NCBI RefSeq assembly: GCF_024171765.1
Contig: NZ_JAMTCI010000003.1
Coordinates: 1 to 64,000, forward strand
DNA length: 64,000 bases
DNA from: Williamsia deligens
Lineage (GTDB): Bacteria > Actinomycetota > Actinomycetes > Mycobacteriales > Mycobacteriaceae
Direction: 5' to 3'
Both the position numbers and the translations under genes were made by a program. The notes below the pieces were generated by a model that was not told where the DNA came from, did not search any database, and saw only the letters and a list, made by a program, of their open reading frames with translations. How positions within the stretch are numbered: the stretch's first letter is position 1; every line of letters begins with the position of its first letter. Shown here one piece after another: positions 1 to 64,000 of this stretch.

Positions 1-212
1 AACTCGCACCGGTCGCGGTAGAAGCGCATTTCTGGGCCGACCTTGTCCTCGACCCACCGCTGGTTTCGCGCGGCGTGCTCCTCAGCCGCGCGCCGCAGTG
101 CCTCGGCGCACCGTTGGCGTTCCTGCGCCTGCCGATACGACTTCTCGCGCAGCACGACGTATCCGTGCTGGGCGAGCAACTTCTTCGCGGACTCGATCGT
201 CGTGTTGCTCAT
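1..212 (-). CDS. Hypothetical small phage protein (partial)
   Basis: An open frame runs from an ATG at 212 leftward off the window, giving 70 visible residues starting MSNTTIESAKKLLAQHGYVV. The visible part is charged and Gln/Arg/Glu-rich after residue 25, consistent with a helical or coiled-coil protein. Its ATG overlaps the stop of the preceding gene as ATGA, so it belongs to the same coupled operon. I do not recognise the family. The reading frame and coupling are seen; a phage origin is inferred from the neighbours. The true C-terminus is outside the window. Confidence 0.6.
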   Translation of the reverse strand, partial: MSNTTIESAKKLLAQHGYVVLREKSYRQAQERQRCAEALRRAAEEHAARNQRWVEDKVGPEMRFYRDRCE

Positions 213-451
213 GCGGGAACTCGCAGCCACTCGGTGAGCTCGCCGACAGTGCGGTCGTCAGGCACCAGACCGGCGATCGCGATGAGCAGCGCCGTCATCC
301 ACGCCGTCCCGTCGCCGATCGTGTGGGCGGTGGCGATCGCGTCGAGCAGCTCGGCGGGATCGTCGTCCCGGACCGCGCCGACGATGCGCAGTGCGAGCGG
401 GACCATGGCGTCGACGACCTGGTGCTGGAACGGGTTCTGTGGCGCGCTCAC
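209..451 (-). CDS. Hypothetical small phage protein
   Basis: This 80-residue frame uses a GTG start that overlaps the previous stop as GTGA. Its own stop overlaps the next ATG as ATGA. The protein is mildly acidic, with a hydrophobic stretch around residues 45-62 (AWMTALLIAIAGLVP) that is probably a buried helix rather than a confident membrane span. No catalytic motif is visible and I do not recognise the family. It is the penultimate visible gene of a leftward operon that looks like the early region of an actinophage. Confidence 0.6.
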   Translation of the reverse strand: MSAPQNPFQHQVVDAMVPLALRIVGAVRDDDPAELLDAIATAHTIGDGTAWMTALLIAIAGLVPDDRTVGELTEWLRVPA

Positions 452-651
452 CGGGCCACCTCCGGCCCAACGAGTGCCTGCCCAACGAGGTAGTGCATCT
501 GCAGGTCGTCGTCACACTTGAACTCGAGGTACAGCGTCGGCAGGCCGTCCCGGCACGCCTGGTCGTACTGGCGGTCGCTGACGACGAGCCAGGCGAAACC
601 GTCAGGGACGGGGAGCGATTCGAGCGTCTCGGAGAAGTCGACCGTGATCAC
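448..651 (-). CDS. Hypothetical small phage protein
   Basis: The frame is open well upstream, but the likely start is the GTG at 651 (VITVDFSETLESL), because it overlaps the stop of the preceding gene as GTGA like every other junction here. This gives 67 residues, acidic, with FAWLVVSDRQYDQA and LYLEFKCDDDLQ reading like a small alpha/beta fold. No known family is recognised. Both ends are coupled to neighbours by 4-nt overlaps, which is the main support for it being real. Confidence 0.55.
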   Translation of the reverse strand: MITVDFSETLESLPVPDGFAWLVVSDRQYDQACRDGLPTLYLEFKCDDDLQMHYLVGQALVGPEVAR

Positions 652-815
652 CGGGCCACCTCCGCGATCCACTGCAGACCGCCGAACCAGACCAGCGCGG
701 CCAGGATGACGACACCGATAAGTCCGCCGACGATGCCGCTGAGCACGATCGTCAGCAGCCACTCGCCGATGCCGGCGGCGCGGCTGCGGGGCGCTTGGCT
801 GATCACGCCGCGCAT
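648..815 (-). CDS. Small single-pass membrane protein (phage)
   Basis: This is a 55-residue ORF from ATG 815 to TGA 648. Residues about 18-42 (LLTIVLSGIVGGLIGVVILA and on) form one strongly hydrophobic span, preceded by an Arg-containing N-terminus, so an N-in orientation is likely. The start overlaps the upstream stop as TGATG and the stop overlaps the next start as GTGA. The role is unknown. Tiny membrane proteins in phage early operons can act in superinfection exclusion, but nothing here proves that. Confidence 0.6.
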   Translation of the reverse strand: MRGVISQAPRSRAAGIGEWLLTIVLSGIVGGLIGVVILAALVWFGGLQWIAEVAR

Positions 816-1165
816 CAGCACCCCACCCCGTTCGTGACGGCGTCGATGAGCTTCGCGGGGTCCAGGCCTACGGCGGTGGCCTCCTCGATTCCGCGCACGA
901 TGACCGTCCAGACCGCGAGGGCCGCGTCGCTGATGTCGTCCGCGACGACGTGGCCGCTGAGGTGCCAGTAGGCGTCGCGGGCCCAGATCGCCTTCGCAAC
1001 ACGAATCGCCTCGTCCTCGGAGTCCGCGTGCGCGATACGTGCCGCTACGGCGTTCGTGGTTGCGGCGAGCCCTGCGATGTCGGTGATGCTGTCGCCGGCG
1101 GCGGAGGCGTCGCGGATCGTCCGGACGGTCGCCGCAGTGAGAGGCGCGTTCGTCGTCTCAGTCAT
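815..1165 (-). CDS. Hypothetical phage protein
   Basis: This is 116 residues from the ATG at 1165 (MTETTNAPLTAATVRTI), chosen because that ATG overlaps the upstream stop as ATGA; the frame is open further upstream without support. The protein is Ala-rich and predicted helical, with conserved-looking aromatic/charged stretches (AIWARDAYWHLSGHVV, DDISDAALAVWTVIVRGIEE). No cofactor or catalytic motif is visible and the family is not recognised. It is coupled downstream to the small membrane protein by TGATG. Confidence 0.6.
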   Translation of the reverse strand: MTETTNAPLTAATVRTIRDASAAGDSITDIAGLAATTNAVAARIAHADSEDEAIRVAKAIWARDAYWHLSGHVVADDISDAALAVWTVIVRGIEEATAVGLDPAKLIDAVTNGVGC

Positions 1166-1329
1166 CGCCGCCCCCGGTTGATCCGTCGGGACTGCTTCGC
1201 GGCGCGGTTCTTCGCACGGCGCTTCTCGACGGCGTTGTCGGCGGCGGTGTCGGCGTAGATGTGGTCCTGTGCCAGCAGCGCGCGGTTCAGGCGAGCGCGG
1301 CGCAACTGCGAGTCGGACAGCCCGCTCAT
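1162..1329 (-). CDS. Hypothetical small basic phage protein
   Basis: This is 55 residues from ATG 1329 (MSGLSDSQLRRARLNRAL), with ATGA overlaps at both ends. The C-terminal half is very basic (about 13 Arg/Lys in the last 22 residues), which would suit nucleic-acid binding or a partner-binding tail. The long open frame upstream in the same phase is a GC artefact. The function is unknown and the family is not recognised. Confidence 0.55.
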   Translation of the reverse strand: MSGLSDSQLRRARLNRALLAQDHIYADTAADNAVEKRRAKNRAAKQSRRINRGRR

Positions 1330-1652
1330 CGCCGACCACCGCCGTAATCGCTCAAGTCGCGCGCCACACCCCGCGCTGCGTCGTCGAGGTCGCTCGTCTG
1401 CTGTTCGGTGATGTGCACGACCTGCGCGTCGACGGGCTCCGATGTCAGCCCGTTCACGACGTACTCGGCGATCTCGACCAGCCCATCTAGGGGCGCTCCA
1501 GTGGTCGAGAAGAGGGCCGTCGAGCGGAGCACCGAGTGTGCGACGTACAGCGCGGCGACCCGCGCCTTCTGTGTGACGTCGAGGAACTCGTCTGGCGTGG
1601 TGAGGAACTCGGGTTCCTTCATGCCGTTCGGCCAGTGGACGGCGCTGCTCAT
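1326..1652 (-). CDS. Hypothetical phage protein
   Basis: This is 108 residues from ATG 1652, overlapping the upstream stop as ATGA and the downstream start as ATGA. It looks helical with an acidic centre (VEIAEYVVNGLTSEPVDAQ), and ends in a DYGGGRR tail. No metal-binding, nuclease or HTH motif can be read. It is supported by the coupled operon arrangement rather than by homology, and the function is unknown. Confidence 0.6.
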   Translation of the reverse strand: MSSAVHWPNGMKEPEFLTTPDEFLDVTQKARVAALYVAHSVLRSTALFSTTGAPLDGLVEIAEYVVNGLTSEPVDAQVVHITEQQTSDLDDAARGVARDLSDYGGGRR

Positions 1653-1780
1653 CGCTCGTCACCGCCGGCGATCTCGAAGGGGTTGTCGACGTGGGAGTGT
1701 CCGTGCAGGCTGACGCCGGTGGCGATGCCCGCGAGGTACAGCAGCACCCCGGGTCCGAGGAGCCAGTAGATGGTGTCCAT
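1649..1780 (-). CDS. Very small membrane protein (phage)
   Basis: This is 43 residues from ATG 1780 (MDTIYWLLGPGVLLYLAGIA). The N-terminal 25 residues form one hydrophobic span, followed by a His-rich hydrophilic end (SLHGHSHVDNPFEIAGG). The stop overlaps the next ATG as ATGA. The 134-nt gap upstream contains a strong hairpin, so this gene may head its own transcript. The role is unknown. It is one of two tiny membrane proteins in this operon. Confidence 0.5.
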   Translation of the reverse strand: MDTIYWLLGPGVLLYLAGIATGVSLHGHSHVDNPFEIAGGDER

Positions 1781-1817
1781 TTGCAGTCCGATCTCGGTGG
1801 TTGTGGTGGTCGGTGGT

Positions 1818-1844
1818 GGCCCGCCGCCGATGAGGCGGCGGGCC
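1818..1844. terminator. GC hairpin between phage operon halves
   Basis: A perfect 11-bp stem (GGCCCGCCGCC / GGCGGCGGGCC) with a 5-nt loop GATGA lies between the 218-residue gene (ending 1915) and the 43-residue gene (starting 1780). No U-tract follows on the minus strand. A GC-only hairpin could act as a weak terminator or mRNA processing/attenuation element. The structure is seen; the function is inferred. Confidence 0.45.
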
Positions 1845-1914
1845 GTGCCCGGGATGACGTGTCTCGGGCGCTCCGGCCGCGGGCGGCTTCCTCCATCCGC
1901 CCGCGGGGGAGAGA

Positions 1915-2571
1915 TCAGGGAGAAGTGGCGGGCTCGGGCGTGGTGCTGCGCTCGGTCGACGGGCGGCACAGGTGGCCGGCATCGGCGAGGAGGCGGTCGG
2001 ACGCCAGGCGGCGCTGCTGCGGGAGCCACTGGTCGGCCGGGACCGGCATCGGCGGCTCGGACAGTGCGACCGTCGCGAGGCGATACGCGCGCGGCGTCGC
2101 GAGCACGAGGCCGTCCACAGCGGGGATGGGCGACGAGAAGTCGTCGACGAAGTGGCCGTCGGGGTAGGTCGCGAGCGTGACGTGACCGGTGGTGGCGATG
2201 AGGGTCACGGCCTCGAAGTCCTGACGCCACTCCTTCACCCGCACCAGGCCGCCGCCGTGCTGCACGTAGGCGATTCGGTTCCAGGCGGTGTCGCGCAGGG
2301 TGTCGCGGAGCTCGACGGCGTTCTCGTGCGGGTCCAGCCAGACGAGCGGTGACTCCGCCCAGTTGCGGGGCCGCGAGTGCAGACGCACGGTCGCGCGCAG
2401 CTCGACGATCGGCTCGAGACCGCCGGACGGGTGCGGGACGTGCGAGTCGTAGCGCGCCTCGACGACATCGCCCGTACCCGACCAGCAGAGGACGAGCTCG
2501 TCGTTGACGACCCGGTGCAGCGCGAGCGGCGCGTCGGTGGACGACCCGGTCGACACGGGCGCGGGGCTCAC
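1915..2571 (-). CDS. Hypothetical phage protein, 218 aa
   Basis: This is the largest gene of the leftward operon: 218 residues from ATG 2571, which overlaps the upstream stop as ATGA. The visible pattern is beta-rich (ELVLCWSGTGDVVEARYDS, VELRATVRL, LIATTGHVTLATYPDGHFVDDF) with a hydrophilic C-terminal tail. I recognise no domain. Position near the regulatory region and coupling to the HTH gene suggest an early phage function, but this is inference only. Confidence 0.6.
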   Translation of the reverse strand: MSPAPVSTGSSTDAPLALHRVVNDELVLCWSGTGDVVEARYDSHVPHPSGGLEPIVELRATVRLHSRPRNWAESPLVWLDPHENAVELRDTLRDTAWNRIAYVQHGGGLVRVKEWRQDFEAVTLIATTGHVTLATYPDGHFVDDFSSPIPAVDGLVLATPRAYRLATVALSEPPMPVPADQWLPQQRRLASDRLLADAGHLCRPSTERSTTPEPATSP

Positions 2572-2720
2572 GCTGTGGCCGCCTTGTCGGTCGGCTTCAC
2601 CCAGATGCGGGCGAGCAGGTCGCGCTGCGCCGGGGTGAGCGGGGGAGCGTCTGCGGCGATGCGTCGCGCCGCGGCGCGGATGGACTCGCGCACCGAGTCC
2701 TCACGACCGGAGGCCGGCAT
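2568..2720 (-). CDS. Hypothetical small phage protein
   Basis: This is 50 residues from ATG 2720 (MPASGREDSVRESIRAAARR), between the HTH gene (TGATG overlap) and the 218-residue gene (ATGA overlap). It is helical, with Arg/Ala-rich first half and TPAQRDLLARIW in the second. It could be a small accessory regulator, but no family is recognised and the only support is coupling at both ends. Confidence 0.5.
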   Translation of the reverse strand: MPASGREDSVRESIRAAARRIAADAPPLTPAQRDLLARIWVKPTDKAATA

Positions 2721-2986
2721 CAGACCGCCACCTCGTCGAGCACGACGTCGGGGCGGCGGATGGCGATCTGCGGAACGTCGAGCGCCTTCGCGGCACGCGC
2801 CAGCAATACGTCCGTGAGGTGCTTGCGACCCGCCTCGATGTTCGCCAGGTAGGGCCGCGAGATCCCGATCGACGACGCGAAGTCGTCGGGGCGGTATCCG
2901 CGCATCTCGCGCATCACACGCAGCGTGTTGCCCACCCGAACGTCTTCCGCCGATCGGGAGGAAGTGCCCTGAAGTTCCTTCTGCAT
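2720..2986 (-). CDS. XRE-family HTH regulator (Cro-like position)
   Basis: This is 88 residues from ATG 2986 (a TTG six bases upstream is also in frame). Residues about 20-72 form a classic helix-turn-helix of the XRE/Cro-CI class: LRVMREMRGYRPDDFASSIG, then ISRPYLANIEAGRKHLTDVL. It is the first gene of the leftward operon and faces the second HTH gene at 3178 across an operator-rich gap, the arrangement of a lysogeny switch. A TACCTT hexamer lies 7 nt before the ATG with no Shine-Dalgarno sequence, so a leaderless transcript is likely. Which of the two HTH proteins is the lysogenic repressor cannot be told from sequence. Confidence 0.8.
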   Translation of the reverse strand: MQKELQGTSSRSAEDVRVGNTLRVMREMRGYRPDDFASSIGISRPYLANIEAGRKHLTDVLLARAAKALDVPQIAIRRPDVVLDEVAV

Positions 2987-3177
2987 GGCCAAGAAGGTAG
3001 CGGAACAACGGGGAACACGTCAACGGAACTGGCGGGAACAACGGGAACAAGTCGCATCTATGCAGGTCAGCTCATGTCACATCAACGTAACTACGAGGGT
3101 GTTTTCCCGAAAAATCGGCCTCTGGCGCGCGCTGGCGTTGGTTGCTGTTCCCAATTGTTCCTGCAACGCTCAGGGGC
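2987..3177. promoter_or_regulatory. Divergent phage switch region with phased GGAACA repeats
   Basis: This 191-bp gap separates two divergent HTH genes. Five GGAAC(A/T) motifs start at 3002, 3012, 3025, 3035 and 3044 on the plus strand, spaced 9-13 bp, near one helical turn. Two TGTTCC motifs (the same sequence on the other strand) lie at 3146 and 3156, inside TTGCTGTTCCCAATTGTTCC, just before the rightward gene. Iterated motifs at both promoters fit operators for one or both HTH proteins. The repeats are seen; the operator role is inferred. Confidence 0.6.
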
Positions 3178-3831
3178 ATGAAACGAACTGCCGCTGAGGT
3201 TGGCGCGAAGGTCGGCCTCCGCCGGCGCGCACTGGGTCTCGACGTTGCCGAGCTGGCCCGAACCGCGGGCGTCGACGCGAAGACGATCCGCTCCATGGAA
3301 GGTGGCGACCGGTGGCCGCGTGACAGCACGGTCGCGAAGATCGAGCGGGCGCTCGGCTGGGAACCCGGATCCGTCGAAGCTGTGGCGAATGGCGGGGAGC
3401 CTGTTGTGCGGGGCTCTGACGATCTGGACGTGGGCCAGTCGGGAGTGGTCGTTGGCGACTGGCGGGCACTTGAGGCGGAGGTCGACACCCGCTGGGACGA
3501 ACTCGTCAGTCTTCGGCCGCGAATATCGCGGCTCCCCGCCGCGGCCGCGCTGTATGTGTCGACCGTCGTCGACACGATCCTGCGGGAGCTGGGCGAGGAT
3601 CCGCGGTACGACGTCGAGCGGATGGGAAACGGCGGCTATCGGTTGCGGTCGCACCGGCCGGTCGCGACCGAGCCGCCAGCTGATGCACTGACGGGCGAGC
3701 TGCAGTCGGACTATGACCTCGCGCGCCGAACTGCGCCGGGCAAGTCGCAGGGCCAGCTCATCCGCGAGCAGCACGACCGTGAGGCGGAGTCGGAAGGAGT
3801 CGACGAGCCCGGCTCCGATGATGGCGCTTAG
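3178..3831 (+). CDS. HTH transcriptional regulator (candidate prophage repressor)
   Basis: This is 217 residues from ATG 3178; the frame extends upstream but GGGG lies just before this ATG. Residues about 1-60 are a helix-turn-helix (EVGAKVGLRRRALGLDVAEL, AGVDAKTIRSMEGGDRWPRD). The middle (about 90-160) has WDELVSLRPRISRLPAAAAL and is probably a dimerisation or effector region. The C-terminus is polar and acidic. There is no LexA/CI-type Ser-Lys autocleavage signature that I can see. It is divergent from the other HTH gene and upstream of an ImmA-like protease, matching immunity cassettes in which the protease relieves repression. Confidence 0.75.
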   Translation: MKRTAAEVGAKVGLRRRALGLDVAELARTAGVDAKTIRSMEGGDRWPRDSTVAKIERALGWEPGSVEAVANGGEPVVRGSDDLDVGQSGVVVGDWRALEAEVDTRWDELVSLRPRISRLPAAAALYVSTVVDTILRELGEDPRYDVERMGNGGYRLRSHRPVATEPPADALTGELQSDYDLARRTAPGKSQGQLIREQHDREAESEGVDEPGSDDGA

Positions 3832-3839
3832 AGGCAGGG

Positions 3840-3853
3840 TTACATCGGTGTAA
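3840..3853. promoter_or_regulatory. Palindrome upstream of ImmA-like gene
   Basis: TTACATCGGTGTAA has perfect 5-bp arms around 4 bp, 50 bp before the metallopeptidase start and just after the repressor stop. A TAGCGT hexamer 7 nt before ATG 3903 could be the -10 of a leaderless transcript. An operator role is inferred. Confidence 0.35.
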
Positions 3854-3902
3854 TTCCTGGTCAGGTGCTTTTCTGTCGGACCTGCGCCCTAGCGTCTGGC
3901 GC

Positions 3903-4322
3903 ATGAGTTACCACCCGTGGCGGGATGCACGCAGTCGCAAGCACCTCGAGATCGCGTTCGGTGAGTCGTCGGCCGACTGCTGGCGCGGTTCGTTCAGCCC
4001 CGGGCGCATCGAGGTCGACAGCCGTCAGTCCCAGGCCGAGCGTCGCTGCACGATCGCCCACGAGCTCGTGCACGACGAGCGCCGCGTCTTCCCGCGCGAT
4101 CCCGCCCTGCGCGCCCGCGAAGAGGTCGCGGTGGAGCGAATCGCTGCGCGCCGTCTGGTGGCGCTCGAGCGACTCCTCGATGTCCTGCGGTGGACTCGGC
4201 ACACCGACGAGGTCGCCGACGAGCTGTGGGTCGATGTGCCGATGCTCGTCGCGCTGGTGCGGTCGCTGACGGACGAGGAGCGGACATGGATCGACGACCA
4301 GCTCGAGGCGGGTGCGGCATGA
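3903..4322 (+). CDS. ImmA/IrrE-type metallo-endopeptidase
   Basis: This is 139 residues. The zinc-protease signature is HELVHDE at about residues 54-60 (HEXXH), preceded by the RIEVDSRQSQAERRCTIA segment typical of ImmA/IrrE proteins, where a short strand leads into the active-site helix. ImmA of ICEBs1 and related elements cleaves the HTH repressor to induce excision; that is family knowledge. Its placement just after the HTH gene suggests that target here. It is shorter than many family members but has the whole core. The stop overlaps the next ATG as ATGA. Confidence 0.8.
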   Translation: MSYHPWRDARSRKHLEIAFGESSADCWRGSFSPGRIEVDSRQSQAERRCTIAHELVHDERRVFPRDPALRAREEVAVERIAARRLVALERLLDVLRWTRHTDEVADELWVDVPMLVALVRSLTDEERTWIDDQLEAGAA

Positions 4323-4543
4323 CCGATGACGACCGGGCGCTCCTGGCGTTCGAGAAGCAGTGGTGGCGGACACCCGGCGCGAAGGAGAACGCGATCCGCG
4401 AGCAGTTCGGGATCTCGACGACGCGCTACTACCAGCGGCTCACGCGCATCCTCGACAACCCGGAGGCGCTCGCCGACGACCCCGTGCTCGTCCGGCGGCT
4501 GCAGCGGATCCGTGACGCGCGTGCGGTGCGTCGGGCTAGCTGA
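4319..4543 (+). CDS. DUF3263-like phage protein
   Basis: This is 74 residues from ATG 4319. The pattern LLAFEKQWWRTPGAKENAIR followed by GISTTRYYQRLTRIL and a run of Pro/Asp-Leu residues matches what I remember as DUF3263, a small protein common in actinophages and mycolic-acid actinomycetes. It reads like a minimal wHTH/sigma-like DNA-binding domain. Function is not established. It is coupled to the protease gene by ATGA, and its 3' end overlaps the convergent integrase by 8 nt. Confidence 0.7.
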   Translation: MTDDDRALLAFEKQWWRTPGAKENAIREQFGISTTRYYQRLTRILDNPEALADDPVLVRRLQRIRDARAVRRAS

Positions 4544-5924
4544 CCCACTCGAGGGTGATCAGGTCCGGGTTGAAGACGGTGCGACCGACGCCGGCCCGGT
4601 GGATCGTCACCGATAGCATGGATCGCACGACGGTGCGACGTTCGACGATGTCCAACGACGCCCAGTGCTCACGTGCACCGTCGCCGACCATTGCGGCCAC
4701 GAGGGGGTGACGGGCGCCCGCGTTCGCGCGGCGCTCGGCCGAGGCGATCTGCGGGAGTAGCCGAGCTTCGATCCGCGCGAGTGACGCCGCGGTCAGCTCA
4801 CCGGCGGCGGCCTGGTCGACGAAGTCGTCGAGGCGGTCGCGCAGTGCTCGCGCCTCATCGAACGCCGCGGCCGTCGTGGGATCGGTGGCGGCGAGCGCCG
4901 CGGGGTCGAGTTGCTCGAGGCGAGCGAGGATGGTTTCGACCACGAACTCGTCGAGAGTCGCGATTTTGCGGGCGACACAGAACTTCTCGTGGCACATGTA
5001 GGAGTCGCAGCCGCGGTTCTTGGCCCGCACGATGCGACCACCGCACACCCCGCACGTCGCGATCCCGGTCAGTAGCCATCGTGGGCTCGACCCCCGGTGC
5101 GTCAGCCGGGCGGGATCGTTCAGCAGCGCGAGCATCTGCTGGTGCTCCTCAATGGTGATCAGTGGCTCCCATGTGGCCGGGCCGATCACCACCCCGCGGT
5201 GCTGGCGAAGGCCGGCGTATGTGGGCGACTCGAGGATGTGGCGGAGGGTGACCTGGATCCAGGGGGCGGGTGAGCCGTCGCGACGCGGCCGGGGCGCGGG
5301 GATCCCGCGGGCCTCGAAGTCCTTGCACACCGAGTAGAGCGCCTCACCGGCGAGCACGCGGCGGAACGCCTCCCGGAAGATCGGCCCTGTCTCAGGGTGC
5401 TCGACCCGGCCGATCGACTCCCCGGTGTCAGGGTCGCGAACGAGCCGGTACCCAAAAGGGACCTTCCCGTGTGGACGCCCGGCGTGGGCGTTGGCGCGCA
5501 CCGCGCGCAGTACGCGTTCCCGTGTCTGCTCAACTTCCTTCTCAGACAGCAGCGCGTCGAGGCCGGTGGTGAACCGGTCGTCGCCGCGCGTCAGGTCGTA
5601 GGTGCGACCCGAGTAGGACCACAAGACCCCTCGCTCAGCGCAGAGCTCGCGCAGCTCGAGGTAGGCCGCGAGGTCACGCTGCGCCCGGGAAGCCTCCCAC
5701 GTGATGAGGACGTCACCGGGGGCAAGGAGCAGTTTCAACCGGGCGTACGCCGGACGGTCGCCGCGGCTGTATCGCGATGCGCCGCGGTCGTTATCGACGA
5801 GCACGTCGCCCACGTCCCAGCCCGAGGAAGCCGCGACGGCGCGGCATTCACGTTCCTGCTCGTCGACGGACTTGCCGCGCTGGTTGGGGTCCGAGGAGAC
5901 TCGGCAGTAGATGATCGCCTGCAC
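4536..5924 (-). CDS. Large serine recombinase (phage integrase)
   Basis: This is 462 residues from a GTG at 5924; earlier in-frame sequence is host DNA. The N-terminal resolvase domain begins AIIYCRVSSD, with catalytic Ser10 in the RVSSD motif, and continues to GDVLITWEASRAQRDL. The recombinase domain follows (PFGYRLV, then RHILESPTYAGLRQHRG). A zinc ribbon with CGVCGG, a single Cys and CHEKFC spans about 300-330, and a helical/coiled C-terminal part ends the protein. It would catalyse attP x attB integration without host factors. TATGTT 6 nt before the GTG suggests a leaderless promoter lying inside the attachment region. It is convergent with the immunity genes. Confidence 0.93.
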   Translation of the reverse strand: MQAIIYCRVSSDPNQRGKSVDEQERECRAVAASSGWDVGDVLVDNDRGASRYSRGDRPAYARLKLLLAPGDVLITWEASRAQRDLAAYLELRELCAERGVLWSYSGRTYDLTRGDDRFTTGLDALLSEKEVEQTRERVLRAVRANAHAGRPHGKVPFGYRLVRDPDTGESIGRVEHPETGPIFREAFRRVLAGEALYSVCKDFEARGIPAPRPRRDGSPAPWIQVTLRHILESPTYAGLRQHRGVVIGPATWEPLITIEEHQQMLALLNDPARLTHRGSSPRWLLTGIATCGVCGGRIVRAKNRGCDSYMCHEKFCVARKIATLDEFVVETILARLEQLDPAALAATDPTTAAAFDEARALRDRLDDFVDQAAAGELTAASLARIEARLLPQIASAERRANAGARHPLVAAMVGDGAREHWASLDIVERRTVVRSMLSVTIHRAGVGRTVFNPDLITLEWVS

Positions 5925-5975
5925 CCCAGGAACATACGATTCCTTACCGACAATGTCCGGCGCGAACGTGGCCAT
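5925..5975. other. Prophage-host attachment junction in comEC
   Basis: The integrase start (5924) is followed within 30 bp by codons for SGANVAIIGG (from 5956), which is the conserved ComEC motif normally preceded by host residues such as ...LTAV. The reading frame upstream of this point makes no ComEC sense. Prophage and host sequence therefore join here, giving one hybrid att site. The exact core dinucleotide cannot be fixed without the other end. Confidence 0.75.
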
Positions 5976-6735
5976 CATCGGGGGATCGGTCCTGGCCCTG
6001 CTCCGCGTCTGCGGCGCCTCCCGCGCCGTGTCCGTCGCGGTGGCGGTGGCCGTGATCGCCGTCTTCGTGCTCGTGGTGCGCCCGTCGCCGAGTGTGGTGC
6101 GGGCCGCGGTGATGGGGGTCGTGGGGATGCTCGCGCTCGCCGCCCGACGCGACACCCAACCGGTGCCGGCCCTGTGCGCGGCGATCATCGTGGTGCTGGG
6201 GGTGTGGCCGGCGATGTCGGTCGACCCGGGCTTCGCGCTGTCGGTGGCGGCCACCGCGGGTCTCGTGGTGCTCGCGCCCCGACTCCGTGACGGCCTCGTC
6301 GACCGCCACGTCCCGCGGGTGATCGCCGATCCGGTGGCGATCGCGGCCACGGCACAGCTGGTCACCACCCCGCTGGTGGTGGCCTTCGCCGGATCGGTCA
6401 GCGTCGTCGGGGTCGTCGCGAACATCGTCATCGCGCCGGTCGTCGCCCCGATCACCGTCTTCGGCACGGTGGCCGCCGTGAGCACCCAGTTCTCGACCGT
6501 CGTCGCGGGTCTCGCGGCACGGGTGTGCGGCCCCGAGCTGTGGTGGATGGCAGTCGTCGCCCAGCGTCTCGCCCGCGCGCCCGGCGCGGCGGTGACGGTC
6601 CCCGGAGGTGTCCCGGGGGCGCTGCTCATGACCGCGACGGGTGTCGTCGTGGTGGGCCTGCCGCTGTGGTGGGCGAGGCGTCGCACCGCCCGCGCGGGTG
6701 TCGGGGGACGCTGGCAGCATGGTCGCCGTGAGTGA
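5953..6735 (+). pseudogene. comEC: 3' remnant of comEC, split by prophage
   Basis: The frame starting near SGANVAIIGGSVLALLR contains about seven hydrophobic spans and keeps the order expected for the second half of the ComEC competence domain (the inner-membrane DNA uptake channel). About 260 residues remain; the N-terminal half must lie beyond the other end of the prophage. There is no metallo-beta-lactamase domain. As I remember, mycobacterial ComEC (about 510 aa) also lacks it, so that absence is not damage. The frame is intact to its stop, and it overlaps holA by 17 nt. Excision of the prophage should restore the gene. Confidence 0.8.
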
Positions 6736-7696
6736 CCGACTGCATCTGCTCCTCGGCGACGAGGACTTCCTCATCGAGCGCGCGGTCTCGGAGGTACGGT
6801 CCCGCGCGGTGAAGGACGCGGGGACCGACGTGCCCGTGACCCGCGTGCGCGCCGGTGACGTCGGTGAGCACGAGCTGGTCGAACTGCTCAGCCCGTCCCT
6901 GTTCGGAGACGCACGCATCGTCGTGGTCGAGTCGGCCGCCGAGGCCGGCAAGGAACCCGCGGCGGCGATCACCACGGCGGCCCGGGATCTCCCCGACGGC
7001 ATCACGCTGGCGGTCGCCCACTCCGGCGGCGGTCGCACGAAGACGATGCCCGCGGAACTGCGGAAAGCAGGGGCGCAGGTGCACGACTGCGCACCCGTCA
7101 CCCGGGTGGGGGACCGGATCGCCTTCGTCACCAAGGAGTTCTCGTCGTTGGGCGTGAAGGTCTCCGGCGAGGTCGCGGCGCGGCTCGTCGAGACGGTCCG
7201 GTCCGATCTGCGGGAGCTCGCCGCCGCGTGCAGTCAACTCGTCGCCGACACCGACGGGAAGATCGACCTCGCCGCGATCGACGTCTACTACTCGGGCCGG
7301 CCCGAGGTCACCGGGTTCGAGATCGCCGACGCGGCGGTCACCGGCGACAAGGCCGCGGCGCTCGAGGCGTTGGCCTGGGCGGGACACCACGGGGTCCCGC
7401 ATGTCCTGGTGGCAGACGCCCTGGCCGAGGCGGTGCACGCCATCGCTCGCGTGCGGTCCGTCGGCGGCCGAGATGCGAACTCGTCGGCGGCCGAGCTGGG
7501 TATGCCACCGTGGCGGGTCCGGAAGGTGGCCGGACAGGCGCAGGGGTGGACGTCGGAGGCCGTGGCGACGGCGATGGGGGTCGTCGCGACGTTGAACGGC
7601 GACGTGAAGGGGCAGGCGGCCGACGCCGACTACAGCCTGCAGCGAGCCGTCGCCGCGGTCGCCGATCTCCGTCCGTCGATGAGGAACTCCCGCTGA
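6719..7696 (+). CDS. holA: DNA polymerase III subunit delta
   Basis: This is 325 residues. It begins VSDRLHLLLGDEDFLIERAV, where LGDEDFLI is the N-terminal signature of the delta clamp-loader subunit, followed by AAA+-like lid and collar regions (LSPSLFGDARIVVVESA, VTKEFSSLGVKVSGEVAARL, FEIADAAVTGDKAAALEALA). Delta opens the beta sliding clamp in the DnaX complex. ATG 6719 is preferred because GGGGGA sits 9 nt upstream; GTG 6728 is possible. It overlaps the comEC remnant, and comEC-holA-rpsT is the mycobacterial order, so holA transcription may now depend on sequence inside the comEC remnant. Confidence 0.93.
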   Translation: MVAVSDRLHLLLGDEDFLIERAVSEVRSRAVKDAGTDVPVTRVRAGDVGEHELVELLSPSLFGDARIVVVESAAEAGKEPAAAITTAARDLPDGITLAVAHSGGGRTKTMPAELRKAGAQVHDCAPVTRVGDRIAFVTKEFSSLGVKVSGEVAARLVETVRSDLRELAAACSQLVADTDGKIDLAAIDVYYSGRPEVTGFEIADAAVTGDKAAALEALAWAGHHGVPHVLVADALAEAVHAIARVRSVGGRDANSSAAELGMPPWRVRKVAGQAQGWTSEAVATAMGVVATLNGDVKGQAADADYSLQRAVAAVADLRPSMRNSR

Positions 7697-7729
7697 CTCC
7701 GGCGGGACGCACCTGCCCGGAGCACGACA

Positions 7730-7762
7730 TCGGCCCGGACCGCCGAGGCGGATCCGGGCCGA
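7730..7762. terminator. Bidirectional terminator between holA and rpsT
   Basis: TCGGCCCGGA pairs perfectly with TCCGGGCCGA, and inside this CCGCC pairs with GGCGG around a GA turn with one bulged A. The hairpin lies in the 102-bp gap between convergent holA and rpsT and can serve both. No long T-run follows on either side, as is usual in this GC range. Confidence 0.7.
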
Positions 7763-7798
7763 GAGTCGTCTACGTCACCTCGAGGGCGACGGAACAGG

Positions 7799-8059
7799 TC
7801 AGAGCTTGTTGACCGCGCTCGCCATCGCCGACTTCTTGTTGGCGGCCTGGTTGGCATGGATGACACCCTTGCTGGCGGCCTTGTCGAGCTGGCGGCTCGT
7901 GGTGACGAGCAGCTCCGACGCCTTGTCCTTCTCGCCGGAGGCGACGGCCTCACGGAAGTTGCGGATCGCGGTACGCAGCGACGACTTGACCGACTGGTTC
8001 CGCTGACGGGCGATCTCGTTGGTACGGATCCGCTTCATCTGCGACTTGATGTTTGCCAC
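7799..8059 (-). CDS. rpsT: 30S ribosomal protein S20
   Basis: This is 86 residues from GTG 8059: (M)[20 protein letters not shown] with the typical basic three-helix pattern and the ending [17 protein letters not shown]. Full family length. S20 binds the 5' domain of 16S rRNA early in 30S assembly. It is convergent with holA. GAGGTG about 12 nt before the start serves as ribosome binding site. The upstream leader has strong hairpins; S20 is autoregulated in E. coli, which is known there but not shown here. Confidence 0.97.
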
Positions 8060-8085
8060 GCGTCTAGCACCTCATGCTCGTCGTC

Positions 8086-8172
8086 GCGGCCGGTCGGCCG
8101 CTGTGATCGTGTCGCGACCTGGCGGCCGCGGTGTCTGTCGAATCGGTGACGTCCCGTCGAGCGGGTCGTCAC
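8086..8172 (-). promoter_or_regulatory. Structured leader/promoter region of rpsT
   Basis: The 356-bp divergent gap 8060-8415 contains no gene. GCGGCC-GGTC-GGCCGC (8086-8101) sits 27 nt upstream of the rpsT start, and GTGACG-T-CCCG-TCGAG-CGGG-T-CGTCAC (8146-8172) further up. Either could be a leader-RNA structure or an operator. From 8173 to 8415 I see only a CCGTACGGG palindrome near 8300 and no clear promoter for the sulfotransferase gene. Confidence 0.35.
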
Positions 8173-8415
8173 GGAAGTCTGTGGTGATCGCTCACCGCCC
8201 GCAGGTGGGTCTCGAGGAACTCCAGACCCCGGCGCGGGCACCGACCGGCCAGGTTACCAGCGCGCCGGTGTCCGCCCCAAATCGTGGCGGGCCGCCCCGT
8301 ACGGGTACGGATCGGCTGTGTGTCCGCTGTGCGGAACGCCGCGATTCGGGCGGATCTGGCATGGTCGAGGAGTGACCGCCTCCGATTTGTCCACCTTTGC
8401 GATCACGGTGCGCTG

Positions 8416-9531
8416 ATGTCGCGTCCCATCGTCCTCCTGCACGTGGGCGTGCCCAAGACGGGCACCACCTATCTGCAGGACCGTCTGTGGCGCAACCGCG
8501 ACACGGCGATGCGGACCGGGCATCTCCTGTACCCCGGGACCAGCGTCGACGACCACTTCCACGCCGCGGTGCACCTGCAGCCGCACCGCTACCTCGACTG
8601 GGTGGATCCCGCGCGGGCCGGGACCTGGGAGCGCCTCCTCGAGGAGATCCGCCGCTGGCCGGGCACCTCGTTGATCTCGCACGAGCTGCTGTCGACGGCC
8701 GACGACGCGGTCGTCGCGCGGGTGATGGGTGACCTCGCCGGTCTCGAGGTGCACGTCGTCGCGACCGTTCGCGACCTCGGACGACAGATCCCGTCGGTGT
8801 GGCAGGAGAACGTCAAGAACCAACACCGCGCGACCCTCGACGACTTCGTCCGTGGGCTGCAGGAGTTGCCCCGGGAGGAGCAGGACCCGTTCTGGGAGTT
8901 CCAGGATCACGTCGCGATCCTGCGGACCTGGGGCCGCGACCTCCCGCCCGCGCACGTCCACGTCGTCACGGTCCCGCCACCCGGCGCCCCCGGCGGTGCG
9001 CTGTGGGAACGCTTCTGCGGGCTGCTCGGCGTCGATCCCGCACTGCTCGACCGTGAGGTCCCGCCGTCGAACACTGCCCTCTCGCCGACGCAGACCGAGA
9101 TGCTGCGACGTCTCAACGAACACCTCCAGCCGCAGGACGTCGGGTGGGATCGGTACGAACGTGCCGTGAAGCGCCATCTCATCGGTGACGTGCTGTTCGG
9201 TTCGACGGACAGGAGCGGCCGGATCCTGACGGCCGAGCAGACGGCGTGGGCGGCGGACCAGGCCGAGGAGATGATCGACGCCGTCGACGCCGCCGGCTTC
9301 GACGTCGTCGGCGACCTCGCGGACCTGCGGCCGGCCACTGTGCGCGCCGGCGCCGCCCGCGAGCCCGACGCCACCGAGGTCCTCGAGACCACCGTCGCCA
9401 CCCTGGCCGAGACCCTCCGCCGTCTGCCGCTCCCCGAGGAACACCGGGGTGTCACCGGCCGGGCGAAGTCCGTTCTGCGGCGGGGGTATCGGCGCGTCGT
9501 CGCGAGCGGCATCCGCGCCCACCGCGGCTGA
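8416..9531 (+). CDS. Sulfotransferase family protein
   Basis: This is 371 residues from ATG 8416, the first in-frame ATG before the family start. IVLLHVGVPKTGTTYLQDRL at residues 4-23 is the 5'-phosphosulfate loop (PKxGTT) that binds PAPS in sulfotransferases. VHVVATVRDLGRQIPSVWQE at about 112-131 contains the RDxxxxxxS-type 3'-phosphate-binding segment. The acceptor is unknown; in mycobacteria related enzymes sulfate trehalose and glycolipids. It is a monocistronic-looking gene 74 bp before the ATP-grasp operon. The sulfate activation genes are elsewhere in this window, but no APS kinase is. Confidence 0.82.
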   Translation: MSRPIVLLHVGVPKTGTTYLQDRLWRNRDTAMRTGHLLYPGTSVDDHFHAAVHLQPHRYLDWVDPARAGTWERLLEEIRRWPGTSLISHELLSTADDAVVARVMGDLAGLEVHVVATVRDLGRQIPSVWQENVKNQHRATLDDFVRGLQELPREEQDPFWEFQDHVAILRTWGRDLPPAHVHVVTVPPPGAPGGALWERFCGLLGVDPALLDREVPPSNTALSPTQTEMLRRLNEHLQPQDVGWDRYERAVKRHLIGDVLFGSTDRSGRILTAEQTAWAADQAEEMIDAVDAAGFDVVGDLADLRPATVRAGAAREPDATEVLETTVATLAETLRRLPLPEEHRGVTGRAKSVLRRGYRRVVASGIRAHRG

Positions 9532-9605
9532 TCGCGCCGGGGCGGAACCGACATGCTGGGGGGCAACCTCCTGCCCCCGCGCGACATCTGGGGCACGATG
9601 GGGCG

Positions 9606-11408
9606 ATGAGCCCCGCCAGTTCGGTCGACAAGCGGTCCACGTCCACCAGCACCTCCACGACCCGCAGGGACGACAAGGCGTCAGGGGGAGGCAAGGTGCG
9701 CAAGGCGCCCGAGAAGAAGGTGCCCGAGAAGAAGCCACCCCCGAAGCGGGCAACCGCGACACGGGCGGCGAAGGCGAAACCGTCGGGGACGACGGGTCTC
9801 TTCGAGGGCTACTCGAAAGGCCCGTACGCCAACGCCTTCGACGAGATGTTCGACCACGCCGACGAGATCCGGGCACCGTACCGGGGCATCCACAAGGCGC
9901 TGGCCCCGTCGGACCGGAACGATCTGGAGACCCGGGTCGAGGCTCTGGGGCGGGCCTTCATCGACCAGGGCGTCACGTTCTCGCTGTCCGGCCAGGAGCG
10001 ACCGTTCCCCCTCGACGTGGTTCCGCGCGTCATCTCGGCCGCGGAGTGGTCGCGGCTGGAGAAGGGCATCACGCAGCGGGTGCGGGCGCTCGAGATGTTC
10101 CTCGACGACATCTACGGCGAGCAGGAGATCCTGCGCGACGGTGTGGTGCCCAAGCGGCTGGTCACCTCCTGTGAGCACTTCCATCGCCAGGCCGCGGGGA
10201 TCAAGCCGCCCAACGGTGTCCGGATCCACGTCGCCGGAATCGATCTCATCCGTGACGAGAACGGCGACTTCCGCGTCCTGGAGGACAACCTCCGGTCGCC
10301 GTCGGGCGTCTCCTACGTCATGGAGAACCGACGCACCATGGCCAGGGTCTTCCCCGATCTGTTCTCCAGTCACCGTGTGCGCGCCGTCGCCGACTACTCC
10401 AGTCAGCTGCTGAGGGCCCTGCGCGCGTCGGCGGCGTTCAACGAGGCCGATCCGAACGTCGTCGTCCTCACCCCGGGCGTCGCGAACTCGGCCTACTTCG
10501 AGCACTCGCTGCTCGCGCGTCAGATGGGCGTCGAACTGGTGGAGGGCCGCGACCTCTTCTGCCGCGACAACGTCGTGTACATGCGTACCACCGAGGGTGA
10601 GCAGCGCGTGGACGTGATCTACCGACGCATCGACGACGAGTACCTCGACCCCATGCAGTTCCGGCCGGACTCCATGCTCGGGGTCGCCGGACTGCTCAAC
10701 GCCGCCCGCGCCGGCAACGTCGTCATCTCCAGTGCCGTCGGCAACGGTGTCGGCGACGACAAGCTCGTCTACACCTATGTCCCCGAGATCATCCAGTACT
10801 ACCTCGGCGAGAAGCCGTCGCTGGCCAACGTCGACACCCTGCGGTGCTGGCTCGACGACGAACGCGAGGAGGTGCTCGACCGGATCGACGAACTGGTCGT
10901 CAAGCCGGTCGAGGGTTCCGGCGGGTACGGGATCGTGTTCGGCCCGGACGCGACCGGCGCCGAGCTGGACACGTTGGCGCGCAAGATCAAGTCCGATCCG
11001 CGTGGGTGGATCGCGCAGCCGGTGGTGCAGCTGTCCACGGTGCCGACGAAGATCGGCGACAAGCTGGCACCCCGCCACGTCGACCTGCGTCCGTTCGCGG
11101 TGAACGACGGCGACTCGGTGTGGGTGCTGCCCGGTGGTCTCACCCGTGTGGCGTTGCCCGAGGGATCGCTCGTCGTGAACTCGTCGCAGGGCGGCGGATC
11201 CAAGGACACCTGGGTGCTGGCCTCTCGTGCGTCGGCGTCCGAGCGGGAGCTCAGCGGCGAGGAGTTGGTCCGCACCAAGGACCTGCCGGCCCAGCATCAG
11301 ACCGAACACGGACCCGAGCCCCTCGCCACCCAGTCGCAGCAACAGCAGCAACAACAACAGCAGCAGGGCACGCAGTCGCAGTCGCAGACCGAAGGGGTTT
11401 CCTCGTGA
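9606..11408 (+). CDS. Circularly permuted ATP-grasp protein (DUF404/DUF407)
   Basis: This is 600 residues. After a Ser/Thr then Lys/Pro-rich N-terminal extension (about 1-55) the CP-ATP-grasp domain runs from LFEGYSKGPYANAFDEMFD to LVVNSSQGGGSKDTWVL, including HVAGIDLIRDENGDFRVLED and LVVKPVEGSGGYGIVFGPDA, which carry metal/ATP ligands. The C-terminus is a Gln-rich tail with an 11-Gln run. In mycobacteria the homologue (Rv2411c, from memory) heads the same three-gene set with an alpha-E protein and a transglutaminase. Such sets are proposed to make or modify a peptide, but the product is unknown. It overlaps the next gene by one base. Confidence 0.88.
   Translation: MSPASSVDKRSTSTSTSTTRRDDKASGGGKVRKAPEKKVPEKKPPPKRATATRAAKAKPSGTTGLFEGYSKGPYANAFDEMFDHADEIRAPYRGIHKALAPSDRNDLETRVEALGRAFIDQGVTFSLSGQERPFPLDVVPRVISAAEWSRLEKGITQRVRALEMFLDDIYGEQEILRDGVVPKRLVTSCEHFHRQAAGIKPPNGVRIHVAGIDLIRDENGDFRVLEDNLRSPSGVSYVMENRRTMARVFPDLFSSHRVRAVADYSSQLLRALRASAAFNEADPNVVVLTPGVANSAYFEHSLLARQMGVELVEGRDLFCRDNVVYMRTTEGEQRVDVIYRRIDDEYLDPMQFRPDSMLGVAGLLNAARAGNVVISSAVGNGVGDDKLVYTYVPEIIQYYLGEKPSLANVDTLRCWLDDEREEVLDRIDELVVKPVEGSGGYGIVFGPDATGAELDTLARKIKSDPRGWIAQPVVQLSTVPTKIGDKLAPRHVDLRPFAVNDGDSVWVLPGGLTRVALPEGSLVVNSSQGGGSKDTWVLASRASASERELSGEELVRTKDLPAQHQTEHGPEPLATQSQQQQQQQQQQGTQSQSQTEGVSS
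11332..11366 (+). repeat. CAG/CAA microsatellite encoding polyglutamine
   Basis: An almost pure CAG/CAA tract encodes 11 consecutive Gln near the end of the ATP-grasp protein, followed by alternating Gln-Ser codons. It is the kind of tract that changes length by slippage, in units that preserve the frame. Confidence 0.8.
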
Positions 11409-12391
11409 TGTTGGCCCGTAACGCCGAGTCGCTCTACTGGATCGGCCGCTACGTCGAACGCGCCGACGACACGGCGCGCATCCTCGACGTCGCCGTGCAT
11501 CAGCTGCTCGAGGACGCCACCGTCGACCCCGATCGCACCTGTCGCCTGGTGCTGCAGGTGCTGGGCATGGAGCCCGACCCCGGCGTGGACGAGTACGACG
11601 TCTGGTCGCTGACGGAGCAGGTCGCCTACGACCCGAAGGCATCGGGGTCGATCGTGAACTGCATCGCCGCGGGACGTGAGAACGCCCGTGGCGCACGAGA
11701 GGTCACGTCCAGCGAGATGTGGGAGTGCCTCAACACCACCTACAACGGGCTCGCCGAGGCCGAACGTGCCGCGCGCAAGCTGGGACCCTACGAGTTCCTG
11801 GCGTACGTGAAGAACCGCGCGGCGATGTTCGCCGGGCTGGCCGACGCCACACTCAGCCACGACGACGGTTACCGGTTCCTGCTGCTCGGCCGTTCGGTGG
11901 AGCGGGTCGACATGACCATCCGGATGTTGTTGTCGCGTGCCGGCGACCGGTCCGGGTCACCGACGTGGGTCACCGTGCTGCGGTCCGCCGGCGCGCACGA
12001 CACCTACCTGCGGACCTATCGCGGCGCACTCGACGCCAGCCGCGTCGTCGAGTTCATGCTGCTCGACCGACTGTTCCCGCGGTCGGTGTTCCACTCGATC
12101 ACGCAGGCCGAGCAGTGCCTGATGGAGCTCGACAACCGACCCAACAGCCGGGTCGGGGCGCGGGCGGAGGCGCAGCGTCTGCTCGGACGGGCCCGCAGCG
12201 CACTGGAGTTCATGCAGCCCGGTCTGTTGCTCCAGGATCTGCAGGTCCGTCTGCTCGATCTGCAGGAGACCTGCCGCGACGTCAACGAGGCCGTGACGTT
12301 GCAGTACTTCCACGTGTCGCCGTACGTCGCGTGGGCTGATGTCCGCGCCAGCTCCGCCGAGGAGCACTTCATCGAGGAGAGTGAACTGTGA
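11408..12391 (+). CDS. Alpha-E domain protein (DUF403)
   Basis: This is 327 residues. It starts MLARNAESLYWIGRYVERAD, the hallmark N-terminus of the alpha-E family, and is all-helical through HDTYLRTYRGALDASRVVEFMLLDRLFPRSV to the C-terminus. No catalytic residues are established for the family. It is translationally linked to the ATP-grasp gene (stop overlaps start) and to the transglutaminase (GTGA), so the three products probably act together. ATG 11408 was chosen; a GTG three bases earlier is possible. Confidence 0.9.
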   Translation: MLARNAESLYWIGRYVERADDTARILDVAVHQLLEDATVDPDRTCRLVLQVLGMEPDPGVDEYDVWSLTEQVAYDPKASGSIVNCIAAGRENARGAREVTSSEMWECLNTTYNGLAEAERAARKLGPYEFLAYVKNRAAMFAGLADATLSHDDGYRFLLLGRSVERVDMTIRMLLSRAGDRSGSPTWVTVLRSAGAHDTYLRTYRGALDASRVVEFMLLDRLFPRSVFHSITQAEQCLMELDNRPNSRVGARAEAQRLLGRARSALEFMQPGLLLQDLQVRLLDLQETCRDVNEAVTLQYFHVSPYVAWADVRASSAEEHFIEESEL

Positions 12392-13236
12392 GCTGGCGTC
12401 TGCGCGTCGTCCATTCCACCGGATTCGCCTACAACGCGCCGGTCACGTCCTCGTACAACGAGGCACGCCTGACCCCGCGCAGCGACAACCGACAGAACGT
12501 GATCGTCAACCGCGTCGAGACCGTTCCGGCGACACGGTCCTACCGGTACACCGACTACTGGGGCACAGCGGTCACCGCGTTCGACCTCCACGCCCCCCAC
12601 GAGGAGATGGAGGTGTCGGGATCGTCGGTGGTCGAGACCGAGGCCGGTGAACGCCCCTCGGAGGCCGAGGAATTCGACTGGGACGACCTCCGCACGCCGC
12701 ACGTGATCGATCGCTACGACGAGTATCTCGGTGCGACGGACTACGTGCCGCGCAACCGTCAACTCGCGACGACCGCGCGTCGACTGGCCAAGGGTCTGGA
12801 TCCCGCCTCCGCCGTCGTCGCCGTCTGCTCGTGGGTGCACTCGGAGATGGAGTACGTGCCCGGCACCACCGGTGTGCACACGACGGCCGTCGACGCCTGG
12901 GGCGAACGCAAGGGTGTCTGTCAGGACTACGCCCACCTGACGCTGCTGATGTTGCGCGCCTTGAAGATCCCGGCGCGATACGTCTCGGGGTACCTGCACC
13001 CGAACCGGGACGCGGTCGTCGACGAGGCGGTCGAGGGCCAGAGCCATGCATGGGTCGAGGCGTGGACCGGAGGCTGGTGGGGGTACGACCCGACCAACGA
13101 CGTGCCCATCCGCGAGCAGCACGTGTCTGTGGGTATCGGCCGGGACTACTCGGATGTGCCGCCGCTCAAGGGGATCTACACCGGTGGCGGTGCCACCGAC
13201 CTCGACGTCGTGGTGGAGATCACCCGACTCGCATGA
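12388..13236 (+). CDS. Transglutaminase-like cysteine protease family protein
   Basis: This is 282 residues from a GTG overlapping the alpha-E stop (GTGA). An N-terminal beta domain (SWRLRVVHSTGFAYNAPVTS) precedes the transglutaminase core. The core has GVCQDYAHLTLLMLRAL with catalytic Cys, GQSHAWVEAW with His, and WGYDPTND with Asp, a complete triad. Family enzymes cleave or ligate peptide/isopeptide bonds; with the ATP-grasp and alpha-E partners it may process a ligated peptide. The gene ends in an unusual repeat that is duplicated just downstream. Confidence 0.9.
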   Translation: MSWRLRVVHSTGFAYNAPVTSSYNEARLTPRSDNRQNVIVNRVETVPATRSYRYTDYWGTAVTAFDLHAPHEEMEVSGSSVVETEAGERPSEAEEFDWDDLRTPHVIDRYDEYLGATDYVPRNRQLATTARRLAKGLDPASAVVAVCSWVHSEMEYVPGTTGVHTTAVDAWGERKGVCQDYAHLTLLMLRALKIPARYVSGYLHPNRDAVVDEAVEGQSHAWVEAWTGGWWGYDPTNDVPIREQHVSVGIGRDYSDVPPLKGIYTGGGATDLDVVVEITRLA

Positions 13237-13304
13237 GGCCGGGTACGGCGGTGATCTCCATCGAGGGAGTGGTCACAGTGGAGATCACCCGACTCGCGTG
13301 AGGT
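13213..13304. repeat. Triple TGGAGATCACC motif at the transglutaminase 3' end
   Basis: TGGAGATCACC occurs at 13214-13224 and 13279-13289 in direct orientation (both extended by CGACTCGC), and as its exact complement GGTGATCTCCA at 13250-13260. The last codons of the gene (VEITRLA) are thus re-encoded 65 bp downstream. The middle copy can pair with either outer one, giving two mutually exclusive hairpins between convergent genes. Confidence 0.8.
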
Positions 13305-13317
13305 CGCGTGCGGGCGG

Positions 13318-13872
13318 TCAGCTCCAGCCGTACTCGCGGCGGAGACGATCGGCGATCTCGTCGAAACGACCGCGATCGAGGATGGCGCCCTCGCGCCGGA
13401 TGCCCTGCTCGGGGACGTCGAGCACGCGGTCGAGGCGGATGTAGCTGTCCTTGTGGCCGCCGTCCCACGCGCCCCGGCCGATCGGGGACCAGTTCGCGTC
13501 GTCGGCCCGGTGGGCCTGACTGGACAGCATGAGGCCCAGGAGTCGGTCGTGGTCACGTCCGACGACCAGCACCGGCCGGTCCTTGCCCTGGCTCGCGTCC
13601 TCCTCGAACGCCACCCATGTCCACACGATCTCGCCCGGGTCGGCGGCGCCGTCGAGCTTCGGCGCGTACTCGATGTGGCGGGCGGCGTCGGCCGTCGGGC
13701 GGGAGGTGTCGGTGACCGGCCGGCCGGTGGCAGTCGTGGCGCCGCCGCTGCTGCCCAGCCGGCTGGTCAGGGCGTCGCGGCCCTTGTCGATGGCGCCCGA
13801 GCGCTGCAGTTCCCGGTAGACGCGGGGGCCGTACTGCTGGGCGAGTCGGAGTGCGGTCTTCCATGCGGGCAT
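13318..13872 (-). CDS. PemK/MazF-like protein
   Basis: This is 184 residues from ATG 13872. The C-terminal part, from DPGEIVWTWVAFEEDASQGK through RPVLVVGRDHDRLLGLMLSS, has the PG-x-I-V-W and K-x-RP-VLVV pattern of the PemK/MazF fold, after an N-terminal helix and a Ser/Thr-rich linker. As I recall, a similar gene (Rv2405) sits at this place in mycobacteria. No antitoxin gene is adjacent, so it may be a domesticated housekeeping relative rather than an active toxin. Its 3' end faces the transglutaminase operon. Confidence 0.75.
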   Translation of the reverse strand: MPAWKTALRLAQQYGPRVYRELQRSGAIDKGRDALTSRLGSSGGATTATGRPVTDTSRPTADAARHIEYAPKLDGAADPGEIVWTWVAFEEDASQGKDRPVLVVGRDHDRLLGLMLSSQAHRADDANWSPIGRGAWDGGHKDSYIRLDRVLDVPEQGIRREGAILDRGRFDEIADRLRREYGWS

Positions 13873-13881
13873 GGGGCGAAT

Positions 13882-14559
13882 CTAGTCGGCGCCGCCCGGG
13901 CCCCGATGTCCGAGGAGATGGTCCAGGACCGCGACGACCGTGCGCTCGATGGTCGGGGCCCGGTCGGGCCGCAGGTCGTGGCCGGTCTTCTCGATCTCGA
14001 CGAGGGTCGTCGGGCCGGGGATCAGGGCGATCGCATCGGTGATCTCTGCCGTGGTGGCGAACGGGTCGGACGAGCCGTGGACCACGACCGTCGGGCACAT
14101 GATGCGGGGGAGATGCTCGACTCGGGCGCGCTCGGGCTTGCCCGGGGGGTGCAGGGGATACGACGTCAGCAGGAGTCCCTCGACGATCCCGGGGTCCTCG
14201 GCGACGACCATCGACGCCTGACGGCCCCCGTAGGACTGCCCACCGACGATCAGGGGGACGGCGGCACCGATCTGTTCCCGCGCGAGGCGACACGCTGCGA
14301 CGATCCCGTCGCGGTCCGCCGGGGACGTGGACGGGCTGGGCGGACCCTTCGGCCGTCGCTGTCGATAGGGGAGGTCGATCCGGGCGGTCGCCACGCCACG
14401 ATCGGCCAGCGCGGAGGCGAGCAGGCGCAGGAGGGGCGCATCCCGGTTCGACCCGGCACCATGGGTGAGGACGAGGCCCGCGACGACCGCGCCCGTGGGC
14501 CGGTGCAGAACGCCCTCGACACCGTCGCCCACGAACGGCGTGGTGGCGGTCGCGGTCAT
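13882..14559 (-). CDS. Alpha/beta hydrolase (dienelactone-hydrolase/KAN-like)
   Basis: This is 225 residues from ATG 14559. [16 protein letters not shown] near residue 30 is the oxyanion-hole region. [12 protein letters not shown] at about 107-118 is the nucleophile elbow (GxSxG with Ser109). [10 protein letters not shown] near 160 carries the acid and GHDL near 193 the catalytic His, so the triad is complete. The substrate is unknown. It lies 10 bp downstream of the PemK-like gene on the same strand and is divergent from lepA with only 58 bp between starts. Confidence 0.82.
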
Positions 14560-14617
14560 GTCCGGCGACGCTACCGGCCCGTGCGAAACTTGCAGGAGCG
14601 CGACCCATCGACGAGGA

Positions 14618-16483
14618 GTGAGTTCGATTCCCAGTTTTGCCGACACGACGTTCACCGATCCGTCGCGGATCCGGAACTTCTGCATCATCGCCCACATCGA
14701 CCACGGGAAGTCCACCCTGGCCGACCGGATGCTGCAGCTCACCGGCGTCGTCGAGGAACGGGCCATGCGGGCGCAGTACCTCGACCGCATGGACATCGAA
14801 CGTGAGCGCGGCATCACCATCAAGGCGCAGAACGTGCGGCTGCCGTGGGAGGTCACCGAGGACGGCGTGACCACGGAGTACGTGATGCACCTGATCGACA
14901 CCCCCGGCCACGTCGACTTCACCTACGAGGTGTCGCGTGCGCTCGAGGCCTGCGAGGGCGCGGTGCTGCTCGTCGACGCGGCACAGGGCATCGAGGCCCA
15001 GACGCTGGCGAACCTGTACCTCGCGATGGACAAGGACCTCACGATCATCCCGGTCCTCAACAAGATCGACCTCCCCGCCGCCGACCCCGATCGCTATGCC
15101 GCGGAGATCGCGCACATCGTCGGGTGCGAGCCCGACGACATCCTGCGCGTGTCCGGCAAGACCGGTGCCGGGGTGCGCGAACTGCTCGACGAGGTGGTGC
15201 GCCTGATCCCGGCGCCCGTCGGGGACGACGCGGCGCCGGCGCGCGCGATGATCTTCGACTCGGTCTACGACACCTACCGCGGCGTGGTCACCTACGTCCG
15301 CGTCGTCGACGGCCGCCTCGAACCCCGCGTGAAGGTCGAGATGATGTCGACCGGCAGCACGCACGAGTGTCTCGAGGTGGGCATCGTCTCGCCCGAGCCG
15401 AAACCGACGAAGGGTCTCGGCGTCGGCGAGGTCGGGTACCTGATCACCGGCGTCAAGGACGTGCGGCAGTCGAAGGTCGGCGACACCGTCACGACCGCAC
15501 GCAACGGGGCGACCGAGGCGCTGACCGGCTACCGCGAGCCCCGCCCGATGGTCTACTCCGGCCTCTACCCGGTCGACGGCTCGGACTACCCCGACCTGCG
15601 CGACGCGTTGGAGAAGTTGCAGCTCAACGACGCCGCCCTGACCTGGGAGCCGGAGACCTCCGTCGCACTGGGATTCGGGTTCCGCTGCGGCTTCCTGGGT
15701 CTGCTGCACATGGAGATCACGCGCGAACGGCTCGAGCGGGAGTTCGGCCTCGACCTCATCTCGACCGCACCGAACGTCGTGTACCGACTCGTCGGCGAGG
15801 ACGGGACCGACATGACGGTCACCAACCCGTCGGACTGGCCGGACGGCAAGGCGCAGGCCATCTTCGAACCGATCGTCAAGACGACGGTCATCGCCCCGAG
15901 CGAGTTCGTCGGCACGATCATGGAGCTGTGTCAGTCCCGCCGTGGGGAACTCGGCGGCATGGACTACCTCTCGGAGACGCGCGTCGAACTGCGCTACACG
16001 ATGCCGATGGCGGAGATCATCTTCGACTTCTTCGACGCCCTCAAATCCAGGACGCGCGGCTACGCCAGCCTCGACTACGAGGAGGCGGGCGAACAGGAGT
16101 CGGCGCTGGTGAAGGTCGACATCCTGCTCCAGGGCGAGGCCGTCGACGCGTTCAGCGCGATCGTGCACAAGGATTCCGCGTTCGCCTACGGCAACAAGAT
16201 GACGCTGAAGCTCAAGGAGCTCATCCCACGCCAACAGTTCGAGGTGCCCATCCAGGCGGCCGTCGGTTCGAAGATCATCGCGCGCGAGAACATCCGCGCG
16301 ATCCGCAAGGACGTCCTGGCCAAGTGCTACGGCGGTGACATCAGCCGCAAGCGCAAGCTGCTCGAGAAGCAGAAGGAGGGCAAGAAGCGGATGAAGACCA
16401 TCGGCCGGGTCGAGGTGCCGCAGGAGGCGTTCGTCGCCGCCCTGTCCGCCGACGCCCCCGGTGACAAGGCGAAGGGGAAGTAG
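14618..16483 (+). CDS. lepA: Elongation factor 4 (back-translocase LepA)
   Basis: This is 621 residues. The GTPase domain shows [14 protein letters not shown] (G1), [13 protein letters not shown] (G2), [12 protein letters not shown] (G3) and NKIDLP (G4). The LepA-specific C-terminal domain ends in [20 protein letters not shown]. Full length for the family. LepA is a ribosomal GTPase acting in initiation/back-translocation. GTG 14618 is chosen as the start giving [14 protein letters not shown], close to the mycobacterial N-terminus; the ribosome binding site is unclear because GAGGAG abuts the GTG. It is followed after 4 bp by the M3 peptidase gene. Confidence 0.97.
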
Positions 16484-16487
16484 GCCC

Positions 16488-18536
16488 GTGGCGACGAATC
16501 CTGTTCTCGCGCACAGCTCCCTGCCGCACGGTCTGCCCGACTTCGCCTCCATCGCCGACGACGACTTCGTCCCCGCGTTCGAGCAGGCGATGGCGACCCA
16601 CCTCCGCGAGGTCGACGTCATCGCCGCCGACCAGTCGCCGGTGACCTTCGCCGGCGTCGTCGAGGCGCTCGAACGATCCGGACAGGACCTGGCCCGCGCG
16701 GCCGGGATCTTCTTCAACCTCGTCGGCGCGGACAGCACCCCCGAGCGCAACCGCATCGCGACCGACCTCGCGCCGCGCCTGTCGGAGCACGCGAGCACCA
16801 TCGCGCTCGATCCGCGACTGTTCGCGAAGATCGCCGACCTGCACGACCGTCGCGCCGAGCTCGACCTCGACGAGGCATCACTGCGCCTGCTGGAGAAGCG
16901 TTTCCGTGAGTCCGTCCGGTCCGGCGCGGGCCTCGACGACGACGGTCAACGGCAGATGCGGGAGATCTCGTCGCGTCTGTCGGTGCTGACGACCATGTTC
17001 TCCCAGCACGTCCTCGACGAGAGCAACGCCGCTGCCGTGCACGTCACCGACGCCGCATCCCTCGACGGGTTGTCGGCATCCGCTGTCGCGGCCGCACGCG
17101 ATGCGGCCCGCGACGCCGGACGCGACGACGGGTACCTCATCACCCTGGAGCTCCCGACGAGCCAGTCGGTGCTGACCTCTCTCACCGACCCCGACACGCG
17201 CGCAACGGTTTTCGCCGCGTCGACGTCGCGCGGAACACGGGGCGGCGACTTCGACACCCGCGACATCGTCACCGAGATCGTCGGCCTGCGTGCACGCCGT
17301 GCGCGCCTCCTCGGCTACCGCGACCACGCCGAGTACGAGATCGCCGAGCAGACGGCCCCGGACGCCGAGGCGGTCGAGACGGTGCTGCGCGACCTCGTCA
17401 GCGCGGCGATGCGTGCCGGAGGACGCGAGCTGACCCGCCTGCGCGCTCTCGCCGGCGAGGAGATCGGGGCGGCGGACCTGACGTACTGGTTGGCGCAGGA
17501 CCGTCGCGCGACCTCCGCTGTCTCCCTGGACGACTTCACCGACTACTGCGACCTCGAGACTGTGCTGCGGGACGGGGTGTTCCATGCCGCGGGGCAGCTC
17601 TACGGTCTCCGATTCGTCCCGCGCGCAGATCTCGCCGGGTACCACCCCGACGTCCGTGTGTGGGAGGTGTTCGACGACGGTGGCGTGTCGGTCGGGCTGT
17701 ACCTCGGCGACTACTACGCCCGTCGCAGCAAACGTGGTGGCGCATGGATGAACAACGTCGTCGACCAGTCGCAGCTGCTCGGAGCGCAGCCGGTCGTGGT
17801 CAACGTCTGCAACTTCACCAAGCCGCAGGCGGGTGAGCCCTGCCTGCTCGATTTCGACCAGCTCACCACGCTGTTCCACGAGTTCGGCCATGCCCTGCAC
17901 GGACTCCTGTCGACGGTGCGGTACCCGTCCCAGTCGGGGACGTCGGTGCCGCGTGACTTCGTGGAGTTCCCCTCACAGGTCAACGAGATGTGGGCACTGC
18001 ACCCGTCGGTGCTGGGTAACTATGCCCGCCACCACGTCACCGGGGCGCCGATGCCCGCCGACCTCGCCGACGCCGCGCGCGCGGCCACGGCCACCGAGAG
18101 CGCCCACAGCACCATCGAATACCTGGCCGCGGCGGTCCTCGACCTCGCCTGGCACCGGGTGACCGTCGAGGACGCCGCATCCGGCGTCATCGACGACGTG
18201 GAGGCGTTCGAGCAACGGGCTCTCGCGCAGGCCGGTGTCGGGAGCGACCTCATCCCGCCGCGCTACCGCACCGGGTACTTCAACCACATCTTCGGTGGCG
18301 GGTACGCGGCCGGCTACTACTCCTACATCTGGTCGGAGATCCTCGACGCGGAGACCGAGCTGTGGTTCACCGAGCGTGGCGGGCTCAGTCGCGCGGCGGG
18401 ACGGGAATTCGCCGACACGACCCTGTCGCGGGGGGACAGCGTCGACCCGATCGCTGCCCACCAGAGGTTGCTGGGGCGCCCGGCTCGTATCGAACCGCTG
18501 CTCGCGCGCCGCGGTCTGGCCGCAGCGGCGTCGTGA
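16488..18536 (+). CDS. M3-family zinc metallopeptidase (Dcp/oligopeptidase-like)
   Basis: This is 682 residues from GTG 16488, with GGGGA upstream inside the lepA end. Thimet-oligopeptidase architecture: a helical N-terminal half, then the active site FHEFGHALHGLLS (HEXXH) at about 465, with the second-helix Glu in FVEFPSQVNEMW about 25 residues later, and the RYRTGYFNHIFGGGYAAGYYSY substrate-binding loop. Cytosolic: no signal peptide. It probably degrades short peptides. It overlaps the cation efflux gene as GTGA. Peptidyl-dipeptidase Dcp and oligopeptidase A cannot be told apart here. Confidence 0.92.
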   Translation: MATNPVLAHSSLPHGLPDFASIADDDFVPAFEQAMATHLREVDVIAADQSPVTFAGVVEALERSGQDLARAAGIFFNLVGADSTPERNRIATDLAPRLSEHASTIALDPRLFAKIADLHDRRAELDLDEASLRLLEKRFRESVRSGAGLDDDGQRQMREISSRLSVLTTMFSQHVLDESNAAAVHVTDAASLDGLSASAVAAARDAARDAGRDDGYLITLELPTSQSVLTSLTDPDTRATVFAASTSRGTRGGDFDTRDIVTEIVGLRARRARLLGYRDHAEYEIAEQTAPDAEAVETVLRDLVSAAMRAGGRELTRLRALAGEEIGAADLTYWLAQDRRATSAVSLDDFTDYCDLETVLRDGVFHAAGQLYGLRFVPRADLAGYHPDVRVWEVFDDGGVSVGLYLGDYYARRSKRGGAWMNNVVDQSQLLGAQPVVVNVCNFTKPQAGEPCLLDFDQLTTLFHEFGHALHGLLSTVRYPSQSGTSVPRDFVEFPSQVNEMWALHPSVLGNYARHHVTGAPMPADLADAARAATATESAHSTIEYLAAAVLDLAWHRVTVEDAASGVIDDVEAFEQRALAQAGVGSDLIPPRYRTGYFNHIFGGGYAAGYYSYIWSEILDAETELWFTERGGLSRAAGREFADTTLSRGDSVDPIAAHQRLLGRPARIEPLLARRGLAAAAS

Positions 18537-19462
18537 CCGCCGACGACCAGACCGTCGCCGCGCCGGGTGTGCGCGCGGACCTCACGCGGTACGCGGTGCT
18601 CAGCATCGTCGCGTCGATCGTCGTCATCGCGCTGAAGATCGTCGCCTGGCGGGTGTCGGGATCGGTGGGCCTGCTGTCCGACGCGGCGGAGTCGATGGTG
18701 AACGTGGTCGCCGCGGTGGGTGCGTTCATCGCGCTGCGGGTGGCGTCGCGTCCCGCCGACGCCGACCACAACTTCGGACACACGAAGGCCGAGTACTTCT
18801 CGGCGGTGTTCGAGGGCGCCATGATCGTGGTGGCCTCCGCGCTGATCATCGTGGCGGCGGTGGACCGGTTGCTCCACCCGAGCGGACTCGAGTCCGTGGG
18901 ACTCGGCCTGGGGATCTCGGTGGCCGCCACCGTCATCAACGCTCTCGTGGGTGCGCTGCTCGTGCGCGTCGGGCGCGCGCACCGGTCGTTGACGCTCGAG
19001 GCCGACGGCAAACACCTGCTGACCGACGTGTGGACCACGGGCGGTGTGATCGTCGGGGTCGTCCTCGTCGCGGTGACCGGATGGCTGCCGCTCGACCCGC
19101 TCGTCGCCATCGCTGTCGCCGTGAACATCCTCGTCGTGGGTGGTCGCCTGGTGTGGCGATCGGGTGCGGGGCTGATGGACACGGCGCTCCCCGACGACGA
19201 CCGCGCGGCGCTGGACGCCGTGCTCGACCGCTACCGCGCGGACCACGTCGACTTCCACGACGTCCGGACCCGTGAGGCCGGCCACGAGCGATTCCTGCAG
19301 CTGCACATGCTCGTTCCCGGCGAGTGGTCGGTCCAGCGTGGGCACGACCTCGTCGAGAAGGTCGAGCGCGACCTCGTCGGGACGCTCGACCACCTGCACG
19401 TCACCATCCACCTCGAACCCATCGGTGACCCCCGGGCCTACGAGCCCTGGCGCCTCGACTGA
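18533..19462 (+). CDS. Cation diffusion facilitator (CDF) efflux protein
   Basis: This is 309 residues from GTG 18533 (GTGA overlap). It has six hydrophobic spans, from AVLSIVASIVVIALKIVAW to PLVAIAVAVNILVVGGRLVW. Metal-site residues are in SDAAESMVN (TM2) and HLLTDVWTTGG (TM5, HxxxD), as in CDF proteins exporting Zn2+/Fe2+/Mn2+ by proton antiport. The C-terminal cytoplasmic domain has HDVRTREAGHERFLQLHMLV, the usual ferredoxin-like fold with His. Which metal is moved cannot be read. The stop lies 10 bp before the left repeat array of the nuclease cassette. Confidence 0.9.
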   Translation: MTADDQTVAAPGVRADLTRYAVLSIVASIVVIALKIVAWRVSGSVGLLSDAAESMVNVVAAVGAFIALRVASRPADADHNFGHTKAEYFSAVFEGAMIVVASALIIVAAVDRLLHPSGLESVGLGLGISVAATVINALVGALLVRVGRAHRSLTLEADGKHLLTDVWTTGGVIVGVVLVAVTGWLPLDPLVAIAVAVNILVVGGRLVWRSGAGLMDTALPDDDRAALDAVLDRYRADHVDFHDVRTREAGHERFLQLHMLVPGEWSVQRGHDLVEKVERDLVGTLDHLHVTIHLEPIGDPRAYEPWRLD

Positions 19463-19471
19463 CCCCGCGCC

Positions 19472-19518
19472 CCACCCGTCTGTTGGGCGCCAGGAACCGC
19501 CTGTTGGGCGGCCGGAGC
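19472..19518 (+). repeat. Left inverted-repeat array (two 21-bp units)
   Basis: Reading inward, the array begins CCACCCGTCTGTTGGGC and ends CTGTTGGGCGGCCGG, two copies of a unit close to GTCTGTTGGGCRSCAGGAACC. Positions 19478-19509 match the complement of 20482-20513 at 29 of 32 bases. The outer and inner ends also correspond to those of the right array. Confidence 0.85.
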
Positions 19519-19569
19519 GGATCTGGCGTGCAGGTGGAACCGTCCGGCTGTCACGTGCGTCCGATCGAT

Positions 19570-20451
19570 ATGGGCTACGCCGAGCTGTCACACACCGAGC
19601 ACCCCGACCACCTCACGACGACGGGCCGGGCTGATCGCACCGCGCGCCGTGACATGGTCCGACTGCACCGCGGTGTGTTCGCCGACCCCCGGGTCGCCCT
19701 GACCCACACCGATCGGATCCGCGCCGGACACCTCAGCGCGGGACCGGGATCGGTCGTCGCGGGGTTGAGTGCGCAGTTCCTGCACGGTGTCGCGTATCCG
19801 GTTCTCGACGGCGACGTGGAGATCATCCGCGATCTCCGTGGTCAGGGGCGGCGGCGTCCCGGCGTCCGCATCATGCGGACGGATCAGCTCGGTCCCGGCG
19901 ACATCGTCGACAGGGCGGGGATGCCTGTGACGAGCCCGGTGCGCACCGCCTTCGACCTCGGCCGCCGTCGGCCTGATCTCCTCGCTCTCGGCCATCTCGA
20001 CGACATGGCGCGGACCGTTCCGCTCGACATCAGTGCGCTGTGGGCCTACACCCGCGACCACACCCACACCGCCGGTGTCCGTCAGCTGCGCGAACTGGTG
20101 GGCTTGATCGATCCCGCCGCCGAATCCCCCGGCGAGAGCTGGACACGTCTCATCATGCACCGACGCGGACTGCCGCGACCGGACAGTCAGATCGAGGTGT
20201 TCGACGAGTGCGGTGCACTGATCGGGCGCTTCGACCTGGGCTATCGGCGCTACAAGATCGGCGTCGACTACGACGGTGTCGAGTTCCACTCGAGCGACGA
20301 GCAGAGGGCGCACGATGCTCGGCGGGACAACGGTCTCCGCCGGCGCGGCTGGATCCCGCTGCGCACGACCGCCGCGGCGTTGTCCGACAACCCGTCCGCG
20401 GAGATGGCGAAGATCGAGAGCGCTCTGGCCCTCCGCGGACACCGCATGTGA
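19570..20451 (+). CDS. AbiEi-like HTH plus DUF559/Vsr-like nuclease-fold protein
   Basis: This is 293 residues from ATG 19570; the frame is open back to a TTG at 19483 inside the left repeats, and GTG 19558 is another option. The N-terminal part (RTARRDMVRLHRGVFADPRV, GSVVAGLSAQFLHGV) resembles the winged-helix domain of AbiEi-type proteins. The C-terminal 90 residues (ESWTRLIMHRRGLPRPDSQI, LIGRFDLGYRRYKIGVDYDG, HDARRDNGLRRRGWIPLR) show the E...R / D-x-Y / (E/D)YDG / R-x-x-x-L-x-x-x-GW order of DUF559/Vsr-like PD-(D/E)XK nucleases. It is framed by inverted 21-bp repeat arrays. Function is unknown; a DNA nuclease recognising the repeats is a hypothesis. Confidence 0.7.
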   Translation: MGYAELSHTEHPDHLTTTGRADRTARRDMVRLHRGVFADPRVALTHTDRIRAGHLSAGPGSVVAGLSAQFLHGVAYPVLDGDVEIIRDLRGQGRRRPGVRIMRTDQLGPGDIVDRAGMPVTSPVRTAFDLGRRRPDLLALGHLDDMARTVPLDISALWAYTRDHTHTAGVRQLRELVGLIDPAAESPGESWTRLIMHRRGLPRPDSQIEVFDECGALIGRFDLGYRRYKIGVDYDGVEFHSSDEQRAHDARRDNGLRRRGWIPLRTTAAALSDNPSAEMAKIESALALRGHRM

Positions 20452-20452
20452 G

Positions 20453-20540
20453 TCCCGACCGCCCACCAGACGGTTCCTGCTGCCCAACAGACGGTTCCTG
20501 CTGCCCAACAGACGGTGCCCGCTGTCCACCAGATGGGTGG
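20453..20540 (-). repeat. Right inverted-repeat array (four 21-bp units)
   Basis: The repeats CCCACCAGACGGTTCCTGCTG (20462-20482), CCCAACAGACGGTTCCTGCTG (20483-20503) and CCCAACAGACGGTGCCCGCTG (20504-20524) are followed by a diverged unit ending GATGGGTGG at 20540, directly before the GH15 stop codon. They are in the opposite orientation to the left array. Read on the minus strand each unit encodes a heptad like LLGSRNR, although the array is outside any gene. Confidence 0.9.
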
Positions 20541-22607
20541 TCAGGTGTTGGCGGGGATGAACCCTCCACCGTGGGCGTGTGCCTCCTCGGCGCGGATCAC
20601 GTGCATGACGGCGTTGATCAGCGCCAGATGTGTGAACGCCTGCGGGAAGTTGCCGAGGTGGCGCCCGGTGCGGTGGTCGATCTCCTCCGCGTAGAGCTTC
20701 AACGGGCTGGAATAGCTCAGCAACCGTTCGCACAGGTGCTTGGCCCGCGTCAGCTCGCCGATCTCGACCAGCGCGGACACCAACCAGAACGAACAGATCG
20801 TGAACGTGCCCTCCTCGCCGGACAATCCGTCGTCGGTCTCCTCCACGCGGTAACGCAGCACGAGTCCGTTCTCGGTCAGCTCGTCGGCGATGGCGAGGAC
20901 CGTGTTGCGGACGCGCTCGTCCTCGGAGGGCAGGAAACGCAGCAGCGGCACCAGCAACAGTGACGCGTCGAGGGCATCGCTGCCGTATCGCTGGGTGAAC
21001 ACCCCACGCTCGTTGACGCCGTGGGCGAGGATGTCCTCCTTGATCTCGTCGGCCTTCTCCGCCCACGTCTTCGCGTACGACTTCTCACCGTGCATCGTGG
21101 CCAGGCGCGCGCCACGGTCGAGCGCGATCCAGCACATGACCTTCGACGAGGTGAAGTGCTGTGGCTCGCCACGCACCTCCCAGATGCCGCGATCGGGCTT
21201 GTGCCAGTGCTTGATCGCCTCCTCGACCTGCGCCTTCAGCACCGGCCACAGCGTCTCGGAGATGGTGTCGTTCGACTTGGTGTTGAGGTACACCGAGTCG
21301 AGCATGGTGCCCCAGATGTCGTGCTGTGACTGGTTGTACGCGCCGTTGCCGATGCGGACCGGCCGGGCACCGTCGTACCCGGAGAGATGGAGCAGTTCCT
21401 CCTCCTCGAGCTCGCGCTCACCGCCGACGCCGTACATCACCTGCAGCGGATGGTGTTCGCCGTTCGTCACCCCCGACACGTCGGCGATGAACGAGAAGAA
21501 GTCGTCGGCCTCGCGATCGAGACCGAGGGTGTAGAGACCCCAGAGGGCGAAGGTGGAGTCGCGGACCCAGGCATAGCGGTAGTCCCAGTTGCGTTCTCCG
21601 CCCGGGGTCTCCGGCAGCGACGTGGTCGCCGCGGCGAGGAGTGCCCCCGTGGGGGAGTAGGTGAGTCCCTTGAGTGTCAGCGCACTGCGCTGGAGGTGAC
21701 CGCGCCACGGGTGGTCGGGGAACGAGCCGATGTTGATCCACTGCCGCCACGACTCCGAGGTGGCCCACATCTTCTGCGCCGCCTCCTCCCAGTTCTGCGG
21801 GGCGGGCTGCGGCGACCAGCTCAGGGCGATGAACCGGTTGTCGCCCTCGGTGAGTCGGCTGCGAGCGCGCGCCTCGCGTCCCTCGAGGCCGAGCTTGAAG
21901 TTGGTTGTGAGTTTCAGCGTCGGCGCGGGATGCGTCGTCCCCGACGCGGTGGCGATCGCCTCGGAGTAGGCGGGCCCGGAGTACTCCCACGTCGTCGTCC
22001 CGCGGTGGTAGTCGAACGCCGGTTCGCAGCTCATCGCCACCTCGACGGTCCCGCTGACGCAGCGGACGGTACGCAGGAGGATGTGCTCGGCATCCCAGTC
22101 GGTGGGGGTGCGCTTGTGGGTCCGGGACCGTCGGTCGTTGTCGTGCCACGGCCCCATCACCAGCGCGTCGCGGACGATGATCCACCCCGTGTCCGTCTGC
22201 CACGTGGTCTCCACCATCAGACTGCCGGGGAGGTAGCGACGGTCCACGGGGACGTTCACACCGTAGGGAGCCAGCTTGAAGTGACCGGCGGACCGGTCGA
22301 GGACGGCACCGAAGACGCTCGGCGAGTCCGGGCGGGGGACACACAGCCACTCCACCGAGCCGTTGCGGGCGATGAGGCAGTTGGTCTCGCAGTCGGACAG
22401 GAAGGCGTAGTCGTCGATCGGCGGGAAGACGTTGCGGGTGGCCGTCGCCGGGGTGAACGAGTTGGCGTCGGCGAGGGTCCCGGTGCCGCCGTGCACGGCC
22501 GCGCTCTGCTCGACGACGCCCAGGGCGGGCGGCGCCGGGACCGGTGGACCCGACGGTGCGTCGACGGCGTGGTCGGGGATCTCGTGCGAACCCGGCGTGG
22601 AAGTCAT
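20541..22607 (-). CDS. Glycoside hydrolase family 15 protein, trehalase-type
   Basis: This is 688 residues from ATG 22607. It has an N-terminal beta-sandwich beginning PPIDDYAFLSDCETNCLIAR and a C-terminal (alpha/alpha)6 barrel. The catalytic region includes GGERNWDYRYAWVRDSTFAL, where WDYRYxWxRD is the GH15 signature, and the second acid probably lies in EEGTFTICSFWLVSAL. As I recall, the M. smegmatis/M. tuberculosis homologue (Rv2402 family) is an inverting trehalase. It would convert trehalose to glucose in the cytosol; no signal peptide is seen. Other GH15 activities (glucoamylase) remain possible. Confidence 0.88.
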   Translation of the reverse strand: MTSTPGSHEIPDHAVDAPSGPPVPAPPALGVVEQSAAVHGGTGTLADANSFTPATATRNVFPPIDDYAFLSDCETNCLIARNGSVEWLCVPRPDSPSVFGAVLDRSAGHFKLAPYGVNVPVDRRYLPGSLMVETTWQTDTGWIIVRDALVMGPWHDNDRRSRTHKRTPTDWDAEHILLRTVRCVSGTVEVAMSCEPAFDYHRGTTTWEYSGPAYSEAIATASGTTHPAPTLKLTTNFKLGLEGREARARSRLTEGDNRFIALSWSPQPAPQNWEEAAQKMWATSESWRQWINIGSFPDHPWRGHLQRSALTLKGLTYSPTGALLAAATTSLPETPGGERNWDYRYAWVRDSTFALWGLYTLGLDREADDFFSFIADVSGVTNGEHHPLQVMYGVGGERELEEEELLHLSGYDGARPVRIGNGAYNQSQHDIWGTMLDSVYLNTKSNDTISETLWPVLKAQVEEAIKHWHKPDRGIWEVRGEPQHFTSSKVMCWIALDRGARLATMHGEKSYAKTWAEKADEIKEDILAHGVNERGVFTQRYGSDALDASLLLVPLLRFLPSEDERVRNTVLAIADELTENGLVLRYRVEETDDGLSGEEGTFTICSFWLVSALVEIGELTRAKHLCERLLSYSSPLKLYAEEIDHRTGRHLGNFPQAFTHLALINAVMHVIRAEEAHAHGGGFIPANT

Positions 22608-22711
22608 CGGACCATCATCGCGAGCCGACGGTGTGTTCGCACGCGAACACACCGACACCTCTGCGGGTCGGCGAGTCGGGTTGCGCTCAGGATGATTTAA
22701 AGTCCGCGCGC

Positions 22712-22717
22712 TAGGGT
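22712..22717 (+). promoter_or_regulatory. -10 element of a leaderless small-protein gene
   Basis: TAGGGT fits the actinobacterial TANNNT -10 and ends 6 nt before the GTG at 22724. No Shine-Dalgarno sequence is present, so transcription probably starts at the GTG. Confidence 0.5.
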
Positions 22718-22723
22718 GACCGG

Positions 22724-22924
22724 GTGAACGGCATCCGGACCTGGTGGGACGGCGTGGAGGCGTGGCTGACCGGCCTCTCGTTCCTCCCGCAGCTGCTGGT
22801 GAGCCTGGCGGTGCTCGTCCCCGCGGCGGTCATCGTGGCGGTGGCGCTCAACGCGCTGGTCAGCGTCGTCCTGGATGTCGCGTTCGGTCGCCGCCCTGTC
22901 GCCGACGACTCCGGGGAGGGCTGA
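22724..22924 (+). CDS. Small single-pass membrane protein
   Basis: This is 66 residues from GTG 22724 (NGIRTWWDGVEAWLTGLSFL). An amphipathic Trp-rich start is followed by a 30-residue hydrophobic span (LLVSLAVLVPAAVIVAVALN) and a polar end. A gene of this size and place exists in mycobacteria (Rv2401A, from memory). It is divergent from the trehalase-like gene, and a second tiny membrane protein follows after 1 bp. The function is unknown. Confidence 0.7.
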   Translation: MNGIRTWWDGVEAWLTGLSFLPQLLVSLAVLVPAAVIVAVALNALVSVVLDVAFGRRPVADDSGEG

Positions 22925-22925
22925 C

Positions 22926-23003
22926 ATGGTCCGATCCCGTGTGACCATCGCGCTGATCGCACTCATCGCGCTGGTCGTCATCGCCTGGCTGATCACGCTG
23001 TGA
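22926..23003 (+). CDS. 25-residue membrane peptide
   Basis: ATG 22926 to TGA 23001-23003 encodes MVRSRVTIALIALIALVVIA plus five more residues: a basic N-terminus and a single hydrophobic helix. It starts 1 bp after the preceding gene's stop, so it is probably co-translated. It looks like a transmembrane micropeptide that could modulate a membrane complex. No family is recognised. Confidence 0.55.
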   Translation: MVRSRVTIALIALIALVVIAWLITL

Positions 23004-23053
23004 CGCAGGTCAGGGCGGTCTCGCGCGCGTCGTGGACGCGCCGCGAGGGCTGA

Positions 23054-23059
23054 TAATCT
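23054..23059 (+). promoter_or_regulatory. -10 element of the sulfate-uptake operon
   Basis: TAATCT lies 7 nt before the GTG of the cysteine-containing leader ORF, giving a leaderless transcript starting at that GTG. No clear -35 hexamer is seen. Confidence 0.6.
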
Positions 23060-23066
23060 CCGCGCT

Positions 23067-23156
23067 GTGACCGATCCGGTGTGGCAGCGCAGTCCGCTCG
23101 CCCTCGCGCTGTTCGCGGTGGAGTACCGCTGCGTCACGGACGCACTCTGTCGCTGA
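23067..23156 (+). CDS. Cysteine-containing leader peptide (Ms4533A-like)
   Basis: This is 29 residues from a GTG. The end AVEYRCVTDALCR carries two Cys codons within the last eight positions before the stop. It lies between the promoter and subI, at the place where mycobacteria have a leaderless Cys-rich short ORF whose translation controls the downstream sulfur genes in response to cysteine (Canestrari and colleagues' attenuator model, from memory). The ORF, its Cys codons and its leaderless context are seen; attenuation is inferred. It is too short to have another obvious role. Confidence 0.8.
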   Translation: MTDPVWQRSPLALALFAVEYRCVTDALCR

Positions 23157-23168
23157 CCGTCGTCGTCC

Positions 23169-23202
23169 GCACGTCGATCCCCACGGGGCGTGCGCGTCCC
23201 CG
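23169..23202 (+). promoter_or_regulatory. Alternative hairpins between leader ORF and subI
   Basis: GCACG (23169-23173) can pair with CGTGC (23189-23193), enclosing CCCC/GGGG. CGGGG (23184-23188) can pair instead with CCCCG (23198-23202). The two share bases, so they exclude each other. The region begins 12 nt after the leader stop and ends before the subI ribosome binding site (GAGAGG). It could couple ribosome position on the Cys codons to subI translation. Confidence 0.4.
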
Positions 23203-23228
23203 CCGGTGCCGTCCCCGAGAGGTCCTCC

Positions 23229-24362
23229 GTGTTCCCGTCAGTCGTCGTCCGCGCGTCCACCCGCTCGCGCGGTGTGGGGCTGCTCGCGCTCGTCCTGGGC
23301 GTGGTGACGACGCTGTGCGTCTCGGCGTGCGGCGCGGGTTCGACGGACGTGCCGGGTGGCATCGACATCTCCAGCGGCTCCCACCATCTCGACCTCGTCG
23401 CCTACGCGACACCCAAACCGGGTTTCGACGCCGTCATCCCGGCGTTCCGGAGCACACCGGCCGGCCGCGACATCGGTTTCTCCCAGTCCTACGGGGCATC
23501 CGGTGACCAGTCCCGGAAGGTGGCCCGTCGGGTCCCCGCCGACATCGTCAACTTCTCCGTCGAACCCGACGTCACGCGTCTGGTGAAAGCCGGTGTGGTG
23601 GACGACGACTGGAAGAAGCAGTTCCCGAACAACAGCACGCCGTTCGGGTCGGTGGTGGCGTTGGTGGTGCGCAAGGGCAACCCGAAGAACATCCGCGACT
23701 GGGGTGACCTGCTCCGCCCGGGCGTCGAGGTGGTGACGCCGAATCCCGGCAGTTCGGGGTCGGCGAAGTGGAACCTGTTGGCCCCGTTCGCCGCCGAGAG
23801 CGGCGGCGGGCGGAACATGGACGCGGGTCTGGATTACATCCGACGACTCGTGTCGGGACACATCCGCGTCAACCCCAAGTCGGGTCGCGAGGCGACGACC
23901 ACGTTCGAACAGGGACAGGGCGACGTCCTCATCAGCTACGAGAACGAGGCCATCATGCTGGCCCGCAAGAACGACTCCGCCCCGCCCTCGCAGCGCATCG
24001 ACTACGTCATCCCCCCGCAGACGTTCAAGATCGAGAACCCCGTCGCGATCGTGTCGACCAGCACGGAGAAGGCGTCGGCCCGACAGTTCGTCGACTTCCT
24101 CTTCAGCGACGAGGGGCAGCGCGTGTGGGCGCGCCAGGGATTCCGTCCGGTGACGCCGTCGGTGATCGCGGCCACGGCCGCGGAGTTCCCCGGCCGGATC
24201 GACAAGCTGTGGACGATCTCGGACCTGGGCAGGGTCCTCGGCGCGAGTGCTGCGCAGCGCACCGGCGCACCGGCCACCACGGGCTGGAAGGCCGTCGACA
24301 CCGAGCTCTTCGGCACCTCGGGCGCCATCAGTGCGATCTACGACGCCGGAGGCCGGTCATGA
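23229..24362 (+). CDS. subI: Sulfate ABC transporter substrate-binding lipoprotein
   Basis: This is 377 residues from GTG 23229, with GAGAGG 7 nt upstream. A signal peptide with lipobox VSAC (Cys34) anchors it in the membrane. The mature protein follows the sulfate-binding protein pattern (LDLVAYATPKPGFDAVIPAF, FSQSYGASGDQSRKVARRVP, NPKNIRDWGDLLRPGVEVVT, NPGSSGSAKWNLLAPF), whose Ser/Gly loops coordinate dehydrated SO4 2-. It delivers sulfate/thiosulfate to the CysTWA permease. First structural gene of the operon, overlapping cysT as ATGA. Confidence 0.93.
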   Translation: MFPSVVVRASTRSRGVGLLALVLGVVTTLCVSACGAGSTDVPGGIDISSGSHHLDLVAYATPKPGFDAVIPAFRSTPAGRDIGFSQSYGASGDQSRKVARRVPADIVNFSVEPDVTRLVKAGVVDDDWKKQFPNNSTPFGSVVALVVRKGNPKNIRDWGDLLRPGVEVVTPNPGSSGSAKWNLLAPFAAESGGGRNMDAGLDYIRRLVSGHIRVNPKSGREATTTFEQGQGDVLISYENEAIMLARKNDSAPPSQRIDYVIPPQTFKIENPVAIVSTSTEKASARQFVDFLFSDEGQRVWARQGFRPVTPSVIAATAAEFPGRIDKLWTISDLGRVLGASAAQRTGAPATTGWKAVDTELFGTSGAISAIYDAGGRS

Positions 24363-25213
24363 GCACGGTGCAGGTCGATCCCACACCCCCGGCGCAGGTG
24401 GTGCGCACCGCCGGGCGCCGCCGCGTCGGCACCACCCCGCTCGGGGTGGGCGTGGCCGGTCTCTGGCTGACCGTGATCGTGCTGCTGCCGTTGGCCGCGA
24501 TCACCGTGAAGTCGTTCGACGACGGGTGGAGCGGCTTCTGGGACGCCATCTCCGCCGACGCCGCCGTCGGGGCGATCGAGGTCACCGTCCTCGTGTCGAT
24601 CGTCGTGGCCCTGATCAACGTGGTGATGGGGACGGTGATCGCGTGGGTGCTCGTCCGCGACGAGTTCCCCGGCAAGAAGATCGTCAACGCCCTGATCGAC
24701 CTGCCGTTCGCGCTGCCGACCATCGTGGCCAGCCTCGTCCTGCTGTCGCTCTACGGGCCGGACAGCCCCATCGACATCCGTCTGAACGCGACCAAGCCCG
24801 CTCTCGTCATCGCGCTCGCCTTCGTGACGCTGCCGTTCGTCGTGCGCCAGGTGCAGCCGGTGCTCATCGAGGTCGACCGCGAGGTCGAGGAGGCCGCGGC
24901 GTCGCTGGGTGCGTCGAACTGGACGACGTGGTGGCGGATCATCTTCCCGTCGCTCGCGCCTGCCGTCCTCACCGGTGCGGGGTTGGCCTTCACCCGGGCG
25001 ATCGGGGAGTTCGGGTCCGTGGTGCTCATCGGCGGCAACATCCCGAACGACACCCAGGTCGCGTCGCAGTACATCCAGCAACAGCTCGAGGTCGACGCGC
25101 CTGTCGACGCGTCGGCGGTGTCGGTGGTGCTGCTGCTGATCGCGTTCGCCGTCCTGTTCGTCCTGCGCATCGTGGGTCGTCGCGGTGCCCGACGCGAGGG
25201 GGTCGACTCGTGA
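24359..25213 (+). CDS. cysT: Sulfate ABC transporter permease CysT
   Basis: This is 284 residues with six hydrophobic spans. The cytoplasmic EAA loop reads [23 protein letters not shown] (residues about 180-202), the contact point for the ATPase. [20 protein letters not shown] begins TM1. It is one of two different permease subunits forming the sulfate channel with CysW. ATGA overlap with subI and GTGA overlap with cysW show translational coupling. Confidence 0.95.
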
Positions 25214-26115
25214 GGGTCTCCCCGTTCGCGCGACTCGGACTGCGCACCGTCGCGCTGCTCTATCTGCTCGTGCTGCTGGTGGTGCCGGTGGCACTAATCT
25301 TCTGGCGCTCCTTCGAGCACGGCATCGTCCAGTTCTGGGACTGGATCACCACCCCCGCGGCGATCTCCGCCCTCCAACTGAGCCTGCTGATCGTCGTCAT
25401 CGTGGTCCCGCTCAACGTCGTCTTCGGTGTGGCGACCGCCGTGGCGCTCGTGCGCGGCCGGTTCCCGGGCCGCGGGATCGTGCAGGCGATCATCGACCTG
25501 CCGTTCGCCGTGTCGCCGGTGGTCGTCGGTGTCTCCCTCGTCCTGCTGTGGGGGTACGGCGGGTGGTTCGGCGGGATCGAGTCACTCGGCTTCCGGGTGA
25601 TATTCGGCCTGCCCGGCATGGTGCTCGCCACCATCTTCGTCACGCTGCCGTTCGTCGTCCGCGAGGTCGAACCGGTGCTCCGGGAGATCGGCACGGAGCA
25701 GGAGGAGGCGGCCGCGACGCTCGGGGCCACGGGGTGGGTCACGTTCCGGCGGATCACCCTGCCGGCGATCCGCTGGGGGCTCACCTACGGGATCGTGCTC
25801 ACCGTTGCCCGCAGCCTCGGCGAGTACGGGGCCGTCATCATCGTCTCGTCGGGGTACCCCGGCATCTCACAGACGCTGACGTTGCTCGTGTCCTCCCGGT
25901 ACACCGACGACTACAACGAGTACGGCGCCTACGCGGCCGCCACCCTGCTCATGCTCATCGCACTGCTGGTCCTCGTCGCGATGACCCTTGTCGAGCGCCG
26001 CGGGTCCACCCGCAGACCGAGTCGGACGGCCCGCCGGGACGAGACCACCGACGACGCGACCGAACTGTCCACACCACCCGGGTCCGCGCCCGGCGAGAAG
26101 GAGTACGCACGATGA
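25210..26115 (+). CDS. cysW: Sulfate ABC transporter permease CysW
   Basis: This is 301 residues from GTG 25210. It has six spans starting at [20 protein letters not shown]. The EAA loop is [23 protein letters not shown]. The C-terminal 35 residues are a hydrophilic Arg/Thr/Asp-rich extension beyond the permease fold, of no evident function. It pairs with CysT and is coupled to cysA by ATGA. Confidence 0.95.
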
Positions 26116-27107
26116 CGATCTCGGTGATCAACGCCAACAAGCGGTACGGCGACTTCGCCGCACTCGACGACGTTTCATTGGACATCCCGAAGGGCTCCCT
26201 CACGGCGCTGCTCGGACCGTCCGGGTCCGGGAAGTCGACCCTCCTGCGGGCCATCGCCGGTCTCGACGAACTCGACTCCGGTGTGGTGTCCATCAACGGC
26301 GCCGACGTGACCCGCCTGTCGCCGCAGCGTCGCGAGATCGGGTTCGTGTTCCAGCACTACGCCGCCTTCAAACACATGACGGTGCGGGAGAACGTCGCGT
26401 TCGGGCTGAAGATCCGCAAGCGCCCCAAGGCGGAGGTCGCCCGCAAGGTCGACGACCTCCTCGAGGTGGTCGGACTGGCGGGCTTCCAGACCCGCTATCC
26501 CGCCCAGCTGTCCGGCGGACAGCGTCAGCGCATGGCCTTGGCGCGGGCCCTCGCCGTCGACCCCGAGGTGCTCCTCCTCGACGAGCCGTTCGGTGCCCTG
26601 GACGCGAAGGTGCGTGAGGACCTGCGTCGCTGGCTGCGTCGTCTGCACGACGAGGTCCACGTCACGACGGTCCTCGTCACGCACGACCAGCAGGAGGCTC
26701 TCGACGTGGCCGACAAGATCGCCGTCCTGAACAAGGGTCGTATCGAGCAGGTGGGCAGCCCCGACGATCTCTACGACCGCCCGGCCAACGAGTTCGTGAT
26801 GTCGTTCCTCGGCTCGGTGGCGCGCATCAACGGAGACCTGGTGCGTCCCCACGACCTCCGCCTCGGGCGCACACCGGACCTCGCATTCGGTGACGTCGAC
26901 CCCGTTGGTGCGGAGACGGGCGTCTTCAAGGCGACGGTCGTCCGTGTCGTCCACCTCGGGTTCGAGGTGCGTGTCGAGCTCACCAATGCCGCGACCGGGG
27001 ACGAGTTCCACGCCCAGATCACACGCGGAGACGCCGCCGCTCTCGGTCTGTCCGAGGGCGACGACGTCTTCGTGCGGGCGACGAGGGTCCCGGCGATCGC
27101 CGGCTGA
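26112..27107 (+). CDS. cysA: Sulfate/thiosulfate import ATPase CysA
   Basis: This is 331 residues. It has Walker [10 protein letters not shown] (residues 35-43), Q-loop [14 protein letters not shown], signature [15 protein letters not shown], Walker [14 protein letters not shown] and H-loop [12 protein letters not shown]-terminal TOBE-like regulatory domain follows (about 240-331). It energises sulfate import through CysT/CysW. Last gene of the operon; only 3 bp separate its stop from that of the convergent protease gene, so no dedicated terminator fits between them. Confidence 0.96.
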
Positions 27108-27110
27108 TCG

Positions 27111-28448
27111 TCACTGGCCGAACGGGAATCCCCCGAACGGGGAGTCGCCACCGAACGGTGACTCCTGCTGTTGCTGTTGCTGCTGCTGTTCGCGGGCCGG
27201 CACCGTGGTGGTCTCGGTGTCTTTTGCGCTGCCCAGGGTCACGGTCACCGTCTTCGTGGAGCCCCCTGACGTGACGGTGAGCGGGATCGACTGTCCCGGT
27301 TGGTGTGTCAGGACCTGCGCCATGAGGTCGGCGTAGTTGCCGATGGGCGTCCCGGCGACCTTGGTGATGACGTCGCCCCGGGCGATGCCGGCTCGGGCGG
27401 CCGCACCCCCGGAGGTCACGCCGGTGATCTGGGCGCCGGTCACCGATGCGCCCGAGCTGTCCTGCAGTGATCCGCTCACCCCGAGAACGGGTTTCGTCGC
27501 CGAGCCGTCCTGCATGAGTTGGTCGGCGACGCGTCGTGCCGTGTCGACGGGGATCGCGAAGCCGAGACCGAAGGCCTGCACGCCGCCCTGCGACGCCTGG
27601 CCGGTGTCCACGGCGGAGTTCACGCCGACGACCTGTCCCTGCAGGTTGACCAGCGGCCCACCGGAGTTGCCCGGGTTGATGGGTGTGTCGGTCTGCAGTC
27701 CGTTGTAGACGGCGACGGCCTGACCGCTGTCGTCGGAGGCGGTGACCGTGCGACTGAGGTTGCTGACGATCCCGGATGTGACCGTGTTGGAGAGGTTCTC
27801 GGGACTGCCGACCGCCACCACCTGCTGTCCGACCTGGACGCCCGACGACTGTCCGAGGACAGCGGGGGTCAGGTTCGAGACGCCCTCGACCTTCACGACG
27901 GCCAGGTCGTACGACGGCGCGACCCCGCGGACGCTCGCCGAGTGGGTCGATCCGTCGGGGAGTGTCACCTGGATCCGACCGCCCTGCCCGACGCCGGAGA
28001 CCACGTGATTGTTGGTGAGCACGTAGCCGTCCCGCGTCAGGATGATCCCGCTGCCCACCGCCTCGCCGGACTGGCCGGTGACCGTGATGTCGGCGGTCGA
28101 CTTCGACGCCACCTGCGCCGCGAACGGGATGGACCCGGGTGACGCGGATGTGACGGTCGCCGATGCCGTCTGCGCCGTCAGAGCTGCCGGGGCCGCGGAC
28201 GAGCCGTGGTCGAGCAGAGCCACACCGCCGGCGCCCAGACCGCCCCCGAGCAGTCCGGCCGCGACGACGGCGACGACCACCGGCGCGGTGCGGCGGCGAT
28301 GGGCCGTCGGGGCCGCGGTCGGCGCCGGGGGAGGGGCGTACGGCGAGAACGGGATCCGCTGGGTGGGGTCGGACGCACCGGGCGTCGACGCGGGGTGATC
28401 CCAGTTCTCGGGCTGCTGGTGACGGTGCGGGAGCGGCTGTTCGTCCAT
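27111..28448 (-). CDS. HtrA/DegP-like membrane-anchored serine protease with PDZ domain
   Basis: This is 445 residues from ATG 28448. A Pro-rich cytoplasmic N-terminus is followed by one membrane span (about 56-80). The trypsin-like domain has catalytic His148 (LTNNHVV), Asp181 (SYDLAVVKV) and Ser262 (GNSGGPL). A PDZ domain covers about 310-410. The C-terminal tail has eight Gln in a row then tandem SPFGG repeats. It resembles mycobacterial PepD/HtrA-type envelope quality-control proteases, with the protease domain outside the membrane. It is not obviously linked to sulfur metabolism although it sits between the two sulfur operons. Confidence 0.92.
   Translation of the reverse strand: MDEQPLPHRHQQPENWDHPASTPGASDPTQRIPFSPYAPPPAPTAAPTAHRRRTAPVVVAVVAAGLLGGGLGAGGVALLDHGSSAAPAALTAQTASATVTSASPGSIPFAAQVASKSTADITVTGQSGEAVGSGIILTRDGYVLTNNHVVSGVGQGGRIQVTLPDGSTHSASVRGVAPSYDLAVVKVEGVSNLTPAVLGQSSGVQVGQQVVAVGSPENLSNTVTSGIVSNLSRTVTASDDSGQAVAVYNGLQTDTPINPGNSGGPLVNLQGQVVGVNSAVDTGQASQGGVQAFGLGFAIPVDTARRVADQLMQDGSATKPVLGVSGSLQDSSGASVTGAQITGVTSGGAAARAGIARGDVITKVAGTPIGNYADLMAQVLTHQPGQSIPLTVTSGGSTKTVTVTLGSAKDTETTTVPAREQQQQQQQQESPFGGDSPFGGFPFGQ
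27138..27190 (-). repeat. Polyglutamine and SPFGG codon repeats in the protease tail
   Basis: A CAG/CAA tract (27166-27190) encodes eight Gln; next to it the codons for SPFGG are tandemly duplicated. Like the tract in the ATP-grasp gene it sits in a non-conserved C-terminal tail and could vary in length. Confidence 0.7.
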
Positions 28449-28500
28449 GCAGACCACCGTCCGCCGCGCACCTGAGAGGGTGCCGAGAATGTCCTCCCGA

Positions 28501-29331
28501 TCAGCTGAGGCTTCCCGGAGAGTTCCCCGACGACCGGGTGAGGTGGACATCCAGGGCGTCCCGGACGCGCGCGACGACCACGTCGACGACGGCGGCGTGC
28601 GCACCCAGCGGGCCGGCGGTCACCCAGACGACGGGTGGATCCCGGCTGTCGAGTGTTCGTTCGAGCCGGTCGGTCAGGGTCCCCGCGGCCAGGAACCACG
28701 GTGCCACGACGAGACGCCGGCACCCCCGCACCAGGAGGTCGTCCGCGGCGGCCTCGACGCTCGCGGTCCGCGTCGCGAAGCCCACCGTCACGGGGACCGG
28801 GTGTCCGCGTCGTCGTAGGCGGTCCTCGAGATCGGCTGCGCGATCGGCGGTCCGGGCGTCGGCGTCGGGATCGGATGCGCCGACGGCGGCCATCAGCACG
28901 CCGTCGCCCGGGCGTGTGCCCACCTCGTCGAGACGGTCGACGAGTGCATCGGTGAGCGACGGGTCCGCCAGCACGGGGGTGTGGTGTACCCGGAGGCCGG
29001 GACGGGCGGTGTCGGCGATGATCCCCGGCAGGTCGACGCGGTTGTGGAACGCGTCCCCGAGCAGCAACGGCACCACGACGACCTCGCCGTCGAGGCCGCC
29101 CAGCATCTCGGCGACGGTCGGGGTGCCGAAGTCGAGGTAGGCCAGTTCCACAACGGTCGACGGACCCGGGGACGACGGACCCGGGGCCGACGCAGCGAGG
29201 GCGACCCGCACGGAGTCACGGAGACGACGCGCGGTCACCGCGAAGCGCGGATCTCTGCTGCCGTGGGCGACGAGGACCACCGTGACGCCGCCGGGGTCGG
29301 CGTGCGGTGGGGTCCCGGCCGCGGGGATCAC
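28501..29331 (-). CDS. Sirohydrochlorin chelatase (CbiX/SirB-like)
   Basis: This is 276 residues from GTG 29331. It begins TVVLVAHGSRDPRFAVTARR, where AHGSRDP carries the metal-binding His of CbiX-type chelatases. A second site-like half has VVPLLLGDAFHNRVDLPGII and later RLVVAPWFLAAGTLTDRLER. It would insert Fe2+ into sirohydrochlorin to make siroheme, the cofactor of the sulfite reductase in the same operon. As I recall the mycobacterial counterpart is Rv2393 (che1). Cobalt chelation for B12 is the alternative, but operon context favours siroheme. It starts 10 bp after the cysN stop. Confidence 0.88.
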   Translation of the reverse strand: MIPAAGTPPHADPGGVTVVLVAHGSRDPRFAVTARRLRDSVRVALAASAPGPSSPGPSTVVELAYLDFGTPTVAEMLGGLDGEVVVVPLLLGDAFHNRVDLPGIIADTARPGLRVHHTPVLADPSLTDALVDRLDEVGTRPGDGVLMAAVGASDPDADARTADRAADLEDRLRRRGHPVPVTVGFATRTASVEAAADDLLVRGCRRLVVAPWFLAAGTLTDRLERTLDSRDPPVVWVTAGPLGAHAAVVDVVVARVRDALDVHLTRSSGNSPGSLS

Positions 29332-29341
29332 GTACCCGGGG

Positions 29342-30628
29342 TCAGACGAGTGCTGCGAGCCGTAGTCCGGACAGCGCGTCTCCGACGAGGCCCGCGGCGA
29401 GCGTGTTCCCGCCCTGCGGGTCGATCAGCAGGAAGCTGCCGGTCTCGCGGTTCACCTGGTAGTCGTCGGCCGCGATCGGCTCGGCGGTCTGCAGCGAGAC
29501 GCGACCGATCTGGTTGAGGGCCAACGACTCCGGCGCATCGTCGATCCGCAGGTCCTGCTCGTCGAAGAGGGCGTCGAGGGTGCCGACGATCGCCGGGGTG
29601 GTGCGGGTCCCGTGCTTGAGCAGCAGGCGCGCCCCGGGTGCCAGCGGCTTGTCCCCCAGCCAGCACAGGGTGGCGGTGAAGGCGGAGGTGGGTTCGGGGG
29701 CATCGGACACCGCGGCGATGAGATCGCCGCGCGAGACGTCGAGGTCGTCGGCGAGGAGCACCGTGACACTGCGTCCGGTGTGTGCCGAGCGCAGCGAGCC
29801 GTCGGCGGTGTCGATGCCGGTGACCGTGGTGCGCTGCCCCGACGGCAGCACGACGACCTCGTCGCCGACGTGGATCTCGCCCGCGGCGACCTGGCCCGCG
29901 TACCCGCGGTAGTCGGGGTGCTCCGCCGTACGCGGCCGGATCACGTACTGCACCGGGAACCGGGCGCCGACGGGTGCGCGGTCGGCCTCGTTCGGCACCG
30001 ACTCCAAGTGCTCGATGAGCGTGGGGCCGTCGTAGAAGTCGGAGGTCGTCGCACGCGCGGCGATGTTGTCGCCGCGCAGCGCCGACACGGGGATCGCCTG
30101 GATGTGCTCGTCATCCCAACCCAACGCGTGGGTGAGATCGGCGAAGTCGTCCCGGATGCGGGCGAAGACGCTCTCGGCGTCGTCGACGAGGTCGATCTTG
30201 TTGACCGCCAACACGAGTCGCGGGACGCCGAGCAGCGCCATGACCGCGGCGTGCCGACGGGTCTGGGTGACGATGCCGTTGCGCGCGTCGACGAGCAGGA
30301 TCACCAGCTGGGCGGTGGACGCGCCCGAGACGGTGTTGCGGGTGTACTGCACGTGGCCCGGGGTGTCGGCGAGGACGAAGCTGCGCCGCGGCGTCGCGAA
30401 GTAGCGGTAGGCGACGTCGATCGTGATGCCCTGTTCCCGCTCGGCGCGCAGGCCGTCGACGAGCAGCGACAGGTCGGGCGTGTCGAGGCCGCGGTCGACC
30501 GAGGCGCGGGTCACCGCGTCGATCTGGTCGGCCAGAACGGATTTCGTGTCGTACAGCAGGCGGCCGACGAGGGTGGACTTCCCGTCGTCGACGCTGCCGG
30601 CGGTGGCGATGCGCAGCAGGTCGCTCAT
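29342..30628 (-). CDS. cysN: Sulfate adenylyltransferase large subunit (GTPase)
   Basis: This is 428 residues from ATG 30628. Elongation-factor-like GTPase: ATAGSVDDGKSTLVGRLLYD (G1), REQGITIDVAYRYF (G2), DTPGHVQYTRN (G3), NKIDLVDD (G4), then two beta-barrel domains. With CysD it forms ATP sulfurylase, coupling GTP hydrolysis to APS formation. The protein ends after the barrels: no APS-kinase (CysC) domain is fused, unlike mycobacterial CysNC. PAPS would therefore need a separate kinase. It overlaps cysD as TGATG. Confidence 0.95.
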   Translation of the reverse strand: MSDLLRIATAGSVDDGKSTLVGRLLYDTKSVLADQIDAVTRASVDRGLDTPDLSLLVDGLRAEREQGITIDVAYRYFATPRRSFVLADTPGHVQYTRNTVSGASTAQLVILLVDARNGIVTQTRRHAAVMALLGVPRLVLAVNKIDLVDDAESVFARIRDDFADLTHALGWDDEHIQAIPVSALRGDNIAARATTSDFYDGPTLIEHLESVPNEADRAPVGARFPVQYVIRPRTAEHPDYRGYAGQVAAGEIHVGDEVVVLPSGQRTTVTGIDTADGSLRSAHTGRSVTVLLADDLDVSRGDLIAAVSDAPEPTSAFTATLCWLGDKPLAPGARLLLKHGTRTTPAIVGTLDALFDEQDLRIDDAPESLALNQIGRVSLQTAEPIAADDYQVNRETGSFLLIDPQGGNTLAAGLVGDALSGLRLAALV

Positions 30629-31578
30629 CAGAAGTAGCCCTCTCGCTTGCGGTCCTCCATGGCGGCCTCGGACACACGGTCGTCGCCGCGGGTGGCCCCG
30701 CGCTCGGTCAGTCGCGACGCGGCCACCTCGGCCAGCACCGCCTCGTTGTCGGCCGCGTCCGACAGGACCGCGCCGGTGGTGGAGCCGTCGCCGACGGTGC
30801 GGTAGCGCACCGAGAGTCGTTGCAGCTGTTCGCCGTCGCGCGGTCCGCCCCACGGACCGGGGGTCATCCACATGCCGTCGCGCTCGAACACGTCGCGCTC
30901 GTGCGCGTAGTAGATCGGCGGCAGCAGCACCTGCTCGCGGGCGATGTAGCGCCAGACGTCGAGCTCGGTCCAGTTCGAGAGCGGGAACACGCGGACGTGC
31001 TCACCCGCGGCATGACGACCGTTGTAGAGGTTCCACAGTTCCGGGCGTTGCCGCTTGGGGTCCCACTGGCCGAAGGCGTTGCGCAGAGAGAAGATCCGCT
31101 CCTTGGCGCGGCTGCGCTCCTCGTCGCGCCGAGCTCCGCCGAACACCGCGTCGAAGCGGTTCCCGGTGATCGCGTCGAGCAGGGGCACGGTCTGCAACGG
31201 GTTGCGGACGCCGTCGGGACGTTCGGTGAGTCGACCGTCGGCGAGATAGTCCTCCACCTTCGCGACGTGCAGTCGCAGACCGTGGCGGGCGACGACCTCG
31301 TCGCGGAACGCGAGCACCTCGGGCAGGTTGTGTCCGGTGTCGACGTGCAGCAGGGCGAACGGCACGGGCGCGGGCCAGAACGCCTTGATGGCGAGGTGCA
31401 ACAGGACGGTGGAGTCCTTGCCACCCGAGAACAGGATGACCGGTCGGTCGAACTCGCCGGCCACCTCCCGGATGATGTGGACGGCCTCGGACTCCAGGGC
31501 GTCGAGGGTGTCGTACACGCGATCGTCGTCGTGCGCGGCCGGGGGCACCGACGCGATGTCGGTGTCGGGAACGGTCAT
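30628..31578 (-). CDS. cysD: Sulfate adenylyltransferase small subunit
   Basis: This is 316 residues from ATG 31578, chosen for its ATGA overlap with cysH over an in-frame ATG at 31593. PP-loop signature FSGGKDSTVLLHLAIKAF at about residues 49-66, with the family motif VFGGARRDEERSRAKERIFS and LFPLSNWTELDVW-like FPLSNWTELDVWRYI. It catalyses ATP + sulfate to APS with CysN. The C-terminal MEDRKREGYF is the usual CysD ending. It shares the operon with the enzymes using its product. Confidence 0.96.
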   Translation of the reverse strand: MTVPDTDIASVPPAAHDDDRVYDTLDALESEAVHIIREVAGEFDRPVILFSGGKDSTVLLHLAIKAFWPAPVPFALLHVDTGHNLPEVLAFRDEVVARHGLRLHVAKVEDYLADGRLTERPDGVRNPLQTVPLLDAITGNRFDAVFGGARRDEERSRAKERIFSLRNAFGQWDPKRQRPELWNLYNGRHAAGEHVRVFPLSNWTELDVWRYIAREQVLLPPIYYAHERDVFERDGMWMTPGPWGGPRDGEQLQRLSVRYRTVGDGSTTGAVLSDAADNEAVLAEVAASRLTERGATRGDDRVSEAAMEDRKREGYF

Positions 31579-32303
31579 GCGTGCAACCCGCATTCTGTCT
31601 TCGAGCGCCCGGCCCAGCGGCCGCTGCGCGGATCGGTCCCGGGGGCGGGTTTGGCGGTGCACGGCGCGCACCCGATGGAGGGGTACCCCTCGTCCACCAG
31701 GGGGTTCACCAGCACACCGCGCCGGTCGATGTAGTCCTGCATCTGCTCGTCGGTCCAGGCGGCGATCGGGTTGATCTTCACCAGCCCGAAGGTCTCGTCG
31801 AACGAGATGAGCGGGGCGTTCGCGCGCGTCGGTGACTCGACGCGCCGGATGCCGGTGACCCACGCGCTGTAGCCGGACAGCGTGTTCTGCAACGGCACCA
31901 CCTTGCGCAGGCGGCAGCACTCCGCGGGGTCGGACGCGAACAGGTTGCGGCCGAGGAGTTCGTCCTGCTGGGCGGGGGAGTGCTCGGGGAGGACGTTCAC
32001 CATCTCGACGCCGTAGACCTGCTCGACGGCGTCGCGGGTGCCGAGGGTCTCGGCGAAGTGGTAACCGGTGTCGAGGAACAGCACCTTGAGCTTCTCGCCG
32101 TGCAGTGCCTCGGGCGCGATCGAGTCGACGGCGAGGTCGACCAGGGCCGCGTCCTGCATGTTGGACGCGACGACGAAGTCGGTGCCGAACGTCGCCGCCG
32201 TCCAGCGGAGCAGGTCGGCGGGGTCGGCATCGGGACCGAGGTCGCGGGCGCCCTGCTCGGCGATGTCCCGCAGGGTGGCCTCCACCCGGAGTGCAGTGCT
32301 CAT
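31575..32303 (-). CDS. cysH: APS reductase (assimilatory adenylylsulfate reductase)
   Basis: This is 242 residues from ATG 32303. It has the paired cysteines of the 4Fe-4S type in PAECCRLRKVVPLQ (about 128-141) and the second pair in SIGCAPCTAKP, with the catalytic Cys in the C-terminal KTECGLH. This marks an APS rather than PAPS reductase: thioredoxin-dependent reduction of APS to sulfite and AMP. LDTGYHFAETL is the PP-loop-related substrate motif. That fits the lack of cysC. Overlaps nirA (ATGA) and cysD (ATGA). Confidence 0.95.
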   Translation of the reverse strand: MSTALRVEATLRDIAEQGARDLGPDADPADLLRWTAATFGTDFVVASNMQDAALVDLAVDSIAPEALHGEKLKVLFLDTGYHFAETLGTRDAVEQVYGVEMVNVLPEHSPAQQDELLGRNLFASDPAECCRLRKVVPLQNTLSGYSAWVTGIRRVESPTRANAPLISFDETFGLVKINPIAAWTDEQMQDYIDRRGVLVNPLVDEGYPSIGCAPCTAKPAPGTDPRSGRWAGRSKTECGLHA

Positions 32304-34006
32304 CGGAGATCCTCCTCGTCGGCGCGGACCGCCCACTGGGCGAAACGCTCGCCGTCTTCGCGATACTTCACAAAGTTTCGCACCACGCGATCGATGTAGT
32401 CACCGAGTTCGCCGGTCGTGACCTTGTGCTGACGGAGTTTGCGACCGAAGCCGGCGTCCTGACCGAGGCTGCCGCCCAGGTGCACCTGGAAGCCCTCGAC
32501 GTGGTCGCCGTTGTCGTCCTCGATCAGCTGGCCCTTGAACCCGATGTCCGCGATCTGGGCGCGCGCGCACGAGTTCGGGCAGCCGTTGATGTTGACCGTG
32601 ATCGGCACGTCGAGCTGGGCGTCGATGTCGGCGAGACGGTCCTCCAGCTCGGGCACCAGGGCCTGGCTGCGCTTGCGCGTCTCGGTGAACGAGAGCTTGC
32701 AGAACTCGATCCCCGAGCAGGCGATGAGGTTGCGGCGCCACCGCGACGGACGGCCGTCGAGGCCGTGCGGGCGCAGCTCCACGATGAGTGTGTCGACCGC
32801 GTCGTCGGGGACGTCGAGGACGACCAGCTTCTGGTACGGGGTGAACCGGATGCGGTCGGACCCGGCGCGCTGCGCCGCATCGGCGACGGCGGACAGCGTC
32901 GACCCCGAGACGCGACCGGCGATGGCCGCGAACCCGACGGCGTTGAGCCCGTTCTTCAGCGGCTGCACACCGACGTGGTCGCGCGGGGCCGCGAGCGGCT
33001 CGGGCGCCGGACCGTCGACGAGCTTCCGGCCGAGGTACTCGTCCTCGAGGACCTGGCGGAACTTCTCCATCCCCCAGTCCTTGAGCAGGTACTTCAGGCG
33101 GGCCTTGGCGCGCAGGCGCCGGTAGCCGTAGTCGCGGAAGAGGCTGACGACCGCCTCCCACACGTCGGGGACCTCGTCGAGCGGGATCCACGCACCGACG
33201 CGCTGCGCCAGCATGGGGTTCGTCGACAGCCCGCCGCCGACCCACAGGTCGAGCCCGGGGCCGTGATCGGGGTGCTCGACACCGATGAACGCGATGTCGT
33301 TGACCTCGTGCGCCACGTCCTGCAGACCCGAGACGGCGGTCTTGAACTTGCGCGGGAGGTTGGAGTAGGTCGGGTCGCCGATGTACCGGCGGACGATCTC
33401 GTCGATCGCCGGGGTCGGGTCGAGGACCTCGTCGACGGCCTCACCGGCGAGCGGTGACCCCAGCACGACGCGCGGGCAGTCGCCACACGCCTCGGTGGTC
33501 TTCAGCCCGACCGACTCCAGGCGCTCCCAGATGGTCGGGACGTCCTCGATCCGGATCCAGTGGTACTGGACGTTCTCGCGATCGGACAGGTCCGCGGTGT
33601 CCCGGGCGAACTCCGTCGAGATCTGCCCGATGGTCCGCAGCTGCTCCGCGGTCAGGGCGCCCGCGTCGCAGCGGACCCGCATCATGAAGTGGCTGTCCTC
33701 GAGGATGTCGATGTTCTCGTCCCCGGTCCACGTGCCGTCGTAGCCCTGTGCGCGCTGGGTGTAGAGACCCCACCAGCGCAGTCGGCCCCGCAGGTCCTGC
33801 TTGTCGATCGAGTCGAACCCCTGCTTGGAGTAGATGTTCTCCACGCGGGCCCGCACGTTGAGCGGGTTGTCGTCCTTCTTGACCTGCTCGTTGGGGTTCA
33901 GCGGCTCGCGATAGCCCAGCTTCCACTGGCCCTCGGCCCGGCGCTTGGCCGGTCGGGGGCGGCGGGCGCGTGGTGCCGCGTTCTCGGCGTCGGTGGACGA
34001 CGTCAT
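32300..34006 (-). CDS. nirA: Ferredoxin-dependent sulfite reductase
   Basis: This is 568 residues from ATG 34006, with CAGGAG 8 nt upstream. It has two ferrodoxin-like halves. The 4Fe-4S/siroheme cysteines are in ACSGIEFCKLSF and NINGCPNSCARAQ (CxxxxxC...CxxxC), and siroheme-binding Arg/Lys residues are visible in VRCDAGALTAEQL and DRENVQYHWIRIED. It reduces sulfite to sulfide with six electrons from ferredoxin. NirA is the mycobacterial name although the enzyme is a sulfite reductase. First gene of the coupled nirA-cysH-cysD-cysN-chelatase operon. The N-terminus has a short Arg/Pro-rich extension. Confidence 0.95.
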   Translation of the reverse strand: MTSSTDAENAAPRARRPRPAKRRAEGQWKLGYREPLNPNEQVKKDDNPLNVRARVENIYSKQGFDSIDKQDLRGRLRWWGLYTQRAQGYDGTWTGDENIDILEDSHFMMRVRCDAGALTAEQLRTIGQISTEFARDTADLSDRENVQYHWIRIEDVPTIWERLESVGLKTTEACGDCPRVVLGSPLAGEAVDEVLDPTPAIDEIVRRYIGDPTYSNLPRKFKTAVSGLQDVAHEVNDIAFIGVEHPDHGPGLDLWVGGGLSTNPMLAQRVGAWIPLDEVPDVWEAVVSLFRDYGYRRLRAKARLKYLLKDWGMEKFRQVLEDEYLGRKLVDGPAPEPLAAPRDHVGVQPLKNGLNAVGFAAIAGRVSGSTLSAVADAAQRAGSDRIRFTPYQKLVVLDVPDDAVDTLIVELRPHGLDGRPSRWRRNLIACSGIEFCKLSFTETRKRSQALVPELEDRLADIDAQLDVPITVNINGCPNSCARAQIADIGFKGQLIEDDNGDHVEGFQVHLGGSLGQDAGFGRKLRQHKVTTGELGDYIDRVVRNFVKYREDGERFAQWAVRADEEDLR

Positions 34007-34140
34007 CGTTGATGCTCCTGGGGCTGTCGGCGCACGCAGACGCGCACTACCGGGGAAATCTGATCCGGGGGTCGGTCATCGCCGGCTGGTCCGGTGGTCG
34101 TCGTGCCCTGGGCGAGCGGTGACGAGGGACGAGCGGGCGG

Positions 34141-34221
34141 TCAGGGTCGACAGAATGCGCTGCAGACGCGCTTGAGATCGATGTGCCGACGCTGCGCCAG
34201 CCACACCCCTGGTGAGATCAC
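34141..34221 (-). CDS. Cysteine-containing leader peptide (Ms4527A-like)
   Basis: This is 26 residues from GTG 34221 (a second GTG at codon 6 is possible). RRHIDLKRVCSAFCRP ends the peptide, with Cys at 20 and 24 just before the stop. The RRHIDL...C...C pattern is that of actinobacterial sulfur-operon leader peptides as I remember them. It lies 134 nt upstream of nirA on the same strand. CACCAT 6 nt before the GTG could be the -10 of a leaderless transcript. Cysteine-dependent attenuation of nirA is inferred. It mirrors the leader before subI. Confidence 0.78.
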   Translation of the reverse strand: MISPGVWLAQRRHIDLKRVCSAFCRP

Positions 34222-34345
34222 GGGTCCATGGTGCCACGGGCCCCACCGGGGGGTCTACTTGGGCCGATTTGGGTTCACTGTGAGCGAAACCACCCGACGT
34301 GCGGCGGGTTCGCGATGGTCGGGACCGCAGGCCGATGATGGGGAG

Positions 34346-35542
34346 GTGAGCACATCCGAGGCGTCGACGCCGACCCTGCACCTCGACCGGGTCGACCCGA
34401 CGACACCCCTCGGCGTCTACGTCCACGTCCCGTTCTGCGCCACCCGGTGCGGCTACTGCGACTTCAACACCTACACCGCGGGGGAGCTCGGCTCGTCCTC
34501 GTCGCCCGCGTCCTGGCTGTCGGCGATCACCGTCGAGCTGAGACTCGCGGCCGCCGCGCTGCAGCCCGCACGACCCGTGTCGACCGTGTTCGTCGGCGGT
34601 GGGACGCCGTCGCTGCTGGGTGCCGACGGGCTGGGTGCGGTGATGGACGCGGTCCGCGACGCGTTCGAGCTCGACGTCGACGCCGAGGTCACCACGGAGT
34701 CCAACCCGGAGTCGACCTCGCCGGAGTTCTTCGACGGACTGGTCGCGGCGGGGTTCACCCGGGTGTCGCTCGGCATGCAGTCCGCGGCCCCGCACGTCCT
34801 GGCCACGCTCGACCGCGTGCACAGTCCCGGACGCGCCGTCGCCGCCGCCCGCGAGGCGCGCGCCGCCGGGCTGGCCCACGTCAACCTCGACGTGATCTAC
34901 GGGACGCCGGGGGAGCGGCCGGCCGACATGGACGACACCCTCGACGCGGTGCTCTCCGCCGGCGTCGACCACGTGTCGGCGTATGCGTTGATCGTCGAGG
35001 ACGGGACCGCCCTGGCCCGACGGGTCCGGCGCGGCGAACTCCCCGCGCCCGACGACGACGTCCTCGCCGACCGATACGAGGCCATCGACGCGCGACTGAC
35101 CGCCGCAGGTCTGGAGTGGTACGAGGTGTCGAACTGGGCGCGTGCCGGCGACCCGTCCGCGCGGTGTCGTCACAACCTCGGCTACTGGGACTCCGCCGAC
35201 TGGTGGGGTGTCGGCCCGGGCGCGCACTCGCACATCGGTGGGGTCCGGTTCGCGACGGTGAAGCACCCGGCGCGTCACGCCGCCGCGCTGGCGCAGGGCA
35301 CCCTGCCGATCTCGGTGGTCGAGATGCTGACGGATGACGAACGTCACACGGAGCGGGTGATGCTCGCCGTCCGTCGACGGGAGGGGCTGGCGATCGCCGA
35401 CCTGCACCCCGCCGAGGTGGCCGAGGCCGATCGGCTCGTCGCCGACGGCCTCATCGAGCGGCGCGACGATCGGGTGGTTCTGTCCACCCGTGGGCGTCTG
35501 CTCGCCGATGCTGTGGTCCGGGATCTGCTGACCGCGACGTGA
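34346..35542 (+). CDS. hemW: Radical SAM coproporphyrinogen III oxidase-like protein (HemN/HemW)
   Basis: This is 398 residues from GTG 34346, with GGGGAG adjacent. The radical-SAM cluster is in HVPFCATRCGYCDFN (CxxxCxxC). GGGTPSLL and TTESNPEST bind SAM, and SVSLGMQS-like RVSLGMQSAAPHVLATLDRVH is the family signature. The three-Cys N-terminus and the HTR-like C-terminal domain fit HemW, the haem chaperone, better than true oxygen-independent HemN; older annotation calls such mycobacterial genes hemN. Divergent from the nirA operon. Its 3' end overlaps the next, convergent gene by 92 nt. Confidence 0.87.
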   Translation: MSTSEASTPTLHLDRVDPTTPLGVYVHVPFCATRCGYCDFNTYTAGELGSSSSPASWLSAITVELRLAAAALQPARPVSTVFVGGGTPSLLGADGLGAVMDAVRDAFELDVDAEVTTESNPESTSPEFFDGLVAAGFTRVSLGMQSAAPHVLATLDRVHSPGRAVAAAREARAAGLAHVNLDVIYGTPGERPADMDDTLDAVLSAGVDHVSAYALIVEDGTALARRVRRGELPAPDDDVLADRYEAIDARLTAAGLEWYEVSNWARAGDPSARCRHNLGYWDSADWWGVGPGAHSHIGGVRFATVKHPARHAAALAQGTLPISVVEMLTDDERHTERVMLAVRRREGLAIADLHPAEVAEADRLVADGLIERRDDRVVLSTRGRLLADAVVRDLLTAT

Positions 35543-35936
35543 CGGGCCCGGTCGCGGCCTGCGGGGTCGCGATCGGTTCGGTGGTCACCGCGTCGGCGTC
35601 GGATGCCCCCGTCGATGCCGGTGCGTCCATGCCGAGCGCGTCGAGGTCGAGCAACCGCGCGTGGATGACGTGACGGTTGCGCAGCGCCGACCGCACGGCC
35701 CGGTGCAGACCGTCCTCGAGGTACATCTCGCCGTGCCAGCGCACGACGTGGGCGAACAGGTCGCCGTAGAACGTCGAGTCCTCGGAGAGCAGCTTGTCCA
35801 GCGCCAGCGCCGTGGTGACGGTGGTCAGCTGGTCCAGGCGGAACTGTCGGGGCGGGATCTTGGCCCAGTCGCGGGTCGACAGACCGTGATCGCGGTAGGG
35901 CTTGCCGTTGCGGACACCCTTGAAGATCACGGACAC
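35451..35936 (-). CDS. VapB-like/conserved hypothetical protein (Rv2375-like)
   Basis: This is 161 residues from GTG 35936, chosen because AGAGGGG lies 4 nt upstream and [20 protein letters not shown] is the start I remember for this mycobacterial family (Rv2375 position, next to hrcA). The conserved part ends near LLDLDALGM (about residue 112). The last 50 residues are low-complexity Ala/Thr/Pro and overlap the hemW 3' end antisense. Such proteins are often labelled VapB-family antitoxin in databases, but no toxin gene is adjacent. True function is unknown. Confidence 0.7.
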
Positions 35937-36039
35937 GTCCCCTCTCGGTCGAGAAGACCACGGTAGGCGATCGCCGCGAGGTGGGCGTGGGGGTCGTGCC
36001 GCGCCGACGTCCGCGACGGATGCGACCTGCGCGTCCCCG

Positions 36040-36045
36040 TAAACT
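36040..36045 (+). promoter_or_regulatory. -10 element upstream of hrcA
   Basis: TAAACT, a good TANNNT hexamer, lies 62 bp before the hrcA ATG. No CIRCE inverted repeat (TTAGCACTC-N9-GAGTGCTAA) is present in the 170-bp gap, so autoregulation by HrcA is not evident. Confidence 0.5.
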
Positions 36046-36106
36046 CGACGCCAGGCCCCGAGCACCCCGACGGGGTCTGTGCCGCACGCGGACGGAGGTG
36101 TCGCCC

Positions 36107-37141
36107 ATGTCGAGTACGGACGAACGACGGTTCGAGGTGTTGCGCGCGATCGTCACCGACTACGTCGCGACGCAGGAGCCGATCGGGTCGAAGGCGCTGG
36201 TGGACCGTCACCACCTCGGTGTCTCCAGCGCGACGATCCGCAACGACATGGCCGTGCTCGAGGCCGAGGGGTACATCGCCCAGCCGCACACCAGCTCCGG
36301 CCGCGTCCCCACCGACAAGGGCTATCGCCTGTTCGTCGACCGCATCTCCGAGGTCAAGCCGCTCTCGTCGGTCGAGCGCCGCGCGATCCTGAGCTTCCTC
36401 GACTCCGGGGTCGACCTCGACGACGTGCTGCGACGGTCGGTCCGGCTGCTGGCCCAGCTCACCCGGCAGGTCGCCATCATCCAGTACCCGGTGCTCTCGT
36501 CGGCGACGGTGCGCCACCTCGAGGTGGTCTCGCTGAGTCCGTCGCGACTGCTGCTGGTGGTCATCACCGACACCGGTCGCGTCGAGCAGCGGATGGTGGA
36601 TCTCGGCGAACCCCGCGACGACACCGACATCGCGCGGATGCGCGACATGTTCTCCTCCGCGCTGCACGGTCGCCGGCTGGAGGTGGCCTCCCACGCCGTC
36701 GCCGAGCTGGCCAACGACGCCCCCGACGACATCCGGCCCGCCGTCATCCGGATCGCGACGGTCCTCGTCGACACCCTCGTCGAGCGGTCCGACGACCGTC
36801 TCGTCCTCGGCGGCACCTCGAACCTGGCGCGCGCCGCGGCCGACTTCACCCCCGTGCAGGGGTCGATGGACTCGGTGCTCGAGGCACTCGAGGAGCAGGT
36901 CGTGGTGCTCAAACTCCTGGCGGCCGCCGGCATGCCGGGGCGGGTCACCGTGCAGATCGGGGAGGAGACGAACACCGAGAACCTGCGTGGCGCCTCGGTG
37001 GTGTCCACCGGGTACGGTGCCTCCGGCACGGTGTTCGGTGGCCTCGGCGTCGTGGGGCCCACCCGGATGGACTACCCGGGAACGATCGCGTCGGTCGCCG
37101 CCGTTGCCAGATATGTCGGTGAGGTGCTGGCCGAGCGCTGA
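36107..37141 (+). CDS. hrcA: Heat-inducible transcription repressor HrcA
   Basis: This is 344 residues from ATG 36107 with GGAGG 8 nt upstream. The N-terminal winged helix has [20 protein letters not shown] and [13 protein letters not shown], and [15 protein letters not shown] is the wing signature. The GAF-like middle and C-terminal dimerisation parts are complete ([20 protein letters not shown]). HrcA represses groE/dnaK-type operons through CIRCE sites elsewhere. It is followed by dnaJ, the conserved actinobacterial hrcA-dnaJ2 pair. Confidence 0.96.
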
Positions 37142-37210
37142 GCGCGCCCCGAGCATCCGACGCCCCCGAGCACCCGACGAACCGTTCCTCCGATCGACCG
37201 AGTGAAAGAC

Positions 37211-38371
37211 ATGGCTTCCACCGTGGCACGTGACTACTACGGCACCCTGGGCATCGCTCCCGGTGCCTCCGACGCGGAGATCAAGCGCGCCTACCGCAAG
37301 CTGGCCCGCGAACTCCACCCCGACGTCAACCCCGACGACCAGGCCCAGCAGCGCTTCGCCGAGGTCTCGACGGCATACGAGGTGCTGTCGGATCCCGAGA
37401 AGCGCCGCATCGTCGACGCCGGTGGGGACCCGCTGGCGACGGCAGGATCCGGCGGTGGGTTCGGCGGCTTCGGCGGCGGCGGTCTCGGTGACGTGTTCGA
37501 GGCGTTCTTCGGTGCCGGCGCGGGCGGCGGCGGACGCGGTCCGCGCGGGCGTGTGCAGCCCGGGTCCGACGCGCTCCTGCGCCTGCAGCTCGACCTCGAG
37601 GAGTGCGCCGCGGGCGTCAGCAAGGAGGTCACCGTGGACACCGCCGTGCTGTGCGACGTGTGCAAGGGCCAGGGCGGCAACGAGGGCAGCAAGCCCGTCA
37701 CCTGTGACATCTGCAAGGGTGCCGGCGAGATCCAGTCGGTGCAGCGGTCCTTCCTCGGACAGGTGATGACGTCGCGTCCGTGCCCGACCTGCAACGGTGC
37801 CGGCCAGATCATCCCCGACCCCTGCCGCAAGTGCGCCGGCGACGGACGCGTGCGCTCGCGCCGGACGTTGACGGTCAAGATCCCCGCCGGCGTCGGCGAG
37901 GGCATGCGTGTGCGCCTGCAGGGCCAGGGCGAGGTCGGCCCCGGTGGCGGTCCGGCGGGTGACCTGTACGTCGAGGTGATCGCCAAGCCGCACGAGGTGT
38001 TCCTGCGCGACGGCGACGACCTGCACTGCACCGTGCGGGTCCCGATGGTCGACGCCGCACTGGGCGGGTCGATCGACATCGACACCGTCCTCGGCGGGCG
38101 GGCCACCGTGACCGTCGACGCCGGGACGCAGCCCGGCCAGGTCGTCACCGTGAAGGGTCACGGCATGCCGCACCTGCACACCGGCGTGCGCGGCACCCTG
38201 CACGTCCACCTCGACGTGGTCGTCCCCACCCGCCTGGACCACAAGCAGACCGAGAAGCTCAGGGCCTACCGGGCGGTCGCGACGGGTGAACACATCGAAC
38301 TCGTCGACACCGCGTCGGCCACGACCGGTGGACTCTTCTCCCGACTGCGCAACGCCTTCGCCGGCCGCTGA
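37211..38371 (+). CDS. dnaJ: Molecular chaperone DnaJ (DnaJ2-type)
   Basis: This is 386 residues from ATG 37211. It has a J domain with [10 protein letters not shown] (HPD), a Gly-rich linker ([20 protein letters not shown]), a zinc-binding domain with four CxxCxGxG repeats ([32 protein letters not shown]) and the C-terminal substrate-binding domains. It stimulates DnaK ATPase and delivers substrates. As the second, hrcA-linked DnaJ it is DnaJ2 in mycobacteria. It is 69 bp after hrcA and probably in one operon with hrcA and rsmE. Confidence 0.96.
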
Positions 38372-38401
38372 TCGGTCGGCGGGAATGACGGGACCGGTCC
38401 G

Positions 38402-39160
38402 ATGACACCTCCGCTGTTCTGGGTCGAGGAGGTGCCCGCGGTCGGTGCCCTCGCCGATCTCGGCGGCACCGAGGGTCATCATGCGGTGACGGTCACGCGC
38501 ATCGTGGCCGGAGACCGCATCACCGTCTCCGACGGTGTCGGGACGATCGCCGAGTGCGATGTCGACACCACCCTGGCCAAGGACCGGCTCCGGTACCGCG
38601 TGGTGTCGCGCCGAGCCGTACCGCAGCCCGAGCCCCCGGTGACCCTGGTGCAGGCGCTGCCGAAGTCGGATCGGTCCGAACTCACCGTCGAGCTCGCCAC
38701 CGAGGCCGGTGTCGACCGGATCGTCGCGTGGCAGAGCGCGCGCTGTGTCAGCCGCTGGGTGGGATCGCGGGCCGAGAAGGGGATCCGCAAGTGGTCTGCG
38801 ACCGCGGCGACGGCCGCGAAGCAGAGCCGCCGTCCCCGGATCCCGGTGGTCGACGGGCCCGTCGCGACGTCCGAGGTCCGCGGGATCGTCGCCGACGTGG
38901 TCGGCGCCGGCGGGGTCGCGCTCGTGTTGCACGAGTCGGCGCCCGCCGACCTCGCCGACCTCCCCCTGGGCGACGCCACCGGCATCGTGCTGGTCGTCGG
39001 ACCCGAGGGCGGGCTCGACCCCGGTGAGCTCGACGACCTCGTCGCGCTGGGTGCCCGCGCGGTGCGGATGGGCCCCGAGGTGCTCCGCACCTCGACCGCC
39101 GCGGCCGTCGCCCTCGGCGCCATCGGGGTACGCACCCGACGGTGGTCGTCGGCTCGCTGA
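38402..39160 (+). CDS. rsmE: 16S rRNA m3U1498 methyltransferase
   Basis: This is 252 residues. An N-terminal PUA-like domain (PPLFWVEEVPAVGALADLGG, GHHAVTVTRIVAGDRI) is followed by a SPOUT methyltransferase with the knot signature VLVVGPEGGLDPGELDDLVA and MGPEVLRTSTAAAVAL that binds SAM. Full length for RsmE. It methylates U1498 in the 30S decoding centre. It starts 30 bp after dnaJ, as in mycobacteria. Confidence 0.93.
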   Translation: MTPPLFWVEEVPAVGALADLGGTEGHHAVTVTRIVAGDRITVSDGVGTIAECDVDTTLAKDRLRYRVVSRRAVPQPEPPVTLVQALPKSDRSELTVELATEAGVDRIVAWQSARCVSRWVGSRAEKGIRKWSATAATAAKQSRRPRIPVVDGPVATSEVRGIVADVVGAGGVALVLHESAPADLADLPLGDATGIVLVVGPEGGLDPGELDDLVALGARAVRMGPEVLRTSTAAAVALGAIGVRTRRWSSAR

Positions 39161-39206
39161 GGCCGGTGCGCGATGACAGGATCATCGCCATGAGGGGGTC
39201 AGCGCG

Positions 39207-39983
39207 ATGCGACGTGTGAAGGTGCCCTACGGACCCCAGGAGTCCCAGTTCGGTCACCTGTACCTGCCCGACGAACCGGCGGTCGACGACCCGGACGCGC
39301 CGAGCGTCCCCGTGGTGGTGATCGTCCACGGCGGCTACTGGTCCACCGATTTCGGCCTGATGGTGCAGACGCCGGTCGCACGGGACCTCGCCGAGCGCGG
39401 TGCCATCGTCTGGAACGTGGAGTACCGGCGCGCCGGCGAGGACGGCGGCGGCTGGCCGCAGTCGGGGTACGACGTGACCAACGCTCTGCTCGCACTGGAC
39501 GGTCCGGTGCGCGACGCCGTCGGCCGGTCGTTGCTCGCCCGCGTCGACCGCGACGTCTCCGTCGTCGCGCACTCGGCCGGGGGCCAACTCGCGCTCTGGG
39601 CGGTCGCGAGGATCGGCGCCCGCACCCGATTCCTCACCATCGCGACGGTGGTGGCCCAGGCTCCCGCGTCGGACCTCGTCCTCGTGGGCGAGCGCGGCCA
39701 CGAGCGGCTCGCCGCCTTCATGGGCGCCGACTACGCGTCGACCCCACACCGGTACCGCAGTGCCTCACCGGCTCACCTCGACCCCTTCCCGGCGCACGTC
39801 GTGGTCGTCGCCGGCGACGCCGACACCGCCGTCCCCCTCGAGCTCAGCGCGGCCTACGTCGACACCGTCACGGCGCGGGGACAGTCCGCCGAGCTCGTGA
39901 CCGTCCGCGGCGAGGGCCACGAGGCGTTCCTGGAGCCCTCCAGCCGGTCGCACCGGGAGACCCTGCGACACCTCGGGATCTAG
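39207..39983 (+). CDS. Alpha/beta hydrolase (carboxylesterase-like)
   Basis: This is 258 residues from ATG 39207 with GAGGGGG about 10 nt upstream. VVVIVHGGYWSTDFG holds the HGGYW oxyanion motif of the hormone-sensitive-lipase/kynurenine formamidase group. SVVAHSAGGQLALW is the nucleophile elbow (AHSAGG in place of GxSxG). VAGDADTAVPLELS carries the acid, and GEGHEAFLEP the catalytic His. Cytosolic. The substrate is unknown. Similar genes stand next to rsmE in related genomes as I recall. Confidence 0.82.
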   Translation: MRRVKVPYGPQESQFGHLYLPDEPAVDDPDAPSVPVVVIVHGGYWSTDFGLMVQTPVARDLAERGAIVWNVEYRRAGEDGGGWPQSGYDVTNALLALDGPVRDAVGRSLLARVDRDVSVVAHSAGGQLALWAVARIGARTRFLTIATVVAQAPASDLVLVGERGHERLAAFMGADYASTPHRYRSASPAHLDPFPAHVVVVAGDADTAVPLELSAAYVDTVTARGQSAELVTVRGEGHEAFLEPSSRSHRETLRHLGI

Positions 39984-40023
39984 TCCTGCGGAAACGAGCG
40001 GGACCCGTGCGGGTCCACACGGG

Positions 40024-40086
40024 TAGACTGGGAGGTCGAACACTCGTCGACCCACGCCGGGTGTCGCAGCAGACGACGAGTAGGAG
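40024..40086 (+). promoter_or_regulatory. phoH promoter and structured 5' leader
   Basis: TAGACT (40024-40029) is a good -10. ACTCGTCG (40042-40049) pairs exactly with CGACGAGT (40074-40081), forming a 40-nt stem-loop that ends where the Shine-Dalgarno AGGAG (40082-40086) begins. Upstream, GGACCC-GTGC-GGGTCC (40001-40016) may terminate the preceding hydrolase gene. A leader hairpin against the ribosome binding site could regulate translation. Confidence 0.45.
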
Positions 40087-40097
40087 CGACCACCTTC

Positions 40098-41141
40098 GTG
40101 ACCGACGCCATCACCGCGGGTGCACCCCAGCGGGCTGAATCCAGCATGGAGGTGTCGCCGGACGTCGTCGTCGGACTGCTCGGAACCGGCGACCGCAACC
40201 TGCGCGCGCTCGAGGAACTGCTCACCGCCGACATCCACGTGCGGGGCAACCGGGTGACGCTGACCGGCATCCCCGCCGATGTCGCCCTCGCCGAACGCGT
40301 TCTGGCCGAACTGATCTCGATCGTCCGCCACGGAACCACGCTGACACCCGACCTGGTCCGGCACAGCGTGACGATGATGTCGGACGGATCCGGCGCGTCG
40401 CCCGCCGACGTGCTCAGCCTCGACATCATCTCCCGGCGCGGCAAGACGATCCGCCCCAAGACGCTGAACCAGAAGCGCTACGTCGACGCCATCGACACGA
40501 ACACGATCGTGTTCGGGATGGGACCCGCCGGCACCGGCAAGACGTATCTCGCCATGGCCAAGGCGGTGCAGTCGCTGCAGGCGAAGGCGGTGAGCCGGAT
40601 CATCCTGACGCGTCCCGCCGTGGAGGCGGGCGAGCGTCTGGGGTTCCTGCCGGGCACCCTCAACGACAAGATCGACCCGTATCTGCGGCCGCTGCACGAC
40701 GCCCTGCACGACATGATGGACCCCGACGCGATCCCGAAGCTGATGGCCGCCGGCGTGATCGAGGTCGCCCCGCTGGCCTACATGCGCGGTCGGACACTCA
40801 ACGACGCGTTCATCATCCTCGACGAGGCGCAGAACACCACCGGCGAGCAGATGAAGATGTTCCTCACGCGTCTGGGCTTCGGCTCGAAAGTGGTCGTCAC
40901 AGGTGACGTCACCCAGGTGGACCTCCCGGGTGCTGCGGAGAGCGGTCTGCGGACCGCGGCCCGCATCCTCGACGGCATCGACGACATCCACTTCGCGACC
41001 CTGACCAGCTCCGACGTCGTCCGGCACCGTCTCGTCGCCGACATCGTCGACGCCTACGGCAGGTTCGAGGAGGCGCAGGACATCGCGCGCGGCGGCAATC
41101 GCACCGCTCGGCGTGCCGGTCCGGCCGCCCGCCGTTCGTGA
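40098..41141 (+). CDS. phoH: PhoH-family ATPase
   Basis: This is 347 residues from GTG 40098, with AGGAG 11 nt upstream. An N-terminal KH-like RNA-binding region ([20 protein letters not shown]) precedes the PhoH ATPase with Walker [17 protein letters not shown] and Walker [21 protein letters not shown], and the arginine finger segment [12 protein letters not shown]. Likely an RNA-associated ATPase. It heads the conserved phoH-ybeY-corC-era run, where YbeY acts on rRNA. Confidence 0.95.
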
Positions 41142-41172
41142 TCAGGGTCCGATTCGTGATCGGATGGACCCC

Positions 41173-41724
41173 ATGAGCATCGAGATCTCCAACGAGTCGG
41201 GCGTCGACGTCGACGAGGTGATGCTCGTGGCGGTGGCCGGGTTCGCGTTGGAGGCGATGGACGTCCACCCCGCCGCGGAGTTGTCGATGGTGCTCGTCGA
41301 CGACGAGACCATGGCCGAACTGCATCTGCGCTGGATGGACCTTCCCGGACCGACCGACGTCATGAGCTTCCCGATGGACGAGCTGACCCCCGGTGGTCGA
41401 CCGGATGCGCCGGACCCCGGACCGGCCATGCTCGGCGACATCGTCCTGTGCCCGTCGTTCGCCGCGGCCCAGGCCGCGTCGGCGCAGCACCCGGTCGACC
41501 ACGAACTGGTGATCCTCACCGTGCACGGCGTCCTGCACCTCCTCGGCTACGACCACGCCGAGCCCGAGGAGGAGAAGGAGATGTTCGGTCTGCAGGGCCG
41601 CATCGTCGACGACTGGTACGTCGAGCAGCGCCGCGACGAGAGTCGACGACGCCAGGAGGCCCGCGACTCGAGTCTGCTCGACCGCATCGGCTTCACCGGC
41701 GGCGACACCCGCCGGGACCGGTGA
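41173..41724 (+). CDS. ybeY: Endoribonuclease YbeY
   Basis: This is 183 residues from ATG 41173 ([15 protein letters not shown]), preferred over an ATG three codons earlier because it matches the mycobacterial N-terminus. The zinc site [20 protein letters not shown] is the family signature HGxLHLxGYDH. [15 protein letters not shown] precedes it as usual. It takes part in 16S rRNA 3'-end maturation and 70S quality control. The Arg-rich C-terminal 25 residues are a typical actinobacterial extension. Confidence 0.95.
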
Positions 41725-41728
41725 CCCG

Positions 41729-43096
41729 ATGGTCCTGACCGATCTCTGGTTGATCGTCGTGGCGATCGTCCTGGTGCCGCTCGGCGGCCTGTTCGCCGCC
41801 ATCGACACCGCGCTGCTCACCGTCTCCGTCGCCCGCGTCGACGAGATGATCCGCGAGGACCGTCCGGGGTCGACCCGTCTGCGCGACATCCTCGTCGACC
41901 GCGCCACCTACGTCGGTCTCACCACCCTGCTGCGCATCGTGTGCGAGATCGCGGCCACCGCGATCGTCGCCGTGGTGCTCTTCGACGCGTTCTCGCCCGC
42001 CGTCACCGTGCTGGTGACCGTCGTGGTGATGGCGATCATCAGTTACGTGGTGGTGGGCGTGGGTCCCCGCACCCTCGGACGCCAGCACGCCTACTCGATC
42101 GGCCTGTCCTCGGCGGCGGTGCTGCAGGCGCTGGGGTTCCTGATCCGCCCGGTCACGCGTCTGCTGATCCTGTTGGGCAACGCGATCACCCCGGGCAAGG
42201 GGTTCCGGAACGGTCCCTTCGCCACGGAGGTCGAGTTGCGCGAGCTGGTCGACATGGCCGAGGCGCGGGGTGTCGTCGACGCCGGTGAGCGCCGCATGAT
42301 CCAGTCCGTGTTCGACCTCGGCGACACCTCGGCCCGCGAGGTGATGGTGCCGCGTCCGGAGATGATCTGGATCGAGTCCGACAAGACCCCGGCACAGGCG
42401 ATGAGCCTCGCCGTGCGGTCGGGCCACTCGCGGATCCCGGTGATCGGCGAGAACCCCGACGACGTGACGGGCATCGTCTACCTCAAGGACCTCGCCGAGC
42501 ACGTGGTCTCCTCGCGGTGGTCGGAGGCGAGCGTGCGCGTCTCCGACGTCATGCGACCCGCCGAGTTCATCCCCGACTCCAAACCGCTCGACCGTGTGCT
42601 CGCCGACATGCAGCGGTTGCGCAACCACATGGCGATGCTCGTCGACGAGTACGGCGGGATCGCGGGCCTGGTGACCATCGAGGACGTCCTCGAGGAGATC
42701 GTCGGCGAGATCAACGACGAGTACGACACCGACGAGGTGCCGCCGGTCGACGATCTCGGCGACGAGCGGTTCCGCGTCTCCACCCGGTTGCCCGTCGAGG
42801 ACCTCGGCGAGCTGTTCGACGTCGAGATCGACGACGACGAGGTCGACACCGTGGGGGGTCTCATCGCCCTGGAACTCGGCCGTGTGCCGCTGCCCGGTGC
42901 GCGGATCGAGACCCACGGACTCGAACTGGTCGCCGAGGGCGGCCCCAACCGCCAGGGCCGGCTGCGGATCACCTCCGCGCTGGCACGTCGTGTCGCCCCG
43001 CGGGACTCCGACGACGACACGACCGTGGACACCGACCATGATCGTCGGGAGACGGCCGATGCCGACGACCACGCGGATGCGGCGGGCCGGGCATGA
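41729..43096 (+). CDS. CNNM/CorC-family membrane protein with CBS pair
   Basis: This is 455 residues. It has a DUF21/CNNM membrane domain of about four spans ([20 protein letters not shown] onward). A tandem CBS module follows (about 205-325: [40 protein letters not shown]). A CorC/HlyC C-terminal domain ([20 protein letters not shown]) precedes an acidic Asp/His tail. Family members are implicated in Mg2+/Co2+ export or homeostasis; the label hemolysin is historical. 4 bp after ybeY and overlapping era as ATGA. Confidence 0.92.
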
Positions 43097-44016
43097 CCGG
43101 GCCGGATCCCGAGTTCCGTTCGGGCTTCGTGTGTTTCGTCGGACGCCCGAACACCGGGAAGTCGACGCTGACCAACGCGCTGGTGGGCGAGAAGATCGCC
43201 ATCACCTCCAACCGGCCGCAGACCACCCGCCACACCATCCGTGGCATCGTCAACCGGCCCGACGCCCAGCTCATCCTGGTGGACACCCCCGGGTTGCACC
43301 GTCCGCGCACGCTGCTGGGGCAGCGTCTCAACGATCTGGTCCGCGACACCTACTCCGAGGTCGACGCGGTCGGCATCTGCATCCCGGCCGACGAGAACAT
43401 CGGGCCCGGTGACCGCTGGATCGTCGACCAGGTGACCCGCATGGCACCGAAGACGCCGATCTTCGGCGTCGTCACCAAGATCGACCGGGTCACCCCGGAC
43501 CGCGTCGCCAAGCAGCTGCTGGGGCTCTCGGCCCTGCTGGGTCCCGAGCGCGAGGTGGTCCCCGTGTCGGCGAAGTCGGGCCAGCAGCTCGACATCCTGA
43601 CCGACGTGCTCGTCGGGATGATGGAGCCGGGCCCCGCGTTCTACCCCGACGGCGAGCTGACGGACGAGCCCGAGCAGGTCCTGATGGCCGAGTTCATCCG
43701 CGAGGCGGCGCTGGAGGGTGTGCGCGATGAGCTGCCGCACTCCCTGGCCGTGGTGATCGAGGAGGTCATCGAGCGCGAGGACCGTCCGGCCGACGCGCCG
43801 CCGATGGTCGACGTCCACGCCATCCTCTACGTCGAGCGCGACAGCCAGAAGGGGATCATCATCGGCCACCGTGGGTCCCGGCTCAAGGAGGTCGGCACCG
43901 CGGCCCGGACGCAGATCGAGAAGCTGCTGGGCACGAAGGTCTACCTCGACCTGCACGTCAAGGTGGCGAAGGACTGGCAGCGTGACCCACGTCAGCTGCG
44001 GCGGATGGGTTTCTGA
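43093..44016 (+). CDS. era: GTPase Era
   Basis: This is 307 residues. GTPase motifs [20 protein letters not shown] (G1), [13 protein letters not shown] (G2), [12 protein letters not shown] (G3) and VTKIDRV (G4) are followed by a KH domain with [20 protein letters not shown]. It binds the 3' end of 16S rRNA and assists 30S maturation. It functionally follows ybeY in the same operon. The ATG overlaps the corC stop (ATGA), and the next gene starts immediately after its TGA. Confidence 0.97.
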
Positions 44017-45387
44017 GTGGGTCGGCACGAATCCGGGGAGGATTCCGGCTCCTCCCGTGATGCGGTCCTGCACCTGATCTCCACGCCCCGGTTCTGGATC
44101 GCGCCCATCGCGGCTGTGCTCGCCGTGATGTCGCTGCTCGCGGCGATGTACATGGGCGCGATCGTCGACACGGAGAAGAACCTGCACGACTTCTCCATCG
44201 ACCTGGTGAACGACGACGCGGGCGCCTCCCAGGGGGAGAACGCCCCCCGGGCGGAGTTCGGCAAGCAGGTCACCCAGGGCGTCGTCGAGGGCACGAAGGG
44301 CACCGGCATCGACGTCCGTGTCACCGACCGCGGCACCGCGATCGACCGTCTCGGGTCGGCGCAGTCCTACGGCGCGATCGTCATCCCGGCCGACTTCTCC
44401 CAGCAGGCCATCGATCTCGCCGGGTCCGTGATCGGCCGGGACACCCCGACCCCGCCGACGATCCAGGTGCTCACCAACCGACGGTCGGGGACATTCGCGT
44501 CGTCGATCACCACCACCGCCATCGACCGCATCAAGACCCAGGTCAACGAGCAGTTCGGCAAGCAGCTGACCCAAACCGTCCGGGACCGGTTGTCGCAGAA
44601 CCGGATCGCGTTCCCCGGTCTCGCGTCCTACGCCTTCGCCGCCCCTGTGGTGTTCGACGTCGTCGACGCCGATCCGTTGCCCGGCGGAGCCGCGAACGGC
44701 CTGTCGGCGTTCTACTTCACGATCCTGCTGGTGCTCGCCGGGTTCACCGGTGCGCTGATCGTGCACTCGCTGGTCGACGGGATGCTCGGGTTCATCCCCA
44801 TCGAGATCGGGCCGCGGTTCCGTCTCCGGCCGCGGTTGCCGATCTCGCGGCGGGGGACGCTCGTCGCGAAGTGGTGGATCATGTTCGTCATCGCGATGGT
44901 GCAGTCCGCGTTGTACATCGGTGTCTGCGCCGCTGTCGGGATGGACAACCCGGCCCCGTTCACGCTGTGGATGTACTCGACCCTGGCGATCACGGCGGTC
45001 GGGGTGACGGCGTCGTCGGTGATGGCACTGTTCGGGACGCCGGGCATGATCGCGAACCTGATCTTCTTCGTCATCCTCGGCCTCCCGTCCTCGGGCGGTG
45101 CGGTGCCGCTGGAGGCCAGTCCGCGGGTGTTCGGGTGGCTGGCCGAGGTCGAACCCATGCGGCAGATCTACCTCGGTGTGCGGTCGATCCTCTACTTCGG
45201 TGGCGACTTCCGCGCCGGCCTCGGGCACTCGCTGGTGAGCACCGGGGTGGGGTTGCTCCTCGGTCTGCTGCTGGGGTCGGTGGCGACGCGCCTCTACGAC
45301 GGCAGGAACTGGCGACGCGAGCCGGTACCGGAGGCGGCCGCCCCGGCCGTGTCCGCCACGGCGCAGCCGCGCACGGTGGGAGACTGA
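44017..45387 (+). CDS. YhgE/Pip-like (DUF3533-type) multi-pass membrane protein
   Basis: This is 456 residues from GTG 44017, directly after the era stop. One N-terminal span (FWIAPIAAVLAVMSLLAAMY) is followed by a large extracytoplasmic domain (about 50-225) and then five to six spans (FYFTILLVLAGFTGALIVHS through LGHSLVSTGVGLLLGLLLGS). This layout is that of YhgE/Pip or ABC-2-related DUF3533 proteins. The transport substrate is unknown. In M. tuberculosis I recall an amidase (amiA2) between era and recO, so this gene is a local difference. 4 bp separate it from recO. Confidence 0.8.
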   Translation: MGRHESGEDSGSSRDAVLHLISTPRFWIAPIAAVLAVMSLLAAMYMGAIVDTEKNLHDFSIDLVNDDAGASQGENAPRAEFGKQVTQGVVEGTKGTGIDVRVTDRGTAIDRLGSAQSYGAIVIPADFSQQAIDLAGSVIGRDTPTPPTIQVLTNRRSGTFASSITTTAIDRIKTQVNEQFGKQLTQTVRDRLSQNRIAFPGLASYAFAAPVVFDVVDADPLPGGAANGLSAFYFTILLVLAGFTGALIVHSLVDGMLGFIPIEIGPRFRLRPRLPISRRGTLVAKWWIMFVIAMVQSALYIGVCAAVGMDNPAPFTLWMYSTLAITAVGVTASSVMALFGTPGMIANLIFFVILGLPSSGGAVPLEASPRVFGWLAEVEPMRQIYLGVRSILYFGGDFRAGLGHSLVSTGVGLLLGLLLGSVATRLYDGRNWRREPVPEAAAPAVSATAQPRTVGD

Positions 45388-45391
45388 CCCC

Positions 45392-46189
45392 GTGAGGGTG
45401 TATCGGGATCAGGCGGTGGTGGTCCGTCAGCACAAGCTGGGCGAGGCCGATCGCATCGTCACCCTGCTCACCCGCGGCAACGGACTCGTCCGAGCGGTCG
45501 CGAAGGGGGTGCGTCGGACGCGGTCGAAATTCGGCGCGCGGCTGGAGCCGTTCGCCCACGTCGACGTGCTGCTGCACCCGGGGCGCAACCTCGACATCGT
45601 CACCCAGGTCGAGAGCCTCGACGCGTTCGCGTCGCCGATCGTCGCCGACTACGGCCGCTACACCAGCGCCTGCGCCGTCCTCGAGACCGCGGAGCGACTC
45701 GCGGGCGAGGAGCGCGCGCCCGCGGACCGGTTGCACACGCTCACCGTCGGTGCGTTGCGGGCGATCGCGGCGGGGGAGCGGCCCCGGGACTACGTCCTCG
45801 ACGCGTTCCTGCTGCGGGCGATGGACTTCGCCGGATGGATGCCGGCCCTCACGAGCTGCGCCCGCTGTGGAGCCCCCGGCCCGCACCGTGCGTTCCACGC
45901 CGCCGCCGGAGGTGCGGTGTGCCTGCACTGTCGGCCGCAGGGGTCGGCCACCCCCGCGCCGGGCGTCCTGGAGTTGATGGAGGATCTGCACCGCGGTCGG
46001 TGGGAACACACCGAGGGTGTGTCCGCGACCGTGCGCAAGCAGACCAGTGGTCTGACGGCGGCGCATCTGCAGTGGCATCTGGAACGTCAGCTGCGCACGT
46101 TGCCGCTGATCGAACGTGAGGCGCCGCACCGCGCCGGGAAGGACGTCACCGATGGTGGTCCGACGCCGCTCCGCGACGCGGCAGGCTGA
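45392..46189 (+). CDS. recO: DNA repair protein RecO
   Basis: This is 265 residues from GTG 45392. An N-terminal OB fold ([40 protein letters not shown]) precedes helices and a zinc-binding pair of CxxC motifs (SCARCGAPG and CLHCRPQG). RecO loads RecA onto SSB-coated ssDNA and anneals strands. The 3' end overlaps the chosen uppS start by 38 nt, so the genes are transcriptionally tied. Confidence 0.94.
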
Positions 46190-46979
46190 CCGGGAAGCGC
46201 ACGTCGTGCGCCCCCCGACGCCGCATCCCTCGGGGGCGCGCCCCCCGGCACTGCCGAAGGAACTCGTCCCCCGGCACGTCGCTCTGGTGATGGACGGCAA
46301 CGGCCGCTGGGCGACCGACCGTGGTCTGCCGCGCACGGAGGGACACAAGCGCGGTGAGGCCGTGCTGATGGACACCGTCGAGGGCTGCATCGAACTCGGC
46401 GTGACGTGGCTGTCGGCGTATGCGTTCTCGACGGAGAACTGGTCGCGCAGCCCGGACGAGGTCCGGTTCCTCATGGGGTTCAACCGCGACGTCATCCGCC
46501 GACGCCGCGACGAGATGCACGCCCTCGGTGTCCGGGTCCGCTGGGCCGGACGCCGACCGCGCCTGTGGCGCAGCGTCATCAAGGAACTCGAGGTGGCCGA
46601 GGAGATGACGCGGGACAACACCGTCATGAACCTCACGATGTGCGTGAACTACGGCGGTCGGGCCGAGATCGCCGACGCGGTGCGCGACATCGCCCGTCGT
46701 GTCGCCGCGGGCGAACTCGACCCGGACCGGATCACCGAGGAGACGGTGGCCCGTCACCTCGACGAGCCGGACATGCCCGACGTGGACCTCTTCCTGCGTC
46801 CGTCGGGGGAGCAGCGCATCTCCAACTTCCTGCTGTGGCAGTCGGCCTACGCCGAGATGGTCTACCAGAAGACGCTGTTCCCCGATTTCGACCGCCGCGA
46901 CCTGTGGGCCGCATGCGTCGAATACGCCTCGCGCGACCGCCGTTTCGGCGGCGTCGACCTGTCCCGGCCGGCGACGTGA
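46152..46979 (+). CDS. uppS: Decaprenyl/undecaprenyl diphosphate synthase (cis-prenyltransferase)
   Basis: This is 275 residues from ATG 46152, supported by GGGAAGGA about 9 nt upstream; GTG 46206 with GGGAAG upstream is the alternative. Signature [20 protein letters not shown] with catalytic Asp; [19 protein letters not shown] and [20 protein letters not shown] complete the active site, and it ends near DRRFGGVDL. The enzyme makes the lipid carrier for peptidoglycan and arabinogalactan; in mycobacteria the long product is decaprenyl-PP. Its GTGA overlap couples it to the next gene. Confidence 0.95.
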
Positions 46980-47389
46980 CCGCGCCCGGAGAGGGCGGTG
47001 CGCCCGCACTCGCCGAGCGTCTCGCCCAGCTGCTGGAGTCCTCGCTCGAGGTGATCCGCGGCGACGACGGGGTCTCGTTGACGCTCGCCTTCGACGGCAC
47101 CCGCGCCGCGGTGCAGGCGATGTCGCTGGCGGATGGCCTCGATGTGCTGTCCCTGACGCAGGTGCTGGCGTGGGACCTGCCCAACACCGACGCACTGCGT
47201 GACGACATCGAGGCCCTCGCCGCCGAGATGAGCTTCGGGACGGTGCGTCGGGCGTCCGACGGCGTGACGACGGACGTCCTGCAGCACTACACGTTCCCCG
47301 CGGGCGGCCTCGGTGACTCGGCGTTGATCACGATGGTGACGCTGGTGCTGTCCATCGGCGCCGACCTGTCCCGGCGACTCACCGACTGA
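46976..47389 (+). CDS. Conserved hypothetical protein (Rv2360c-like)
   Basis: This is 137 residues from a GTG overlapping the uppS stop. Alternating strands and helices ([60 protein letters not shown]) suggest a small alpha/beta sandwich such as the YbjN/secretion-chaperone fold. A gene of this size follows uppS in mycobacteria as I remember (Rv2360c). The function is unknown. Confidence 0.7.
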
Positions 47390-47396
47390 GCGGACC

Positions 47397-47417
47397 CCGG
47401 CGGCCGCGGGCCGCCGG
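47397..47417. terminator. Hairpin between convergent uppS operon and zur
   Basis: CCGGCGGCC-GCG-GGCCGCCGG is a perfect 9-bp stem with a 3-nt loop, 8 bp after the hypothetical gene's stop and followed by the zur-end repeats. A terminator role for the plus-strand operon is inferred; no T-run. Confidence 0.5.
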
Positions 47418-47418
47418 C

Positions 47419-47460
47419 GGTGGTCAGTCGGCGGTGATCAGTCGGCCGTGGTCAGTCGGC
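47419..47460. repeat. Three 14-bp tandem repeats at the zur 3' end
   Basis: GGTGGTCAGTCGGC, GGTGATCAGTCGGC and CGTGGTCAGTCGGC follow one another without gaps. On the minus strand the third contains the final Asp codon and TGA of zur, so the gene's end (GCCGACTGA) is present three times in a row. Confidence 0.85.
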
Positions 47461-47868
47461 GCAGTCCGAGCAGGTGCCGAACACCTCGACGGTGTGGCTG
47501 ACGTCGCGGAACCCGAACTCCGCGGACACCGTCCGCGCCCAGTCCTCGACCGGGTCGGCCTGGACCTCGACGGTCGAGCCGCACCGACGACACACCAGAT
47601 GGTGGTGGTGGCCCGTCGAACACCTCCGGTACCGGTTCTCGCCGGAGTCGGTGCGCAACACGTCGATCTCGCCCGCGTCGGCGAGGGCCTGCAGGTTGCG
47701 GTAGACGGTGGTCAGCCCGATCGACTGGCCGTCGGCCCGCAGGGCGTCGTGGAGTTCCTGCGCCGACCGGAACTCGTCGACGGTGCCCAGCAGGTCGGCG
47801 ATCGCGCTGCGCTGACGGGTGGACCGCACGCCGGGGGTCACCGGGGCGACCGCGCCGTCGCGGCTCAC
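47452..47868 (-). CDS. zur: Fur-family zinc uptake regulator
   Basis: This is 138 residues from GTG 47868, overlapping the smtB stop as GTGA. Winged helix: TRQRSAIADLLGTVDEFRSA and GLTTVYRNLQALADAGEIDV. Metal sites: the HHHHLVCRRCGST stretch (His-rich regulatory site plus CxxC) and the C-terminal CSDC that completes the structural zinc site. It would repress zinc uptake genes when Zn2+ is bound. The pairing smtB-zur matches the Zn-responsive Rv2358-furB operon of M. tuberculosis. Confidence 0.95.
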   Translation of the reverse strand: MSRDGAVAPVTPGVRSTRQRSAIADLLGTVDEFRSAQELHDALRADGQSIGLTTVYRNLQALADAGEIDVLRTDSGENRYRRCSTGHHHHLVCRRCGSTVEVQADPVEDWARTVSAEFGFRDVSHTVEVFGTCSDCAD

Positions 47869-48245
47869 GACCGGACCTCTCGCGCGGTGTTCTCCCGGGC
47901 ATGGGCGACGGCGTCGGTGACGATGTGCGCCAGGTGGTCGTCGACGAGGCGGTAGAGGATCTCGCGACCGGTCCGTTGGCCGACGACGACACCCGCTGAC
48001 TTCAGCACCCGCAGATGCTGGCTGACCAGCGGCTGGGTGACACCGAGGACGCCGACGAGCTCGTGCACGCACTGTTCGCGGTCGAGCAGGGCCAGGACGA
48101 TCGCGATGCGGACGGGCGCCGCGAGTGCGCGCAGCAGCTCGCCGGCGCCCTCCAGCACGACGGGTGCCGGGCGAGCGGATGTCTCGTCCTCGGCGCCGTG
48201 TCCGCCGACCCCGGGTGCATCGACCCCGACGGTGTGTTCGGTCAT
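47865..48245 (-). CDS. smtB: ArsR/SmtB-family zinc-responsive repressor
   Basis: This is 126 residues from ATG 48245; AGGAGG lies about 12 nt upstream, and an in-frame ATG at 48281 is less likely because it precedes that site. wHTH core: LLRALAAPVRIAIVLALLDR, CVHELVGVLGVTQPLVSQHL, SGVV-type wing VVVGQRTGREILYRLVDDH. The C-terminal helix DDHLAHIVTDAVAH has the Asp/His spacing of the alpha5 zinc site. It would leave its operator when Zn2+ binds, allowing zur expression. Confidence 0.93.
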   Translation of the reverse strand: MTEHTVGVDAPGVGGHGAEDETSARPAPVVLEGAGELLRALAAPVRIAIVLALLDREQCVHELVGVLGVTQPLVSQHLRVLKSAGVVVGQRTGREILYRLVDDHLAHIVTDAVAHARENTAREVRS

Positions 48246-48266
48246 GGGTGTCGCCACCTCCTTATC

Positions 48267-48302
48267 GGAAACGATTCTCATATGCACACCGCGCCATGTC
48301 AA
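48267..48302 (-). promoter_or_regulatory. smtB-zur promoter with overlapping operator
   Basis: On the minus strand TTGACA (48302-48297) is followed after exactly 17 nt by GAGAAT (48279-48274), a good SigA-type promoter. TGAGAATCGTTTCCG (48281-48267 region) covers the -10 and is an imperfect palindrome like SmtB/Zur operators. The Shine-Dalgarno AGGAGG follows at about 48258. Confidence 0.6.
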
Positions 48303-48411
48303 TCGTCCGGCGTGCGCACGACCGTCCCCGGGCGGGGTCGGGGCAGGCCCCCGGCGCGACTAGAGTTCCCAGGGTTCCCGTTCCCCTCACACCCATGGAG
48401 TGCTGTCCACC

Positions 48412-49800
48412 GTGGCCGGTCCAAGCAATCGTGTCGACGCCGTCGTCAATCTCTGCAAGCGCCGGGGGTTGGTGTACCCGTGCGGCGAGATCTACGGCGG
48501 TACCAAGTCGGCGTGGGACTACGGCCCCCTCGGTGTCGAACTGAAGGACAACATCAAGCGGCAGTGGTGGCGCAGCATGGTGACCAGCCGTGACGACGTC
48601 GTCGGTCTCGACTCGTCGGTGATCCTGCCGCGTCAGGTGTGGGAGGCGTCCGGCCACGTCGAGGTGTTCTCCGACCCCCTCGTCGAGTCGCTGCACACGC
48701 ACAAGCGGTATCGCGCGGACCACCTCATCGAGGCCTACGAGATCAAGCACGGCCACCCGCCGGAGAACGGCCTCGCCGACATCAACGATCCCGAGACCGG
48801 GCAGCCGGGCAGCTGGACCGAACCCCGCGCCTTCAGCGGACTGATGAAGACCTATCTCGGTCCCGTCGACGATCAGGAGGGTCTGCACTACCTCCGTCCG
48901 GAGACCGCCCAGGGCATCTTCGTGAACTTCAAGAACGTGATGACGACGGCCCGCAAGAAGCCGCCGTTCGGCATCGCGCAGATCGGCAAGAGCTTCCGCA
49001 ACGAGATCACGCCGGGCAACTTCATCTTCCGCACCCGCGAGTTCGAGCAGATGGAGATGGAGTTCTTCGTCAAGCCCGGCGAGGACGAGACGTGGCACCA
49101 GTACTGGATCGACCATCGCCTGGCCTGGTACGTCGATCTCGGCGTCGACCCGGAGAACCTGCGCCTCTACGAACACGCGCAGGAGAAGCTCTCGCACTAC
49201 TCCAAGCGCACCGTCGACGTGGAGTACAAGTTCGGCTTCTCGGGCAACCCCTGGGGTGAGCTCGAGGGCGTCGCGAACCGCACCGACTTCGACCTGTCGA
49301 CGCACAGCAAGCACTCGGGTGAGGACCTCTCGTTCTTCGACCAGGCGTCCGGTGAGCGCTACACCCCGTTCGTCATCGAGCCCGCGGCCGGCCTGACGCG
49401 GTCGCTCATGGCGTTCCTCGTCGACGCGCTGAAGGAGGAGGAGGTGCCGAACGCCAAGGGCGGCACCGACACCCGCACGGTTCTCGCCCTCGACCGTCGC
49501 CTCGCGCCGGTGAAGGCCGCGGTGCTGCCGCTGTCGCGCAACGAGCAGCTGTCGCCGAAGGCCCGCGACCTCGCGGCCGAACTGCGCAAGCACTGGAACG
49601 TCGACTTCGACGACGCTCAGGGCATCGGGAAGCGGTACCGCCGTCAGGACGAGATCGGGACGCCGTTCTGCGTCACCGTCGACTTCGACACCCTCGACGA
49701 CCAGGCCGTCACGATCCGTGAGCGCGACACCATGCGCCAGGAGCGCGTCGCGCTCGACCGGGTCGCGGGGTACCTCGCGGGAGAACTGCTGGGCGCCTGA
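48412..49800 (+). CDS. glyS: Glycyl-tRNA synthetase (alpha2 type)
   Basis: This is 462 residues from GTG 48412 (an in-frame GTG at 48400 is possible; GGAG lies 12 nt before 48412). Class II motifs: [20 protein letters not shown] at the start, [16 protein letters not shown] (motif 2 region), [18 protein letters not shown] and [20 protein letters not shown] (motif 3), with a C-terminal anticodon-binding domain ([20 protein letters not shown]). A TAGAGT -10 lies at 48361-48366. It is divergent from smtB-zur. Confidence 0.97.
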
Positions 49801-49880
49801 GGCGACGGTGAGCGTTCCCTGCCCCGTCCCGGTCTGGGATAGTCGGGGTCTGACGATGAGCTGTGTGAGTGTGGAGAGTG

Positions 49881-50396
49881 GTGAGCGTGGTGAGTGGTGA
49901 CGGGCCCGTGACGGGCACTGTGGTGCATTACGACCCGAACCGTGGGTTCGGTTTCCTGGCGCCGGAGTCGGGCGGTGCGGATGTGTTCGTGCACATCAAC
50001 GACCTCGACCTCGACGAGTCGGCGCTCAAGCCGGGTGCGCGGGTGTCCTTCGACGTGGAGGAGACCGACCGCGGGTCCAAGGCGGTCAACGTCTCGATCA
50101 CCGGTTCGGCGCCCGCAGCGCAGGGCGGACGCGACCGCCGCGACGATCGTCGGGACGACCGCCGCGACGACCACCGTGAGCGCCCCGCCCACCGGAACGA
50201 CAGTCGTGACCGCGATCAGCGTCGCCCGGCGCGGACGCCCCGCGCCGGAGACGGCCCCGTCGACGCCGCCGGTCTGAGCGACGAGCTCACCGAACTCCTG
50301 CTCGACGCGTCCGGCACGCTGACCGCCTCGCAGATCATCGCGATCCGCCGCCGTGTCATCGACTTCGCCGTGGCACGCGGATGGGTGACCGACTGA
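49881..50396 (+). CDS. Cold-shock-domain protein with Arg/Asp-rich linker
   Basis: This is about 171 residues. Several in-frame GTGs (49869-49908) could start it; 49881 is used, with GGAGAG nearby. The cold-shock domain is [20 protein letters not shown] with RNP1 (RGFGFL) and RNP2 (DVFVHI). A 45-residue linker of repeated RDDR units follows, then a conserved-looking helical C-terminus ([20 protein letters not shown]). It is probably an RNA-binding regulator. Its 3' end overlaps dgt by 16 nt. The linker resembles disordered RNA-binding RGG/RD tracts, which is inference. Confidence 0.85.
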
Positions 50397-51688
50397 ATCC
50401 CGCCTCCCCGCGCCCGGTGCGTCCCGTCGAGTACGACGAGCACGCCCGTGCGCGCAGGGTCGACGAGGCGCCGAAGTCATCGATCCTCGCCGGCACCCAC
50501 AGCGACGACCGCGGAGACTTCTCGCGCGACCGCGCCCGGGTCCTGCACTGTGCCGCGCTGCGTCGCCTCGCCGACAAGACGCAGGTGGTGGGACCTCGCG
50601 AGGGCGACACCCCGCGCACCCGCCTGACCCATTCCCTCGAGGTGGGGCAGATCGGCCGGGGCATCGCCTCCGGCGTCGGCTGTGACCCGGATCTGGTGGA
50701 ACTGGCCGGCCTCGCGCACGACATCGGGCACCCGCCCTACGGGCACAACGGGGAGCGGGCGCTCGACGAGGTCGCCCGGGACGTCGGTGGGTTCGAGGGC
50801 AACGCCCAGAACCTCCGCATCCTGTCGCGTCTGGAACCCAAGGTGCTCGCGCCGACGGGGGAGAGCGCCGGACTGAACCTGACCCGGGCATCGCTCGACG
50901 CGACACTCAAGTACCCGTGGACGCGTCCCCCCGACGGCGGGAAGTTCGGTGCGTACGCCGACGACGCCGACATCCTGGAGTGGGTTCGCGACGGAGTCGA
51001 CGGTCGTGCCCGGTGCCTCGAGGCGCAGGTGATGGACTGGTCCGACGACGTCGCCTACTCCGTCCACGACGTCGAGGACGGGGTCATCGCCGGTCGCATC
51101 GACCTGCGGACGCTGGCCGATCCCTCCGACCGGGCCGCGCTGGCGGAGATCGGTGTCCGCGAGTTCTCCGGTCTCGACGCCGCGTCGCTCGACGAGGCCG
51201 CGGTGCGGCTCGCGGCCCTCGACGTCGTCGCCGACGCGGTCGGCTACGACGGGACGCTGCGGGGCTCGGTGGCCCTGAAACGTCTGACCAGTGAGCTGGT
51301 CGGCCGGTTCGCCTCCGCTGCCGTCGCGGGCACCCGCCGGGAGTGGGACGGTGCCCCGGTGGACCGTCGCCGGGCGAGCCTGTCGGTGCCGCCGCTGGTC
51401 GCCGCCGAGGTGGCCGTCCTGAAGACCATCGCCCTGCAGTTCATCTTCTCCGACGCCCGGCACCGCGCACACCAGGAACGCCAACGAGACCGGATCCACC
51501 GTGTCGCCGACTGGCTCGTCCACGCCGCACCCGGTGGTCTGGACCCGCTCCTGGTCCCGGCGTGGGAGGACGCCGTCGACGACGCCGCGCGCCTGCGGGT
51601 CGTCGTCGACCAGATCGCGTCGATGACCGAGGGCCGCCTCGAGCGCACCGACCGGCAGAACTCCGGGGCGCAGGCGCATCTTGGCTGA
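50381..51688 (+). CDS. dgt: Deoxyguanosinetriphosphate triphosphohydrolase-like protein
   Basis: This is 435 residues from ATG 50381. HD-domain metal site: [20 protein letters not shown] with His, then [20 protein letters not shown] (HD), and later [19 protein letters not shown]. It hydrolyses dNTPs to nucleosides and triphosphate. As in mycobacteria it precedes dnaG. The start lies inside the cold-shock gene's end; the stop overlaps the MFS frame. Confidence 0.94.
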
Positions 51689-52973
51689 CGCGCCGGCGGC
51701 CCGGGTGGTCGAGGACCGGACCTCGTCCACCCCCACCCCGGACGTAGTGTGGCGTGCGGGTGCGGTCGCGGTGGCCGCCGTCATCACGTTCGGTGTGAGC
51801 CTGCGTCTGATGTTCGGCAGCGCGTCGTCGCTCATCGACGAGATCCGCGACGGCTACCACCTGGACTCCGTCGAGGTCGCACTCCTGACGACGGGCCCCG
51901 TGGTGTGCCTCGGACTCGGCGCGAGCGTCGCCCCGCGACTGGCTCGCCGGTTCTCGGTGCTGTCGGTGGCGACGGTCGCCATGGCCGTCCTCGCCGTCGG
52001 CACGGGACTCCGCGTCATCCCGGGTTGGCCGGTCCTCGTGCTCGGCACACTGCTCGGCGGTCTCGGGATCGCGGTCGCGAACGTGCTCGGTCCGGTCATC
52101 GTCCGGCTGCTGTTCCCGCACCGCATCGGGGTCATGACCGGACTGCTCACCTCACTGATCTGTGTCAGCGCGGGCATCGCATCGGGCATCACCCCGCCCC
52201 TGACGCGGGCCGTCGGCGACAGCTGGCGCGTCGGTCTGGGGGTGTGGGCCGTCCCCGCGGTCCTCGCCGCGGCCGCCATGGCCGTCCTCACCGCCGGTCG
52301 GGCGCGCGGGCTGCGCCGACAGGCACGCGCGGCGACCGAGGGTCCGGTGATGCCACCGGTGGTCCCCACGGCGGGCATCGGCGCCCGGATGCGGTGGGCG
52401 ATCACCGGTTTCATGGGCATCCAGTCGCTGCTGGCCTACGCGACGGTGGCGTGGCTCCCCACGATCTACCGCGACCGCGGTGTCAGCGCCGACAAGGCCG
52501 GGCTGATCTTCGCGGTGCTGAGCGTGAGCAGCATCGTCACCGCGCTGGGCGTGCCGGTCCTCGCGACGCGGATGCGCTCCCAGCGGGTGCTCGCCGTCGT
52601 CGTGGTCGCCCTCGCCGCAGCGGGGATCCTCGGGGTGTTGGCCACGGGGACCTGGGGTGCGTGGCCGTGCGCCGTGCTGATCGGACTCGGGCAGGGCGGG
52701 GCGCTGTCGCTCGCCCTCGTGCTGATGAACCTGCGCACCGCCTCGGCCGCGGAGGCGACGGCGCTGTCGGCGTTCGCCCAGACCGTCGGCTACCTGCTCG
52801 CGGCCACCGGACCGATCGTGATGGGCGTGCTCCACTCGCTCACCGACGGGTGGTCGGTGCCGCTGATCGCCCTCGCGGCGGTGATGGTGCCGCTGGCCGT
52901 GTGCGGTGTCGTCGCAGGTCACCCCGGATCGCGCGAACTCGCCGCGCCCGTGGTCCCGACGCCGGTCCCCTGA
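51681..52973 (+). CDS. MFS transporter (CynX/NimT-like)
   Basis: This is 430 residues if the TTG at 51681 is the start; GTG at 51705 or 51708 would trim 8-9 residues and seems equally possible. There are twelve hydrophobic spans. [20 protein letters not shown] and the [20 protein letters not shown] region resemble the CynX/NimT cyanate/nitroimidazole transporter group. The C-terminus is Pro-rich. The substrate is unknown. It overlaps the dgt stop, so expression is likely shared, and ends 58 bp before dnaG. Confidence 0.85.
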
Positions 52974-53019
52974 GCGGCGCCGACCGGCACGGGCGGGCCG
53001 CGGAGGTCGCTCCAGCGAA

Positions 53020-53025
53020 TACACT
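53020..53025 (+). promoter_or_regulatory. -10 of leaderless dnaG
   Basis: TACACT ends 6 nt before the GTG of dnaG, and no Shine-Dalgarno sequence is seen in that interval, so a leaderless dnaG transcript is likely. Confidence 0.55.
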
Positions 53026-53031
53026 CGTCGG

Positions 53032-54996
53032 GTGCCCGGCCGAATCCCTGATCGCGACATCACGGAGATCCGTGAGCGCACCGCGATCGAGGACATCGTC
53101 GGCGACTACGTGGCGCTGCGGCGCGCCGGCGCCGACAGCCTCAAGGGTCTCTGCCCCTTCCACGACGAGAAGTCCCCGTCGTTCCACGTCCGTCCCAACC
53201 ACGGGCACTTCCACTGCTTCGGGTGCGGGGAGGGCGGCGACGTCTACAGCTTCCTGCAGAAGCAGGAGCACATCACCTTCGTCGAGGCCGTCGAGCAGCT
53301 CGCCGACCGCATCGGGTACCGCATCTCCTACGAGGGCGGCGGCACCAGCGTCGCCCGTGACCGGGGGACGCGCGCGCGCCTCGTGGCGGCGAACGCGGCG
53401 GCGCAGAAGTTCTACGCCGAGCAACTGCTGACGCCGGACGCCAAGCCCGCCCGGGACTATCTGCGCGAGCGCGACTTCGACGGCGCCGCGGCCACCACCT
53501 TCGGGTGCGGGTTCGCTCCGCTCGCCTGGGACGCGATGACGAAGACCCTGCTGTCGCAGGGATTCGAGTTCGCCGAACTGGAGGCCGCAGGGCTGTCGCA
53601 GCAGGGTCAGCGCGGTCCGCGCGACCGCTTCCGGCGACGCCTGCTCTGGCCGATCCGCAACCTCGCCGGCGACATCATCGGCTTCGGCGCCCGCAAGCTG
53701 TTCGACGACGACACCATGGGCAAGTACATGAACACGCCCGAGACGATGCTCTACAAGAAGTCGCAGGTGCTGTTCGGTCTCGACCATGCGAAGAAGAACA
53801 TCGCCAAGGGACACCAGGTCGTGATCGTCGAGGGCTACACCGACGTCATGGCGATGCACCTGTCCGGGGTCACCACCGCGGTCGCCGCCTGCGGGACGGC
53901 GTTCGGCGACGACCACCTCGCCCTCCTGCGACGCCTGCTCATGGACGACTCGTACTTCCGTGGCGAGGTCATCTACACCTTCGACGGCGACGACGCCGGT
54001 CAGGCCGCCGCACTGAAGGCGTTCGAGGGCGAACAGAGCATCGCCGGGCAGACCTTCGTGGCCATCGCCCCCGACGGCATGGATCCGTGTGAGCTGCGCC
54101 AGCAGCAGGGTGACGCAGCGGTCCGCGATCTCGTCGCCCGACGGATACCCATGTTCCAGTTCGCGATCAAGGCCGTCCTCGCGCGCCACGACCTCGACAC
54201 CGCCGAGGGCCGCGTCCACGCGCTGCGGGACACCGTGCCCGTCGTGTCGCGGATCAAGGACGTGGCCCTGCGCGACGAGTACGCCCGGCAGCTCGCGGGA
54301 TGGGTCGGTTGGGACGACGTCGGGCAGGTGCTCCGCCGGGTCCGTGAGCAGGCGGGTGGCACCGCGCGCGCGACCACCGGTGCGTCGGCCCGCGCCCAGG
54401 TCCGCGACCGGGGTGGCGTCCGCGGCGCGAGTCCGACAGGGGGTGTCGCCGGTGCCGCGCGACCGTCCCCGGCCGACCCCCGGCTGTGGCCGCAACGGGA
54501 GGCGCTCAAGGGTGCACTGCAGTACCCGTCCATCGCCGGCACGGTCTTCGACTCGCTGCCGCCGGAGTGTTTCCCGGAGCCGGCCTACGCGTTGGTGCGT
54601 GCCGCCATCGACCGCGTCGGCGGGACGGGCTCCGGCATGGGTGGCGCCGAATGGGTGGACGCCGTGGGCCGGGCCGCGGAGTCCGCCGCACCGGTGGGCA
54701 CCGACGAGTCGACCGCCGCCGGGCCCATGTTGTCCTCGCTCGTCACCGAGCTGGCGGTCGAGCCGATGCCGGTCGACGAGCATGCGATCCCGCGGTACGT
54801 CGGGAGTGTGTTGGCGCGGTTGCAGGAGATCTGGGTGGGCGAGCAGATCGCCGACATCAAGTCCCGGCTGCGCAGGATGTCCCCGGGCGATGACCCGGAC
54901 GGCTACAACTCGGTCTTCGGGGACCTCGTCGCGCTCGAGGCGTACCGACGGAGCCTGCTCGAGCAGGCGATGGACCCGCCGTCGCAGAGCGCGTAG
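53032..54996 (+). CDS. dnaG: DNA primase
   Basis: This is 654 residues from GTG 53032. Zinc-binding CHC2 domain (CPFHDEKSPSFHV, HFHCFGCGEGGD), then the catalytic core with YTPETMLYKKS-type NTPETMLYKKSQVLFGLDHA and TOPRIM motifs VIVEGYTDVMAMHLSG and YTFDGDDAGQAAALKA. A disordered Thr/Arg/Gly-rich linker (about 440-475) leads to the DnaB-binding C-terminal domain. It synthesises replication primers. Complete length for actinobacterial DnaG. Confidence 0.97.
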   Translation: MPGRIPDRDITEIRERTAIEDIVGDYVALRRAGADSLKGLCPFHDEKSPSFHVRPNHGHFHCFGCGEGGDVYSFLQKQEHITFVEAVEQLADRIGYRISYEGGGTSVARDRGTRARLVAANAAAQKFYAEQLLTPDAKPARDYLRERDFDGAAATTFGCGFAPLAWDAMTKTLLSQGFEFAELEAAGLSQQGQRGPRDRFRRRLLWPIRNLAGDIIGFGARKLFDDDTMGKYMNTPETMLYKKSQVLFGLDHAKKNIAKGHQVVIVEGYTDVMAMHLSGVTTAVAACGTAFGDDHLALLRRLLMDDSYFRGEVIYTFDGDDAGQAAALKAFEGEQSIAGQTFVAIAPDGMDPCELRQQQGDAAVRDLVARRIPMFQFAIKAVLARHDLDTAEGRVHALRDTVPVVSRIKDVALRDEYARQLAGWVGWDDVGQVLRRVREQAGGTARATTGASARAQVRDRGGVRGASPTGGVAGAARPSPADPRLWPQREALKGALQYPSIAGTVFDSLPPECFPEPAYALVRAAIDRVGGTGSGMGGAEWVDAVGRAAESAAPVGTDESTAAGPMLSSLVTELAVEPMPVDEHAIPRYVGSVLARLQEIWVGEQIADIKSRLRRMSPGDDPDGYNSVFGDLVALEAYRRSLLEQAMDPPSQSA

Positions 54997-55011
54997 GCGG
55001 GACCCGCGGGG

Positions 55012-55254
55012 TCAGTCGCGCGGGTCGCGCGGCGCGTAGACCGTGGTGGTGTCGTCGATCTGGTGGACCTCGGTGAGCGGCGCGGTCGGACTGATCGCCT
55101 GCGACAGCTTCTGCCGACCGACGTCGATGACCTTGCGGGTGGCGGGGGAGCCGGACACGGCCTCGTATGCCCCGGCGATCTGGTCGTAGCGGCGGCGGCC
55201 CGCCTTCGCGCCGAGCACGTAACCGACCCCGAGAAATGCCAACAGTCGGACCAT
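55012..55254 (-). CDS. Small YtxH-like/conserved actinobacterial protein
   Basis: This is 80 residues from ATG 55254. A short hydrophobic start (MVRLLAFLGVGYVLGAKAGR) with a Gly-Ala-Lys-Ala-Gly-Arg segment resembles YtxH-type membrane-associated proteins common in actinobacteria. Then RRRYDQIAGAYEAVSGSPAT and a polar end. The function is unknown. It is convergent with dnaG, 15 bp between stops, and downstream of the two tRNA genes. Confidence 0.7.
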   Translation of the reverse strand: MVRLLAFLGVGYVLGAKAGRRRYDQIAGAYEAVSGSPATRKVIDVGRQKLSQAISPTAPLTEVHQIDDTTTVYAPRDPRD

Positions 55255-55323
55255 CGTGTGCGGTTCTCCCAAATCGTCGCGGGCTGTGCTCCCTGTGGGC
55301 CATCCTGCCCGACCTGGCGGGAG

Positions 55324-55397
55324 TGGGGCGGGCGGGGCTCGAACCCGCGACCTACGGATTATGAGTCCGCGGCTCTGACCGACTGAGCTACCGCCCC
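55324..55397 (-). tRNA. tRNA-Met (CAU)
   Basis: A 74-nt cloverleaf reads from 55397: acceptor GGGGCGG pairs perfectly with CCGCCCC, the D-arm is GCTCAGTCGGTCAGAGC, the anticodon loop is CTCATAA on a GCGGA/TCCGT stem, and the T-arm is GCGGGTTCGAGCCCCGC. The CCA end is not encoded. Anticodon CAT: elongator Met is most likely, but a lysidine-modified tRNA-Ile(CAU) cannot be excluded by eye. The first base pair is canonical, so it is not an initiator. Confidence 0.93.
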
Positions 55398-55407
55398 CGG
55401 TACGTGG

Positions 55408-55480
55408 CTCCCCCAACTGGACTCGAACCAGTAACCGTCCGATTAACAGTCGGAAGCTCTGCCAATTGAGCTATGGGGGA
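55408..55480 (-). tRNA. tRNA-Asn (GUU)
   Basis: A 73-nt cloverleaf reads from 55480: acceptor TCCCCCA/TGGGGGA, D-arm GCTCAATTGGCAGAGC, anticodon loop CTGTTAA on a TCCGA/TCGGA stem, T-arm ACTGGTTCGAGTCCAGT, discriminator G. No encoded CCA. Only 10 nt separate it from the tRNA-Met gene downstream, so they form one transcript. Confidence 0.95.
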
Positions 55481-55802
55481 AGGTCGACCGATCGGTGGTG
55501 ATGTCTCACCACGAACCGATACGAGACTGTATCCGTTCGCCGCGTTCAGCTCCAAACCGCGCGTTCGGTCGGCGGATCGTCGTTAGCGGTGTGAAGATGT
55601 CATCATCGTGCTCACACCGGGGTCGGGCATCGTTCGTTCGGATGTTTCGTTACACCTGGTGATAATGATCACGGAACGCAGTTAGAGACATGCAGTGTGG
55701 TCCATTCGCGTGACAATGAACCCGAACGCGTGGACCGACCACGAGCGGCGTCGTGGGACCGCCCAGTTTGCTCGACCTTGAGGCCATACGGGGAGCCAGG
55801 AC
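55481..55802. promoter_or_regulatory. Intergenic region before the polysaccharide cluster
   Basis: This 322-bp stretch has no gene. It is richer in A+T than its surroundings. It holds the promoter of the tRNA pair (minus) and of the glycosyltransferase operon (plus). CGGTGTGA (55587-55594) and TCACACCG (55612-55619) are a perfect 8-bp inverted repeat 17 bp apart. TGATAATGATCA near 55661 is another palindromic, -10-like segment. A regulator-binding role is inferred. Confidence 0.4.
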
Positions 55803-56960
55803 ATGACTGTCACGCAGGCGCAGTCGGAGCAGCGCACCGCGCTGCCGCGGCCGCGGATCGCGATCGCCCACGACTACCTGACACAACGCGGCGGCGCGGA
55901 GAAGGTGGTGCTGTCGATGGCGCGGGCGTTCCCGGACGCCGTCATCTACACGACCCTCTTCGACCCCGAGAACACCTACCCGGAGTTCTCGGACATGGAC
56001 ATCCGTGTGTCGCCGATGAACCGGCTCGGCTTCCTGCGCCGCAACCACCGGGCCGCGCTGCCCCTCTTGCCGTTCGCCTGCTCCTGGGTTCGGCCGGACG
56101 CCGACATCGTGATCGTCAGCTCGAGCGGGTGGGCGCACGCCTTCCCGACCACCGGCCAGAAGGTCGTCTACTGCCACTCGCCCGCACGCTGGCTCTACCA
56201 GGAGCAGTCCTACCTCGGTGAGTCGGCGAGCTGGATGAAGAAGGTCGCGCTCGTCCTGATGTCGTCGGGGCTGCGGCGGTGGGACCGCAGGGCCGCCCTG
56301 GCCTGCGAGCGCTACCTCGCCAACTCGAACGTCGTGCGCGATCGCATCGAGTCGGCCTACGGGATCACCGCTCCGGTGCTGCCGGCCCCGGTGGCGCTCG
56401 ATCTCCCCGACGAGTTCGAGCCCGTACCCGAGGTGGAGGGTGTCGTCTCCGCCGGCGGCGGGTTCTACCTCTGCGTCTCGCGTCTGCTCGCCTACAAGAA
56501 CGTCGACGCCGTCATCGACTCCTTCCGCGGCACCGACCGCCACCTGGTCGTCGTCGGTCGCGGTCCGGAGCGCGACCGACTGCTGGCCACCAAGCCGGAC
56601 AACGTCACGATGGTCTCCGACCTGACCGACCGCCAGATCGGCTGGCTCTACCGCCACTGCACCGCGGTCATGGCGGCGAGCTACGAGGACTACGGCCTCA
56701 CCCCGTTGGAGGGCGCAGCACACGGCAAGCCGTCCATCCTGCTGCGGTTCGGGGGCTTCCTCGACACCGCGGTGGAGGACGTGACGGCGGTGTACTTCGA
56801 CGAGCCGGAACCCGCGGCCATCCGCGCCGCCGTCGCCCGCTTCGAGAGCATGACGTGGGATCCCGAGAAGATCGTCGACCACGTGTCCCGCTTCGGCGAC
56901 GCGCACTTCGCCGCGCAGCTGCACGACATCGTCGACCGCCTCGACCCGCCCGCCGCCTGA
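55803..56960 (+). CDS. GT4-family glycosyltransferase
   Basis: This is 385 residues from ATG 55803, with GGGGAG/AGGA upstream. GT-B fold: RIAIAHDYLTQRGGAEKVVL at the N-terminus (GGAE acceptor-side loop), KVVYCHSPARWLYQEQSYLG, then the donor domain FYLCVSRLLAYKNVDAVIDS and ASYEDYGLTPLEGAAHGKPS, which carries the ExxxxxxxE motif for nucleotide sugar. WbaZ/mannosyltransferase-like members share the GGAEKV start. First gene of the polysaccharide cluster. Donor and acceptor sugars are not predictable. Confidence 0.88.
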   Translation: MTVTQAQSEQRTALPRPRIAIAHDYLTQRGGAEKVVLSMARAFPDAVIYTTLFDPENTYPEFSDMDIRVSPMNRLGFLRRNHRAALPLLPFACSWVRPDADIVIVSSSGWAHAFPTTGQKVVYCHSPARWLYQEQSYLGESASWMKKVALVLMSSGLRRWDRRAALACERYLANSNVVRDRIESAYGITAPVLPAPVALDLPDEFEPVPEVEGVVSAGGGFYLCVSRLLAYKNVDAVIDSFRGTDRHLVVVGRGPERDRLLATKPDNVTMVSDLTDRQIGWLYRHCTAVMAASYEDYGLTPLEGAAHGKPSILLRFGGFLDTAVEDVTAVYFDEPEPAAIRAAVARFESMTWDPEKIVDHVSRFGDAHFAAQLHDIVDRLDPPAA

Positions 56961-57036
56961 CGCACCGCGGCGTGGTGTGCTGTCCCCCGATCCACCGATC
57001 CCCGCCCCGGGAGTACGAACAGGAGCACAGGTAGGC

Positions 57037-57690
57037 GTGAGCAGCCCAGTCGACGACAAGTACACCCGCGCGCTGAGGGTCCCGCCGCCACCGCGGATGA
57101 CCGAGACCGTGGTCGACGGTGAGACGGTCAAGAAGTACAAGATGCAGGACATCTCGCTGCTGCAGAAGCTCTACAACCGCATCGGCCTCGTCGGGTACAA
57201 CCTGATCGTCACCTACATCCCGAGCCACACCATCCGGGTCGGCTGGCTGCGTGCGTTCGGGGCCAAGATCGGCAAGGGGTCGACCGTGCTGCGGGGGACG
57301 ACGGTGTTCGACCTGCCGTACCTGACCATCGGCGAGAACAGCAACGTCAGCTTCCGCTGCGTCCTCGACGCCCGGGCCGGCATCCTCATCGGAGACAACG
57401 TCGTGATCGCCAGCGACGTGCACCTGCTCGGCGGCGGTCACGACATCAACAGCCCCGACTTCCTCCCGATGCCGAAACCCATGATCATCGAGGACTACGC
57501 CTGGATCGGGACCCGCGCGCTGCTGCTGCCGTGCCGCGTCGGTCGCGGGGGAGTGGTCGCCGCGCAGGCCATGGTGAACAAGGACGTCGGTGAACTCGAG
57601 GTCGTGGGCGGCAACCCCGCGAAGCCGTTCACCACCCGCAACCCCGACGCGCTGCAGTACTCGGGACGTTATCGCCCACTGTTCTACTGA
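57037..57690 (+). CDS. Hexapeptide-repeat acyltransferase
   Basis: This is 217 residues from GTG 57037 (AGGAG about 12 nt upstream). The left-handed beta-helix repeats run from GAKIGKGSTVLRGTTVFDLP through IGENSNVSFRCVLDARAGIL to VGRGGVVAAQAMVNKDVGEL, with the catalytic His in LLGGGHDINSPDF. It probably O-acetylates (or otherwise acylates) the polysaccharide or a lipid-linked sugar in the cytosol. Its stop overlaps the next ATG as TGATG. Confidence 0.85.
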   Translation: MSSPVDDKYTRALRVPPPPRMTETVVDGETVKKYKMQDISLLQKLYNRIGLVGYNLIVTYIPSHTIRVGWLRAFGAKIGKGSTVLRGTTVFDLPYLTIGENSNVSFRCVLDARAGILIGDNVVIASDVHLLGGGHDINSPDFLPMPKPMIIEDYAWIGTRALLLPCRVGRGGVVAAQAMVNKDVGELEVVGGNPAKPFTTRNPDALQYSGRYRPLFY

Positions 57691-58808
57691 TGTCCGAGCC
57701 GCTGCAGCGGGCGCGCCTGGTGGTCGTCGCCCCGCGCGTCGGTGTGGGCGGCGTGGGTGACTACTCGCAGGACGTCATCGACGCCGTCGCCCCGTTCGTC
57801 GGGGAGGTCGTGGAACACCGGACCGGTATGCCCGGCGAGGACACCGTCGCCGACCTCCGTCGCCTGCGAACCGAGGTCGCACGGTCGGTCGAGGAGGCCC
57901 CCGGGCCGGTCGTGGTCCACACCGAACTCAGTGGTGGTGCGGTGGCGGGGTTCTGGGGGACGGCGGGCCTGCCCCGGCACGTGCCCGTCACCGCCACGGT
58001 CCACGACCCGCCGCATCCCATCTGGTGGCCGGCACGCACCCGGTTCCTCACCCATCACCGCATGCTCAACCACGCCGTGCACTTCCCGCTGCGTCCCGTG
58101 TCCCACCGCGTCCAGCGGCGACACCTGCGGGCGCAGACGCTCTTCGTCCTGACCCGCAGCGGCGCGCGGTCGATCGGCCCGCTGTACCCGGACGTCGACG
58201 TGGTGGAGGTACCGCACGTCGTTGCGCGGCGTCCGGACATCGCGCCGCCGCAGGATCGTCCGCGTGCCGTCGGGTTCTTCGGACTCGTCTACCGGGGCAA
58301 GGGGTTCGAACAGCTCGAACACCTGCGCCGGCTCCTCGACCCCGACATCGCCATCCGGGTGGCGGGCCGCGGGACCGAGTCGCTGCCGCCGATCGACGGG
58401 GTGGACATCGTCGGCGGCGTGGACGGCGCCGACGAGGATGCGTTCTTCGCGTCGATCCGCGTGCTGGTCATGCCGTACGGGCGTCGCTCCCCGTACGGGA
58501 TGGGGTACCCGGCGTCGGGCGTCATGGCACGGGCTGTCGCGTACGGGACCCCGGTGGTGTGCACCGACCACGGAGCCCTCGCCGACCACGGCGACGGCGA
58601 CGGAGTGACCGTCCTGCGCGACGCACCCGAGGAACCCGAACAGCTCGCGACCGTGGTCGCCGCTGCGGTGACCGCGCTCGTCGACGACCCCGACCGCCTA
58701 CGCACCGCGGGCGAACAGGTGCAGCGGGTCCGGCGCGAGGCGTCCCACGAGGCGGTGGCGCGGACGTTCCGCGACACCTGGACGCGCCTGCTGGAGTCCG
58801 GCCGGTGA
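57690..58808 (+). CDS. Glycosyltransferase (GT-B fold, GT4-like)
   Basis: This is 372 residues from ATG 57690. RLVVVAPRVGVGGVGDYSQD is the Rossmann start with a Gly-rich loop. VHDPPHPIWWPARTRFLTHH, AVGFFGLVYRGKGFEQLEHL and MGYPASGVMARAVAYGTPVV follow the GT4 donor-domain plan, although the acidic ExxxxxxxE motif is weak. Coupled to the acyltransferase (TGATG) and the flippase (GTGA). The sugar is unknown. Confidence 0.8.
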   Translation: MSEPLQRARLVVVAPRVGVGGVGDYSQDVIDAVAPFVGEVVEHRTGMPGEDTVADLRRLRTEVARSVEEAPGPVVVHTELSGGAVAGFWGTAGLPRHVPVTATVHDPPHPIWWPARTRFLTHHRMLNHAVHFPLRPVSHRVQRRHLRAQTLFVLTRSGARSIGPLYPDVDVVEVPHVVARRPDIAPPQDRPRAVGFFGLVYRGKGFEQLEHLRRLLDPDIAIRVAGRGTESLPPIDGVDIVGGVDGADEDAFFASIRVLVMPYGRRSPYGMGYPASGVMARAVAYGTPVVCTDHGALADHGDGDGVTVLRDAPEEPEQLATVVAAAVTALVDDPDRLRTAGEQVQRVRREASHEAVARTFRDTWTRLLESGR

Positions 58809-59980
58809 GCGAGGAGCCGCTCGCCACGACGACGGCGTCGGCGTCGGCGTCCAAGAGCAACCTCATGACCACTGCCGTCGCCGTGCTCTGGCTGTACGGC
58901 GGTCGTGGTGTCGGGATGCTGTGGACCGTCGTGCTGCTGTCGCAGCTCGGCGTCGCCGACTACGGCAAGTACGGCATGGCCTTCGCGCTCGCGGCGGTCA
59001 TCGGCCCGCCGCTGGACAACCCGTACGTCGTCCGCTCGATGCGCGAGAGCGAGGAACGGTTCGTCACCGAACGGGTCAGCCGCTTCCTCATGGGGCTCAC
59101 GCTCGTCGCCTCGGGCACCGCGGTGGTCGGCGTCAGCTACATCGCCTGGTTCGGGTTGACCGTCGCCGGCGGCGAGATCGCCTACAAGTCGTACTCGAGC
59201 CGGTTCGCCCGCGACGGCAAGGCCGACCGTGTGTGGCGGCTCGACAGCATCCGGCAGGTCGTCAGCGTCGGGCTGGCGTGCATCTACCTGTTCGGCACGG
59301 ACCATCCGACGCTGCTCGGGGCCAGCGCCCTCTATGTGGCGCCCTACTACGTCATCCTCGTGCTCGCGGCGATCGAGGCGCGCGGGCACCGTCCGTCGCT
59401 TCCGGGCCCACCGCGGCTCACCGCCGCGCTCGTCGGCGAGATGCTCGGGACCGCGCTGTACCTGCAGGGGGATGTCCTCCTGCTCGGCTTCCTGACGAAC
59501 AGCACCACCGCCGGTTACTACACCCTGTGCTGGACCGTCGCCGCGGCACTCGCCGCGGTGGGGCAGTCGTTCGGGATGACGTACCACGAGCCATTGCGCC
59601 TGTCGGGTGGGCGACTGTCGTCCGGGCCGCCCCCGAGACTGACGCTGATCATCGGCGGTGCATCCACCGCGGCGGTGGCGTTGTTCGCTGTGGCACTGCT
59701 GATCTCACCCGCGCCGACCGAGCTCGCCGTCGCCATGCTCATCATCTCCCTGTTCACCGGGATGCGGACGATGATCTCGATCCTCCAGGTGATCCTCTAC
59801 GCGCAACGTCGCGACATCATGCGGCTGGCCGCGAACCTCGGACTCGTGCCGGTGAAACTCGGCGCGGTGGCCGCGCTCGCACCCATCGGTGCGGTCGGTG
59901 CGAGCATCGCCTCGGTCGGCGCCGACGCGATCCTGCTGGGCATCTACGGCTGGGCCATCTACCGGAGGCCGCTGCGATGA
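58805..59980 (+). CDS. Polysaccharide flippase (Wzx-like)
   Basis: This is 391 residues from GTG 58805. Ten to eleven hydrophobic spans start with TTAVAVLWLYGGRGVGMLWT and LSQLGVADYGKYGMAFALAA, the latter resembling the conserved Wzx/MATE-like TM2 region. Later spans include LALTLVASG-type and TELAVAMLIISLFTGMRTMI. It is somewhat short for a Wzx (usually 420-480 aa). It would move lipid-linked repeat units across the membrane. Overlaps the genes on both sides. Confidence 0.82.
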   Translation: MSEEPLATTTASASASKSNLMTTAVAVLWLYGGRGVGMLWTVVLLSQLGVADYGKYGMAFALAAVIGPPLDNPYVVRSMRESEERFVTERVSRFLMGLTLVASGTAVVGVSYIAWFGLTVAGGEIAYKSYSSRFARDGKADRVWRLDSIRQVVSVGLACIYLFGTDHPTLLGASALYVAPYYVILVLAAIEARGHRPSLPGPPRLTAALVGEMLGTALYLQGDVLLLGFLTNSTTAGYYTLCWTVAAALAAVGQSFGMTYHEPLRLSGGRLSSGPPPRLTLIIGGASTAAVALFAVALLISPAPTELAVAMLIISLFTGMRTMISILQVILYAQRRDIMRLAANLGLVPVKLGAVAALAPIGAVGASIASVGADAILLGIYGWAIYRRPLR

Positions 59981-61128
59981 GCGACCGGCCGACCGTTGCG
60001 CTGTTGCTGTCGAAGGATCCCGTCCTCGAACGCGGCGGCGACGTCGAACTCACGCGGCTGCTCATGACGTTGGCCGCCGATGCGTTCTCGGTCACCGCGA
60101 TCTGTCTGTCCGAGGAGTCCGGGGTGCTCGAGACCGATCTCGTCCCCGGCGGGCTCGTCCTGCACCGGGTGCGCAAACCCGCGATCGCGCCGGCACGTCT
60201 CGCCGCGCGCGCACTGCTCGGTCGTCGCAGCCTGGTCCACGTCCGCTTCGACAGTCCCGAACTGCGTTCGGCCATCGAAGGACTCGACGCCGACGTGTAC
60301 CTCGCCGAACACAGCTACATGGCCGAGGCGTTCCTGAACACCCGACGGGCCGGCCGCGACCGTCTCGCCGTGAACACCCACGTGTCGGAGTCGTTGGTCT
60401 GGCGGGCCACCCGCGGGTTGCTGGGGCGGGTGGAGGCCCCACGGCTGGTCCGGGACGAACTCCGCGTCGCCCGTGCGGCCGGCGCGGTGGCGACCTTCGA
60501 CGCCGACGAGGCCCGCGAGTACCGCGACCGCGGGGTCGAGACCGCGCGATGGCTCGACCTCACACTGCCGCCCGGCGATCAGGTCGACGTGGCCGCGACG
60601 CCACCACGCCTGGTGTTCCTCGGCACACGGGACTGGCCCCCGAACCAGGAGGCCTACGAGCGCGCGGTGGCCCTCTGGCCCAGGATCGCCGCGGGCATCG
60701 CGGATGCCGAACTGTGCGTCGTGGGCGGCCGCAGCGCGTCGGCGGCGCCGCTCGACCTCCCGGACGGTGTGCGCGACCTCGGCTTCGTCGACGACCTGCA
60801 CGGGTTCCTCGCGGGCTGTCGGGGGATGGTCGCGCCCATCAGCACCGGCGGTGGGGTCCGGGTGAAGTTCCTCGACGCCGCGCGCATCGGTCTGCCCGTC
60901 GTCGGCACCCGGGCGGCCGTCGGATCACTCGACGAGGTGTTCGGGCTGCAGACCTGCGACGACGACGACGCGGTGGTCGCCGCGGCGCGGCGCCTCCTGC
61001 TCGACCCCGCGTCGGCGGCCGCCGACGGTCGGGCGCTCTACGAGGTCAACGCCCGCCGGTGGCGGGAACGGCGTCCGCATGCAGCGGTCGGGGCGTTGCT
61101 GGAGCAAGCCATGGCCGCGTCCCGCTGA
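59977..61128 (+). CDS. Glycosyltransferase (GT4-like)
   Basis: This is 383 residues from ATG 59977 (ATGA with the flippase). The N-terminal half has TVALLLSKDPVLERGGDVEL, where an acceptor-side loop is visible. The donor half has RLVFLGTRDWPPNQEAYERA, AELCVVGGRSASAAP, GFVDDLHGFLAGCRGMVAPI and STGGGVRVKFLDAARIGLPV, the last being the typical nucleotide-sugar binding segment. The final 83 nt overlap the 3' end of the convergent polymerase-like gene. Confidence 0.83.
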   Translation: MSDRPTVALLLSKDPVLERGGDVELTRLLMTLAADAFSVTAICLSEESGVLETDLVPGGLVLHRVRKPAIAPARLAARALLGRRSLVHVRFDSPELRSAIEGLDADVYLAEHSYMAEAFLNTRRAGRDRLAVNTHVSESLVWRATRGLLGRVEAPRLVRDELRVARAAGAVATFDADEAREYRDRGVETARWLDLTLPPGDQVDVAATPPRLVFLGTRDWPPNQEAYERAVALWPRIAAGIADAELCVVGGRSASAAPLDLPDGVRDLGFVDDLHGFLAGCRGMVAPISTGGGVRVKFLDAARIGLPVVGTRAAVGSLDEVFGLQTCDDDDAVVAAARRLLLDPASAAADGRALYEVNARRWRERRPHAAVGALLEQAMAASR

Positions 61129-62503
61129 CCGAGCGGTCTGGGGGATCGGAGGCGCGTCGCAGACGATCCGCATGGGCGAGGAACGCGAGCAGCACCGAGA
61201 ACGTGACGGTCACCGGCAGGGTCGCGACCACCGGGTGGTCCAGCTGCAGTCCGATGACGCAGAACCCGATGAAGATGCCGCCGACGAGCGCGCGGGCCAG
61301 CGACCGACCGGTGATCAGCCGCCAGCCGACGACGGCTCCCACGATCAGGACCGCGACGAACGCCAGCCCGGCGAATACGCCTCCCCGGTAGACGGTGAGC
61401 AGGGGCGCGTTCGCGACGTAGTTCACCTGGAAGGCCAGGGCGCCGTCCTTGAACTCCGGTCGCGCCCACCCGAGCCCGAAGAACCAGTGGCCCGCCAACT
61501 GGTGCGGGAAGTTGCTCAGCGCGTCCTGACGTGAGGACGAACTGACGTCCTCGCCGACGAAGGACTGCAGGAGACGGTTGCGGACCTGTGGTGTCGCCGC
61601 GCCGACGATCAGGACCAGCACGCCCAGGGCGGCGACGGCGGAACGGAGTCGACGCCGCATGCGGTGGAACAGCATCACCAGCAGGACACCGAGGACCACG
61701 CTGACGATGACGCCGCGGCTCAGGGTGAGGACGAGGGCGAACACCAGCAGCGCCGCGATCGCCCACCGACGCCATCCCTCGATGACGACGAGGCAGACGC
61801 ACAGGGCGGTGAGCAGTCCGATCCCGGCGGCGTTGGGTTCCACCCACATCCCGCCGAGCCGCGCCGACTGCTCCACGCCCTGCGAGTTGTACACGTAGCG
61901 CGTCGAGGCGTCGACGATCCCGTAGCCGAACGGGCTGAACAGTTTTCGGATCGGTAATCCGGGAACCGCGAAGATGGCGATGCCGACCAGCGCGTTGAAC
62001 GCGGCGGCGACCACGAACACGACGCCGACGCGACGCATGTTCTCGGTCGACAACCGCAACAGGCCGATGACGGCGAAGGTCACGATCGTCCACTTCACGT
62101 AGTCGACGTAGTCGGAGACGGACAGGGCCGTGAACACCACCGAGACTGCGGAGACCGCGACCAACGCCATCACGGCCTTCTCGATCGGGTGCCACCGTGA
62201 CCCGGCACTCGGGTGGAGTGCCGCGGCCAGGACGACGGAGCCGGCGAAGACCAGATACAGCGGTAGCGGAGCGAGGGGGACGACACCGAACGGCAGGAAA
62301 CCGACGGTGATCGCGAGTCCGTAGTACAGCCAGAGTGGGTGTCGCAGACCGACATAGGCGCCGACCACCAGGCCGATGAGTCCGACGACCCCGACGAGGG
62401 CCAGCTTGCCGCCCAGGACCGCGGCGGCCGCGGCGAGCGGGCTGACGACGAGGACCGCCACCACACCCCAGGTCGCGGATCGCGAGCGGACACCGTCTGT
62501 CAC
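61046..62503 (-). CDS. O-antigen ligase/polymerase-like protein (Wzy-type)
   Basis: This is 485 residues from GTG 62503, the first start just before the first span. About ten to twelve hydrophobic spans run from WGVVAVLVVSPLAAAAAVLG. A large periplasmic loop contains ARLGGMWVEPNAAGIGLLTA and later the RQDALSNFPHQLAGHWFFGL GWARPEF segment, typical of the Wzy_C/RfaL family (H-x-x-x-x-x-x-G-x-G). It polymerises or ligates repeat units outside. It is encoded opposite to the rest of the cluster, and its C-terminal tail overlaps the glycosyltransferase gene. Confidence 0.83.
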   Translation of the reverse strand: MTDGVRSRSATWGVVAVLVVSPLAAAAAVLGGKLALVGVVGLIGLVVGAYVGLRHPLWLYYGLAITVGFLPFGVVPLAPLPLYLVFAGSVVLAAALHPSAGSRWHPIEKAVMALVAVSAVSVVFTALSVSDYVDYVKWTIVTFAVIGLLRLSTENMRRVGVVFVVAAAFNALVGIAIFAVPGLPIRKLFSPFGYGIVDASTRYVYNSQGVEQSARLGGMWVEPNAAGIGLLTALCVCLVVIEGWRRWAIAALLVFALVLTLSRGVIVSVVLGVLLVMLFHRMRRRLRSAVAALGVLVLIVGAATPQVRNRLLQSFVGEDVSSSSRQDALSNFPHQLAGHWFFGLGWARPEFKDGALAFQVNYVANAPLLTVYRGGVFAGLAFVAVLIVGAVVGWRLITGRSLARALVGGIFIGFCVIGLQLDHPVVATLPVTVTFSVLLAFLAHADRLRRASDPPDRSVSGTRPWLAPATPRPLHADAVPATGGR

Positions 62504-62601
62504 GGGTACATGGTGACACCCGCCTGGCGACCGTGCACCGGGGAGTGCGCGGCCGGGTGCCCGGCTGTGCGCATGAACGGTGGGCCGCCAGTCGGGGTCG
62601 T

Positions 62602-62651
62602 CACACTCCGGCCTCGTCGGGAGTGTGTCCCCGTCCACCCCCGGCTAGGGT
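62602..62651 (+). promoter_or_regulatory. Inverted repeat and -10 before the Wzz/kinase gene
   Basis: CACACTCC (62602-62609) and GGAGTGTG (62620-62627) form a perfect 8-bp inverted repeat with a 10-bp spacer. TAGGGT (62646-62651) is a -10 19 bp further on. The repeat would lie in the -30 to -55 zone, where an activator or repressor could bind. The 225-bp divergent gap 62504-62728 contains nothing else obvious. Confidence 0.4.
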
Positions 62652-62728
62652 GGCACCGTCACGACGGTCGTTGCCGACCGCACACAACGATGAAGGATCG
62701 GCAACCCACACACGAACGGAGTCGCCCC

Positions 62729-64000
62729 TTGGCGATCGGGGATTACTTGCGGGCCTTCCGGCGGTTCTGGTGGCTCATCGTCGTGGTCGCCGTCATCGGC
62801 GCCGCCGGGGGCTACGTGTGGTCGTTGGTGGCGCCGGCGAAGTACGCGTCCACGGCGCAGCTCTTCGTCACCACGCAGAGCGGCACCTCCGTCGGCGACG
62901 CGTACCAGAACAACCTCTTCTCGCAGGAACGGGTCAAGTCCTACGCGGGGCTCGCCACGAGTCGCCAGGTGGCCGCCCGCGCGGTGGAGCAGCTGAAGTC
63001 GTCGATGTCCGCCGACGACCTGCGCGCGAAGATCACCGCCGCGCCGGTGCTCAACACCGTCCTGCTCGACGTGACCGCGTCCGACTCCGATCCCGTCGCG
63101 GCACAGACCTACGCCAACGCCGTCGCCGACCAGCTGGTGCAGCTCGTCAGCGAGCTCGAGACGTCACGCCGCGGAGGCACGCCCGCCGCCGGTGCGATCC
63201 TCGTCGACGACGCCGACTACCCGTCGTCGGCCTCGGGGCCGTCGCTGGTGACCCGGATCGGGCTCGGCGCCGTCGCGGGTCTGGCCCTGGGCGTCATCGC
63301 CGTCATCGTGCTGGCGCTCGTGGACACCCGGGTCCGGCGCCGTGAGCGCGTGGAGGAGATCGCGGGCTCGCTCGTGCTGGGGGAGATCCCGGCGGACGCG
63401 CATCGTCCCGGTGTCGCGGTCGTCGACCCCGCCGCCGGGGGTGAACTGGTCGAACGCACCCGTCAGCTGGCGACAAACCTGCGGTTCGCCCGCAGCGCGG
63501 ACGGCACGCGTCCCGTCGTGATCGCGGTGACGAGCCCGGCGCACGGTGACGGTCGTTCCACCCTTGCCGTCGACCTCGCCGCGGTGCTCGCGGAATCGGG
63601 TCGTCGTGTCCTGCTCGTCGACGGTGACCTCGTCTCGCCGACGCTCGCCGACCGCCTGATCGTCGGCGGTCCGGGCGGTCGGTCGCAGCCGGTGTCGGGA
63701 CTGAGCACGGTGCTGCTCGGCGACGACACCCTCGACGACGCGGTGATCAACCGCGTCGGCGGTCGGTCGTTCTCGCTGCTGCCCGCTGGGCCGGTCCCGG
63801 CCTCGCGCGGTCAGCTGTGGGGCGGTGACCGCGCCCAGCAGGTCTTCGCCGACCTCTCGGTCCGCTACGACCACGTCGTCGTCGACACCCCACCTCTCGC
63901 CGACAACACCGACGGCGCCGTCGCGGCGGCTCTCGGCGACGGCGCGCTCGTCCTGGCCCGCCTCGGGCACACCCGCAGCACGGCGCTGCGGCGCGGTCTG
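62729..64000 (+). CDS. Wzz-domain/BY-kinase-like chain-length protein (partial)
   Basis: From a TTG at 62729 (GGAG 8 nt upstream) 424 codons run off the window. Residues 1-40 hold a Wzz start (IGDYLRAFRRFWWLIVVVAV) and TM1. An extracellular part follows, with TM2 near 175-195 (LGAVAGLALGVIAVIVLALV). A cytoplasmic ATPase domain has SPAHGDGRSTLAVDLA, VLLVDGDLVSPTLA (Walker A') and HVVVDTPPLADNTDG (Walker B). The usual P-loop Lys (GxGKST) is Arg276 here. Such proteins set polysaccharide chain length with Wzy. Any Tyr-rich tail lies beyond the window. Confidence 0.85.
   Translation, partial: MAIGDYLRAFRRFWWLIVVVAVIGAAGGYVWSLVAPAKYASTAQLFVTTQSGTSVGDAYQNNLFSQERVKSYAGLATSRQVAARAVEQLKSSMSADDLRAKITAAPVLNTVLLDVTASDSDPVAAQTYANAVADQLVQLVSELETSRRGGTPAAGAILVDDADYPSSASGPSLVTRIGLGAVAGLALGVIAVIVLALVDTRVRRRERVEEIAGSLVLGEIPADAHRPGVAVVDPAAGGELVERTRQLATNLRFARSADGTRPVVIAVTSPAHGDGRSTLAVDLAAVLAESGRRVLLVDGDLVSPTLADRLIVGGPGGRSQPVSGLSTVLLGDDTLDDAVINRVGGRSFSLLPAGPVPASRGQLWGGDRAQQVFADLSVRYDHVVVDTPPLADNTDGAVAAALGDGALVLARLGHTRSTALRRGL

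Follow-up and report, generated by a model that had tools for sequence, protein, structure and literature searches.

A chromosomal gene for a putative AbiEi-Vsr nuclease in Williamsia, flanked by inverted repeat arrays that recur across the genome

The window, a stretch of 64,000 nucleotides of the Williamsia deligens contig NZ_JAMTCI010000003.1, contains a gene for a putative nuclease that is framed by oppositely oriented arrays of a 21-nt unit and lies between genes for a CDF cation efflux protein and a GH15/trehalase-like protein (Table 1). The gene is free-standing between two intact genes, in neither an intron nor an intein, and the element occupies the junction as a preliminary description of this DNA had it: the CDF stop (19460-19462) is followed by the left array from 19476, and the right array, ending at 20536, by the GH15 stop at 20541. 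The two left and four right units of that description can all be located, with mismatches to CCGTCTGTTGGGCNNCAGGAA numbering zero at 19476-19496 and three at 19497-19517 on the left, and four at 20453-20473, zero at 20474-20494, zero at 20495-20515 and five at 20516-20536 on the right; that description needs the correction that the outer two on the right are degenerate, and that the left array, taken by itself, is only marginally periodic (lag-21 score 25/42 against a shuffle maximum of 24). TRF found the right array (score 111) and did not find the two-unit left one. The arms, also described earlier, are indeed complementary, at 88% across 41 nt (19476-19516 with 20475-20515), and the 19-mer core, with up to three mismatches allowed, has four matches in the window against 0.05 expected.

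Table 1. Features at the CDF-GH15 junction (positions in the window)
Feature	Position	Strand	Remarks
Left neighbour, CDF cation efflux protein	18533..19462	+	Context, outside the element
Left array, two 21-nt units	19476..19517	+	Units 19476-19496 and 19497-19517; outer end ACCC
Nuclease CDS, from ATG 19570	19570..20451	+	Start from homologue alignments
Predicted AbiEi-like part	19600..20112	+	Residues ~25-195 of the 307-aa model counted from 19528
Predicted Vsr/I-Bth0305I-like nuclease part	20119..20442	+	Residues ~198-305
Right array, four 21-nt units	20453..20536	-	Outer two degenerate
Right neighbour, GH15/trehalase-like protein	20541..22658	-	Context, outside the element

The start of the nuclease gene is uncertain, its frame being open from a TTG at 19483, with 19528 picked by the gene caller and an ATG at 19570; the segment 19528-19570, upstream of this likely ATG, resembles homologues by eye (GGAACC...CGTCC...ATG) and may be coding or a promoter/operator. 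The protein is predicted to fold as an AbiEi-like half joined to a Vsr/I-Bth0305I-like nuclease half, which agrees with the combination first read from its sequence; Pfam reports MTES_1575, DUF559 and AbiEi_1 and no Y1 transposase, and PADLOC AbiEi models match it (best 2.7e-12). In the nuclease part E203, R207, Q221, D236 and G250 are invariant in 58/58, and an H-hydrophobic-H motif, absent from the window protein, is present in 2/58 relatives and not conserved. The middle of the predicted fold also matches MenT-type toxins. No nucleotidyltransferase (AbiEii toxin) gene lies beside the nuclease gene in the window, where its neighbours are the CDF and GH15 genes.

At E <= 1e-60 the protein has 19 close homologues, some in each of the eight Williamsia genomes (G000 to G007, G000 being that of the window), and no genome has more than one of them for a given unit type. 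As anticipated, inverted repeats flank 18 of the 19, the other (L064) having one flank masked; flank complementarity is 24-30 of 30 in those 18 against 19-22 for the best of ten shuffles, an approximate control here and in the tests on 80 named-record loci and 30 family loci below, as it deals out non-overlapping dinucleotides. At least one flank of every homologue clearly shows a 21- or 22-nt array, and in L061, L065, L067 and L072 one of the two flanks, taken by itself, has a lag-21 score (a measure of periodicity) close to that of shuffles. Among six distant paralogues in G000, two reach at least 23/30 (260-bp flanks), and a repeat search recovers inverted arms in five, 52-85 nt long and matching at 70-87%, with none at L042. 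Family loci in G003, G004, G005 and G007 reach 23/30 in 24 of 30 cases (one shuffle reached 24), a test in which loci at contig ends, such as L196 and L210, are misplaced and ten loci belong to the 19 homologues, leaving 15/20 distant ones. Beside one distant paralogue lies a 167-nt direct repeat of 76% identity (L041:148-314 and 1276-1442), perhaps two related adjacent genes. Chance as the source of the repeats is rejected on expected-count, shuffle, outer-window and other-gene controls, and the idea that arrays are a property of the neighbours' 3' ends only was dropped, as arrays of a different unit occur at paralogues that do not have the unit of the window.

Repeat units differ between nuclease lineages. 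U1 is CCGTCTGTTGGGCNNCAGGAA at the window site and CCGTTCGTTGGGC... in G004 and G007; U2 is CGTCGAGTGGGC..., U3 CAGTTGGGCACGTAACG..., U4 CCGAGCGTGCACCAGATCCCG and U5 CCGTGTTGGGCC..., and 22-nt types are also present. Over 26 loci, which include the near-identical pairs L118/L119 and L112/L113, protein distance correlates with unit distance (Mantel rho 0.365, 0/5000 permutations, largest permuted value 0.254), and the first 190 residues do so more strongly (0.409) than the remaining ones (0.273). One syntenic site is occupied in 7/8 genomes, with six loci sharing both neighbours and the seventh one, and has U2 in G000 and G007, U3 in G001, G002, G003 and G005, and a 22-nt type in G006; given such differing units at a single site, the gene appears to be passed down at a fixed position as its repeat changes. 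The nuclease of L113, on a contig titled Kitasatospora arboriphila, shares 96% identity and its right-flank unit with the Williamsia muralis nuclease of L112; the record is possibly contaminated or mislabelled.

Arrays of the same units also lie away from the nuclease gene, and the prediction that the repeats recur elsewhere in their own genome is borne out. The U1 19-mer gives 41 matches in G000 at up to three mismatches against 25 for the reversed control, and 13 against 0 at up to one mismatch, while each of the eight genomes has 76 to 168 matches to a generic tandem pattern, RKTGGGC-N14-RKTGGGC, against 3 to 10 for its control. At up to one mismatch U1 is found in G000 (13), G004 (10) and G007 (8), with 10, 10 and 8 matches away from the nuclease, and in none of the other five genomes, and these three carry the U1-site nuclease. 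U3 is confined to its four carriers, G001 (33, of which 32 away from the nuclease), G002 (32, 28), G003 (24, 20) and G005 (15, 10), with zero in the other four, and U5 to its three, G002 (18, 15), G003 (9, 7) and G005 (4, 2), with zero in the other five. U2 occurs in both its carriers, G000 (48, four of them at the nuclease) and G007 (10), and also in four of six non-carriers, G004 (25), G005 (10), G003 (5) and G002 (4), with zero in G001 and G006. The co-occurrence of repeat and gene envisaged earlier thus stands for three of the four unit types tested (U1, U3, U5), absent from every genome that lacks the matching nuclease, and strict co-occurrence for all types fails at U2; the comparison is partly circular, as a genome counts as a carrier of U2, U3 or U5 according to the arrays next to its nuclease, and its counts ignore species kinship. 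A lost nuclease gene could lie behind U2 in the non-carriers, by analogy with REPtrons, whose repeats can outlive the gene according to one account (PMC6006769).

The positions of arrays were surveyed in G000 from 100/103 generic-pattern matches plus earlier loci. Among the matches listed, 47/50 arrays lie outside predicted genes, 25 of these 47 between convergent, 20 between tandem and two between divergent genes, against 39 tandem, 9 convergent and 9 divergent among the 57 gene pairs of the window, and 38/47 sit in sense after the stop of a gene. Degenerate arrays (L026, L030) escape the strict core; the array of L025 is inside a predicted frame, the matches of L274 and L275 are inside genes, and the solitary gene-less arrays examined were hand-chosen. 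Strict-core matches form 34 clusters, nine of them inward pairs within 400 bp, three outward, one mixed and 21 of single orientation; six of the last make up three inward pairs with roughly 1 kb between their halves (the window, L035, L021), and a further three are apparently chance matches. The minority outward pairs, a minus array followed by a plus array, lie between convergent genes (L023:1816-1948, L055:1482-1571, L279:1793-1906). Some inward pairs enclose non-nuclease genes (L021:2001-3439, L215:1271-2077, L217:1039-1867, L216:1046-1640), namely a DUF308 gene, 94% identical between two species, a YqeY-like gene and, on a weak match, a DUF4190-like one. Single-stranded DNA folding of three inward palindromes gives z scores of -8.5, -10.2 and -11.0, a mycobacterial flank folded likewise only -3.95.

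At eight orthologous junctions different species have arrays that vary in their units and copy number. At one orthologous junction (L266:1781-1993 in G000, L043:1398-1682 in G004) the units are U2-like in G000 and U1-like in G004, from either in-place replacement or independent insertion. The variable 9-mer of U2 arrays clusters by genome (59 arrays, 0/5000 permutations), a pattern compatible with spread or conversion within individual genomes.

Outside the genus, inverted palindromes commonly accompany nuclease relatives of mycobacteria and rhodococci. An inverted arm match of at least 23/30 occurs at 60/80 named-record loci, about 13 of which appear to repeat the 19 Williamsia homologues, against 1/71 windows farther out and 2/80 shuffled sequences. 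With gene-caller coordinates, for the 50 of 81 nuclease genes that passed the filters, inverted arms are present at 34/50 (14/14 in the window and L101-L122, 20/36 in L123-L180) compared with 3/157 other genes. Eighteen of the later loci (L123-L180), inspected by eye, include many flanks with one palindrome each, and hairpins of at least 14/16 occur on 60/114 flanks over L123-L180 against 4/108 control windows. One mycobacterial palindrome type is dispersed in 8/8 carriers, with 1 to 11 copies, of which 1 to 9 lie apart from the nuclease (against 0 for the control), and is found in 0/4 genomes picked for another flank type, carriers and comparison genomes alike being hand-chosen.

Together these observations suggest, with a probability we put at roughly 0.65, a resident chromosomal nuclease with its own dispersed family of inverted repeats, working much as a REP/RAYT "REPtron" does with an unrelated enzyme; our confidence is slightly reduced by the MenT-type matches in the middle of the fold and the partly circular co-occurrence. 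The presence or absence of the element at the CDF-GH15 junction, where gene and arrays occur in 3/8 genomes and, as had been asked of relatives, 22-46 bp without either in 5/8, might suggest instead a transposon in which array, gene and array move whole, the nuclease acts as transposase and gene-less arrays are non-autonomous (MITE-like) derivatives, and this would also accommodate the inverted ends, the same-unit arrays elsewhere and the recurrent CAC or ACC seen by eye beside the first unit. We consider it unlikely, as family members have common neighbours between species at five sites, a single nuclease per unit type is found in each genome (19 homologues), no target-site duplication was seen by eye among 26 elements, whose boundaries are not fixed to the base, and homologues occur in 6/72,556 plasmid records (all below 60% identity) and 0/50,697 phage records. 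These record counts lead us to reject phage or plasmid carriage; with the shared neighbours and the absence of visible duplications they leave the initial suggestion of a mobile cassette unsupported for the gene itself, and the nuclease genes look resident and chromosomal. For the role in defence suggested alongside it, the PADLOC AbiEi label is the one result that bears in either direction.

The arrays might alternatively serve as operators in an AbiEi-type self-repression through inverted repeats, with the dispersed copies acting as bidirectional terminators or RNA-stability elements and no repeat-processing enzyme involved. AbiEi is described as autoregulating through inverted repeats (PMC7319586), and the preference of intergenic G000 arrays, among the matches listed, for positions in sense after stops (38/47) and between convergent genes (25/47), like the strong hairpins of the three folded palindromes, would fit such roles; yet the matching array downstream of the nuclease gene, the lineage-specific units common to nuclease flanks and dispersed arrays, and the invariant nuclease active site are all left unexplained, making this quite improbable. 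Still less probable is an anti-phage or toxin-antitoxin module, a defence nuclease protected or regulated by the arrays, to which the PADLOC AbiEi matches and the predicted fold similarities to AbiEi and MenT-type toxins would point, since no nucleotidyltransferase gene adjoins it in the window and dispersed arrays have no place in such a scheme.

The likeness to REP/RAYT systems proposed at the outset, with another fold, is well supported, in that dispersed cognate repeats are linked to the gene family. Published descriptions of REP/RAYT (TnpAREP) REPtrons and REPINs have a gene flanked by palindromic repeats and type-specific repeats dispersed intergenically, the repeats often being inverted doublets after coding regions and co-varying with the enzyme (PMC3733652; PMC6006769; PMC3116915); REP elements are there tied to HUH transposases, with one superfamily (CGTC) reported without a dedicated enzyme (PMC3733652). 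Here too the nuclease gene is flanked by its own repeats (18/19 Williamsia loci) and the dispersed repeats are type-specific and mostly extragenic, U2 excepted from strict type matching. The system differs in having an AbiEi-like plus Vsr-like nuclease instead of an HUH/Y1 transposase, and tandem 21- or 22-nt units where REPs are one short repeat. No GTAG (GT[AG]G) foot common to the unit consensuses was seen by eye, its letters occurring at the L075 left flank only within the unit, and in view of the missing HUH enzyme and GTAG foot we do not class the element as a REPtron. It resembles type IV AbiEi antitoxins in its predicted AbiEi fold, but adds a C-terminal nuclease and lacks an adjoining nucleotidyltransferase toxin gene in the window; it shares a predicted homing-type nuclease domain with I-Bth0305I, but differs from I-Bth0305I, Vsr and the DUF559/MTES_1575 REases in being a free-standing AbiEi-like fusion with dispersed cognate repeats.

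In the mechanism we envisage for a repeat-tending nuclease, the AbiEi half would bind the 21-bp units. A spacing of 21 bp, about two helical turns, would place neighbouring sites on one face of the double helix. The nuclease half would nick or cut at arrays, and repair of the break from another array could copy, lengthen and homogenise them in a homing-like spread, with the arrays at the gene serving as the nuclease's own binding sites and possibly as donor sequence. A homing-endonuclease-like fold would suit this copy-by-repair route, though a common fold proves no function. The wider proposal, that AbiEi-Vsr nucleases are a second, independently evolved class of repeat-tending enzymes, common in Mycobacteriales, which spread and homogenise palindromic arrays through cutting and repair from another array and are the enzyme source of dispersed palindromes there, as RAYTs are thought to be for GTAG REPs, is offered tentatively, at somewhat below even odds. 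The open-licence literature searched (titles and the beginnings of abstracts, excluding preprints) yielded nothing linking DUF559/AbiEi nucleases with dispersed repeats, and, provided none has been described outside it, this pairing of enzyme and repeat seems to be of a new kind. If true, a non-homologous enzyme with cognate repeats would mean that the arrangement arose more than once, and would assign a function to genes whose sole annotation is DUF559 or AbiEi; and several nuclease-unit pairs in one genus form a natural test set for the co-evolution of a protein and its DNA site.
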